DNA from: an uncultured Erysipelotrichaceae bacterium
GTDB taxonomy: Bacteria; Bacillota_I; Bacilli_A; RF39; UBA660
Direction of reading: 5' to 3'
Assembly: GCA_902783895.1 (NCBI GenBank)
Contig: CACZST010000031.1
Span: 1-40,552, forward strand
Length of the DNA stretch: 40,552 nt
In this document: piece after piece, positions 1 through 40,552 of the stretch
Numbering within the stretch: the stretch's first letter is position 1
How the letters are laid out: every line of letters begins with the position of its first letter
Made by a program: the position numbers and the translations under genes
The notes under the pieces: generated by a model
What the model saw: the letters and a program-made list of their open reading frames with translations, nothing else
What the model was told of the DNA's origin: nothing
Database searches by the model: none

Positions 1-40
1 CCTCCTTTCTTGTCTCGTTATTATATATCATTTCATAAAA

Positions 41-71
41 AATACATAATAACCGGGGGTCACTATGTATT
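41..71 (-). other. Hairpin upstream of a gene that lies off the left edge
   Basis: The arms aatacata (41-48) and tatgtatt (64-71) pair perfectly around a 15-nt loop carrying a G-run (ccgggggtcac), which is unusual in such AT-rich DNA. On the minus strand the hairpin is followed by six T, then 28 nt later by an AAAGGAGG at 8-1 that would serve a minus-strand gene starting just outside the window. It could be an attenuator or terminator in a leader, or the end of an insertion sequence. The sequence alone does not decide. Confidence 0.45.
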
Positions 72-262
72 ATAAAAAATTATTTTAAAAATTTAATAAA
101 AAAGAATATGATTTAAAATATTTAAAAGAGCATTACAAACAATTTAAAGCTAAAATTAAAATTGAGGATATGAATGAAATAAATGTTTAAAAAACAAATA
201 TGAGTAAGGCAGGGTTTATAAGAAAAGCCTATGAAATTTTAAGTAAAGATAATAATATATAA
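65..262 (+). pseudogene. Decayed short reading frame with two in-frame TAA stops
   Basis: From the ATG at 65 one frame stays protein-like to the TAA at 260-262, broken only by TAA at 86-88 and 188-190. The three open pieces read MYYKKLF, then KFNKKEYDLKYLKEHYKQF and on through KIKIEDMNEINV, then KTNMSKAGFIRKAYEILS to the end. Lysine, glutamate and tyrosine codons are used as in a soluble charged protein, and the third piece has a helical look (RKAYEILSK). No clear ribosome binding site precedes it. I do not recognise the family. TAA ends most other genes here, so recoding is unlikely. It is most simply the remnant of a lost gene. Confidence 0.45.
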
Positions 263-263
263 A

Positions 264-287
264 AAAATACGCAATAATGCGTATTTT
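264..287 (-). terminator. Intrinsic terminator after tRNA-His
   Basis: A perfect 10-bp stem (aaaatacgca / tgcgtatttt) with a 4-nt loop is followed on the minus strand by a run of T. It sits 12 nt past the tRNA 3' end and should end the tRNA-His transcript. Confidence 0.8.
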
Positions 288-299
288 AATTATCTTAAA

Positions 300-376
300 T
301 GGGGCGGAATATCGGGATCGAACCGATGCATAACGGAACCACAATCCGCCGTGTTAACCACTTCACCAATTCCGCC
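300..376 (-). tRNA. trnH: tRNA-His (GTG anticodon)
   Basis: Read on the minus strand, the acceptor arms GCGGAAT and ATTCCGC pair over 7 bp. The extra G(-1) typical of tRNA-His is encoded opposite discriminator C73, and CCA is encoded in the DNA (302-300). The anticodon arm is GCGGA-TTGTGGT-TCCGT, with GTG at the anticodon position. The T arm contains GGTTCGATCC. It lies 62 nt downstream of the SNF2 gene but has its own promoter-like sequence. Confidence 0.96.
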
Positions 377-382
377 ATTTGT

Positions 383-423
383 AAAGACATATATATTTTA
401 CCAATAAATATGTCTTTTGGCAA
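383..423 (-). promoter_or_regulatory. Promoter for tRNA-His overlapping a hairpin after the SNF2 gene
   Basis: On the minus strand TTGCCA (423-418), 17 nt, then TAAAAT (400-395) makes a sigma-A promoter that would start about 12 nt before the tRNA. The same stretch holds a 10-bp inverted repeat (aaagacatat 383-392, atatgtcttt 408-417) that may end the SNF2 transcript. Promoter and hairpin share bases. Confidence 0.55.
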
Positions 424-438
424 GTGTTTCAAGAAAAT

Positions 439-3400
439 TTATTTATCAATTGAAAGTAGCATTTTGATATCATCTTCTGTAAGTTTGGAAAATTGATTTT
501 CATTATGGTCTTCACCATCAATTAATATTTCAGCAAGTTTTCGCTTTTTATTTTGAAGTTCTAATATTCTTTCTTCAATTGTTCCTTTAGTAATTAGTCT
601 TATTACTTCTACTTTATTTTTTTGACCTATTCTGTGTGCTCTATCAGTTGCTTGATTTTCAACTTGTGGATTCCACCATAAATCCAAATGGATAACAACT
701 GTTGCGGATGTTAGGTTTAAGCCTGTTCCACCGGCTTTTAAGGTTATTATAAATACATCAGTATCATCATTATTAAATTTTTCAACTAATTCCATTCTTT
801 TTTTAGAAGGAACACTACCATCTATATAATAAGAAGATATTTTCATATTATTAAGTTTTGGTATGACTAAATCTAAGGCTTTTTTATATGTGGTAAATAT
901 AAGCATTTTATGGCCATTAGCTTTTGTTTCAGCTACTATTTTTAATAGTTCGTTTATTTTAGCGCTTTCACCTTCATAATTTTCAAATATAATATGAGGA
1001 TCAATACATATTTGTCTTAATTTAGTAAGAAGCTGTATGATTTTCATTTTTGATTTAGTAAATCCTTCAGTCGCTATCATATCATCTAAAGCTTTTTTTG
1101 TTTTTTGAACTTCAGCTATATATACTTTCTTTTGATCTTTATCCAAATCTATATATATATTATTATCAATTTTATCAGGTAAGTCTTTAACAACATCTTT
1201 TTTCTTTCTTCTTAAGATAAAATATTTAATTTGATTATTTAATTTATTTAATCTTTTTGTAGATTCTTCATCCATATCTTTAACATTATATAAGTTTTGG
1301 AATTTATCTTGGTTGGCGAGGAATCCAGGCATAATAAAGTCAAATATACTCCAAATTTCTAGGATATTATTTTCAATAGGTGTGCCTGTTAGAGCTATTT
1401 TAATATTTGATTTTATTTCTTTTACTGATTTAGTTACACCAGCTGAAGCATTTTTAATATTTTGAGCTTCGTCGATTGCCATTAAGTCAAAGTTTATTTT
1501 ACTGTATGTGTCTAAATCATTTCTAATAAGACCATATGAGGTAATCATTATATTAATATCATCAATATTTTTTAAATTATCTTGTCTTTGTTTTTTATTT
1601 TCAGCAAAAACTTTATATTTTAATTCTGGACCAAATTTATCAAATTCTTTTTGCCAGTTATATATTAATGAAGTAGGGGCGACAATTAATATTTTTGCTT
1701 TTGGGTTTTCCTTTATTATTAGTTTGATTAAATATATTAATTGGATTGATTTTCCAAGTCCCATTTCATCGGCTAAAATACCTCCAAAGCCCGATTTATA
1801 TATATTATAAAGCCATTTAACACCTGTTATTTGATAGTCTCTTAATGTTTTTAAATTCTCTTTTGGAAGGTTAATTTCACTATCTTTATATGAATTAAAG
1901 TTATTAATTAAATTATTAAAGCTATCATTTGTTTTAATAACATTATAATCGTTTTTTAAACTATTTAAATATAAAGCTCGATATTTAGGAATTGTTCCTA
2001 GACCTTCTTTTATATCATTATTTGAAATACCTAAATCATCGGTTATTTCTTTTATTTGATTTAAATTTTCATCTTTATTTAAATTAATTATTGAACCGTT
2101 TTTAAGTTTGTGATATTTTTTCTTACTTTTTAATGATAATAAGATATCTGATAGTTCTTTAGTATTTAAACCATCAAGGTTAAAATTGTAAGATAAAATA
2201 TTATCACTACCAATACTAAAACTTACAGAATTATTTGTTTTTTTAATAATATTAGTATCTTTTATTTTTTCAGATGTGAATATTTCGTATTCTTCATCAA
2301 AGGTAAATAATCCTTCTTCTAAAAAGTATCCAATACTATCAATATCATCCATTAGTATTGTTTGATTTGTTTCATCAATAATAAAGTTTAAGTTTGATAA
2401 TTTTTCGATTATTTTACTTTCATATTCTTCATCTCTTAATATTCCGATTACGTTAGAAAAATAATCAATTTCTTTATCTGAATATTTTAATTTTAATTTA
2501 CATTCAATGTCATTATAATGAAAATCAAAATATAATTTTATTTTTGGTTTTGTTGGGACAATAATTTCAGTTATATCTTCTGAAATATTAATACTATCTT
2601 TAATTAAATAAAGAAGACCATTTGTGAATTTTTCTATATCTTTGTTTTTAAATATAATACTATCTAAGTTATTTTCATAAAGAGTTTGATAGAATGTTTT
2701 TATATCGTTTGATAGTTTATATACTTTATTTTCATCATAAATAAAATTGGATTTTTCGATTAATGGGGAGAAATTATCGATGTTTTCTATTTTTAATATA
2801 TAATTATCATTTTCTTTGGTTAGATTTATTTTAAGAGGATTTTCAGATGTATATCCGTGATATAAATTATCTTCAATATAGAAACTTTTATTTTTAAGAT
2901 TTTCCATAAAAGAAGGTAATTTATCTTTATTTACAATATCTCCATAATAGTTTCTACCATCCTTTAAATAGTTTTCTGAATATTTTAAAATATCATCATC
3001 TTCTTTATCAAAATAATGAATATTTGGATCATAAGTAAAATTTTTAGAGAATTTGAATGTTTCATTTTCTTTATATGCGTTTTGAAAATTATTAAATTTA
3101 TTAGATGTTGTGTATAATTTATCATTACCTATTTTATAAGATACTTCAAGAATATCACCATCATAATAATTTGATTCATTTTTAATAGTTATTTCTAGGT
3201 TTAATCTTTCTTTTATCTTATTTTTTCGAGGTTTATAAAATTTATTAATAATTTCTTTAGACATAATGATTTGATAGTTTTCATTATTTTGAACTTGATC
3301 ATCTGATAGTAATTCAAATTCATATTTTAAAATACTTGCAGTAATATGCTTACATTTTCCTTTCTGCATGTACTGGGGACATGAACAATAATACGATTTA

Positions 3401-3600
3401 AAATTTTTATCTTTATCTATTTCAATTTCAACTTCATATTTTGAAAGTGATCTTTCTGATTCTACTTTAAAAATAGCGGTTTTATTTTCACCATTTTTTT
3501 CGATTCTTAGAAGTTTTATTTTTTTTGAGCTATAGTTTAATCCTTTCATGAAGTCATCTGGACCAAATTCTAGGATAACTTGATTATATATTTTATTCAT
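439..3600 (-). CDS. SWIM zinc-finger / SNF2 family helicase
   Basis: This is a 1053-aa DNA-dependent ATPase of the SNF2/Rad54 type. Near the N terminus is a SWIM zinc finger (C72-x-C74, C83-x-H85), thought to help bind nucleic acid or partners. A long, low-complexity, charged middle follows. The helicase core fills the last 430 or so residues: motif I DEMGLGKS (about 612), motif II DEAQ (about 710), LTGTPIENN, motif V with GGTGLNLTSA, and motif VI AHRIGQ (about 988). Bacterial members translocate on duplex DNA, but their pathway is poorly known. The start is set by GAGGTGA seven bases before the ATG. It is monocistronic, divergent from cotJ and upstream of tRNA-His. The family is certain; the cellular role is unknown. 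Confidence 0.93.
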   Translation of the reverse strand: MNKIYNQVILEFGPDDFMKGLNYSSKKIKLLRIEKNGENKTAIFKVESERSLSKYEVEIEIDKDKNFKSYYCSCPQYMQKGKCKHITASILKYEFELLSDDQVQNNENYQIIMSKEIINKFYKPRKNKIKERLNLEITIKNESNYYDGDILEVSYKIGNDKLYTTSNKFNNFQNAYKENETFKFSKNFTYDPNIHYFDKEDDDILKYSENYLKDGRNYYGDIVNKDKLPSFMENLKNKSFYIEDNLYHGYTSENPLKINLTKENDNYILKIENIDNFSPLIEKSNFIYDENKVYKLSNDIKTFYQTLYENNLDSIIFKNKDIEKFTNGLLYLIKDSINISEDITEIIVPTKPKIKLYFDFHYNDIECKLKLKYSDKEIDYFSNVIGILRDEEYESKIIEKLSNLNFIIDETNQTILMDDIDSIGYFLEEGLFTFDEEYEIFTSEKIKDTNIIKKTNNSVSFSIGSDNILSYNFNLDGLNTKELSDILLSLKSKKKYHKLKNGSIINLNKDENLNQIKEITDDLGISNNDIKEGLGTIPKYRALYLNSLKNDYNVIKTNDSFNNLINNFNSYKDSEINLPKENLKTLRDYQITGVKWLYNIYKSGFGGILADEMGLGKSIQLIYLIKLIIKENPKAKILIVAPTSLIYNWQKEFDKFGPELKYKVFAENKKQRQDNLKNIDDINIMITSYGLIRNDLDTYSKINFDLMAIDEAQNIKNASAGVTKSVKEIKSNIKIALTGTPIENNILEIWSIFDFIMPGFLANQDKFQNLYNVKDMDEESTKRLNKLNNQIKYFILRRKKKDVVKDLPDKIDNNIYIDLDKDQKKVYIAEVQKTKKALDDMIATEGFTKSKMKIIQLLTKLRQICIDPHIIFENYEGESAKINELLKIVAETKANGHKMLIFTTYKKALDLVIPKLNNMKISSYYIDGSVPSKKRMELVEKFNNDDTDVFIITLKAGGTGLNLTSATVVIHLDLWWNPQVENQATDRAHRIGQKNKVEVIRLITKGTIEERILELQNKKRKLAEILIDGEDHNENQFSKLTEDDIKMLLSIDK

Positions 3601-3620
3601 AAAACTTCACCTCTTTTGAT

Positions 3621-3649
3621 ATGATACTAATTTTTAATAGTTTTGACAA
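3621..3649 (-). promoter_or_regulatory. Sigma-A-type promoter of the SNF2 gene
   Basis: On the minus strand TTGTCA (3649-3644), 17 nt, then TATCAT (3626-3621), about 14 nt before the GAGGTGA ribosome binding site. Confidence 0.6.
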
Positions 3650-3667
3650 GATTAAATAGGCTTTTAT

Positions 3668-3697
3668 CTATACTTTTTACATTCTTTATCATACTAT
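3668..3697 (+). promoter_or_regulatory. Sigma-E-like (mother-cell) promoter of cotJ
   Basis: CTATACT (3668-3674), a 15-nt spacer, then CATACTAT (3690-3697) matches the known sigma-E pattern (ATA-rich -35, CATA-rich -10) at most positions. No sigma-A pair is visible before cotJ. B. subtilis cotJ is known to be sigma-E dependent, which supports the call. The start point would fall just before the GAGGAGG ribosome binding site. Confidence 0.55.
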
Positions 3698-3716
3698 AAC
3701 CCAGAGGAGGATTTAG

Positions 3717-4202
3717 ATGAATAACTATATGAATAATTTTGAGAATAATAATTATTTTCAAGAAGTAAACATTGATAGAAAACTTATGGAAAAGCTTTCA
3801 AAACAAGCTGGGGATAATATGAATTTTAATAAATGCGGATATGATGGTCAAACATGTCCAGATAATCTATTTGATATTTATAATGGATTTATTAGAGGTA
3901 ATATGTATCCTGATTTGTATAATCAATATAAGCTTTCTAGACCTTTTGATATTAGACCTATGAATGAGCAGGCAGAACTTTTAACTAAGGTAGATGCTTA
4001 TGCTTTTGCGGCACATGATGTAGCTTTGTATTTAGATACTCATCCAAATGATAAAGAGATGATTAATTTATATAATACTTTAGCTGAAGATACATCAAAG
4101 GTTAGGGGAGAATATGAGAAGAAATTTGGTCCACTTACTGTAAGTGGTACAGAAGGGTATCCATGGTCATGGATTAATAGTCCGTGGCCTTGGGAAAAAT
4201 AG
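3717..4202 (+). CDS. cotJB: CotJA-CotJB fusion spore-coat protein
   Basis: This 161-aa protein joins two coat-associated proteins that are separate genes in B. subtilis. Residues 50-68 (LFDIYNGFIRGNMYPDLY) look like the CotJA core, in which a short 'G-xx-FP-xLY' element is typical. Residues 85-161 are CotJB-like, with ALYLDTHP, KKFGPL and a tryptophan-rich tail ending SPWPWE. The first 45 residues are Asn-rich and unique. GAGGAGG lies 6 nt before the ATG, and cotJC follows after 9 nt, so they are co-transcribed. In B. subtilis CotJA and CotJC interact and enter the coat. The CotJB part is certain; the CotJA part rests on a short motif. Confidence 0.85.
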   Translation: MNNYMNNFENNNYFQEVNIDRKLMEKLSKQAGDNMNFNKCGYDGQTCPDNLFDIYNGFIRGNMYPDLYNQYKLSRPFDIRPMNEQAELLTKVDAYAFAAHDVALYLDTHPNDKEMINLYNTLAEDTSKVRGEYEKKFGPLTVSGTEGYPWSWINSPWPWEK

Positions 4203-4211
4203 GAGGTTTTT

Positions 4212-4787
4212 ATGTGGAAATATGAAAAGAGATTACAATATCCAGTTAATATTAAAAAAAGAGATTTAAATCTTGCGAAATGTATTTTAACCCAGTATGG
4301 TGGTCCGGCAGGTGAACTTGCGGCAGCTTGGCAATATTTAGATCAAAGATATACGATGCCAGATGATAGAGGAAAAGCTTTACTTACTGATATTGGAACT
4401 GAGGAGTTTGCGCATGTTGAAATAATATCGGCTATTTTATTTCAGCTTATGGATGGAGCAAGTATAGAAGAGTTAAAAAAAGCAGGATTAGATGGTGATT
4501 ATGCGCAGTTTGGAAGAGATTTATTCCCATCGGATACTTTTGGTAATCCATTTAATATGAGTTATATTAAAACTGCAGGTGATTACATTGCGAATATTGA
4601 AAGTGATATGGGTGCTGAACAAAGGGCACGAGCCACTTATGAACATATTATGGATTTAACAGATGATCCAGATGTACTTGGACCAATTTCTTTTTTAAGG
4701 GAAAGGGAAATAATTCATTATCAAAGATTTAAAGAACTTAGAGATTATTATTTAGAAATGAAAATAAAAGCAGAAGAAAGACAATAA
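4212..4787 (+). CDS. cotJC: CotJC, manganese-catalase-family spore-coat protein
   Basis: This is a 191-aa four-helix-bundle protein of the Mn-catalase/CotJC family. Candidate dimanganese ligands sit at E35 (GPAGELAA), E65 and H68 (TEEFAHVE), E136 (MGAEQRAR) and H169 (REIIHYQRF), the usual order for the family. It is expected in the spore coat, where it may remove hydrogen peroxide. AGGAGG stands before the ATG. The stop codon directly abuts the -35 box of the next gene. Length is normal for CotJC and shorter than free Mn-catalases, which carry a C-terminal extension. Confidence 0.95.
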   Translation: MWKYEKRLQYPVNIKKRDLNLAKCILTQYGGPAGELAAAWQYLDQRYTMPDDRGKALLTDIGTEEFAHVEIISAILFQLMDGASIEELKKAGLDGDYAQFGRDLFPSDTFGNPFNMSYIKTAGDYIANIESDMGAEQRARATYEHIMDLTDDPDVLGPISFLREREIIHYQRFKELRDYYLEMKIKAEERQ

Positions 4788-4816
4788 TTGACAAACAATA
4801 ATTACTATTTTATAAT
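4788..4816 (+). promoter_or_regulatory. Perfect-consensus sigma-A promoter
   Basis: TTGACA (4788-4793), a 17-nt spacer and TATAAT (4811-4816) match the consensus exactly. The -35 begins on the base after the cotJC stop. It places the next gene under vegetative control and argues against a TTG start at 4788. Confidence 0.85.
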
Positions 4817-4841
4817 TAGAAAAATAAGAAAGGAATATAAA

Positions 4842-5219
4842 ATGGTAGACTTTAAAAATAAGACATTTGTTAAATTATCTTCAATTTCAAATCAAGAAGG
4901 AGAAAAAATAGTAAAGGATATATTGATAGAAAAGGAAGAGGTAGTAGCTTCTTTTAGCTCAATGAGGGATAAACTTGTTTTTACCGATAAAAGAATAATA
5001 TCTATTAATGTACAAGGAATTACTGGAAAAAAAGTGGACTTTACTTCAATTCCTTATTCCCGCATTCAAGCATATTCAGTTGAGACGGCTGGAACATTTG
5101 ATTTGGATGCGGAATTTGATATAGTAATTAGTGGTCTTGGAACAATTAGATTTGAACTATCTGGTAGTAGTAATATTAAAAATATATGTCGAAAAATATC
5201 TGAAAAAATACTTAATTAA
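4842..5219 (+). CDS. Bacterial PH-domain protein
   Basis: The 125-aa product looks like a single bacterial pleckstrin-homology (bPH_1-type) domain: a beta-rich core with KLVFTDKRIISIN, SIPYSRIQAYSVE and FDIVISGLGTIRFEL, then a C-terminal helix. Such proteins are common in Bacillota and have no firm function. The ATG at 4842 is chosen because AAGAAAGGAA lies 5-8 nt upstream; an in-frame TTG at 4788 falls inside the -35 box and cannot be transcribed from that promoter. There is no signal peptide or membrane segment, so it is probably cytoplasmic. A terminator hairpin overlaps its stop. Confidence 0.85.
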   Translation: MVDFKNKTFVKLSSISNQEGEKIVKDILIEKEEVVASFSSMRDKLVFTDKRIISINVQGITGKKVDFTSIPYSRIQAYSVETAGTFDLDAEFDIVISGLGTIRFELSGSSNIKNICRKISEKILN

Positions 5220-5236
5220 TAGTGAGTATTTTTTTT
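5203..5236 (+). terminator. Intrinsic terminator overlapping the PH gene stop
   Basis: The arms aaaaaatact (5203-5212) and agtatttttt (5225-5234) pair over 10 bp and run into T. The last codons and stop of the PH gene lie inside the hairpin. Confidence 0.65.
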
Positions 5237-5268
5237 CTTTTATTATACATACTAAAAAAGGTGATATT

Positions 5269-5925
5269 ATGAAAAAATTCATTGCTTTTTTATTTGTTTT
5301 TTTACTTACTGGATGCAATAGAGTTAATATAAACGATAAAATTACTGAAATTAAATATAATGATATTAATATTATGGAAGATAGTTTTAATAATATTAAA
5401 CAAATGATTATAAATAATAGTTCTTTAAAAAAAGGAAACTCTTTTAAAAATAAATTAGTTATTAAAACCAAAAAAGATATTTATTATATAAGTTTAAATG
5501 ATGATTATATAGAATATAAAGGTAATATTTATAAAAATAATAAGCTTAATATGTATTTACAAAATTTAACAAAATCTTACACTGATAAAAATTTTTTTAA
5601 CATAAAATATTTAAAAGATGATAATTTAGATTTTGATAATAAAATTTCACTTGATAAAACATCTAATTATATCGTTATTAAATTTAATGAAAAGGTAACA
5701 AACTTTAAAATTAATGAAATAATGTTTGATGAAAGTAAAGATGTTGATCTTTTATATAGTAATGATGAAGCTTTTGATGATGTAGTGATTAGAAAGAGTA
5801 TTAATTATCACTGTCCTGATATAAGAATTTCTTTTACCAATAAATATAATTATGAATTTAGTATTATTCCTAAATATGAAAATAATGAGGTTAAATTTAT
5901 TACAGAAATTAAAAATAAGGATTAA
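5269..5925 (+). CDS. Orphan lipoprotein
   Basis: This is a 218-aa predicted lipoprotein. The N terminus is MKKF, a hydrophobic stretch, then the lipobox LTGC with lipidated C16, so it should be anchored on the outer face of the membrane. The mature part is Lys/Asn/Asp-rich, probably mixed alpha/beta, with no motif I recognise. AAAAAAGGTGATATT precedes the ATG at 5269; longer in-frame starts upstream would bury the signal peptide and overlap the PH gene. A terminator separates it from the PH gene, and it converges with typA across a shared hairpin. No function can be assigned. Confidence 0.8.
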   Translation: MKKFIAFLFVFLLTGCNRVNINDKITEIKYNDINIMEDSFNNIKQMIINNSSLKKGNSFKNKLVIKTKKDIYYISLNDDYIEYKGNIYKNNKLNMYLQNLTKSYTDKNFFNIKYLKDDNLDFDNKISLDKTSNYIVIKFNEKVTNFKINEIMFDESKDVDLLYSNDEAFDDVVIRKSINYHCPDIRISFTNKYNYEFSIIPKYENNEVKFITEIKNKD

Positions 5926-5940
5926 TAATATCCTTATTTT
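5912..5940. terminator. Bidirectional terminator between lipoprotein gene and typA
   Basis: The arms aaaataagga (5912-5921) and tccttatttt (5931-5940) make a perfect 10-bp stem. It contains the stop codons of both convergent genes. Confidence 0.75.
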
Positions 5941-7748
5941 ACTTTTTTAGTATCGAATTTTTTACGTTCATTTGTGTTTAATATTTTCTTTCTTAAACGG
6001 TAATTTAATGGAGTAATTTCAACTAATTCGTCTTCATTAATATAGTCTAAGCATACTTCTAAGCTCATTTCTCTTGGACGTTTTAAAACTACTGTATTAT
6101 CTTTAGTTGCACTTCTTGTGTTTGTAAGTTTCTTACCTTTTACAACGTTTACTGCTAAATCATTTTCATGTGAATGTTCACCAACAATCATACCTTCGTA
6201 AACATCTACACCAGGTCCAACAAACATTTCTCCACGGTCTTCTAGAGCACCTAGAGCATAAGCAGTTGATTTTCCACCTTCGATAGCAACTAAAACACCA
6301 GCTTTTCTTTCACCAATGTTTCCACTAGTTAATGGTTCATATGATTTAAAGGCATGACTTAAGATACCATATCCTTTTGTTAGTGTCATAAATTCAGTTG
6401 TAAATCCGATTAATCCACGAGATGGTACTGTATATAATAATTTAGTTTGGTTATCGAATGGTTGCATGTTTTCCATGTTTCCACCTCTGTTACCTAAAGC
6501 TTCGATAACAGGTCCAACATATTCTTCTGGAACTTCGATTTCAACATCTTCGTAAGGTTCGTATTTTTTTCCTTCGATTTCTTTAATAATAATTTGTGGT
6601 TTTGAAACTTGAATTTCATATCCTTCACGTCTCATTGTTTCAATTAAAATTGATAAATGTAATTCACCACGACCAGATACCATCCATGATTCTGAATCTA
6701 ATTGTTTTACTTTTAATGAAACGTCTTTTTCTGTTTCTTTTAATAGTCTTTCTTCAATTTTTCTGGCAGTTAAGAATTTACCTTCTTTACCTGCAAATGG
6801 ACTTGTATTTACACCAAATGACATTTGTAATGTTGGTTCATCAATTCTTAATTTAGGTAATGCTTCTTCATGACCTAAGGCACATATTGTTTCACCAACG
6901 GAAATATCTGGAAGACCAGCAATAGCGATAATATCACCAGCATGAGCTTCATTTACTTCAATTTTATTTAAACCTAAATATCCAAATATTTTTTGAACTC
7001 TAAATTGTTTAGTTGTTCCATCTAAGCGCATACATGTTACTGTTTCATTTACTTTAACATGGCCTCTTTTAACGACACCAACACCAATTCTTCCGACAAA
7101 ATCATTATAATCAAGTAAAGCAGGTTGGAATTGGAAAGGTCCATTTTCATCTACTTCTGGTGCTGGTATGGTTTCGATTACAGCATCTAAAATTGGGTCC
7201 ATTGTTTTCTTTTGAGTTTCTACTTCTGGCTTATTTGAAGATGTTCCATTTAAGGCAGAAGCATATAAAACTGGGAAGTCAAGTTGTTCTAAACTTGCAC
7301 CAAGTTCAATAAATAAATCCATTACTTCATCAACTACAGCTTGTGGTCTTGCAGATGGTTTATCAATTTTATTAACAACAACAATTGGTACAACGCCTGC
7401 GGCTAAAGCTTTTTTTAATACGAATCTTGTTTGTGGCATTGTTCCTTCATAAGCGTCTACGACAAGTAATACACCATCAACCATATTCATGATACGTTCA
7501 ACTTCACCACCAAAGTCAGCGTGGCCTGGAGTATCTAAGATATTAATACGGTAATCTTTATAATTAATAGCTGTTGTTTTAGCTAAGATTGTAATTCCTC
7601 TTTCTCTTTCTAGGTCATTAGAATCCATTGCTCTGGTTTGAACTTCTTCGTTTTCTCTAAATGTTCCAGATTGTTTTAATAATTGGTCAACTAAGGTAGT
7701 TTTACCGTGGTCGACATGGGCAATTATTGCGATATTTCTTTGTTTCAT
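5934..7748 (-). CDS. typA: Ribosome-binding GTPase TypA/BipA
   Basis: This 604-aa translational GTPase resembles EF-G and acts on ribosomes in assembly and under stress. The G domain shows AHVDHGKTT (P loop), [17 protein letters not shown] and [10 protein letters not shown]. An EF-Tu-like domain II, EF-G-like domains and the TypA-specific C-terminal domain ([18 protein letters not shown]) follow. The length is usual for the family. A good ribosome binding site (GAGAGGGA) precedes the ATG. It is transcribed alone from its own promoter, between the tagO terminator and the shared terminator at its 3' end. Confidence 0.98.
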
Positions 7749-7780
7749 ACAAATCCCTCTCTTTTTTCTACACGCGTTTA

Positions 7781-7809
7781 ATTATAGCACAAGTTTATTT
7801 GTTTGTAAA
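7781..7809 (-). promoter_or_regulatory. Sigma-A promoter of typA
   Basis: On the minus strand TTTACA (7809-7804), 17 nt, then TATAAT (7786-7781), with TGC directly before the -10 (extended -10). Confidence 0.75.
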
Positions 7810-7813
7810 GAAA

Positions 7814-7835
7814 AAGGCTTTTAATATAAAGCCTT
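7814..7835 (-). terminator. Intrinsic terminator after the tagO-like gene
   Basis: An 8-bp stem (aaggcttt / aaagcctt) with a 6-nt loop is followed by TTTTT on the minus strand. Confidence 0.75.
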
Positions 7836-7860
7836 AAAGGTATTTTATTTACCAAATTAA

Positions 7861-8925
7861 CTATTTTCTTCTAAAGTGATGGATTTTTTTACTAAGTGTA
7901 TGAGTATCAACAACTATGTCAGTTTTTAAAACAAATGTTATAACGATAATTGTTAATATTGCATATAGGATATATCCTATTTTTTGATCATGTAAGACAT
8001 AAATTATTGATGCGATTGAAAATAGGATACTTATTCCATATATTATTAATACAGTTGTTAAGTGAGAAAAATTCTTATTTAATAATTGATGATGTAAGTG
8101 TGATTTATCAGGTTTAGATATTTTTTCTCCTTTAATTAATCTTCTAATAATAGCAAATACAGTATCTAGAATTGGGATAGCTAGAATTAATACTGGTATT
8201 ATTAATGAAGTTAATGTAACACTTTTAAATCCTAATAAAGTTATAACGGCAATCATGAAGCCCATGAATAAGGATCCAGAGTCACCAGCAAATATTGATG
8301 CGGGATGGAAGTTATGAACTAAGAATCCAAGTACTGAACCTAACATTATAAATGTTAAAACGAATTCTAAACCGGTTTTCCCCATGATTATAGATATAAT
8401 ACCTATAGTGGCAAAATATATTGAGCTAAGTCCTGCACATAATCCATCTAATCCATCAATTAAGTTAATACAATTTAAACATCCTAAAATAAAGAATATA
8501 GTTATTGGGTATGCAAATATACCAAAGTTTATATATAATCCAAAGGCTGATATGTCTTGTATTAATAATCCACCATATATTGTTACAATGCAGGCAGCGG
8601 CCAATTGAGCGATAAATTTTATAGAAGCTTTTAATGGTTTTATATCATCAATAGCTCCGGTTAAAACAATTATAAAACTACCTATTAAAATTGAATTCAT
8701 TATACTACTTGGTTCACCAAATATCATATATCCAAAAAGGAAACCAAAGAATATTGCAAGACCTCCCAATCTTGGCATTGGTTTGGTGTGAACTTTTCTG
8801 GCATTAGGAATGTCTAATGCACCAACGTGAATGGCTATTTTTTTAATAAAGGGAACGATTAAGGCAACAAAGAAAAAGGTTGTCATAACCATTAAAAATA
8901 TTTTTGTGATCTGCTGTTGATCCAT
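7861..8925 (-). CDS. tagO: Undecaprenyl-phosphate GlcNAc-1-phosphate transferase (TagO/WecA type)
   Basis: This 354-aa polytopic membrane enzyme of the MraY/WecA family transfers a sugar-1-phosphate to undecaprenyl phosphate, the first step of wall teichoic acid or other glycopolymer synthesis. Visible family elements are the cytoplasmic RKVHTKPMPRLGGL near residue 40, NLIDGLDGLCAG near 155, the FAGDSGSLFMGF aspartates near 215 and the HHQLL histidine loop near 280. About ten membrane segments are apparent. GAGGTGA sets the ATG at 8925; a GTG three codons earlier lies inside that ribosome binding site. No other glycopolymer genes are nearby, so the polymer cannot be named. Confidence 0.9.
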   Translation of the reverse strand: MDQQQITKIFLMVMTTFFFVALIVPFIKKIAIHVGALDIPNARKVHTKPMPRLGGLAIFFGFLFGYMIFGEPSSIMNSILIGSFIIVLTGAIDDIKPLKASIKFIAQLAAACIVTIYGGLLIQDISAFGLYINFGIFAYPITIFFILGCLNCINLIDGLDGLCAGLSSIYFATIGIISIIMGKTGLEFVLTFIMLGSVLGFLVHNFHPASIFAGDSGSLFMGFMIAVITLLGFKSVTLTSLIIPVLILAIPILDTVFAIIRRLIKGEKISKPDKSHLHHQLLNKNFSHLTTVLIIYGISILFSIASIIYVLHDQKIGYILYAILTIIVITFVLKTDIVVDTHTLSKKIHHFRRK

Positions 8926-8970
8926 GAAAATCACCTCTTTATTAATTTTATCATATTTTAATAAATAAAT

Positions 8971-9486
8971 CTAATTTTCTGGATTTCGGCTAAATTGAAA
9001 GCTTGAAGCTAGTAAGGCAACAAATAAGGTACCGATAGTTATAAATAAGCTGTTTGAAAAACCTACTAATTTAACTATTGTATCGATTAGTAAATATGCT
9101 CCGGCTAAACTTGTTGTAATTATTATTATTGGTCTTGTAAATGATACTCCAAGGCCACCTGCTATAAATCCAAATACAGCACCAATTATAATTCGGAATG
9201 TTTCATCTATTTGCAAGCCTGAACATAATGAATATGCAGTTGCGAAACATATAATAAATATACCTACTAAATACATATTATATGAGATAATGGCCACAAG
9301 AAGGGCGATTACTATGGATAATATTTGAATTAAAGTTCCATCTAATGTTATGGCTGGTAAAAACATTAATCCTAGCTGATATCCATAATAAAAACCAATA
9401 ATAGCAATTAATACTTTATTTAAACGGTAACCATATAAACATGCGGCTAAGGCAATTAAAATATTTATAATAGCTTGAATAGTCAT
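8971..9486 (-). CDS. Polytopic membrane protein (DUF4203-like)
   Basis: This 171-aa protein is almost entirely hydrophobic, with six or seven membrane segments and glycine-rich turns such as GAVFGFIAGGLG. This resembles the TMEM198/DUF4203 type, but the assignment is by look only. Its ATG overlaps the stop of the upstream PP2C gene (ATGA), so the two are translationally coupled, and GGAGGAATAAG precedes the ATG. Coupling to a phosphatase suggests a shared operon role, but no function can be given. Confidence 0.7.
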   Translation of the reverse strand: MTIQAIINILIALAACLYGYRLNKVLIAIIGFYYGYQLGLMFLPAITLDGTLIQILSIVIALLVAIISYNMYLVGIFIICFATAYSLCSGLQIDETFRIIIGAVFGFIAGGLGVSFTRPIIIITTSLAGAYLLIDTIVKLVGFSNSLFITIGTLFVALLASSFQFSRNPEN

Positions 9487-10373
9487 CTTATTCCTCCTAT
9501 TTTTTTAGTTAAAACAAACATTCCAGTTGCATTATCTTTTCCTGGCTGTGTTTTAGAAAAAGGTATATCTCCAATTGCGTAAATATCTTCCATAGATTCT
9601 TCTGATATTTCGTCAGCTGGTCCATTTACTGAAATATCAATTATTCTATTAATAATCATTTGAGGATCATTTATATTATTGATTATTATATCCTCCATTG
9701 TTTTGTCTGATAATATATCGTGAATTCCATCTGATGTTAAAAGCAGAGCATCATATTGATTTTTATTTACTATTTTATACCTTGGATGAATAGGCCAAGG
9801 TAATCCATCAATGGCTTCAGTCATTATATTATTACCATAAATAAATCTAATGTCATCCTTTTTTACAAGTCCTTGTTTATATATTTCCCATACTTTAGAG
9901 TCATCTTCGGTTAATTGGATTAATTTATTATTTTTAAATCCATATGTCCTTGAATCACCAATATTAAAAATAATTAGATTTTCTTTTCCTAATATTGCTC
10001 CGGTTAAAGTAGTTCCACCAACTGGTAATGTTTTATTTATTTCTCTAATTTTTCGGTCTAGATAAAGTTTATAACGATTTGGATGATTTATATCTTCTGG
10101 ATTACTTTTTTCAAAGAAGTGTCCTAATTTTTTTATAGTATATCTTGATGCTCTTTCACTACCATGCAAACCGCCCAATCCATCGGCAACAGCTATTAAT
10201 ATTAAGTTTGGATCTTCATCATTAATGAAAAGTCCATAAAAATCTTCATTTTTTTCTCTTAATTTTCCAATATTACTTTCAGCAATGGCAATTATATTAT
10301 TATTTCTTTGTAATATAAAATTGTCACTTTGACTAGAAATATTATTTGTTTTTGATTCTTCAATTGTAATCAT
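9483..10373 (-). CDS. PP2C-family serine/threonine phosphatase
   Basis: This 296-aa metal-dependent protein phosphatase shows the PPM signature motifs in order: AVADGLGGLHGSERAS (metal aspartate), GGTTLTGAIL, FNIGDSRTYGF, LLTSDGIHDILSD and a final DNATGMF. It should remove phosphate from Ser/Thr on cytoplasmic proteins. It is larger than the usual ~245-aa Stp, with an N-terminal extension of about 30 residues and an insertion near residue 240. The ATG at 10373 is chosen because AAGGAAGTGAG stands before it; the ATG at 10403 has none. No partner PASTA kinase is in the window. Its stop overlaps the next gene's start. Confidence 0.9.
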   Translation of the reverse strand: MITIEESKTNNISSQSDNFILQRNNNIIAIAESNIGKLREKNEDFYGLFINDEDPNLILIAVADGLGGLHGSERASRYTIKKLGHFFEKSNPEDINHPNRYKLYLDRKIREINKTLPVGGTTLTGAILGKENLIIFNIGDSRTYGFKNNKLIQLTEDDSKVWEIYKQGLVKKDDIRFIYGNNIMTEAIDGLPWPIHPRYKIVNKNQYDALLLTSDGIHDILSDKTMEDIIINNINDPQMIINRIIDISVNGPADEISEESMEDIYAIGDIPFSKTQPGKDNATGMFVLTKKIGGIR

Positions 10374-10430
10374 AATCTCACTTCCTTGACTGTATTGTAT
10401 CATGAAGATATGAAAAAAAGATGAAAAATT

Positions 10431-11843
10431 TTATTTTTTTAATATTTCATCTGTTTTATAAAAAGATATATAACCTTGATATGCATTATATATATCAAAT
10501 TTACTTGAAATTTCATATGGAGAATGCATTGATAATAATGATATTCCGCAGTCTATGACATTCATTCCCCGGTTAGCAAGAATATAGGCAATGGTTCCGC
10601 CACCTCCAATTCCTATTTTACCCATTTCACTACTTTGATATGTGATATTATTTTCTTCAAATATTTTTCTTATTAAGGCAACGTATTCACTATTTGCATC
10701 GGAGGCGCCACCTTTAGATGCGGATCCTGTATATTTTATTAATGAAAGTCCATGACCAAGATAAGATTCATTATTTTTTTCATAAATATCTGGAAAGTTT
10801 GGATTATATGCGCCAGTTACATCAGCTGATAAAACTAATGAATCATTATATATTTCGTTTATTGTTTTGGTACTGTTTATTTTTTTTAATATTTTTTCGA
10901 TAAAATAATCAAATGATGTTGATGACATTCCTGTGTTTCCCATACTTCCAATTTCTTCTTTGTCAGCTAAAATGCATATAGCTGTTTTTTTAGGATTTTC
11001 AATGTTTAGTAGGGCAGTCATACTGGTGTAGGTACACGCTCTATCATCTTGACCATATCCGGCAATTAAACTTTTATCAAAGCCTAAACTTTTTGATTTA
11101 AAGGCGGGAGTAAATTCTATTTCACTGCTTACAAAATCTCTTTCAGTTATACCATATTCTTTATTTAAGATACTTATAATATTTAATTTTATATTTTCAT
11201 TTATTTTATCTTTTGTATATGGTATACTTCCAACAAGTATATTTAGATTTTCAGGGTCTATTGCTTCATATAATGTTTTATTTTCTTGCCAATTAGAAAG
11301 GTGGGGAAGAAGATCAGCAATTGTAAAAATTGGATCTTCTTCTTTTTCTCCAATATCTATTTGAATTTTTGTGCCATCTTTTTTTACTATTACACCATGC
11401 ATACTTAAAGGAATATTTAGCCACTGATATTTTTTTATTCCACCATAATAATGAGTTTTAAATAGGGCTAGTTCATCACTTTCATATAAGGGATTTGGTT
11501 TTAAGTCTAATCTTGGACTATCTATATGAGCACCAATTATATTTAAATTGTCTTCCTGACCTATTATTGCAGCATAAATGTTTTTTTCTTTGTTGATATA
11601 ATAAACTTTATCATTTGGTTTTAATGTTTGGCAGTCATCAATATTTTTAAAACCATTTTCTATTAATAAATTTTTAAAATATGTAACACACATTCTTTCT
11701 GTTTTTGCCTCATTAAGAAAAGAGATGTATCCTTCTGAATAGGTATACATCTTCTTTTTATTTTCTTCTTCTAAGGTCATCCATCCACTTTGGGATGGTT
11801 TGAATAAACTTTCTTTTAATTTTTTTATTTGATTTATATCCAT
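10431..11843 (-). CDS. M18-family aminopeptidase
   Basis: This 470-aa zinc aminopeptidase of family M18 (aspartyl aminopeptidase type) is a cytoplasmic dodecamer in studied members. The metal and catalytic motifs are visible: GAHIDSPRLDLKP (His ligand), GYGQDDRACTYTS (bridging Asp), DKEEIGSMGNTGMSS (general-base Glu and ligand), SADVTGAYNP (Asp) and a late MHSPYE His. It removes N-terminal acidic or neutral residues from peptides. AAGGAGG precedes the ATG. It lies 27 nt downstream of mbl and is probably co-transcribed. Confidence 0.93.
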   Translation of the reverse strand: MDINQIKKLKESLFKPSQSGWMTLEEENKKKMYTYSEGYISFLNEAKTERMCVTYFKNLLIENGFKNIDDCQTLKPNDKVYYINKEKNIYAAIIGQEDNLNIIGAHIDSPRLDLKPNPLYESDELALFKTHYYGGIKKYQWLNIPLSMHGVIVKKDGTKIQIDIGEKEEDPIFTIADLLPHLSNWQENKTLYEAIDPENLNILVGSIPYTKDKINENIKLNIISILNKEYGITERDFVSSEIEFTPAFKSKSLGFDKSLIAGYGQDDRACTYTSMTALLNIENPKKTAICILADKEEIGSMGNTGMSSTSFDYFIEKILKKINSTKTINEIYNDSLVLSADVTGAYNPNFPDIYEKNNESYLGHGLSLIKYTGSASKGGASDANSEYVALIRKIFEENNITYQSSEMGKIGIGGGGTIAYILANRGMNVIDCGISLLSMHSPYEISSKFDIYNAYQGYISFYKTDEILKK

Positions 11844-11870
11844 TTTATTCCTCCTTAGTTATATTATGGT

Positions 11871-12878
11871 CTAATAATTTTTATTTAAACCACTTTCTAA
11901 TAGAGGAATGTTATCTAATAAAACTCCAGTACCTTCAACAACACATGTTAATGGACTTTCAGCAATAAAGACAGGAACTTTTAATTCGTGATTTAGAAGT
12001 TGAGCAAAACCATCTAATAGTGCGCCTCCTCCAGTAATTACGACACCTTTATCTACAATATCTGCGGATAATTCTGGTGGTGTTTGTTCAAGAACTGATT
12101 TAGCAGCATTTACAATAACATATGCGCTTTCTCTTAAGGCTTCTTCAATTTCTTCTGAAGTAATGGTTATAGTGTGAGGAAGTCCAGTAACTAAATCTCT
12201 TCCTCTTACTTCCATCTTTTCATCTCTTGATCCAGGGAACACGGTTCCTATTTTAAATTTTATATCTTCGGCAGTTACATCACCGATTAATAGTTTATAT
12301 TTTTCCCTAATAAATTTTATAATATCATTATCAAATTTAGTACCAGCAACTTTTATTGAAGTTGAATTAACAATTCCACCAAGTGATAGGATTGCGATAT
12401 CTGTTGTTCCTCCTCCGATATCGATTACCATATTTCCACTAGGTTTTGATATATCCATTCCGGCACCAATAGCAGCTACTTTTGGTTCTTCTTCTAGATA
12501 TACTTTTCTAGCACCCGTTTGTTCAGCGGCTTCTTTGATAGCGTTTTTTTCAACTTGTGTAATATTTGAAGGACAACAAATTAATATTCTTGGTCTTGTG
12601 AAAAAGCTTTTTCCATTTACTTTTCTGATGAAGTAATTTAACATTATTTCAGTTGTTTCAAAATCAGCGATAACTCCATCTTTAAGTGGTCTTATGGCTT
12701 TTACTTGGCCAGGTGTTCTTCCAAGCATTTCTTTGGCGGTTGTTCCTACGGCTACTGGTCTTTTTGTGTCTTCATCAATAGCGACTACACTTGGTTCATT
12801 TAATACTATTCCTTGTCCTTTAATATAAATAAGAACATTTGCTGTTCCTAAATCTATTCCTATATCTTTTGTAAACAT
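11871..12878 (-). CDS. mbl: MreB-family actin-like protein (Mbl)
   Basis: This 335-aa bacterial actin forms membrane-associated filaments that guide lateral wall synthesis. It has the N-terminal IGIDLGTANVLIY phosphate loop, the second phosphate loop DIGGGTTDIAIL, ITGGGALL and an adenosine motif. The Mbl paralogue is favoured over MreB because it follows spoIID-spoIIQ, as in B. subtilis, and no mreCD follows. AAAGGGTGATATT precedes the ATG. Confidence 0.93.
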   Translation of the reverse strand: MFTKDIGIDLGTANVLIYIKGQGIVLNEPSVVAIDEDTKRPVAVGTTAKEMLGRTPGQVKAIRPLKDGVIADFETTEIMLNYFIRKVNGKSFFTRPRILICCPSNITQVEKNAIKEAAEQTGARKVYLEEEPKVAAIGAGMDISKPSGNMVIDIGGGTTDIAILSLGGIVNSTSIKVAGTKFDNDIIKFIREKYKLLIGDVTAEDIKFKIGTVFPGSRDEKMEVRGRDLVTGLPHTITITSEEIEEALRESAYVIVNAAKSVLEQTPPELSADIVDKGVVITGGGALLDGFAQLLNHELKVPVFIAESPLTCVVEGTGVLLDNIPLLESGLNKNY

Positions 12879-12902
12879 AATATCACCCTTTGTTCATATT
12901 AT

Positions 12903-12911
12903 ATTATAGCA
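12903..12911 (-). promoter_or_regulatory. Extended -10 promoter of mbl
   Basis: TGCTATAAT on the minus strand, about 15 nt before the ribosome binding site. The -35 region is poor, as is common with an extended -10. Confidence 0.5.
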
Positions 12912-12977
12912 TACATAAATTATTTTTTATATATTAGTTGGTAATTTTTTCCGACTTTTTTCTATAAAAAAAAGAAA

Positions 12978-13613
12978 TTAGTTACCTAATTTACTTACTT
13001 CTGTTTCATAACAATTTTCAGGGTTTAAATATTGACCGTCTTTAAGAATTTCAAATGAAACATGGTTACCTAATTTTGTATTAATATTTGACTCTCCAGC
13101 TTTACCGATAACATTTCCTTGAACTACTTTATCATTTTCTTTAACATTTACTTCGGATAAACTTTTATAAACGGTTGTGATATTGTTTTGATGAGTTATA
13201 GTTACAACTTTTCCTAATAGTTTATCTTCTTTAATACTTGTTACTGTACCATCTAATACTGAAAGTACATTGAATTTATCTTTTATTCCACCATATGCGA
13301 TGGCATTATTTTGAAGGTAAGTGGTATCGTAATTAATTATAGAGTTTTCTTGGTCACTTTCTTTTCCTTTATAGTCGTAATAATTTTGAATTATTTTTAT
13401 TTCAGGGTTACTGTAAGGTCTTATTAATGTTTCATTTGTATTAACTACTGATTCAATATTTTCAGGAAATAGTTTTGAAACATAGGTAAAATCATCATCT
13501 TTTAATTCTTGATTTGGCTTATTTGTATAATACATTGTGATTATTGTAAGTACTAGCATGATACCTGATCCGATAATAAAAATAATAGATTGCTTTAGTT
13601 TTCTTTTTTCCAT
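12978..13613 (-). CDS. spoIIQ: SpoIIQ-type degenerate M23 (LytM) protein
   Basis: This 211-aa protein has a short cytoplasmic N terminus, one membrane anchor (about residues 10-28) and an extracytoplasmic LytM domain at about 105-205. In B. subtilis SpoIIQ is a forespore protein that pairs with SpoIIIAH across the engulfment septum. Here the LytM metal ligands look lost: the first His position reads AYGGIKDKF, the HxH motif reads HVSFEI, and the YAHL-type motif reads YKSL. It should therefore be structural, not enzymatic. GAGGTGA sets the ATG. It follows spoIID by 46 nt and has its own forespore-like promoter. Position plus degeneracy make the call strong. Confidence 0.85.
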   Translation of the reverse strand: MEKRKLKQSIIFIIGSGIMLVLTIITMYYTNKPNQELKDDDFTYVSKLFPENIESVVNTNETLIRPYSNPEIKIIQNYYDYKGKESDQENSIINYDTTYLQNNAIAYGGIKDKFNVLSVLDGTVTSIKEDKLLGKVVTITHQNNITTVYKSLSEVNVKENDKVVQGNVIGKAGESNINTKLGNHVSFEILKDGQYLNPENCYETEVSKLGN

Positions 13614-13630
13614 TTTTTCACCTCTAATAT

Positions 13631-13659
13631 AAGTTTGGTGAAAATTTTATTTTTTATAC
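13631..13659 (-). promoter_or_regulatory. Forespore-type (sigma-F/G) promoter of spoIIQ
   Basis: On the minus strand GTATA (13659-13655), 17 nt, then CAAACTT (13637-13631). The -35 and spacing fit the sigma-F/G pattern; the -10 fits partly. The same GTATA-N17 arrangement stands before spoVT. Confidence 0.45.
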
Positions 13660-14568
13660 TTAAAATTTTGAAATTTTTGTATTTAAATAATAATGGCTTA
13701 AAATTTCTTTATAATTTTTTCCTTCTTTGGCCATTCCATTTGCTCCATATTGACTCATTCCAACACCATGACCAAAACCTTTAGTCATGATTGTTACATT
13801 ATTTTCATTTTTAGTAATATCGAAATAATTTGATCTTAAGCTTAGCTTTTTAGCAAATTCTCGGCCAGTCATTTCTACATTGTTTATTTTTAAATTTTGG
13901 GTTCTTCCGGTTGATGTTTTAGATAGGATTTCAATATTTAAATCTGGACTATAGGCTATATTTAATTTGGTATAAAAATCAATTAAGGTATATGTGGATG
14001 TGTCTGTATAAGCCGGTGACTGTTTATCCCATTTACTAGAGACACTTCTTAAATATGGAACTTTTGATGAAAAAATTTCTTCACTATTTTCAGTATATCC
14101 AACACTTGTGGAAAAAAACATAGCATTAACGATTTTACCTTCATATGTTAAATATTCACCTTGTGTTTCGATTATAGCTTCTTTAATTTTATTTATTTTT
14201 TTAGTATATTCTTCTTTCCACTGCTGTTTTAACATCTCGTCAGTTTTATATACTTGATTGGTTGTAGTTGTTAAAACATCATAGTCTTCATTTTCTCTTC
14301 CAGAAATTTGATATAATGCATAACTTCTTGAAGCGACAGCTTGAGCTTTTAAGGCTTCTTTTTCAAAATTTGAGGGCATTTCGCTAGCAACAACACCTTT
14401 TATATAATCTTCAAAAGGTATAACATTTATATTACCATTTTCATCTTTTACTCTTATTATTTTATTGCTGACATATTTAAATTTTATTTCATCAGTTTTA
14501 ACAAATAATTTGACAACAAAAAAAGGTATTATAATTACTAATAGGGTAATGATAATAATCTTTTTCAT
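13660..14568 (-). CDS. spoIID: SpoIID, engulfment lytic transglycosylase
   Basis: This 302-aa protein has one N-terminal membrane anchor and an outside SpoIID domain. In B. subtilis the mother-cell SpoIID cleaves glycan strands, with SpoIIP and SpoIIM, during engulfment. Family landmarks are VIPFEDYIKGVVASEMP, the EALKAQAVASRSYAL helix carrying the likely catalytic Glu (about residue 80) and the C-terminal GHGVGMSQYGANGMA. The ATG has GAAAGGAAC before it. The order DUF1146-spoIID-spoIIQ-mbl matches B. subtilis, where spoIID is sigma-E controlled. Confidence 0.95.
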   Translation of the reverse strand: MKKIIIITLLVIIIPFFVVKLFVKTDEIKFKYVSNKIIRVKDENGNINVIPFEDYIKGVVASEMPSNFEKEALKAQAVASRSYALYQISGRENEDYDVLTTTTNQVYKTDEMLKQQWKEEYTKKINKIKEAIIETQGEYLTYEGKIVNAMFFSTSVGYTENSEEIFSSKVPYLRSVSSKWDKQSPAYTDTSTYTLIDFYTKLNIAYSPDLNIEILSKTSTGRTQNLKINNVEMTGREFAKKLSLRSNYFDITKNENNVTIMTKGFGHGVGMSQYGANGMAKEGKNYKEILSHYYLNTKISKF

Positions 14569-14585
14569 ATAATAGTTCCTTTCTA

Positions 14586-14616
14586 ACTATACGATTTTTG
14601 TTACTGCAAAAAATTC
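14586..14616 (-). promoter_or_regulatory. Possible sigma-E promoter of spoIID
   Basis: On the minus strand CGTATAGT (14593-14586) resembles a sigma-E -10, with an AATTTTT about 15 nt upstream as a weak -35. The leader would be very short. It is low in information and could be chance. Confidence 0.3.
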
Positions 14617-14784
14617 ATATATAAAGTTAACTACTAGATACGATAAAGCCATACTTACTATTAGATAAAATACCCTTGCTTGATAATATCTATTCTTTTT
14701 AAAAATTCCTGATATGTTTAAACTTTCTAATGTCCAGATTGATAATACTAATCCTAGTATATATAATATTGCTTTAATCGACAA
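14587..14784 (-). CDS. DUF1146 (YwzB-type) small membrane protein
   Basis: This 65-aa protein has two membrane segments, about residues 3-21 and 38-60, separated by a short basic loop (KKNRYYQARVFY) typical of DUF1146. It starts with TTG at 14784, inside the 3' end of rpiB (11-nt overlap). There is no clear ribosome binding site, so it probably depends on translational coupling. In B. subtilis ywzB lies between the atp operon and murAA-spoIID, which agrees with its place before spoIID here. Function unknown. Confidence 0.75.
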   Translation of the reverse strand: MSIKAILYILGLVLSIWTLESLNISGIFKKNRYYQARVFYLIVSMALSYLVVNFIYEFFAVTKIV

Positions 14785-15289
14785 AATTATTTAACATATC
14801 AATTCTTCTTTGGTGTCTTTCTAGGTTGCTGAATTTTGTTTTTAAAAAGGTGTCTACGATATCTTTTGCTTTAAAGGTTAGCATGTCACCACTTATGGCA
14901 ACTATATTAGCGTCATTGTCTATTCTTGTGTATTTTGCTTCTTTAACATTATCAACTTTAGCACATCTGACGCCTTTTATTTTGTTGCAAGCGATACTAA
15001 TTCCAATACCACTACCACAAATGGCTATTCCTTTTTCAATTTCACCGGATCTTATAGCTTTTCCTAATTTAAAGCCATATTCGGGATAATCATGACTTTG
15101 AGTATCATCACATCCGTAGTCAATGATAGTATATCCTTTTTTAGTTAAATATTTTGTAAGTTTTTGTTTTAATTTATATCCGCGGTGATCAGAGGCAATT
15201 CCTATTTTTTTTGTAGGAACTTGCATGATAATTGTTTTTTCTTGATAATCGTTTTTTACAATTTCTTCTAGTGTTGCTTCTTTTTCCAT
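14774..15289 (-). CDS. rpiB: RpiB/LacAB-family sugar-phosphate isomerase
   Basis: This 171-aa member of the RpiB family interconverts ribose-5-phosphate and ribulose-5-phosphate in characterised members. Motifs are IASDHRGYKLK (31-41), SHDYPEYG, CGSGIGISIACNK with catalytic C91, and ERHQRRID with phosphate-binding arginines. The usual R-x-H-N motif, whose His opens the sugar ring in E. coli RpiB (H99), reads TRIDNDAN here, with D124 in place of His. About 25 extra residues precede the usual start; a strong AAGGAGG supports the long start and none supports M22. Activity or substrate may differ from true RpiB. Confidence 0.87.
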   Translation of the reverse strand: MEKEATLEEIVKNDYQEKTIIMQVPTKKIGIASDHRGYKLKQKLTKYLTKKGYTIIDYGCDDTQSHDYPEYGFKLGKAIRSGEIEKGIAICGSGIGISIACNKIKGVRCAKVDNVKEAKYTRIDNDANIVAISGDMLTFKAKDIVDTFLKTKFSNLERHQRRIDMLNNFVD

Positions 15290-15300
15290 ATTAGTCCTCC

Positions 15301-17766
15301 TTATCTTGTTTTTATTGATTCATTGATTTCTTCTTTTTTGAAGGTATTTAAAACTTCATTATATTCTTTTAAAGCTCTTTCATCATATTTTAAGCAGCAT
15401 TTTTCTATTATGATATCCCCATCATATAATATATACCAATTTTCACCATTTATCATTTGTAGGTCTTTGTTTATATTTTTATATTTAAATGGTTGATTTG
15501 TTTGATGAGCGTATATGGCATTTATTTTATTTATATATTCTTCATTAGCTTTAGTGTTTTTAATTTCTCTTCTTGGGGCTAAATATTTTGCTTCAGAAAT
15601 TCCTGGTTTTATTTTTTGTGGGGTTATTTCACCGATTGCTGACGCTAGACATACTAAATCAAATTTCCCATAATCAGTTCTAAAATATCCTTGATCTGGA
15701 TGATTTAAGTTTATACTTCTTTTAGCAAAGTTTTTCCAGTCTGTTATATTCATTGGTTTAATACCTATAAGATTTTTAACATCATCTGAAATATTTGGTT
15801 TTATAAATAAAAGACAATGGCTTTGGGTTGCGATAACAAAATCTATTTTATTTTCTTCTGCATTATTATTTTGTGATATTTCAACTATTTCTTCACAAGC
15901 TTTTTTGAAGGCATTAATTATTTTATTCCTTTCAGTTGGTTTGGCAATTATTTTGTCATCATATACTGAAAGTAATTGATTAATATAAACACCGTTACCA
16001 TTTCTAAATCCTGACGCTCTGGCGATGAGGTTATTTTTTTCATCGGTAATTTTCATAACAAAACCATTGTCATTTAAGACGCAGTAGTGGAAAAAGTCAT
16101 TATCTTTTCCACCTATTTGAAAACAAGAATGGGTATCGATACCTGATGTTAGAATTGATTCATCATTTGGGGTATAAATAGAGTAGTGATAGTCGTCACA
16201 TTGTCCGTTTATGTATGGGACAGTGGATTTATTTCTTTTTGGCATTTGCGCAACTAGGTCGCATGCTCGTTCAATGTTAGATTGTTTATCTAATTTGTGA
16301 ATAATTTCACTGTTTAACATACATAAGCTTTTGTCATTTGCGATTGTTGATAGTCGATTAAACTTTGTTATTTTACTAATATTTTTAATTGAAAATTCTT
16401 CTCCTTGCATGTATTTAGTTATGTTATCAAAGTTTTCAATTATTTCATATAGAAGCGATTCTAAATCTTCGAAATTATTTATAAATCTATTTTCATTTGG
16501 GATTGAGAACGTTAACTGCATAAAGCCATTTTTTATTAGTAAATTATATAAGTTATTATAAGTTTTATCATTTAAAATTATGTTTGGATTTTCATTTAAT
16601 TTTTCTATTATTTTTGTTAATCCTTTTATTGGTGTTTGATTTATTGATTCAAAATTAAATTTGTAAAAATCATCATTAAATTTTATTTCTTTTATTTTTC
16701 TTTTTACTTCTTCTTCGGTGATTTCTTCATTTATATTAATTGTTTTAGCAATGTTTAAAATTACTGATTTTAAATTATTAAATATTTGATTTGCTCTTTT
16801 GTATCTAGTTATTTTTTCTAATTCGACTTCATTAAAGGTAACACCATTATAGAAATATTCTTTACCATTAAAATCTATAAGTATTTTATAGTCACTAACA
16901 TCGCCATGTTCATAGGTTATATTACCTTTATTAAGTCGGTTGATTATTTTTTTAGCTTTTAAATAATCCTCATATTCAGAAAGTTTTGGTGGAAGTTCGA
17001 CTAGGTTTTTAATATCAAGAGCCTTTCCAGTAATAATTCCATCAATTGCGACATCAATAAATTTTTCTACACGGTTATCATTAATGTCTTTAAGAAAACT
17101 TTGTTTTATAATATCTAATTGTTTAAATAGCGTTTCATCATTATTTAAATATTTATTAAGTAATGCCTCTCTTTGTTTTTCTTCAATGGTAAATTTTCTT
17201 ATTTTACTGTTATTGGTATCTAAAGTAAATAAACTTTGATAATCACTTTCTAAATTTTTCATTTGTGCAGATAGAAAATTATCTTTACATTTCCCACTAT
17301 ATAATGCGGTTAAATTTGCGATAATGTTTCTTTCTTGAACGAGTCTTTGAGTATTTTTATTAGTGTGATATTCTTGATAATAATTAACTATTGCTTTTTT
17401 TAATTCACTTGCTTTATCACCAATTACTTTTGAGGCTCTTTTTATGTAAGTTAATTCTTTTAAGGCTGATTCAAAATCTTTATTTTCTTCTAAAGCATTA
17501 CAAGTTCTTTCAAACAAATTTAAATATAAGTCCTGATTCTTTTCTTTTTGAATATCCCATTTATTTTCTGCTATTTTATATAGATATTGTTTAAGATTTG
17601 TGATTAATAATGGTTCAGTTAGAAAACCTTTAATTATGTTTTTTAATCTTGTTTTATATATTTCGTTTTCTTTTGTAATATTTTCAATGTAAAAGTTCAA
17701 CATATCTTCTTCTTTTAAAATAGATAATGGTAATTCATCATAAGTTTCAATATTTTTATTTGGCAT
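15301..17766 (-). CDS. Large unrecognised protein with a conserved-looking Cys/His core
   Basis: This 821-aa, soluble-looking protein has no signal peptide or membrane segment. GGAGGTAGTAAT precedes the ATG. Residues 1-250 are charged and helical (many Lys/Glu/Asn). A small beta region (YKILIDFNGKEYFYNGV) lies near 310. The best-ordered part is about 500-610: DDYHYSIYTP, SGIDTHSCFQIGGKDND, FFHYCVLNDNGFVMKI, then ARASGFRNGNGVYINQL. Alternating strands and glycines there suggest a compact alpha/beta domain, faintly like domains seen in PcfJ-type accessory proteins. The C-terminal 200 residues have more Cys and aromatic residues. It begins the unit that runs into rpiB after 11 nt. I cannot assign a function. 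Confidence 0.8.
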   Translation of the reverse strand: MPNKNIETYDELPLSILKEEDMLNFYIENITKENEIYKTRLKNIIKGFLTEPLLITNLKQYLYKIAENKWDIQKEKNQDLYLNLFERTCNALEENKDFESALKELTYIKRASKVIGDKASELKKAIVNYYQEYHTNKNTQRLVQERNIIANLTALYSGKCKDNFLSAQMKNLESDYQSLFTLDTNNSKIRKFTIEEKQREALLNKYLNNDETLFKQLDIIKQSFLKDINDNRVEKFIDVAIDGIITGKALDIKNLVELPPKLSEYEDYLKAKKIINRLNKGNITYEHGDVSDYKILIDFNGKEYFYNGVTFNEVELEKITRYKRANQIFNNLKSVILNIAKTININEEITEEEVKRKIKEIKFNDDFYKFNFESINQTPIKGLTKIIEKLNENPNIILNDKTYNNLYNLLIKNGFMQLTFSIPNENRFINNFEDLESLLYEIIENFDNITKYMQGEEFSIKNISKITKFNRLSTIANDKSLCMLNSEIIHKLDKQSNIERACDLVAQMPKRNKSTVPYINGQCDDYHYSIYTPNDESILTSGIDTHSCFQIGGKDNDFFHYCVLNDNGFVMKITDEKNNLIARASGFRNGNGVYINQLLSVYDDKIIAKPTERNKIINAFKKACEEIVEISQNNNAEENKIDFVIATQSHCLLFIKPNISDDVKNLIGIKPMNITDWKNFAKRSINLNHPDQGYFRTDYGKFDLVCLASAIGEITPQKIKPGISEAKYLAPRREIKNTKANEEYINKINAIYAHQTNQPFKYKNINKDLQMINGENWYILYDGDIIIEKCCLKYDERALKEYNEVLNTFKKEEINESIKTR

Positions 17767-17847
17767 ATTACTACCTCCATTATTTAAATTATATCATTTT
17801 TGACTTTAAATGTATCAAATTTATATACATAACTTAATATTAGACAT

Positions 17848-17874
17848 TAAAAAAAGTATAGTTTTGACTATACT
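17848..17874 (-). terminator. Terminator of the rpsF-ssb-rpsR operon
   Basis: The arms agtatagt (17855-17862) and actatact (17867-17874) pair over 8 bp and are followed by seven T on the minus strand. The rpsR stop lies in the stem. Confidence 0.8.
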
Positions 17875-18088
17875 ATTTAACGAATGGTAATAAAGCAATA
17901 ATTCTTGCTTTTTTGATTTCACCAGCTATATATCTTTGATGTCTTGCACATGCACCAGTGATTCTTCTAGGTAAGATTTTACCTTTATCCATACTTACGT
18001 ATTTTTTTAGGTTTTCATCTTTATAATCTAAATGTTTACCAGCACATAATTGACATATTTTTTTCTTTTTTCTACGAAATTCTGCCAT
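17873..18088 (-). CDS. rpsR: 30S ribosomal protein S18
   Basis: This 71-aa protein of the small subunit pairs with S6. Core motifs are [24 protein letters not shown] and ALLPFV. It carries C12-x2-C15 and C47-x2-H50 (ICQLC, GACARH), the cysteine-bearing form of S18, whereas B. subtilis S18 lacks this set. It is last in rpsF-ssb-rpsR, 16 nt after ssb, with a good ribosome binding site. Confidence 0.98.
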
Positions 18089-18104
18089 GTTTATCCTCCT
18101 TTAC

Positions 18105-18569
18105 TTATTCTAGAAAATTATCATCGATTGATACATTATCACCAAAATCAGCAAAAGGGTCACTATCAACATTAACATCACTTTGAGCAGCAGGTTTAGG
18201 ATCTTGATAATCATATGGTGTTGGTCCTGCAGCCTGAGTATTTTGAGTATTTCTTCTTGAATCTAAGAATTGAACATTATCAGCAACTACGTCTGTAGTG
18301 TAACGTTTTTGACCATTTTGGTCAGTGAAACTACCTGTTTGAATTCTTCCTTCAATAGATACTTGACTACCTTTGTCTAAATAATTAACAATATTTTCAG
18401 CTTGTTTTCTCCAGACAACAATGTTAATAAAATCAGCTTCTCTTTCACCATTAGCGTTATTGAAAGTTCTATTTACCGCTAAACTAAATCTAGTATAGGG
18501 AATATTTGTTCCTGTATAACGTAATTCTGGTTTTGTAGTTAGTCTTCCAACTAAACAAACTCTATTCAT
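18105..18569 (-). CDS. ssb: Single-stranded DNA-binding protein
   Basis: This 154-aa SSB has an N-terminal OB fold (about 1-105: MNRVCLVGRLTTKPELRYT, FINIVVWRKQAENIVNYL, GSQVSIEGRIQTGSF) and a Gln/Pro/Asp-rich linker. It coats single-stranded DNA as a tetramer. The C-terminal tip reads SIDDNFLE: acidic, but without the Pro-Phe end (DDLPF) that docks partner proteins in most bacteria. It sits between the S6 and S18 genes, the usual arrangement in Bacillota. Confidence 0.97.
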   Translation of the reverse strand: MNRVCLVGRLTTKPELRYTGTNIPYTRFSLAVNRTFNNANGEREADFINIVVWRKQAENIVNYLDKGSQVSIEGRIQTGSFTDQNGQKRYTTDVVADNVQFLDSRRNTQNTQAAGPTPYDYQDPKPAAQSDVNVDSDPFADFGDNVSIDDNFLE

Positions 18570-18585
18570 ATTAATACCTCTTTTC

Positions 18586-18876
18586 TTATCCTTCTATTTT
18601 TGTAATTAAATGACGGATAATATTTTTATTAATACGTGATTGACGATCAAATTCTTTTATTGCTTTGTCATCTTCAGCTTCTAAATCATATAAGAAATAG
18701 TATCCACTCTTGAAATCTTTGATTTCGTAAGCTAATTCTTTTTGTCCTAAACTTTCTTGTTTAGTTAATTTACCACCATTGTTTGTGATAATTGAAGCTA
18801 ATTCTTTTTCTTGTTTTTTTACTTCATCTTCACTTAATGTTGGTTTGATGATAAACATAATTTCATAATTTCTCAT
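18586..18876 (-). CDS. rpsF: 30S ribosomal protein S6
   Basis: This 96-aa protein begins MRNYEIMFIIKP, with the family's LAYEIKDFKSGYYFLYDLE and a C terminus lacking an acidic tail. It binds S18 and 16S rRNA on the platform. It is first in the operon, with AAGGAGG before the ATG and a structured leader. Confidence 0.98.
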   Translation of the reverse strand: MRNYEIMFIIKPTLSEDEVKKQEKELASIITNNGGKLTKQESLGQKELAYEIKDFKSGYYFLYDLEAEDDKAIKEFDRQSRINKNIIRHLITKIEG

Positions 18877-18943
18877 TTTTACACCTCCTTATGGTCTAAT
18901 TGGCTTCTTTTGAAGCAAGGAGTAAATTAATTACTCGGTTATG
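18877..18943 (-). promoter_or_regulatory. rpsF leader, possible S6:S18-binding element
   Basis: The 67-nt leader holds an exposed CCG next to a hairpin GAGTA-ATTAATT-TACTC, then a hairpin GCTTC-AAAA-GAAGC. Known S6:S18 leaders in Bacillota present a CCG beside a helix to the S6:S18 complex for feedback control. The content fits, but I have not matched it to the full consensus. Confidence 0.45.
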
Positions 18944-18972
18944 ATTATAACAGATTATGGTGGAAAAGTAAA
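18944..18972 (-). promoter_or_regulatory. Sigma-A promoter of rpsF-ssb-rpsR
   Basis: On the minus strand TTTACT (18972-18967), 17 nt, then TATAAT (18949-18944). Confidence 0.7.
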
Positions 18973-18984
18973 GTTTTAGATATA

Positions 18985-19008
18985 GAAAAAATCAGTTAGC
19001 TACTGATT
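18985..19008 (-). terminator. Terminator of the surface-protein gene
   Basis: The arms aatcagt and actgatt pair over 7 bp around 5 nt, with a T-run on the minus strand. The TAG stop at 19000-19002 lies in the loop and stem. Confidence 0.7.
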
Positions 19009-20121
19009 CTTTTTTGTTATATGTTTTGTTACTATTACAGCTAAAGATATGAATATAATTCCAATACTTGCGATTATTATAGACATTTGTGCGGATGTTG
19101 ATGGTACTTCTACTACTTGTGTATTTTCGGTATCTTTAACATTACAGGTTCCATCATCAATTGTATTTAAATTTCCACTTATATATACATTCATACATTT
19201 CGATAGTTCATTAGAATATATCGGGCCATCATAAACTGCATGCATATTTCCGCAAATCTCATTGCGCTCTTCTATAGTGTTAGATGAATAGAGCATATAA
19301 GAATTGCTACAGAAATTTAATGTTAATTTGTTATTTTTTACCTCTAACCAATTCTTTGCATCATTTATTTTTAAGTCTTTTATTTCTGGATTTACATATA
19401 TACTAAAATTAGGTTTTTGATCTTTTAAATAGCCAAAAACAAAATTAGTATTGAATTTTAATGCTTCTTCATTTGTTTTTGTATTATAACCTTTGTTTAT
19501 GTATATACTTTTAATATCATCGTAACTCGATACAACTACAGGCCCATCTAATTCAATAGTTCCACCATTTAAATACATGGCATTTTTATATCCAATAAGA
19601 GCCGATTTTTGTCCTTCACGAGGCATTACTTTTACATTTGATCCATCGTTAGCTATTATTGCTATATCATTAGCAAATATATAGGGGTCATATATATTAA
19701 CATTTCCGCCATTTGCGACTATGGCATTACCTGCTCTAATTTCTCTACTGCTAATATTAACATTCCCACTGTTTATAACTAATGCTTTACCTCCTTTTAT
19801 TTCATAATTTCCTTCATTTTTATTTCCAGTCGTTAAATTTACATCAATATTAACATTTGCATTATTCACTTCTAATAAGGTTTTATCATCATTTAAGAAA
19901 ATTTCATTGTCGTAATGTTCATAAGTAATATTAGTATCTTTATTAATTGTTATGGTATCTTTTACTTCGATATCACTATTTATCACAATATCTCCACCTT
20001 GAGATATTGCAGCTCTTAATTCTTCTTCATTATTTACAACAGTTTCTGCATTTACTTTAAAGCTTGGGGTAATAAATAATGATAAAATTAACATTCCTAA
20101 AATTAAACTAAATTTTTTCAT
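19000..20121 (-). CDS. Membrane-anchored beta-helix surface protein
   Basis: This 373-aa exported protein has a signal peptide with a likely cut after VNA (about residue 25). About 30-220 are short repeated strands rich in Asn, Gly, Val and Ile (NVNIDVN, SGNVNISS, GGNVNIYD), typical of a right-handed parallel beta helix as in pectate-lyase-like adhesins. A more compact segment with four to five cysteines follows (about 268-325), perhaps disulfide-bonded. The tail is VPSTS, a hydrophobic segment and KHITKK. That architecture resembles a sortase-type signal with V for L and S for G, or may be a plain membrane anchor. It is monocistronic. The ligand is unknown. Confidence 0.78.
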   Translation of the reverse strand: MKKFSLILGMLILSLFITPSFKVNAETVVNNEEELRAAISQGGDIVINSDIEVKDTITINKDTNITYEHYDNEIFLNDDKTLLEVNNANVNIDVNLTTGNKNEGNYEIKGGKALVINSGNVNISSREIRAGNAIVANGGNVNIYDPYIFANDIAIIANDGSNVKVMPREGQKSALIGYKNAMYLNGGTIELDGPVVVSSYDDIKSIYINKGYNTKTNEEALKFNTNFVFGYLKDQKPNFSIYVNPEIKDLKINDAKNWLEVKNNKLTLNFCSNSYMLYSSNTIEERNEICGNMHAVYDGPIYSNELSKCMNVYISGNLNTIDDGTCNVKDTENTQVVEVPSTSAQMSIIIASIGIIFISLAVIVTKHITKKNQ

Positions 20122-20144
20122 ATTGCCTCCTATTTTATATTTTT

Positions 20145-20153
20145 ATTATAACA
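20145..20153 (-). promoter_or_regulatory. Extended -10 promoter of the surface-protein gene
   Basis: TGTTATAAT on the minus strand about 14 nt before AGGAGG. The -35 is weak. Confidence 0.45.
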
Positions 20154-20163
20154 TACAATTAAA

Positions 20164-20189
20164 AAAATTAATCAATTACGATTAATTTT
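20164..20189 (-). terminator. Terminator of ychF
   Basis: The arms aaaattaatc and gattaatttt form a perfect 10-bp stem around 6 nt, followed by T on the minus strand and overlapping the ychF stop. Confidence 0.7.
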
Positions 20190-21285
20190 ATACATTAAAT
20201 CTGAAATAACAGATATCTCCATCTTGCATGATATAATCTTTTCCTTCAAGTCTCATTTTTCCGGCTTCTTTTACTTTTAGTTCAGAACCGTATTGTTTTA
20301 AGTCTTCAAAACTCATTATTTCTGCTTTGATGAATCCTCTTTCAAAGTCTGTATGAATAATACCTGCGCATTCAGGTGCTTTCATTCCTTGTTTATATGT
20401 CCATGCTTTTACTTCATCTGGTCCGGCAGTTAAGAATGTTGATAATCCTAATAATTTATATGAAGCTTTAGCTAATTTATCTAATCCGCTTTCTTTTATG
20501 TTTAAATCTTCAAGGAATTCTTTTCTTTCCTCATCATCTAATTCGCTTAATTCTTCTTCTATTTTAGCGCATATAACTACAACTTCAGCATTTTCTTTTT
20601 CGGCATATTCTTTAAGTTTATTTACATATTCGTTTCCATCAATTATATCTTCTTCATTAACATTTGCGACATAAATTATTGGTTTTATAGTTAATAAATT
20701 AAATGGTTTTAATATTAATTTTTCTTCATCGGTAAGGTCTATATTCCTAGGGCAGGTATTGTTTTCAAGACTTTCTTTTATTTTTTCTAGGGTTTCTGCT
20801 TCTTTTAAAGCTTCTTTATCACCTGCAAGTCTGGCTTTTTTGCCCATTCTAGCTAATCTATTTTCGACAACTTCTAGGTCCGCTAATATTAGTTCAAGAT
20901 TTATATCTTCCACATCTCTTATGGGATCTACACTTCCTGAAACGTGAGTTATGTTTTGATTTTCAAAGCATCTTACTACTTCACATATTGCGTCTACCTC
21001 TCTTATGTGGGAAAGAAATTTATTTCCAAGTCCTTCTCCTTTAGATGACCCTTTGACTAGTCCGGCAATATCAGTAAATTCAAATGTGGCCGGGATTGTT
21101 TTTTTAGGTTTGTATAAATCACTTAAGTAATTAACTCTTTCATCTGGTACGGTAACCATTCCAACATTTGGTTCAATTGTTGCGAAAGGGTAGTTAGCCG
21201 CTAAAATATTTTGTTTTGTTATAGCATTAAATAATGTTGATTTTCCTACGTTTGGTAAACCAACTAAGCCTGCTGTTAAACTCAT
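20188..21285 (-). CDS. ychF: Ribosome-associated ATPase YchF/OLA1
   Basis: This 365-aa P-loop NTPase of the Obg-related family prefers ATP and binds ribosomes. It shows GLPNVGKST (P loop), DIAGLVKGSSKGEGLG (switch II), the altered G4 (NVNEED in place of NKxD) that goes with ATP use, a coiled-coil middle, and a C-terminal TGS domain (FLTAGPDEVKAWTYK onward). The ATG at 21285 is chosen because AAAGGTGA stands 5 nt before it; earlier GTG and ATG codons fall in or against that site. It is near the par genes as in B. subtilis (engD). Confidence 0.97.
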   Translation of the reverse strand: MSLTAGLVGLPNVGKSTLFNAITKQNILAANYPFATIEPNVGMVTVPDERVNYLSDLYKPKKTIPATFEFTDIAGLVKGSSKGEGLGNKFLSHIREVDAICEVVRCFENQNITHVSGSVDPIRDVEDINLELILADLEVVENRLARMGKKARLAGDKEALKEAETLEKIKESLENNTCPRNIDLTDEEKLILKPFNLLTIKPIIYVANVNEEDIIDGNEYVNKLKEYAEKENAEVVVICAKIEEELSELDDEERKEFLEDLNIKESGLDKLAKASYKLLGLSTFLTAGPDEVKAWTYKQGMKAPECAGIIHTDFERGFIKAEIMSFEDLKQYGSELKVKEAGKMRLEGKDYIMQDGDICYFRFNV

Positions 21286-21332
21286 TTTCATCACCTTTAG
21301 ATATTATACTATAATTTTTTGTTTTTTAAAAG

Positions 21333-21352
21333 AAAAACAGCTTATGCTGTTT
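21333..21352 (-). terminator. Terminator of the par-abgT unit
   Basis: A 7-bp stem, aaacagc / gctgttt, with a 4-nt loop and a T-rich tail on the minus strand. It overlaps the abgT stop. Confidence 0.75.
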
Positions 21353-22862
21353 ATAAAGTTGGACTTGCTCCTGGTCCTAGTGGAATTCCTAGAACAAACC
21401 ATCCAATTATGATTATAGCCCAAACAACGGTTAAAATAAGAATTGTTGGTCTCATTATTTTTAATGTTCCAAATACTGTTATTTTATGACTTGATTTACT
21501 GTTATATTTTTCTAAGAAAGCAAGCATAACAAGGAAGTAAACGAAGAATGGTGTTATTCCTTTTCCGATACTATCGGCAGCTTTAAAAATAAATTGAGTA
21601 AAGTCTGGTGTTATATTAGCTTTCATAAATAGGGGAACAACTATTGGTGAGGCAATTGTCCATTTTGTTAGGGCATCTGGGATTAAAAGCGACATTATAA
21701 TAATTATAAGGAATAATAGTAATATAAGTGGTATTCCAGTAAATTCTAGATTACTCATAAATGATATTAACCATGATCCTACTACGGTTCCTAGATTTGT
21801 CCAGGTAATGATACTTGCCATTATAGCGGCAAAGAACATTAATACAAGCATATATCCTAAGTCATCAAATTCTTTGGAAAGTCCAACACTGAAATCATTT
21901 GTGTTTTTTATGTTTTTAGATATATATCCATATATTCCAGAACATATCATCATAATGATTAAGAAAACGAAAGCAAAGGAATCATTAAATGGAGAATTTG
22001 CACCTAGTAGTTGGGCGACATAATCTTTTTCATTAGTATCTAATAGTATTCCTGAACCAGGAAGTCCTGGAATAACTGAATATATGAATACTATGATACA
22101 AATTACAAATGCTAATAGACTTGCTTTTAACCCTTTTTTAGAATATACAAGTTCATCTTCTTCCTCTATTGATTCACCAACTTTTGGTTTTAAGAAGTTT
22201 TCAACAATAATTGTTCCTAAAACTGATAGGATTATAGTTGATGCGAGCATTATATAAATATTAGACCAAGCGTTGAATACATAATCTTTATCAATATTAA
22301 CGTTTGCTGCAGCTTTGGTAAGTAATCCTAATTGATAATCATCAAAGTTAAATACTAATCCGGCACCATATCCGGTGGTAACTCCAATAAAAGCAGTTAG
22401 AATTCCTACCATAGAGTTTCGACCTAAGTACTGATATATTACAGCGCTTATTGGAACAACTAATATTATTCCATATTCTCCTAAAAATGAAGAAATTATT
22501 CCTAAAAATATTGTTAAAAATGTTACAACAGATGGCTTTAATCTTCTAAATGGAGAAAACATAGCTTTAAATAAACCACTTGATTTTCCAATAGAGACAG
22601 CCATTAAGGTTATAATTAATAGTACTAGTGGTTCAAAGTTTTTAAAGGTTTGAACTGGAGATGATAGTAAATATTTTAATCCTTCTTTAGAGAAGACACT
22701 CCTTACAGTTACTTCTGATGTTTCTAAGGTTTGGTTTGCTATTTTAGTAACTTCACCTTGAATATGAAATATAGAACAAAGGGTACTAGCAATCATAATA
22801 ATTACGGTTAAAATAATTATCGTGATTACGGGACCTAATAATTTTTTGTTTTTCTTTTTCAT
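21351..22862 (-). CDS. AbgT-family transporter
   Basis: This 503-aa inner-membrane protein has eleven or more membrane segments. It shows AbgT-family landmarks: FLGEYGIILVVP, GVTTGYGAGL, a re-entrant hairpin region near 390 (LLIPDALTKWTIASPIVVPL) and the closing GIPLGPGA. E. coli AbgT takes up p-aminobenzoyl-glutamate, while MtrF and YdaH homologues export p-aminobenzoate-type antimetabolites, so import of a folate breakdown product or drug efflux are both possible. GGGAGG precedes the ATG, 10 nt after the DUF951 stop. It appears added to the end of the conserved par-mscS-DUF951 block. Confidence 0.88.
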   Translation of the reverse strand: MKKKNKKLLGPVITIIILTVIIMIASTLCSIFHIQGEVTKIANQTLETSEVTVRSVFSKEGLKYLLSSPVQTFKNFEPLVLLIITLMAVSIGKSSGLFKAMFSPFRRLKPSVVTFLTIFLGIISSFLGEYGIILVVPISAVIYQYLGRNSMVGILTAFIGVTTGYGAGLVFNFDDYQLGLLTKAAANVNIDKDYVFNAWSNIYIMLASTIILSVLGTIIVENFLKPKVGESIEEEDELVYSKKGLKASLLAFVICIIVFIYSVIPGLPGSGILLDTNEKDYVAQLLGANSPFNDSFAFVFLIIMMICSGIYGYISKNIKNTNDFSVGLSKEFDDLGYMLVLMFFAAIMASIITWTNLGTVVGSWLISFMSNLEFTGIPLILLLFLIIIIMSLLIPDALTKWTIASPIVVPLFMKANITPDFTQFIFKAADSIGKGITPFFVYFLVMLAFLEKYNSKSSHKITVFGTLKIMRPTILILTVVWAIIIIGWFVLGIPLGPGASPTL

Positions 22863-22872
22863 GTTAGCCTCC

Positions 22873-23058
22873 CTAATTTTGGATAATTTTTTTTAGTTTT
22901 TTATTGAATTCGATTCTTGGTAACATAATACTTCTTCCACAGTTTAGACATTTTATTTTTATGTCAGCACCCATCCTTATTATTTCCCATTCGTTACTTC
23001 CACAAGGATGAGCTTTTTTCATGACAACAATACTACCTAATTTATATTCGTTAGACAT
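22873..23058 (-). CDS. DUF951 small protein (YyzM type)
   Basis: This 61-aa protein begins with a beta-rich segment (YKLGSIVVMKKAHPCGS) and has C19 plus C37-x2-C40 (KCLNCGR), a likely small zinc site. The pattern 'KKAHPCG...W...R.GADIKI.C..CGR.I.LPR' is the DUF951 signature. The ATG overlaps the last 8 nt of the mscS gene without a strong ribosome binding site, implying coupling. In B. subtilis yyzM is likewise between the mechanosensitive-channel gene and ychF. Function unknown. Confidence 0.9.
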   Translation of the reverse strand: MSNEYKLGSIVVMKKAHPCGSNEWEIIRMGADIKIKCLNCGRSIMLPRIEFNKKLKKIIQN

Positions 23059-23839
23059 TATGAATATCCATTGTGGTATAGTTTACTTGGAAGGTATTGT
23101 TGTCGAATTCTTTTTTCATCTCGTTTAAAAATAATCTTTTTACTTCAAGTTCATGACCAGGAGCTACTTCAACAGCGGCTCTATAAGTTATTCCACCTGA
23201 GGTAAATTCATTGATACCTATTACTTGCATTGGTGATCTCAAGTATTTAGTTTGGGCTTGAACTTTATCACATATTGATTTTAGTGTATCATTTATTTTT
23301 TTAGAATCAGCATCATAGCTTAAATTTAAATCAATTAAAACTCTTATTGGTTTAATACTGTAGTTAATTACTTCTGTAATATTTCTGTTTGAAATAATTT
23401 TTACTTCACCTGTATATGCCCTTATTCTTGTTGTTTTCATTCCTAATGAAATAACATCTCCTCTGAAATCACCAATTTTAATATTGTCTCCAACTTTAAA
23501 TTGGTTTTCTGTTAAAATTGATGTTCCACTAATAAAATCTTTTAACAAATCTTGAAAAGCTAAACCAGCAACAGCACCAACAACTCCCAATGAAGCAATT
23601 AAAGCTTTTGTATTAACTCCCCAAACATCAAGCACCATTAAAAGGGCTAGGATAAGGAACAAATATTTACAAGCGTTAGTAATAACTGTTAAAACAGTTA
23701 AGGTTTTTTTACTTTCGCTTTCTTTAGCTTTTTTCATTAAGACTTTTGTGATTATTTTTTTGATACCTAAATAAATAAGTACTGAAAGGACAATTATACA
23801 AATTGTTGATATAACTTCCTTTGTTAGCAATTTTTCCAC
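23051..23839 (-). CDS. Small-conductance mechanosensitive channel (MscS family)
   Basis: This 262-aa channel relieves turgor during osmotic downshock. It has about three N-terminal membrane helices, the pore helix with the alternating Gly/Ala pattern SLGVVGAVAGLAFQD (about 83-97), and the cytoplasmic beta and alpha/beta cage (VGDNIKIGDFRGDV, ISNRNITEVINYS). It begins with GTG at 23839, with GGAGTGATAAA upstream, 4 nt after parB. Confidence 0.95.
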   Translation of the reverse strand: MEKLLTKEVISTICIIVLSVLIYLGIKKIITKVLMKKAKESESKKTLTVLTVITNACKYLFLILALLMVLDVWGVNTKALIASLGVVGAVAGLAFQDLLKDFISGTSILTENQFKVGDNIKIGDFRGDVISLGMKTTRIRAYTGEVKIISNRNITEVINYSIKPIRVLIDLNLSYDADSKKINDTLKSICDKVQAQTKYLRSPMQVIGINEFTSGGITYRAAVEVAPGHELEVKRLFLNEMKKEFDNNTFQVNYTTMDIHNV

Positions 23840-23843
23840 TTTA

Positions 23844-24719
23844 TCACTCCTTTATATCGAGGATTTCTAAAATACGATTTAAATCAGCTTGATTAGTGAA
23901 AGAAATTTCAATTTTCTTTTCTTTTATTTTTACTTTTGTATCTAATTTTTCTCTCATTAAATCTTGAACATACTTATATTCGTTTTCTTTTTTTCTTTTT
24001 GGCATTTGATTTTTTTTAGGTGTTTCTTCACTTTTACTTTCAATATCTCTTACAGTTAATTTTTCATCAACTATGTCATTTGCCATTTTAATTATTTCTT
24101 CATCATCTTCTAATTTACTTAAAACTCGTGCATGGCTCATAGAAAGTTTTCCATCCATAATCATGTCTTGAACTTCGTTTGGAAGACGTAGTAAACCTAT
24201 CATATTGGTGATATAACTACGGCTTTTACTTACTTTTTTAGAAAGTTCTTCTTGAGTTATGTTTAATTTTTCTAATAATGATTTATAAGCTTTAGCTTCT
24301 TCTAAAGCATTTAAGTTTTCTCTTTGTAAATTTTCAAGTAGGGCAATTTCTGCCATTTTATCATCGGTTAATTGTCTTATAATTGCGGGAATAGTTTTTT
24401 GGCCAGCTAATTTACTAGCACGTAATCTTCTTTCACCGGCAATAACATCATATCCTTTAATACTTTTTTTAACTATAATTGGTTGGAATACACCATTTTC
24501 TTTAATTGATTCAGCTAATTCATTTAATGCTTCATCATCAAAAATAGTTCTTGGTTGGTAAGGATTTGGTCTTAATTCGTTTACTGGAAGTTCAACTATT
24601 TCTTCTGTTTTAACATCCTCATACATTTGTTTTTCAAAATCACTTACGTTATCAACATTTAGGTTATCTAAATCAAATAATTGTTCTAGGCCTTTACCTA
24701 GTGCTCTTCTATTTTCCAT
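23844..24719 (-). CDS. parB: Chromosome-partitioning protein ParB (Spo0J)
   Basis: This 291-aa CTP-dependent DNA clamp binds parS sites. Its domains are an N-terminal ParA-activating tail (RRALGKGLEQLF), the CTP-binding ParB/sulfiredoxin domain (about 40-125: NPYQPR, VIAGERRLRASKLAG), the helix-turn-helix (TQEELSKKVSKSRSYITN, LSMSHARVL) and a short C-terminal dimer domain. Its start overlaps parA by 11 nt. It is chromosomal in type by context. Confidence 0.97.
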   Translation of the reverse strand: MENRRALGKGLEQLFDLDNLNVDNVSDFEKQMYEDVKTEEIVELPVNELRPNPYQPRTIFDDEALNELAESIKENGVFQPIIVKKSIKGYDVIAGERRLRASKLAGQKTIPAIIRQLTDDKMAEIALLENLQRENLNALEEAKAYKSLLEKLNITQEELSKKVSKSRSYITNMIGLLRLPNEVQDMIMDGKLSMSHARVLSKLEDDEEIIKMANDIVDEKLTVRDIESKSEETPKKNQMPKRKKENEYKYVQDLMREKLDTKVKIKEKKIEISFTNQADLNRILEILDIKE

Positions 24720-25494
24720 TGCGCATAATCACCTCTTTCGCTAAATTTATATATGCTTCGGCACCACGACTTTTCGAATCATAAGCAATAATTGGTTTTC
24801 CATGACTTGGTGCTTCTGATAGTCTTACTAATCTTGGGATAATTGTATCATATACCCTTTCTTTAAAATAACTTTTTATATCTTGAACTACTTCTAAACC
24901 TAAATTTGTTCGGTTATCTAGCATTGTAAGTAAAACACCTTCGATATCTAAGGTTGGATTTAATGTCTTTTGAGCTAACATGATAGAATTTAGTAATTGC
25001 ATTATTCCTTCTAAAGCAAAAAATTCACATTGGACTGGAATAATTACTGAATTAGCCGCAGTTAAGGCATTTGTTGTTAAAATACCTAAGGATGGTGGAC
25101 AATCAATAATTACATAATCAAATATATCATCAACTGTTTCTAGATGTTTTTTTAGTTGTCCACTTTTTGAAAATTCTGGGTCTAATCTTGATTTTTCCAT
25201 TAGTTCAATATCAGCACCTGCCAGACTTATTGTAGCGGGGATAATACAAAGATTTTTAAATTTTGTTTTTTTAATTACTTCTTTAACTTTGGCATCTCCA
25301 ATTAAAAGGTCATAAATACTTTTTTTTATGTCTCCTTTATCAATACCAAGTCCAGTAGTAGCATTACCTTGGGGATCTAAATCTATTAATAATACTTTTT
25401 TCCCTATATAACCTAAAGAAGCGGCTAGATTAATACTAGACGTTGTTTTTCCAACTCCTCCTTTTTGATTAACTAAAGCAATTATTTTTCCCAT
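24709..25494 (-). CDS. parA: Chromosome-partitioning ATPase ParA (Soj)
   Basis: This 261-aa ATPase has a deviant Walker A box (NQKGGVGKTTSSINLA), Walker A' DPQGNATTGLG and Walker B VIIDCPPSLG. With ParB it moves origins, and in B. subtilis Soj also tunes DnaA. The ATG at 25494 gives MGKIIALVNQKGG, the usual short N terminus. An ATG four codons earlier has no ribosome binding site, and the GGTGG between the two fits the downstream one. Confidence 0.97.
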   Translation of the reverse strand: MGKIIALVNQKGGVGKTTSSINLAASLGYIGKKVLLIDLDPQGNATTGLGIDKGDIKKSIYDLLIGDAKVKEVIKKTKFKNLCIIPATISLAGADIELMEKSRLDPEFSKSGQLKKHLETVDDIFDYVIIDCPPSLGILTTNALTAANSVIIPVQCEFFALEGIMQLLNSIMLAQKTLNPTLDIEGVLLTMLDNRTNLGLEVVQDIKSYFKERVYDTIIPRLVRLSEAPSHGKPIIAYDSKSRGAEAYINLAKEVIMRNGK

Positions 25495-25584
25495 TGTTAC
25501 CACCATTTTCTATAATTTTTTAGCTATAACCATTTTATCACAATATATGACATAAATCTACTTAAAAATCGGCATATAATGAAA

Positions 25585-25608
25585 AAAGGCTTTTGATTTA
25601 AAGCCTTT
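25585..25608 (-). terminator. Terminator of the small membrane gene before parA
   Basis: A 9-bp stem, aaaggcttt / aaagccttt, with a 6-nt loop and a T-run on the minus strand. It overlaps the upstream gene's stop. Confidence 0.75.
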
Positions 25609-25933
25609 ATTTGTTATTTAATTTTTTCATTTCATCATACTGTTTATATAAGTATTGAACATGATTTTCTAAAAAGAAATAATGTCTTACATAAAATATT
25701 AGGAAAATAGCGATTATAATTGTTATTAATGTGAAAATATAATTATTTAAACTTATAATGATTGATAAGAATAAAAATATTCCATAAGCTAGGGTAACAA
25801 GTAAGTGAATAAGTCTTTCATTTTGAAAAAAATTAATTTTAACTAAATGATTTTCGATATCTTGATTTGTTATCTTTTTATTTTTAATTAGATTATCTAT
25901 TTGTTTTGTATAGTCTTTTAAATATTGTTTCAT
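25607..25933 (-). CDS. Orphan small membrane protein
   Basis: This 108-aa protein has a charged N-terminal helix (about 1-40), two membrane segments in a hairpin (about 42-62 and 66-82) and a C-terminal amphipathic tail (HVQYLYKQYDEMKKL). Both ends should be cytoplasmic. GGTGATAAA precedes the ATG. It is transcribed divergently from the 107-aa orphan across a shared palindrome, and a terminator separates it from parA. No family recognised. Confidence 0.7.
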   Translation of the reverse strand: MKQYLKDYTKQIDNLIKNKKITNQDIENHLVKINFFQNERLIHLLVTLAYGIFLFLSIIISLNNYIFTLITIIIAIFLIFYVRHYFFLENHVQYLYKQYDEMKKLNNK

Positions 25934-25948
25934 TTTATCACCAATTAT

Positions 25949-25979
25949 ATTGTATCATAATTTTATTTATTTATGTCAA
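25949..25979 (-). promoter_or_regulatory. Minus-strand promoter of the membrane orphan
   Basis: On the minus strand TTGACA (25979-25974), 19 nt, then TACAAT (25954-25949) preceded by TGA (extended -10). The -35 is one arm of the palindrome. Confidence 0.55.
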
Positions 25980-25987
25980 TTTGACAT
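25973..25987. promoter_or_regulatory. Palindrome shared by divergent -35 boxes
   Basis: ATGTCAA-T-TTGACAT is a perfect 7-bp inverted repeat with a 1-nt centre. Each arm is a consensus TTGACA -35 for one of two divergent promoters. It could be a regulator site or simply back-to-back -35 boxes. Confidence 0.6.
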
Positions 25988-26009
25988 TATTTATTTTTTG
26001 ATGTATTAT
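25981..26009 (+). promoter_or_regulatory. Sigma-A promoter of the 107-aa orphan
   Basis: TTGACA (25981-25986), 17 nt, TATTAT (26004-26009): five of six in the -10 and a perfect -35. Confidence 0.75.
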
Positions 26010-26033
26010 ACGCAAATAAATGGAGGGGATATT

Positions 26034-26357
26034 ATGGATTTTATGTCATGTATTGATGATAATGACTTTAGGACTATGTTTTTACAAGCTAATATGATAA
26101 AGGATGGATTTATTCCAATGTATGATTATAACCTTTATGTTAGGGAAGGATATGGAGCTTATATCGGAAATGTTTTACAAGGTGATATGGAATCTTATAG
26201 GAAAAATGGTATTTCTTATCAAGAATATATTGATAAAGGATATCAACTTGTGATTGGTCCAGGAGCTCCTAGTTATAGAGATTCTGTGATTGGATATGGT
26301 CTTTATTGTAAAAACTGGGAAGAATTTGTTGATGAAAAACATAAAATGATAAAATAA
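26034..26357 (+). CDS. Orphan 107-aa acidic protein
   Basis: The product (MDFMSCIDDNDFRTMF onward) is small, soluble and rich in Asp, Tyr and Gly, with GYGAYIGNVLQGDME, YIDKGYQLVIGPGAPSY and a final KNWEEFVDEKHKM. It looks like one compact domain; I recognise no family. The ATG at 26034 is set by a very strong GGAGGGG. Longer starts would run through the -35 and -10 boxes. It has a strong vegetative promoter and its own terminator, so it should be well expressed. It is convergent with ftsH. Confidence 0.75.
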   Translation: MDFMSCIDDNDFRTMFLQANMIKDGFIPMYDYNLYVREGYGAYIGNVLQGDMESYRKNGISYQEYIDKGYQLVIGPGAPSYRDSVIGYGLYCKNWEEFVDEKHKMIK

Positions 26358-26384
26358 AATCAGGATTTTAGTCCTGATTTTTTT
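26356..26384. terminator. Bidirectional terminator, 107-aa orphan and ftsH
   Basis: The arms aaaatcagga (26356-26365) and tcctgatttt (26372-26381) pair over 10 bp, with a T-run on the plus strand. The stem covers the last codons and stop of ftsH. Confidence 0.8.
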
Positions 26385-28374
26385 CTTTTTCTTTCTCTAA
26401 AGCTTCAACTAATTGTTCTTTAGTCATATCTTCATAATTTTCGATATTTTTTTCTTTAGCTTTTTCTTTTAATTTTTTAAAGCTTAAATTACTAAATTTA
26501 ACTTCTTGTTCGAAAGCTTCTTCTGAAGTTATAGCTTCTTCTGGCATATGACCATGTTTAACTAAATAATCGATTTGTTCTTTAGTAATTGTTTCATATT
26601 CTAGTAATGTTTCAGCTATTAAAGTTAATAGATCCATATTTTCTTCAATTATTTTCTTAGAAATTTTATATTGTTTTGTGATTATTTTTCTTACTTCTTC
26701 ATCGATTTGTTTTGCAACTTCATGTGAGAAGTTTTGTGTTTTATTATAATCACGTCCTAAGAAAACGCTAGATTGTTGTTCTTCGAATTGAATTGGACCT
26801 AAATCACTCATACCATATTCTGTAACCATTGCTCTGGCAATTTTGGTTGCTTTTTCTAGGTCATCAGAAGCCCCTGTTGTAATATCATTGAAAACTATTT
26901 GTTCAGCAACTCTACCACCTAGGAAACCACTAATTGAATCAAGTAATTGATTTTCAGTTTGTAAGTACGTTTCTTCTTTTGGAAGCATTAGGTTATATCC
27001 ACCAGCTCTTCCTCTAGGGATAATAGTAATTTTTTGAACGTCATTGGCACCTTCTAATTTAATACCAACAACGGCATGTCCTGCTTCATGGAAGGCAACT
27101 GTACGTTTTTCTTTTTCAGTATATTTGTGACTCTTTTTAGCTGGTCCCATTAATACTCGGTCATGAGCTTCATCTACTTCAGCCATAGTAATTTCTGTTT
27201 TATTACGTCTTACGGCAAGTAAAGCAGCTTCGTTGAGTAAGTTTTCAAGGTCAGCACCACTGAATCCAACTGTTCTTTTAGCAATGTTTTCTAAAGTAAC
27301 ACCTGGGCCAAATTTTTTATCTTTAGAATGAATAAGTAATATTTCTTGTCTTCCTTTGGCATCTGGTAAATTAACTGTTACTTGTCTATCGAAACGACCT
27401 GGACGAAGTAAGGCAGGGTCTAATACATCTGGACGGTTAGTAGCGGCAATGATAATAATACCTTCATTAGCACCAAAGCCATCCATTTCTGTTAGTAATT
27501 GGTTTAATGTTTGTTCACGTTCATCGTGACCACCACCTAAACCAGCACCTCTTTGACGACCTACTGCATCAATTTCATCGATGAATATTAAACATGGGGC
27601 ACTTTGTTTAGCTTGTTTGAACATGTCACGAACTCTTGATGCACCGACACCTACAAATAATTCAACAAATTCTGAACCACTTATAAAATAAAATGGAACA
27701 TTAGCTTCTCCAGCTACAGCTTTAGCAAGTAATGTTTTACCAGTTCCTGGAGGACCTACTAATAAAACACCTTTTGGAATTCTTGCTCCCATTTTTGTGA
27801 ATTTCTTAGGAGTTTTTAAGAAATCAATTAATTCTTCTAATTCTTCTTTTTCTTCATCAAGTCCAGCAACATCTTTAAATGTGACTTTCTTTCCTCCGGT
27901 TGAAAGTCTGGCTTTTGATCTTCCAAAGTCAAATGATTTGTTTCCACTTCCCATTTGTTTACTTATAAAGTAGAAAGCAAAACCAATTAATAATATAGTT
28001 GGAAGTACATTTAGTACGAATAATAAGAAGAAACTTGAATTTGGATCAACTTCAGTTTCTAATTTGAAGTTATCTTGGTCTTCAGCCTCTAACATTTTAA
28101 CCATTGTTTCATTAGTTAATGGCATATCAAAGGTAAATATTTCATTTGATTTATAACCTTTTAAGGTTCCTGAGATGTTATAAACACTTTCACGACTTTT
28201 TGGAGTTATTTCTACTGTTTTTACTTCTTTATTGTTAACTTTATCCATAAACTCGCCATATGTTATTTTATGAACTTTTTGATTCATTGAACCAAATGCG
28301 AACATAATTAGCATTAAAAAGACAAGTAATAGAGCATAAGAAAATAAACCTCTTTTAACGACTTTTTTATTCAT
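26368..28374 (-). CDS. ftsH: ATP-dependent zinc metalloprotease FtsH
   Basis: This 668-aa membrane-anchored AAA protease degrades misassembled membrane proteins and regulators. It has two N-terminal membrane helices (about 7-27 and 108-128) around an outside domain, Walker A GPPGTGKT, Walker [11 protein letters not shown], the SRH ([18 protein letters not shown]), zinc motif HEAGH and a C-terminal helical tail. The start is the ATG at 28374, 6 nt after GAAAGGAAG; an in-frame GTG eight codons upstream lies before that site. The ATG shares its A with the tilS stop (TAATG), so the two are coupled. Confidence 0.98.
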
Positions 28375-29696
28375 TATAAACTTCCTTTCTTGTAACACTT
28401 CAATATTATATCATAGTTTTCGTTTTTTTGCTTATCAAATTTAGTTTTTTTAAGTCCAGGAAGCCAAATAATACGGTCTTTACTGTCTGTGATAATAGGC
28501 CAAGTATTTCTGTCTTCTTTTGGCAGCTTTTCATTAATGAAAATATCCTTTATTTTTTTATGGTTATTTGAACCTTTTAAAATAAGTTCATCGCCTTCTT
28601 TTCTGGTTCTAATCCAAAGAGGCATAGCTAGTTCATTAGAATTTAATCTTGTTGTGAAATTTGAACTATCTTGTGTATCTTCTTTTTTTATTATGAAGCA
28701 TGGTAGTTCATTTATGTCTTCTAATTTTATTTTATATTTTTTTGCTTCATTTTTTTGTTTAAATTTTAATGAATTATATTCTTTTACTACTATTATATTT
28801 TTTGGCATATTTAGTGTTATATTTGGTTTTTTGTTTTCAATTAATTTTAAAATGTTATTTGTGTGGATATCATTTATATTTGTGATATCTTCTTTATAAA
28901 TATCAAATAAAATATGGTGGATAATTTTTATTTTGATTAATTCATCATATTTATTAAATTCATTTATATTCAATGTTTTATTTTTATATATTTTCGGGAT
29001 TATTTCATTTACTTCTTTGTTAATATGGTTTTCATATAAAAGTAGGGTATTTGAGAATGACAAAAATTTTTTATGAACATTTTTATTTTCTTTTTTTAAT
29101 ACTGGTAAGATATGTTTTCGGTATCTGTTTCTCGTGATAGTTTGATCTTCATTTGTTTTATCTAAAGCGTATGGTATATTATTTTCTTTGACATACTTTA
29201 ATATTTCATCTTTAGTTTTAGATATTAATGGACGATAAATTTTATAATTTTCTTTTAAAGTTATTTTAGGAAATCCACAGTAACCTTTTAGGGTTGAACT
29301 TCTAACTAAACGCATTAATATGGTTTCAACTAGGTCATCACCATGATGGGCGGTTAAAAGATAGCTAGCATTATTTTCTTTAATTAATGTTTCGAAAAAG
29401 TTATATCTTTTTTCTCTGGCATAATTTTCAGTATTACCTTGGTAGCTTGTGATATCCATTTGTCTAAAGATAATATTATGGTTTTTACAATAATTTTTAA
29501 CCATTATAGCTTCAGCTTCGCTTTCTTTTCTTAAATGATGATTAACATGACCACATATAATGGTTATGTTTTTTTCTTTGGCTATTTTGTTAACTAGATC
29601 AATTAAGGTCATCGAATCAGGTCCACCTGAAGTTGCGACAACAACGGTTTGATTATTTTTTAATTCTGTTTTTAGTTCATTTATTATATCTTTCAT
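28374..29696 (-). CDS. tilS: tRNA(Ile)-lysidine synthase
   Basis: This 440-aa enzyme converts C34 of the AUA-reading tRNA-Ile to lysidine. It has the N-terminal PP-loop domain with SGGPDS (23-28), VNHHLRKESEAEA and AHHGDDLVETILMRL, then the substrate-binding and C-terminal (NELAMPLWIRTRKEGD) domains. GGGGTGATT precedes the ATG, which directly follows the ung stop. In B. subtilis hprT lies between tilS and ftsH; here it is absent. Confidence 0.97.
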   Translation of the reverse strand: MKDIINELKTELKNNQTVVVATSGGPDSMTLIDLVNKIAKEKNITIICGHVNHHLRKESEAEAIMVKNYCKNHNIIFRQMDITSYQGNTENYAREKRYNFFETLIKENNASYLLTAHHGDDLVETILMRLVRSSTLKGYCGFPKITLKENYKIYRPLISKTKDEILKYVKENNIPYALDKTNEDQTITRNRYRKHILPVLKKENKNVHKKFLSFSNTLLLYENHINKEVNEIIPKIYKNKTLNINEFNKYDELIKIKIIHHILFDIYKEDITNINDIHTNNILKLIENKKPNITLNMPKNIIVVKEYNSLKFKQKNEAKKYKIKLEDINELPCFIIKKEDTQDSSNFTTRLNSNELAMPLWIRTRKEGDELILKGSNNHKKIKDIFINEKLPKEDRNTWPIITDSKDRIIWLPGLKKTKFDKQKNENYDIILKCYKKGSL

Positions 29697-30353
29697 CTAA
29701 TCACCCCAGTTTATAGGTTTTATACCATGATTTTCTAAAAAAATATTAGCTTTAGAGAAGGGTTTACTTCCAAAAAATCCACGATGGGCGGATAATGGAG
29801 AGGGGTGGGCACTTTCAATTATGAGATGATTTGGGTTTGTTATTAAAGCTTTTTTACTGCGGGCATAGCTTCCCCATAATATAAATACAATAGGTTTTTC
29901 TCTTTTGTTTAAAAGTTTAATAACATCATCAGTAAATATTTCCCATCCTTTTCCTTTATGTGAAAGTGGGGTATCTTTTTCTACGGTCATAATTGCGTTT
30001 AATAGAAATACTCCTTGAGATGCCCAGTCAGTTAGTGTATTATTTGTTCTTGTAACACATAAATCTGATTTTATTTCTTTGAATATATTATCTAATGAGG
30101 GTGGTCTTCTTACGCCTTCTTTTACGGAGAATGATAATCCATGAGCCTGACCATCACCGTGATATGGATCTTGACCTAGTATTACTACTTTTACATCATC
30201 ATAATCGGTGTATTTAAAGGCATTAAATATATTTTGATATTTTGGATATATAGTTTTTTTGTTATATTCATCTTTTACAAAAATACCCAACTTTTTAAAA
30301 TATGGTTTAGACATTTCTTCTTTTAAAACGATGTCCCATTTTTTATTAAGCAT
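29697..30353 (-). CDS. ung: Uracil-DNA glycosylase (family 1)
   Basis: This 218-aa enzyme cuts uracil from DNA. It has the water-activating loop GQDPYHGDGQAHGLSFSV (catalytic Asp) and the HPSPLSAHRGFFG leucine loop with the catalytic His. The ATG at 30353 is set by AAAGGAG 7 nt upstream; the earlier in-frame start at 30404 has no ribosome binding site and would add 17 residues. It abuts tilS (TAGATG). Confidence 0.98.
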   Translation of the reverse strand: MLNKKWDIVLKEEMSKPYFKKLGIFVKDEYNKKTIYPKYQNIFNAFKYTDYDDVKVVILGQDPYHGDGQAHGLSFSVKEGVRRPPSLDNIFKEIKSDLCVTRTNNTLTDWASQGVFLLNAIMTVEKDTPLSHKGKGWEIFTDDVIKLLNKREKPIVFILWGSYARSKKALITNPNHLIIESAHPSPLSAHRGFFGSKPFSKANIFLENHGIKPINWGD

Positions 30354-30391
30354 ATTTTTTCTCCTTTCGGTATATTTTAACATATTTTTAT

Positions 30392-30415
30392 GAAAAAAGC
30401 GCATTTTTGCGTTTT
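30392..30415 (-). terminator. Weak hairpin after the phosphoesterase gene
   Basis: CGCA-AAAA-TGCG with flanking A/T pairs (one mismatch) and a T-run on the minus strand. It could partly end the rsmA-phosphoesterase transcript before ung. Confidence 0.45.
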
Positions 30416-31202
30416 ATAAATATAAATTAAAAAGAGTTATTTCGGGAATTGAACCTAATCTTGCGGATATTCTAGTTGTTCCAAGACCAGAATTGACATA
30501 TAATTTTTGATTTTCCTTATTATAAAATCCTTTTGTATACTTTAATGAATGGTGGCTTCCTTTTAAAAACTTACTTGATATAATGGCAATATAGGGAATT
30601 ATAAATTGTCCACCATGTGTATGACCGGATAGAATTAAATCAAATTTGTTTTTCATTTTAGTGGCAGCCTCAGGCTGATGTGTAAGTAGTATATTATATG
30701 GTTTATTGGATTTTAATTCGAAATTTGGTTTACTACATATTAAATCTGATATACCACTAACATAAATTGTTTTACTGTGGAAAAGTAATTTTTCTGTGGA
30801 ATTATCTAATATAGTAAAATTCGCCTTTTTCATTATTTCTTTATATTTATTCCCAGAATCTACATAATCATGATTACCTAAAACGGCAAATTTATATTTA
30901 GACTTAATGCTAGATAAACTTTTTATTAAATTTTCATCATCGTTATACTCATTATAGTTATCATATAAATCTCCAGTAAAAACTACGATATCTGGATTTT
31001 GTTCATTTATTTTTTTTATTATTTTATTTAAATGATTTGGAGTAAAATTATTTTTTATGTGGATATCTGATATTTGGACAATTTTTATTTTATTTTCTGT
31101 TTTTTTATTTATATTATATTTTTTAACTTTTATTAAATATGGTTCAATTTTAAAAGCATATATGACTATAAATAATATTAAAAATATAGTTATAAGTATC
31201 AT
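30414..31202 (-). CDS. Membrane-anchored metallophosphoesterase (YkuE/YaeI type)
   Basis: This 262-aa protein has one N-terminal membrane helix (about 1-18) and a calcineurin-like phosphoesterase domain. The dimetal motifs are QISDIHIKN, VFTGDLYD, VLGNHDYV, LTHQPE and SGHTHGGQF. The substrate is unknown; relatives include lipid-linked phosphodiesterases. Its ATG overlaps the rsmA stop (ATGA), so the two are coupled. Confidence 0.92.
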   Translation of the reverse strand: MILITIFLILFIVIYAFKIEPYLIKVKKYNINKKTENKIKIVQISDIHIKNNFTPNHLNKIIKKINEQNPDIVVFTGDLYDNYNEYNDDENLIKSLSSIKSKYKFAVLGNHDYVDSGNKYKEIMKKANFTILDNSTEKLLFHSKTIYVSGISDLICSKPNFELKSNKPYNILLTHQPEAATKMKNKFDLILSGHTHGGQFIIPYIAIISSKFLKGSHHSLKYTKGFYNKENQKLYVNSGLGTTRISARLGSIPEITLFNLYL

Positions 31203-32020
31203 AAATTATTGGCAATATCTACAAAAATTTCTAGTGGTAAGGCTTCAGCTCTTACTGTAAGGTCAAAATTGTATTTATTTAATACTTCATTTATTTTATT
31301 TAAATCATATGCTTTTAAATTATTTTTCAAATTTTTTCTTTTTTGGTTAAATGAATCTTTAATTATTTTAAAAAATAATTCTTTATTTTTAAGTGGTAAT
31401 TTTTCTTTTTTACTTTCTAATGAAATAACGATACTATCAACATTAGGTTTTGGCATAAAAACATTACGACTTACATCTAATACTTTATTAATATCAAAGT
31501 AATATGATAGAAATACAGAAAGTGAGCTATAGTCTTTTGATCCTGGTTTAGCTTTAAAACGATTTCCGACTTCTTTTTGAACCATAATTACTATTTTATC
31601 AAAGTTAATATCTACTTCAGTTAGTTTAGTTATTATTGGGGTTGTGATATAGTATGGAAGATTGGCAACAACATATAATTTTTTGTAGTCATATTTTTCT
31701 ATATCTTTGGTAATGTCTCTTTTTAAGAAATCTTCATATATAACCTCAGTGTTTGGTTCAATATTATTTTCTAAAATAGGTTTTAAGGTTTCATCAATTT
31801 CATAGGCAATAACATTTTTAGCATATTTACCAAGCATATTTGTTAAAGATCCAGCTCCTGGACCTATTTCTATTACTAGGGTATCTTTATCAATTTCTGA
31901 TTTATTTATTATACTTTGTATTATATTTTTATCAACAATAAAATTTTGTCCAAATTTTTTTTTAAAATTAAATCCTTGATTTTCTAATGTCTGTTTTACT
32001 TTATTTGGTGAATAATCCAT
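31199..32020 (-). CDS. rsmA: 16S rRNA dimethyladenosine transferase RsmA/KsgA
   Basis: This 273-aa methyltransferase dimethylates two adjacent adenosines near the 3' end of 16S rRNA. It shows KKFGQNFIVD, the SAM motif IEIGPGAGSLT, VVANLPYYITTPI (motif IV) and FMPKPNVDSIVI. AAGGAGG precedes the ATG. The order tatD-YabE-like-(orphan)-rsmA follows the B. subtilis metS-yabD-yabE-rnmV-ksgA block, but rnmV is missing. Confidence 0.98.
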   Translation of the reverse strand: MDYSPNKVKQTLENQGFNFKKKFGQNFIVDKNIIQSIINKSEIDKDTLVIEIGPGAGSLTNMLGKYAKNVIAYEIDETLKPILENNIEPNTEVIYEDFLKRDITKDIEKYDYKKLYVVANLPYYITTPIITKLTEVDINFDKIVIMVQKEVGNRFKAKPGSKDYSSLSVFLSYYFDINKVLDVSRNVFMPKPNVDSIVISLESKKEKLPLKNKELFFKIIKDSFNQKRKNLKNNLKAYDLNKINEVLNKYNFDLTVRAEALPLEIFVDIANNL

Positions 32021-32048
32021 ATTTTTCCTCCTTTATTAATTATACTAA

Positions 32049-32076
32049 AAAGAGTCACTAGTTTCTAGTGGCTTTT
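32049..32076 (-). terminator. Terminator of the 135-aa orphan
   Basis: CACTAG-TTT-CTAGTG pairs perfectly over 6 bp, extended by two pairs past one mismatch, then T5 on the minus strand. The orphan's TAG stop is in the stem. Confidence 0.7.
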
Positions 32077-32472
32077 ATAGTTTATTTTGACATGACTTTT
32101 CTTTTCCATTTTTTCCATTGTATCAATTTTTGCTAAAACTTTAATTTGAAATTCTTCTCTTTTTTCTGCAGAACATTTTGGTAATAAATTTGCAATTCTA
32201 TTAGTGAAGTTTACTTCGCTAATTAGTTCAATTTCAAATTGCGGATTCATGACATTTTCCATAGTTTTTATCATTGATTCAATTAATGCTTGGCATATTG
32301 TTTTTTCGAGACTATTAAGATTTTCATTATCATAAAGATTATTGATTAAATAAAGTGATGTCCCAGATATTCTTGAATCATTATACAAGTAGAAATTATC
32401 TAAAGAAAGACCATTATTTTCCATATTTTCTTTTAATATAGTCAGAATTATTTGATTTTCTTGGTTTACCAT
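32065..32472 (-). CDS. Orphan 135-aa protein
   Basis: The product is soluble, mostly helical and of mixed charge (MVNQENQIILTILKENM; YLINNLYDNENLNSLEK; RIANLLPKCSAEKREEF). One Cys is present. I recognise no family. A strong GGGGGG ribosome binding site stands before the ATG. It has its own promoter, with an inverted repeat around the -10, and its own terminator, so it is a self-contained unit in the position where B. subtilis carries rnmV. No RNase M5 (Toprim) motifs are present. Confidence 0.72.
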   Translation of the reverse strand: MVNQENQIILTILKENMENNGLSLDNFYLYNDSRISGTSLYLINNLYDNENLNSLEKTICQALIESMIKTMENVMNPQFEIELISEVNFTNRIANLLPKCSAEKREEFQIKVLAKIDTMEKMEKKSHVKINYKSH

Positions 32473-32498
32473 AATTTTCCCCCCTTTTTTGATTTATT

Positions 32499-32531
32499 AG
32501 GGTATTATACACCCTTTAACTTTTTTGTCAA
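32499..32531 (-). promoter_or_regulatory. Promoter of the 135-aa orphan, with operator-like repeat
   Basis: On the minus strand TTGACA (32531-32526), 16 nt, then TATAAT (32509-32504), all consensus. AGGGT (32499-32503) and ACCCT (32511-32515) flank the -10 box as an inverted repeat, a likely place for a repressor. Confidence 0.7.
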
Positions 32532-32546
32532 ATTAAAAGATAGGAA

Positions 32547-33257
32547 TTACCATCCCCATCTTTGAACAATATATTTAACATTACTGTTTGTAACGTTATG
32601 TATTTCTGGATCATTTTCTGTTGCAAAGGCTAGATCCATATGGACTACTCCGTTAGCCCAATCCTTTATCATTGCACCACCTGTATCTAAAACAATTGCT
32701 TTAAATGTTCCAAGGGTAGGATGGATTATATCCATAACTGTACCACATGGGAATTCAGATAAGGCAGCGGCAACTATACGAATTTCACCATAGTCACTAT
32801 CATTGTAAGTTTTACCGTCATATCTTAGACTGTGGTAACCACCATTTTTGGTTTTACAAGACATTGTTCCGGTTGGGGAACATCCTGCACAGTCTGCACC
32901 ATATCCAGTAATTTTTCCTACATAATCAGCTCTTTTACCAGTTCCAATTTCGACTTCCTGATTTATTGGCTCACTAATAACTTCAATGGTTTCTCCTTTT
33001 TCATTGACGTATGAAAGCCCATCTTGCCCCTCTTGTTTGGTAATTGTAGTTCCTGTAGGAATACTATCATTATATGTTTCTATAGTGTCCTTTTTTATAA
33101 CTTTCGTTAAAGCTATTGAGTTTTGTGTTTTGTTTAAATTATCAACTTTAACTTCTTCTTTTGAAAATAGGTTTATTGAACCTAATAATGCTAGGACTAA
33201 AGCAGATAAAGACATATATATCTTTATAAACGGCCTGCCCAGCTCACTTGTAGACAT
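32547..33257 (-). CDS. YabE-like G5 and 3D domain cell-wall protein
   Basis: This 236-aa exported protein has a signal-anchor at about 10-32. A G5-like domain follows (about 50-108: DSIPTGTTITKQEGQDG, SEPINQEVEIGTGK), then a C-terminal 3D domain, a double-psi beta barrel as in Rpf and MltA. Its conserved aspartates are in IVLDTGGAM and HMDLAFA, with TGYGADCAGCSPTG at its start. Such proteins are likely peptidoglycan glycan-strand hydrolases. Four cysteines (ADCAGC, SCKTK, EFPCG) are unusual. TGAGGTGA precedes the ATG. It follows tatD as yabE does in B. subtilis, but lacks YabE's N-terminal repeats. Confidence 0.88.
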   Translation of the reverse strand: MSTSELGRPFIKIYMSLSALVLALLGSINLFSKEEVKVDNLNKTQNSIALTKVIKKDTIETYNDSIPTGTTITKQEGQDGLSYVNEKGETIEVISEPINQEVEIGTGKRADYVGKITGYGADCAGCSPTGTMSCKTKNGGYHSLRYDGKTYNDSDYGEIRIVAAALSEFPCGTVMDIIHPTLGTFKAIVLDTGGAMIKDWANGVVHMDLAFATENDPEIHNVTNSNVKYIVQRWGW

Positions 33258-33297
33258 ATTTCACCTCATGTTTTCAAAATTGGAAACAATGGTTAGT

Positions 33298-34065
33298 TTA
33301 GCACAGTTTGTTCTCTAAGTCAAATTGTCTTATAGCTGTTTTAGTTGTTATTTCATATAATTTATTTATATCCATATCTAATAACTCGGCCATGTATTTG
33401 GCTGTATACTTTATATTTGCAGGTTCATTTTGATGACCTCTTAGGGGCTCAGGAGTTAAATATGGACTATCAGTTTCAAAGACAAAACTTTCTATAGGTA
33501 ATGATTTAACTACTTTTTTAAGTCTTTTATCGTTTTTGAAGGTTAGAATTCCTCCTATTCCAAAAGTTGCACCCATTTCTAATAGTTTTTTACCCATAAT
33601 TTCATCACCGCTATAGCAATGAAAATCTAATTTGGTATTTTTATCTTTATATTGTTTCAAGATATTATATGTATCTTCCATCGCATCCCGACAATGAATA
33701 ACTAGGGTTTTATTATATTTATTCGCAAGATTTATTTGTTTGATAAATAAATCTTTTTGCTCATTTATATTTTCTTTCGTATAATGATAATCTAGTCCAA
33801 CTTCGCCAATTCCAACTACTTTAGGATGGGTTAAATATTTTTCTAAATTATCTAGATCTTCCTTGGTATAAGTACTTGCGAATTCAGGATGAATACCAAT
33901 TGTTGTGAAAATATTACTATGTGATTCGCATAAGTATATTATTTCTTCTAAATCTTTTGGGTCGGCACCACTTATTATCATGATGTTACCGTCCATATGT
34001 TTAATTATTTCTTCTGGGTTTTCATAATCATTTTTACTTATATGACAGTGTGTATCAATAAACAT
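33298..34065 (-). CDS. tatD: TatD-family metal-dependent hydrolase
   Basis: This 255-aa TIM-barrel hydrolase (DNase or deaminated-nucleotide repair type) has metal motifs FIDTHCHI, GEVGLDYHY, VIHCRDAM, LDFHCYSG and VFETDSPYL. AAAGGAGG precedes the ATG. It corresponds to yabD in B. subtilis, downstream of metS; here metG is divergent. Confidence 0.97.
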   Translation of the reverse strand: MFIDTHCHISKNDYENPEEIIKHMDGNIMIISGADPKDLEEIIYLCESHSNIFTTIGIHPEFASTYTKEDLDNLEKYLTHPKVVGIGEVGLDYHYTKENINEQKDLFIKQINLANKYNKTLVIHCRDAMEDTYNILKQYKDKNTKLDFHCYSGDEIMGKKLLEMGATFGIGGILTFKNDKRLKKVVKSLPIESFVFETDSPYLTPEPLRGHQNEPANIKYTAKYMAELLDMDINKLYEITTKTAIRQFDLENKLC

Positions 34066-34086
34066 CTTATTCCTCCTTTGTGAGTT

Positions 34087-34095
34087 ATTATATCA
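34087..34095 (-). promoter_or_regulatory. Extended -10 promoter of tatD
   Basis: TGATATAAT on the minus strand about 11 nt before AAAGGAGG. The -35 is only T-rich. Confidence 0.5.
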
Positions 34096-34113
34096 TAGTT
34101 ATTTGAATATAAA

Positions 34114-34148
34114 AAAATTATCATTCATTGTTTTGAGGTGATAATTTT
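34114..34148 (-). terminator. Hairpin after the small membrane gene
   Basis: The arms aaaattatca and tgataatttt pair over 10 bp around a 15-nt loop, with a T-run on the minus strand. The large loop lowers confidence. Confidence 0.5.
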
Positions 34149-34297
34149 AAATAAACATATCTTGCGAGACATCCAATGATGAATAAAAGATAAGAAAAAT
34201 CAATTAAATTAAATTTATTATGTAGGGTTATAATTAAATATATTATTATTCCACCAAACATCAAGCCAACTGCAGTAATTCTGTTTTTTATTAACAT
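34121..34297 (-). CDS. Small orphan membrane protein
   Basis: This 58-aa protein has two membrane segments (about 9-27 and 34-52) and basic ends, which predicts a hairpin with both ends inside. The start at 34297 is chosen because AGAAAGGAA lies 5 nt upstream; the longer frame from a TTG at 34363 has no ribosome binding site. It is divergent from the T-box promoter. No family recognised. Confidence 0.6.
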   Translation of the reverse strand: MLIKNRITAVGLMFGGIIIYLIITLHNKFNLIDFSYLLFIIGCLARYVYLKLSPQNNE

Positions 34298-34387
34298 ATT
34301 AATTTCCTTTCTGATTACTGCTTTATCCTTCTTTAGAATATCATTCATAGATGGTAAAAGCAAGATATATGCTTTAATTTTAAGACG

Positions 34388-34407
34388 ACAATTTACAACA
34401 ATTTACA
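34388..34407 (+). repeat. Two exact 10-bp tandem repeats before the metG promoter
   Basis: acaatttaca occurs twice head to tail, ending 6 nt before the -35 box. A period of 10 places both copies on the same helix face, as for an AT-rich upstream (UP-like) or protein-binding element. It is the only notable item between 34298 and 34413. Confidence 0.6.
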
Positions 34408-34413
34408 ATATGT

Positions 34414-34442
34414 TTGACAAATGTTTTTTTTAATTATATAAT
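34414..34442 (+). promoter_or_regulatory. Perfect-consensus sigma-A promoter of the T-box leader
   Basis: TTGACA (34414-34419), 17 nt, TATAAT (34437-34442), both exact. It starts a leader of about 270 nt before metG. Confidence 0.85.
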
Positions 34443-34454
34443 CTTTTTTATAAA

Positions 34455-34700
34455 CCGGTGCGAGGAAGAAGTAGAAAACTAAACATAAAGAGAACTCTAG
34501 TTGGTGGGATGGAGGATGTATATGGTTTTCGAACATGGCCCTCAAGGTTAATGTCTGAAATAATAGTAGGTCATTACAGGAACGCCTGTTATAGCGTATA
34601 ACCTTTTGGGGTTTATAAGGTTAGTGTGGTAACATACTAATGAATTAAGAGTGGTAACGTGTTTTTAACACCTCTTAGACTTTATGTCTTAGGGGTTTTT
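34455..34700 (+). promoter_or_regulatory. T-box riboswitch (Met) controlling metG
   Basis: Stem I runs from GAGG (34462 area) to CCTC (34539 area). It contains the distal AGAGAACTCTAGTTGGTGG element and a specifier loop GAACATGG, with ATG (Met) at 34535-34537. Further hairpins follow (ACAGG/CCTGT; AACCTT/AAGGTT; an 8-bp stem capped by GTAA). The antiterminator is AAGAG (34647-34651) / CTCTT (34672-34676), with the bulge TGGTAAC (34652-34658) and stem GTGTT/AACAC. TGGT can pair with the ACCA end of uncharged tRNA-Met. The competing terminator is CCTCTTAGAC (34671-34680) / GTCTTAGGGG (34686-34695), then T5. CTCTT is shared, so the two folds exclude each other. Uncharged tRNA-Met should switch metG on. 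Confidence 0.93.
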
Positions 34701-34720
34701 ATTTTGAAAGGGTGATTATA

Positions 34721-36355
34721 ATGAATATTTTAGTTGGTATTAGTTGGCCATTTGCGAATGGTGATTTACATATTGGTCATGCGGCAAGTAGTTTACCAGG
34801 AGATGTTATTGCAAGATATCATAGATTAAAAGGAAATAATGTTATGATGGTTTCTGGAACAGATTGTCATGGGACACCAATTGATGTAAAAGCTTTAACT
34901 ATTGGAAAGTCTCCTAAGGAGCTTGTTGATATTTGTCATGAAGAGTTTTCAAGAGATTGGAAAAGATTAGGTATGAGTTATGATTTGTTTAATCGTACTG
35001 ATGATTCTTATCATAAAGAATTTGTGCAAGAATTATTTAAAAATTATTATGAAAAAGAATATCTTTATGAAAAATCTGAAGAACAATTATACTGTGAAAA
35101 TTGTAATTTATATTTAGCTGATAGATATATTTTGGGGACTTGTCCAAAATGTGGGGCAGATATTAAAGGTGATGAATGTGAAAAATGTGGTAGTTTATTA
35201 GAGATTAAAGATGTTATTAATCCTCACTGCGCTATATGTGGTAAAAGTGCTGATTTTAAGGAGACTAAGAATCTTTATTTCAAGCTTTCATCATTCCAAG
35301 ATGATATTGAAAAATTAGTTTTGGAAAACAAAGATAATTGGCGTGAAAATGCAGTTTTATTTACTGAAAGATATTTAAAAGAGGGGATTCCTGATAGATG
35401 TGCATCTCGTAGTTTAACATGGGGCATAAGCATTCCAATAAAAGGTTTTGAAGATAAAAAAATATATGGTTGGTTTGAAAATGTCTGGGGATATGTAACT
35501 GCTTGCAAAAAAGAATGTGAAAAAAGAGGAGAAAACTGGGAAGATTACTGGAAGAAGGGACATAATAATAAAATTTACCTTGTTCATGCTAAAGATAATA
35601 TTCCTTTCCATTCTGTTATTTTTCCTTCATTAGAAATTGCGGCTGAAGATAATTATAAACTTCCTGATAAGATTGTTTCTGATGAATATGTAACTATAGA
35701 GGGTGAGAAACTTTCTAAGAGTAAAAATAATTATATTGCGATTAAAGATATATTAGATCGTTATCCAGCTGATGCGATTAGATTTTACCTTTTAAGTAAT
35801 GATCCTGAAAAAAGAGATTTCAATTTTACTTGGAATGGTTTTATTAATTCAATTAATAGTGAACTTTTAGGTAAATGGGGTAATTTTGTTAATAGGACAT
35901 TAGTATTTATTAATAAATCATTTGATGGAAAACTTGGAAATTATGAAATAGATAAAAGTTTAGAAGAAAAGATGATAAATTTATATGATCAGGTCGGAAA
36001 ATGTATCGATGATGGGGAAGTTAAAGAGGGGATTAATCTAATATTTGGATTTATTAGTGATGCGAATAAATATTTTGATGAAATGAAACCTTGGGAACTT
36101 GCAAAAAATAATCCTGAAGACTGTAAAAAGGTATTGTTTAACTGCGTTAACATAATTTATAATGTTAATAATTTACTTAAGGCTTATCTTCCATTTTCTA
36201 GTGAAAAGGTTGAAGGTTATTTAAATATTCATAATAATAATTGGAAATACGAATCTATTAAAGATGTTAATTTAGATGAAAAAATTGAACCTTTGTATGA
36301 AAGATATGATAAAAAAGTTATTGATGAAGAAATCAATAATATGAAAAACAAATAA
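34721..36355 (+). CDS. metG: Methionyl-tRNA synthetase
   Basis: This 544-aa class I synthetase charges tRNA-Met. It has HIGH at 17-20 (GDLHIGHA), a connective insert with paired Cys knuckles (CENC, CPKC, CEKC, CAIC at about 125-175), KLSKS at about 328-332 and a helical anticodon-binding domain. Four knuckles mark the E. coli/archaeal subtype. The C-terminal EMAP-like tRNA-binding domain is absent. The ATG at 34721 has AAAGGGTGATTAT before it; an in-frame GTG three codons earlier is inside that site. It is controlled by the T-box. Confidence 0.97.
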   Translation: MNILVGISWPFANGDLHIGHAASSLPGDVIARYHRLKGNNVMMVSGTDCHGTPIDVKALTIGKSPKELVDICHEEFSRDWKRLGMSYDLFNRTDDSYHKEFVQELFKNYYEKEYLYEKSEEQLYCENCNLYLADRYILGTCPKCGADIKGDECEKCGSLLEIKDVINPHCAICGKSADFKETKNLYFKLSSFQDDIEKLVLENKDNWRENAVLFTERYLKEGIPDRCASRSLTWGISIPIKGFEDKKIYGWFENVWGYVTACKKECEKRGENWEDYWKKGHNNKIYLVHAKDNIPFHSVIFPSLEIAAEDNYKLPDKIVSDEYVTIEGEKLSKSKNNYIAIKDILDRYPADAIRFYLLSNDPEKRDFNFTWNGFINSINSELLGKWGNFVNRTLVFINKSFDGKLGNYEIDKSLEEKMINLYDQVGKCIDDGEVKEGINLIFGFISDANKYFDEMKPWELAKNNPEDCKKVLFNCVNIIYNVNNLLKAYLPFSSEKVEGYLNIHNNNWKYESIKDVNLDEKIEPLYERYDKKVIDEEINNMKNK

Positions 36356-36368
36356 TAAGATATATAAT

Positions 36369-36394
36369 AAAACCTCATTTAATAATGAGGTTTT
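36369..36394. terminator. Bidirectional terminator after metG
   Basis: A perfect 11-bp stem, aaaacctcatt / aatgaggtttt, with a 4-nt loop. It is T-rich on both strands and serves metG and the convergent S41-like gene. Confidence 0.85.
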
Positions 36395-37502
36395 ATTTGT
36401 ATAAACTTTTTTGAATTTCTAACACTTTATTTTTTGATTTTTTTACTTTTTCACTATTAATTATAGGAATTAATTTATTTAAAAATGAATCGTTTTCAGT
36501 CCCATAATCATTACTAGAAAGTAGGGTAGACTCTTCAAATGGGATGTCTGGGTTTACTCTTTTATCATGAAAATCTTTGTTTATTAATAATTTGTATCCA
36601 TTTATATTTAAAATTGGAGTTTGTAATTCTTCTAAATTTTCTGATGAACCGCCAGTTGGCATTCCTATTAATATACTATCTTCTTTATTTAATATGTAGT
36701 CATTTGGTTTATTTTCGGTATTACCATCGATTAAAATATATTTTACATTTGGGATTTTATTTAATAAATTGATATAATTTTCATCTTCACCACTGGTTGT
36801 TCTTAAATCTAGTATAACATCTTTTTCTTTAAATAATTTATTATTTTGATTTATTGTATCTTCTATTTTTATTATATCTTTTTCATCAAATGAATTTATT
36901 CTGACATATATGCTTTCAGATAAAATAGCAAGTTTAATATTACTTTCTTTTTCTATTTTTAGTTTTTGAGATAATATATTTTTTTCATATGATTTGGCAA
37001 GGAATAAATTAAGTTTTTTATTATCTTTTTGGATTTTGATTTGTAAAAAATTTTCAGTTTTTGGAACTATAAATTCTAATGTATATGGTTTGCCTCTTTT
37101 TATATCATAAGATAAGTTATAATTAATATTATTTTCATTTTGAAGATATTCATCAATTTTTTTATGATTAATTTCAATGATTTGTTTATTTATTAATGGA
37201 TTAATTTCTGATGATACAATATAATAATTACCATCAAAATACCTTATCATTATTGGATAATATTCTTCATTAGCCTGATGCATTAATTTTACTGTTTTAT
37301 TATGTATTTTTGATATTAATTTTTTTATATTATATATATACATTTCATCTGTTTCACAATTTTCGATTATTTTTTTATATGTCTCATAATTTTCTTTGGT
37401 AAAAGGGTTAATCAAGCCTTTTGATGTATAAAAATCTGTTAATCTTTTTTGAGATACTGCTAGTTCTAGGTAAATTCTGTTAAATTCTTCTATGTAGTTC
37501 AT
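36393..37502 (-). CDS. S41-like protein, probably without a catalytic serine
   Basis: This 369-aa protein has no signal peptide. Its C-terminal half follows the tail-specific protease (S41) pattern: YVRINSFDEKDI, VILDLRTTSGEDENY (the usual DLR-x-N-x-GG site, altered), IGMPTGGSSEN (usual GEPTGG) and RVNPDIPFEE (usual PDI). The Thr-Phe-Ser segment with the nucleophile is missing between DLR and GMPTGG. The first 170 residues are helical and charged. It is probably a non-catalytic relative. The ATG at 37502 has AAAGGAG before it and follows the dut stop by 1 nt. Role unknown; its link to dut may only be shared transcription. Confidence 0.6.
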   Translation of the reverse strand: MNYIEEFNRIYLELAVSQKRLTDFYTSKGLINPFTKENYETYKKIIENCETDEMYIYNIKKLISKIHNKTVKLMHQANEEYYPIMIRYFDGNYYIVSSEINPLINKQIIEINHKKIDEYLQNENNINYNLSYDIKRGKPYTLEFIVPKTENFLQIKIQKDNKKLNLFLAKSYEKNILSQKLKIEKESNIKLAILSESIYVRINSFDEKDIIKIEDTINQNNKLFKEKDVILDLRTTSGEDENYINLLNKIPNVKYILIDGNTENKPNDYILNKEDSILIGMPTGGSSENLEELQTPILNINGYKLLINKDFHDKRVNPDIPFEESTLLSSNDYGTENDSFLNKLIPIINSEKVKKSKNKVLEIQKSLYK

Positions 37503-37503
37503 A

Positions 37504-37986
37504 TTATTCTCCTTTTTCTGTACTTCCAAAACCTCCAAGACGTTTTTCTTTGGTTTCATCACTATCTACTTTTAAATATTTTGTAAATATTCCTTGGGCA
37601 ATACGATCACCTTTTTTGAATACTTTTTCTTCATCTGACTCATTTTTAATGACAATAAATATATGTCCTTCATTATCTTTATTATTATAGTAATCACTAT
37701 CAATGACTCCTATTTGATTGGCAATGGTTATATTATGTTTTGTACCTAGGCTACTTCGAATAATTATGAATAATACTTCATCTTCATTCATTTGGGCTTT
37801 AATACCAGTTGGTATTTTTTTAATTTCTTTTGGTTTTATTTTTATATCTTCTAATAGAAAAAAATCATATCCAGCACTGTTTTCTGTACTTCTTTGGGGT
37901 AATTTATATAATTTATAATCATTTGCATTAATATTTATTACTTTTTTTAGTTCATTTAAGCTTACTTTGTAAAAATTTCTTGACAT
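37504..37986 (-). CDS. dut: dUTPase (trimeric dUTP diphosphatase)
   Basis: This 160-aa enzyme hydrolyses dUTP to dUMP, limiting uracil in DNA, which ung then repairs. The five motifs are present: SAGYDFFL, RSSLGTKH, GVIDSDYYN (catalytic Asp), KGDRIAQGIF and C-terminal RLGGFGSTEKG. About 25 residues precede the usual start; AAGGAGG fixes this ATG. An insertion NNKDNEGH lies after motif 3. It sits behind a structured leader. Confidence 0.95.
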   Translation of the reverse strand: MSRNFYKVSLNELKKVININANDYKLYKLPQRSTENSAGYDFFLLEDIKIKPKEIKKIPTGIKAQMNEDEVLFIIIRSSLGTKHNITIANQIGVIDSDYYNNKDNEGHIFIVIKNESDEEKVFKKGDRIAQGIFTKYLKVDSDETKEKRLGGFGSTEKGE

Positions 37987-38007
37987 TTTTATTCCTCCTT
38001 ATATAAT

Positions 38008-38036
38008 AAAAGGCACGTTTTATTGGACGTGCTTTT
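38008..38036 (-). terminator. Terminator-like hairpin in the dut leader
   Basis: On the minus strand AAAAGCACGT / ACGTGCCTTTT pair over about 10 bp with one bulge and an 8-nt loop, then T4ATT. It lies between the dut promoter and its start, so it could attenuate dut. It is too far from spoVT to be only that gene's terminator. Confidence 0.55.
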
Positions 38037-38054
38037 TAGATAATAATATATGGT

Positions 38055-38087
38055 TTATTGCTGCATATACTCTCTATCAAACATCAT
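38055..38087 (-). other. Possible 10-codon leader peptide before dut
   Basis: MMFDREYMQQ with AAAGGG 7 nt before the first ATG, just upstream of the hairpin. GGTTTAT and ATAAACC flank it as an inverted repeat. Nothing in the codons points to an obvious amino-acid sensor, and a chance frame is quite possible. Confidence 0.25.
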
Positions 38088-38112
38088 CCATAAACCCTTT
38101 ATTCTTTTGTTA

Positions 38113-38141
38113 ATTATAACATTTGGAATAATCATTTGCAA
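38113..38141 (-). promoter_or_regulatory. Sigma-A promoter of dut
   Basis: On the minus strand TTGCAA (38141-38136), 17 nt, then TATAAT (38118-38113), preceded by TGT. It leaves a leader of about 120 nt before dut. Confidence 0.65.
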
Positions 38142-38193
38142 GAAAATAGGTAAAAGTTGTGGAAAAGAGAGTTATTGATATTTTATTAAAATT

Positions 38194-38712
38194 TTATTCA
38201 CTAATGTTTTCCGATATTATTTGAGAGAGAATTTTTATTATTTTCATATCTTCTTCTTTGAGGTTTGAACTAGAGTAGATAATGATAGATCCGATATTGT
38301 CACCAGATGATGTAAGCGGACATATGATAAAATCACCATATTTAGAAGTATTTTGTGTCACTGAAATTTTTTTATTGTGGAAAAGTAAATTTTTGTGGAT
38401 TTCTATTAAGCTGATTATTTCTTCACTTAATAGGTCGTTTTTATTGATATTATTAGATTTGCTGATTATTATTTTATCTTTGCTTGTTATAATTACCTCT
38501 GTTTTTAAATTTTTATTTAATGTTTGGGCGATAGTATTTGCGAGTGATTCAATATTATTTAATGGTGAGTACTTTTTTAAAATTATTTCTTCGTTATTTA
38601 AGTATATTTCAAAGGTATCACCACTTTTGGCATGAATGATATTTCTTATTTCTTTTGGGATTACGAGTCTACCTAACTCATCTAAACGGCGGATTGAACC
38701 AATTTTATTCAT
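38194..38712 (-). CDS. spoVT: Stage V sporulation regulator SpoVT
   Basis: This 172-aa protein has an N-terminal AbrB-type swapped-hairpin DNA-binding domain (SIRRLDELGRLVIPKEIR, GDTFEIYL) and a C-terminal GAF-like domain (about 55-172). In B. subtilis SpoVT is a forespore regulator that tunes sigma-G genes. The length matches. GAAAGAAGG precedes the ATG. A forespore-type promoter lies just upstream, divergent from and touching the pyrophosphatase promoter. Confidence 0.95.
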   Translation of the reverse strand: MNKIGSIRRLDELGRLVIPKEIRNIIHAKSGDTFEIYLNNEEIILKKYSPLNNIESLANTIAQTLNKNLKTEVIITSKDKIIISKSNNINKNDLLSEEIISLIEIHKNLLFHNKKISVTQNTSKYGDFIICPLTSSGDNIGSIIIYSSSNLKEEDMKIIKILSQIISENISE

Positions 38713-38734
38713 AAATTACCTTCTTTCTAAGGTT

Positions 38735-38763
38735 TATTGTGGATTAAAAATAGGTTGTTATAC
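38735..38763 (-). promoter_or_regulatory. Forespore-type (sigma-G) promoter of spoVT
   Basis: On the minus strand GTATA (38763-38759), 17 nt, then CACAATA (38741-38735), close to the known sigma-G pattern. spoVT is sigma-G dependent in B. subtilis. Confidence 0.5.
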
Positions 38764-38792
38764 TTTAAAAGGGTTAAAAAAAATGTTATAAT
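38764..38792 (+). promoter_or_regulatory. Sigma-A promoter of the pyrophosphatase gene
   Basis: TTTAAA (38764-38769), 17 nt, TATAAT (38787-38792), preceded by TGT (extended -10). Its -35 touches the spoVT -35. Confidence 0.65.
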
Positions 38793-38822
38793 TGGATTGT
38801 TTTAAAGAAGGAGATGATTTGT

Positions 38823-40448
38823 TTGGATAAGATTATGGTTTTCGGTCATCAAAGACCTGATACTGATGCGATTACTTCCGCAATTGTTTTATCTAATCTA
38901 AAGAATAAATTAGGGATGGATACTGAGCCTAGATCTTTGGGAGACATTAATAATGAGACTGCTTTTGTTTTAGATTATTTTAAAATGGAAGCACCTAAAT
39001 ATTTAAATGATGTTCATTTACGAGTTAAGGATGTCGATTATTTAAAAGATTGTTTCTTACATGAAAAAGATTCTATTTTTAAGGCTTATAATTATATGAA
39101 TGAGACTAAGATTGGAACTATGCCTGTTGTTGATGATAAAGGTAAATTTAAAGGTGTTGTTTCAATGAAAGATGTTGCTGGTAATTTAATTTCTAGTGAA
39201 CTTGGTTATCTAAATACTTCTTATGATAATTTATTAGAAGCTTTAAATGGTAAGGAAATACTTAGATTTGATAGAGAAATTAAAGGAAATATTGTAGCGG
39301 CTTCTTATAGAAGTACAACATTTAAAGAAAAGGTTAAGATTGATAAAGAGACTGTTTTAATTGTTGGTGATCGTCATAGTATTATTGAATATGCAGTTTT
39401 AAATAGTGCTTCTATTATTATTTTAACTAATGGAATTCAAATGAAAAAGGAACATTTAGAAATTGCTAAAAAGAATAATGTTGATGTTATTAGTACTGAA
39501 TATGATGGTCTTAAAACTGCTAATTTAGTTGTTTTAAGTAACTATATTAAAGACAAAATGATTACTGATGGTATTGAATATGTTTGTGAGGATGATACTG
39601 TAACTCAATCATTAGAAATTGCTAAAAAAATGAAATTTAGTAATTATCCTGTGGTTAATTATGATGGTAAATGTTTAGGTGTATTTAAAGTTAATGCAGC
39701 TGAAAATAAGCATCCTAAGAGAGTAATGCTTGTTGATCATAATGAAATTGAACAAAGTGTAGCTGGTTTAGAAGAAGCTGAAATTATGGAGATTGTTGAT
39801 CATCATAAAATCGGTAATGTTGGTACAAGAATGCCAATTAACTTTAGAAATATGCCTCTTGGATGTACAGAAACTGTTTTATATTTAATGTATAAGGAGA
39901 GTAATGTAGATATTACTAAGGATATTGCGGGACTTATGATGGCTGGTATTATATCTGATACTTTACTTTTAACTTCACCAACTACTACTGATACTGATAG
40001 AAAAGTGTTAAAAGAAGTTGCTGAAATTGCTGGTATTGATTATGAAAAATTTGCAATGGATATGTTTAAAGCTGGATCTTCAATTGAAGGTAAGTCAATT
40101 ACAGAAGTAATTCACGGTGATTTTAAGAACTTCACTATGGGTGGACAAAGAGTTGGTATTGGTCAAGTTTCATCTATGAATCCTGAAGAGGTTATGGCTA
40201 AGAAAGACGAATTTGTTCAAGGCCTAAATACTTTGGCTAAGGATGAGGATTATGCGGCAATATGCTTATTTGTAACTGATATTATGAAAAATGGTTCATA
40301 TTTAATTTATAATGAACAAAGTAAAGAATTATTCTCTAGCTCATTTGGTATAAAAAATATTCCTCAGGGACATTTCTTTGAAGGTCTTGTATCTAGAAAG
40401 AAACAAATGGTTCCAAAGATTATGAATTATATGGAAAGAAAAAACTGA
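38823..40448 (+). CDS. ppaC: Family II (Mn) pyrophosphatase with CBS and DRTGG domains
   Basis: This 541-aa enzyme hydrolyses pyrophosphate. The DHH part holds FGHQRPDTDAIT at the N terminus, and LVDHNE, IVDHHKIGN and GIISDTLLL after the insert. The DHHA2 domain (GQVSSMN, SRKKQMVP) closes it. Between them are two CBS motifs (MPVVDDKGKFKGVVSM; YPVVNYDGKCLGVF) around a DRTGG domain. In characterised relatives CBS domains bind AMP or ADP (inhibit) or diadenosine polyphosphates (activate). The start is taken as TTG at 38823 (MDKIMVFGH): AAGGAGATGA is well spaced for it, whereas the ATG at 38814 lies inside that site. Confidence 0.95.
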   Translation: MDKIMVFGHQRPDTDAITSAIVLSNLKNKLGMDTEPRSLGDINNETAFVLDYFKMEAPKYLNDVHLRVKDVDYLKDCFLHEKDSIFKAYNYMNETKIGTMPVVDDKGKFKGVVSMKDVAGNLISSELGYLNTSYDNLLEALNGKEILRFDREIKGNIVAASYRSTTFKEKVKIDKETVLIVGDRHSIIEYAVLNSASIIILTNGIQMKKEHLEIAKKNNVDVISTEYDGLKTANLVVLSNYIKDKMITDGIEYVCEDDTVTQSLEIAKKMKFSNYPVVNYDGKCLGVFKVNAAENKHPKRVMLVDHNEIEQSVAGLEEAEIMEIVDHHKIGNVGTRMPINFRNMPLGCTETVLYLMYKESNVDITKDIAGLMMAGIISDTLLLTSPTTTDTDRKVLKEVAEIAGIDYEKFAMDMFKAGSSIEGKSITEVIHGDFKNFTMGGQRVGIGQVSSMNPEEVMAKKDEFVQGLNTLAKDEDYAAICLFVTDIMKNGSYLIYNEQSKELFSSSFGIKNIPQGHFFEGLVSRKKQMVPKIMNYMERKN

Positions 40449-40452
40449 TTGT

Positions 40453-40552
40453 TGAAATGCACCCTCTAGGGTAGACATTTAATAAAAAACTAATTTGTGT
40501 TAAGATACACTTCCGAAAGGAGGTGTTTTCTTATGGCTTCAAAAGGGCAAAA
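40453..40552 (+). mobile_element. Left end of an IS3-like insertion sequence (cut by window edge)
   Basis: A terminal-repeat-like sequence begins at 40453 (TGAAATGCACCCTCTAGGG, continuing TAGACA to 40477). It matches the general look of IS150-group IS3 ends: TG start, a CCC run, a GACA close. A reading frame starting MASKGQ with a strong GAAAGGAGGTG begins 80 nt in, as orfA does in such elements. The element starts 4 bp after the pyrophosphatase stop. The other end is outside the window. Confidence 0.6.
40533..40552 (+). CDS. Partial reading frame, probable IS3-family transposase orfA
   Basis: Only the first six codons (MASKGQ) are in the window, after GAAAGGAGGTG. This opening is seen in IS3-type helix-turn-helix orfA proteins of gut Bacillota, by memory only. 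Context supports it. Confidence 0.45.

What the first reader, a model, noticed from the sequence alone, without database searches (positions are those of the whole stretch)
15301..17766. An 821-aa protein of unknown family joined to rpiB and sporulation genes
It is the second-largest gene here and the only large one with no recognisable function. A compact segment (about 500-610) has patterned Cys, His, Gly and aromatic residues (GIDTHSCFQIGGKDND, ARASGFRNGNGVYINQL) while the rest is charged and helical, suggesting one enzymatic or binding domain inside a large scaffold. It is 11 nt from rpiB and upstream of DUF1146-spoIID, which B. subtilis does not have at this place. That makes it the best candidate for something new.
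Basis: partly seen in the sequence, partly recalled or inferred. Interest (0 to 1): 0.62.

Follow-up and report, generated by a model that had tools for sequence, protein, structure and literature searches.

The report
Unnamed accessory protein with GNAT-like domain
This gene makes a large helical protein that ends in a domain folded like acyl-transferring enzymes; it belongs to a widespread, fast-changing and so far unnamed family in uncultured gut bacteria, and its place next to rpiB and sporulation genes is a one-off insertion, not a functional link.

Summary
The ORF is real and intact (15301-17766, minus strand, 821 aa, 11 nt before rpiB); no Pfam, NCBIfam, PHROG or PDB sequence match is significant. 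Profile searches reveal a large unnamed family: 89 of 288 genomes of the same order (all listed hits in one family of small-genome gut Bacilli), up to 6 places per genome, about 400-1700 aa, with no convincing match in the phylum sample outside that family, phages, plasmids or viral contigs. AlphaFold2 (pLDDT 95) gives a GNAT-like fold at residues ~512-712 (Z up to 9.2; 8.1 at rank 50, nearly all GNATs), with invariant G542 and C548 and near-invariant R588, but no GNAT acetyl-CoA motif. The rest is mostly helical. About a quarter of members adjoin a small cold-shock-domain-like gene (24 of the 27 best genome-wide hits); the window's 14-member clade has none. The rpiB/spoIID linkage is not conserved: 28 congeners lack the gene there and none of 104 other family loci is near rpiB, rpsR or spoIID. 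Best reading: an accessory chromosomal non-canonical GNAT-fold transferase or effector, probably nucleic-acid related; fold well supported, catalysis and substrate inferred. It resembles PcfJ proteins structurally; profile comparison does not support membership.

The parts
15301..17766 (-). complete ORF, 821 aa, accessory member of an unnamed GNAT-fold family
16234..17766 (-). residues 1-511: mostly helical N-terminal region, variable in length and sequence across the family (some members carry weak DUF4116 repeat matches here)
   Evidence: AlphaFold2 secondary structure; alignment; DUF4116 in 5 of 44 members. Fold of this region not searched on its own.
15631..16233 (-). residues 512-712: conserved GNAT-like domain (predicted order strand-helix-helix-strand-strand-strand-helix-strand-helix-strand)
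16123..16143 (-). G542-x-x-T-x-x-C548 motif; G and C invariant in 84 of 84 members
15994..16005 (-). R588-N-G-N591 motif; R 83/84, G 75/84, N591 69/84
15304..15630 (-). residues 713-821: conserved C-terminal extension with three strands and a long helix (R732, W777, D795, E801 conserved)
   Evidence: not matched by the GNAT structures
17849..17874 (-). hairpin plus T run directly after rpsR: likely intrinsic terminator of the rpsF-ssb-rpsR unit (overlaps the rpsR stop codon)
   Evidence: fold z-score -3.5; sequence; hairpin-like inverted repeats with T runs visible by eye at the same place in congeners
17788..17793 (-). TATAAT, preceded by TG at the extended -10 position: putative promoter of the gene
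   Evidence: seen by eye; the consensus scan finds no more sites than shuffles do, so this is weak
17774..17778 (-). GGAGG Shine-Dalgarno 7 nt before the ATG
   Evidence: sequence
14774..15289 (-). rpiB, 11 nt downstream with its own AAGGAGG; backbone gene, not part of the module

Best explanation
An accessory, single-gene chromosomal insertion between rpsR and the rpiB-DUF1146-spoIID unit. It encodes a protein with a large, fast-evolving helical N-terminal region, presumably for recognition or scaffolding, and a C-terminal GNAT-fold domain with an invariant Cys (C548) and near-invariant Arg (R588). Shown: ORF, family, purifying selection, conserved residues, lack of neighbourhood conservation. 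Predicted with high confidence: GNAT-like fold. Inferred: that the domain is a non-canonical transferase which does not bind acetyl-CoA through the usual RxxGxG loop, with C548 and R588 in or near the active site, and that the family acts on a nucleic-acid-related target, because in other lineages the gene overlaps a cold-shock-domain-like gene. In the window's clade that partner is absent, so this member would act without it or with an unlinked one. The patchy distribution, several copies per genome and variable N-terminus suggest a conflict or effector type role rather than core metabolism or sporulation.
For: High-confidence core model (pLDDT 95.1, pTM 0.92). VIA-align Z 9.2 to 8.1 over ranks 1-50, nearly every row titled as an acetyltransferase or GNAT, where the tool gives 4-5 as typical at rank 50 for models without a clear match; same result from the full-length model. 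84/84 conservation of G542 and C548. dN/dS 0.11-0.53 in nine pairs. 89 of 288 genomes in the order, up to 6 places per genome, but absent from 8 whole congener genomes and from the site in 28 congeners. Cold-shock-like companion adjoining 22 of 90 listed member entries (19 downstream, all overlapping; 3 upstream at -1 to +15); profile of the companions hits solved cold-shock domains at E 1.3e-5; 24 of the 27 companion-profile hits with E <= 1e-8 in 288 genomes lie beside a family member (my count).
Against: No GNAT sequence profile matches. The acetyl-CoA motif is missing, so the domain could be non-catalytic. Foldseek against PDB is only E 0.011 for the whole protein. The window's own clade lacks the companion gene, so the nucleic-acid link is by analogy. 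Neighbours show no enrichment for defence or mobile genes.
Confidence: 0.5

Rival explanations
1. The domain keeps a GNAT-like fold but is not an enzyme: it is a binding module (protein, RNA or DNA) in a large scaffold, in the way PcfJ-like proteins of phages and conjugative plasmids might be.
For: No RxxGxG acetyl-CoA loop. Among viral proteins, phage proteins named PcfJ-like or carrying the PcfJ Pfam domain are among the better structural matches (E 9e-4 and 2e-3; LP65 Orf137 is PcfJ by Pfam, E 1.2e-16).
Against: Invariant Cys and near-invariant Arg in a fast-evolving protein argue for a catalytic or strictly chemical role. Profile-profile comparison with PcfJ gives probability 0.1-0.2%.
Confidence: 0.25
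2. Toxin or immunity-type conflict gene: the large protein is a toxin or antiphage effector and the small overlapping cold-shock-like gene its antitoxin or regulator.
For: Patchy distribution and several copies per genome; strictly coupled small overlapping gene in a quarter of member entries; other linked partners in other subgroups (ankyrin protein upstream, degenerate ProA/ALDH-like gene downstream).
Against: The window member and all 14 members of its clade lack the small gene, as do most other members; no PADLOC model matches the proteins well; neighbours are mostly housekeeping genes; the size is unusual for a toxin of a toxin-antitoxin pair.
Confidence: 0.2
3. A sporulation- or rpiB-related function, as the neighbourhood suggested.
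For: Same strand, 11 nt from rpiB, which has its own ribosome-binding site, so probably co-transcribed.
Against: Linkage unique to this genome: 0 of 104 other family loci; 28 congeners have rpiB-spoIID without the gene at this site.
Confidence: 0.02

Closest known systems
GNAT superfamily (Gcn5-related N-acetyltransferases: Gcn5/PCAF, RimI, NatD, staphylococcal 3d8p)
   Same: Predicted fold and strand/helix order of residues 512-712; Z up to 9.2 over about 140 residues
   Different: No GNAT Pfam match; no RxxGxG acetyl-CoA loop; invariant Cys and RNGN motif; large helical N-terminal region and an extra C-terminal segment
PcfJ-like proteins (PF14284) of phages and conjugative plasmids (LP65 Orf137, pCF10 PcfJ)
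   Same: Large protein with a C-terminal compact domain; structural match in the viral library; both have an invariant Cys, preceded six residues earlier by a Gly (invariant here, common in PcfJ), and two antiparallel strands after it (by-eye comparison)
   Different: No profile-profile support (0.1-0.2%), different conserved residues (PcfJ: E-G-x-x-L-x-H-C-V, T-x-E, Q), not on phages or plasmids
GNAT-fold transferases that do not use a CoA loop (leucyl/phenylalanyl-tRNA-protein transferase, FemX type)
   Same: GNAT fold without the CoA motif (the lack of the motif in those enzymes is from established knowledge); Aat is a weak Foldseek hit (2dpt, E 0.29)
   Different: No sequence match; only one weak structural hit; aminoacyl-tRNA use is untested
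Cold-shock domain proteins (companion gene only, in other lineages)
   Same: Companion profile matches Unr and CspB-type domains at E 1.3e-5 and weaker
   Different: RNP1-like segment altered to G-x-x-G-x-I; overlaps the large gene; absent from the window and its clade

Membership tests
GNAT superfamily | GNAT fold topology | tested here: met
   predicted model only: (Z 9.2-8.1, nearly all of 50 rows GNATs)
GNAT superfamily | motif A (R/Q)xxGx(G/A) acetyl-CoA pyrophosphate loop between strand 4 and helix 3 | tested here: not met
   loop of 42 members printed, none has the motif
GNAT superfamily | match to a GNAT sequence model in Pfam/NCBIfam | tested here: not met
GNAT superfamily | acyl-CoA binding and acyl transfer | not testable with these tools
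   needs purified protein
PcfJ (PF14284) | match to the PcfJ model | tested here: not met
   also no PcfJ domain in G000
PcfJ (PF14284) | profile-profile relation to phage/plasmid PcfJ proteins | tested here: not met
   hhalign probability 0.1-0.2%
PcfJ (PF14284) | shared fold | tested here: inconclusive
   E 9e-4 to 0.03 to several PcfJ-like phage models, TM of target up to 0.52, not better than to viral GNATs
Toxin-antitoxin module (GNAT type) | small adjacent antitoxin gene | tested here: not met
   none in the window; present in 22 of 90 other member entries as a cold-shock-like ORF
Sporulation/rpiB-linked gene | conserved linkage to rpiB/spoIID | tested here: not met
Mobile-element cargo | found on phages, plasmids or viral contigs | tested here: not met
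   (tblastn-level sensitivity only)
Known antiphage defence family | match to a PADLOC model | tested here: not met
   best E 0.013 to Cas1 models, one member

The most novel reading that the evidence does not exclude
A new class of nucleic-acid- or ribosome-modifying enzyme: a GNAT-fold, Cys/Arg-dependent, acetyl-CoA-independent transferase on a helical recognition scaffold, guided in many lineages by a dedicated cold-shock-domain partner and diversified as an effector arsenal in reduced-genome gut Bacilli.
Probability: 0.15. Interest if true: 0.75.

Novelty: new variant of a known kind. Interest (0 to 1): 0.45.

Why it matters
These bacteria have small genomes (about 0.6-1.9 Mb in the sample), yet nearly a third of the sampled genomes carry one or more of these genes, up to 5 kb each. 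No database used here names the family, its domain has a recognisable enzyme fold with two or three fixed residues that make tests simple, and in a quarter of member entries it comes with a dedicated cold-shock-like partner. That makes the function directly testable.

Tried and rejected
Sequence families: Pfam, NCBIfam, PHROGs, PDB sequences, nothing significant; PADLOC on 44 members, nothing convincing. PcfJ membership: followed because phage PcfJ proteins topped the viral structure search; collected 14 PcfJ proteins from phages and plasmids, but hhalign and hmmsearch are negative. Linkage to rpiB/spoIID: tested in congeners and family loci, rejected. Mobile-element origin: no hit in phages, plasmids or viral contigs; composition (GC 25%, GC3 16%) is like the neighbours; 145 neighbour proteins show no recurrent mobile or defence family. 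L065 (FtsH) was a false family hit and was dropped; matches outside the family in the phylum sample (E 4.6e-4 and 7.6e-4, full of stops) are chance. Weak Pfam matches such as DUF2533 (E 0.34), Intein_splicing and EnY2 in single members were taken as noise. The N-terminal half was not folded or searched alone (no structure jobs left), so nothing is claimed about its fold. The best viral match, A0A7G9A3X2 (Bacteriophage sp., 656 aa, E 2.3e-7), could not be retrieved. The literature searches found nothing on PcfJ function that bears on this.

Full report
WHAT IS THERE. The ORF at 15301-17766 on the minus strand is intact, 821 aa, with GGAGG 7 nt before its ATG. It lies between rpsR, whose 3' end carries a hairpin plus T run (fold z -3.5), and rpiB (11 nt downstream, own AAGGAGG), followed by DUF1146 and spoIID. 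A TATAAT preceded by TG lies upstream; promoter scans are no better than shuffles here, so this is only suggestive. No sequence library gives a significant match.

THE FAMILY. Searching the same GTDB family with the single protein found 35 of 193 genomes; profiles extended this to 79 and then 89 of 288 genomes of the order, every listed match in that one family, with up to 6 places per genome and open frames of roughly 400 to 1,700 aa, apart from a few short fragments. In 392 genomes drawn from the phylum, matches outside the family were only two chance-level hits riddled with stops. A scan of the genome collection with a profile of the near clade gave 30 loci, all from uncultured Bacilli-type bins, many with gut or rumen names. 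Small size and gut origin fit RF39-like Bacilli, an order described as highly reduced (PMC6784871), but the taxon of the window itself is my inference. Tblastn and pattern searches of phages, plasmids and viral contigs found nothing. In nine related pairs dN/dS is 0.11-0.53, so the proteins are under purifying selection.

THE DOMAIN. Across 84 members the core is held together by G542 and C548 (84/84), R588 (83/84), P517 (81/84), G590 (75/84), and further down R732, W777, D795 and E801. AlphaFold2 gives pLDDT 89.6 for the whole protein and 95.1 with pTM 0.92 for residues 492-821. Residues 512-712 match GNAT acetyltransferases: Z 9.2 at best, 8.1 at rank 50, nearly every row titled as a GNAT or acetyltransferase. 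This is well above the 4-5 that the tool gives as typical at rank 50 for models without a clear match. The predicted order of elements (strand, two helices, three strands, helix, strand, helix, strand) fits GNAT topology. However, the loop after the fourth strand has no RxxGxG in any of 42 printed members and no GNAT profile matches. So the fold is GNAT-like, while acetyl-CoA use is not supported. The C-terminal 109 residues are conserved but not covered by the GNAT structures.

THE PcfJ LEAD. In the viral structure library the better matches include PcfJ-like phage proteins, and LP65 Orf137 is PcfJ by Pfam (E 1.2e-16). By eye both families have G-x5-C before the strand pair. Fourteen PcfJ proteins were collected and aligned, but profile-profile comparison gave 0.1-0.2%, and viral GNATs score about as well. 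I therefore treat PcfJ as 'may share a fold', not as its family. The best viral match, A0A7G9A3X2 (E 2.3e-7 over 221 columns), is unnamed and could not be retrieved.

NEIGHBOURHOOD. In 28 congeners the rpsR-rpiB-DUF1146-spoIID order is visible without this gene (22 of them with rpsR in the fetched stretch, often only about 90-120 nt from rpiB). Some carry other single genes there, for example a small HTH protein or a 258-aa protein. Eight whole congener genomes have no family member. None of 104 other family loci has rpiB, rpsR, ssb, rpsF, DUF1146 or spoIID nearby. Its composition is like its neighbours', so there is no sign of very recent import. The 145 neighbouring proteins elsewhere are diverse and mostly housekeeping, without an excess of defence models.

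THE COMPANION. Of 90 member entries examined (a few are fragments or duplicates), 22 have a 63-95 aa ORF beside them: 19 downstream, always overlapping, and 3 upstream. Two are recognised by the Pfam cold-shock model below its cut-off, and a profile of 22 such proteins (one from a fragmentary locus, L062) finds solved cold-shock domains at E 1.3e-5. In 288 genomes, 24 of the 27 best hits of this profile (E <= 1e-8) lie beside a family member; these are my counts. Ordinary cold-shock genes score weaker, including the only one in the window's genome. In the tree, companions occur in several deep branches, but in none of the 14 members of the window's clade; label changes were not tested statistically. 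The window member has no such gene.

MECHANISM. Most likely a non-canonical GNAT-fold transferase (C548 and R588 as chemical residues) carried by a helical recognition region, working near nucleic acid or the ribosome in lineages with the partner. Fold: predicted with high confidence. Catalysis, substrate and nucleic-acid link: inferred. Rivals are a non-catalytic binding module and a conflict-type effector; present data do not separate them.

VERDICT. It is a new, unnamed variant within a known fold, moderately interesting, and easy to test.

Noticed in passing
L158, L159, L160, L161, L162, L164, L165, L166, L167: A 1,200-1,675-aa subgroup of the same family is followed by a gene, usually overlapping and about 330 aa long (two shorter), that resembles ProA/aldehyde dehydrogenase; by eye it lacks the catalytic-cysteine stretch, as a pseudoenzyme would.
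   Followed up: partly
L145:7776-10886, L149, L150, L151, L154: A ~1,000-aa subgroup is preceded at -20 to +7 nt by a ~500-aa protein; the one scanned has weak ankyrin-repeat matches.
   Followed up: partly
L035, L072, L076 (near clade of the window protein): A 270-300-aa M28/M20-like peptidase gene lies directly upstream at -5 to +24 nt.
   Followed up: no
L169:31329-32918 (LP65 orf137) and other PcfJ proteins: PcfJ-like phage proteins appear structurally similar to GNAT-like folds when searched from this model; the fold of PcfJ itself was not predicted here.
   Followed up: partly
L105, L112, L126, L127, L110, L115 (rpsR-rpiB gap of congeners): The same intergenic site holds different single genes in different species (small HTH protein, 258-aa protein, ~440-473-aa protein on the other strand), as if it were a permissive insertion point.
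   Followed up: partly
window 34449-34678 (+): T-box leader (94.1 bits, gathering 93) ahead of the ORF at 34712.
   Followed up: no
window 19000-20121 (-): 373-aa protein with an apparent signal peptide and C-terminal hydrophobic stretch, no significant family; a second unknown gene of the window.
   Followed up: no
L131 (1503-3239 and 4809-6449): Two family ORFs matching the N- and C-terminal halves of the family profile are separated by a 424-aa reverse ORF, as if one gene were interrupted.
   Followed up: no
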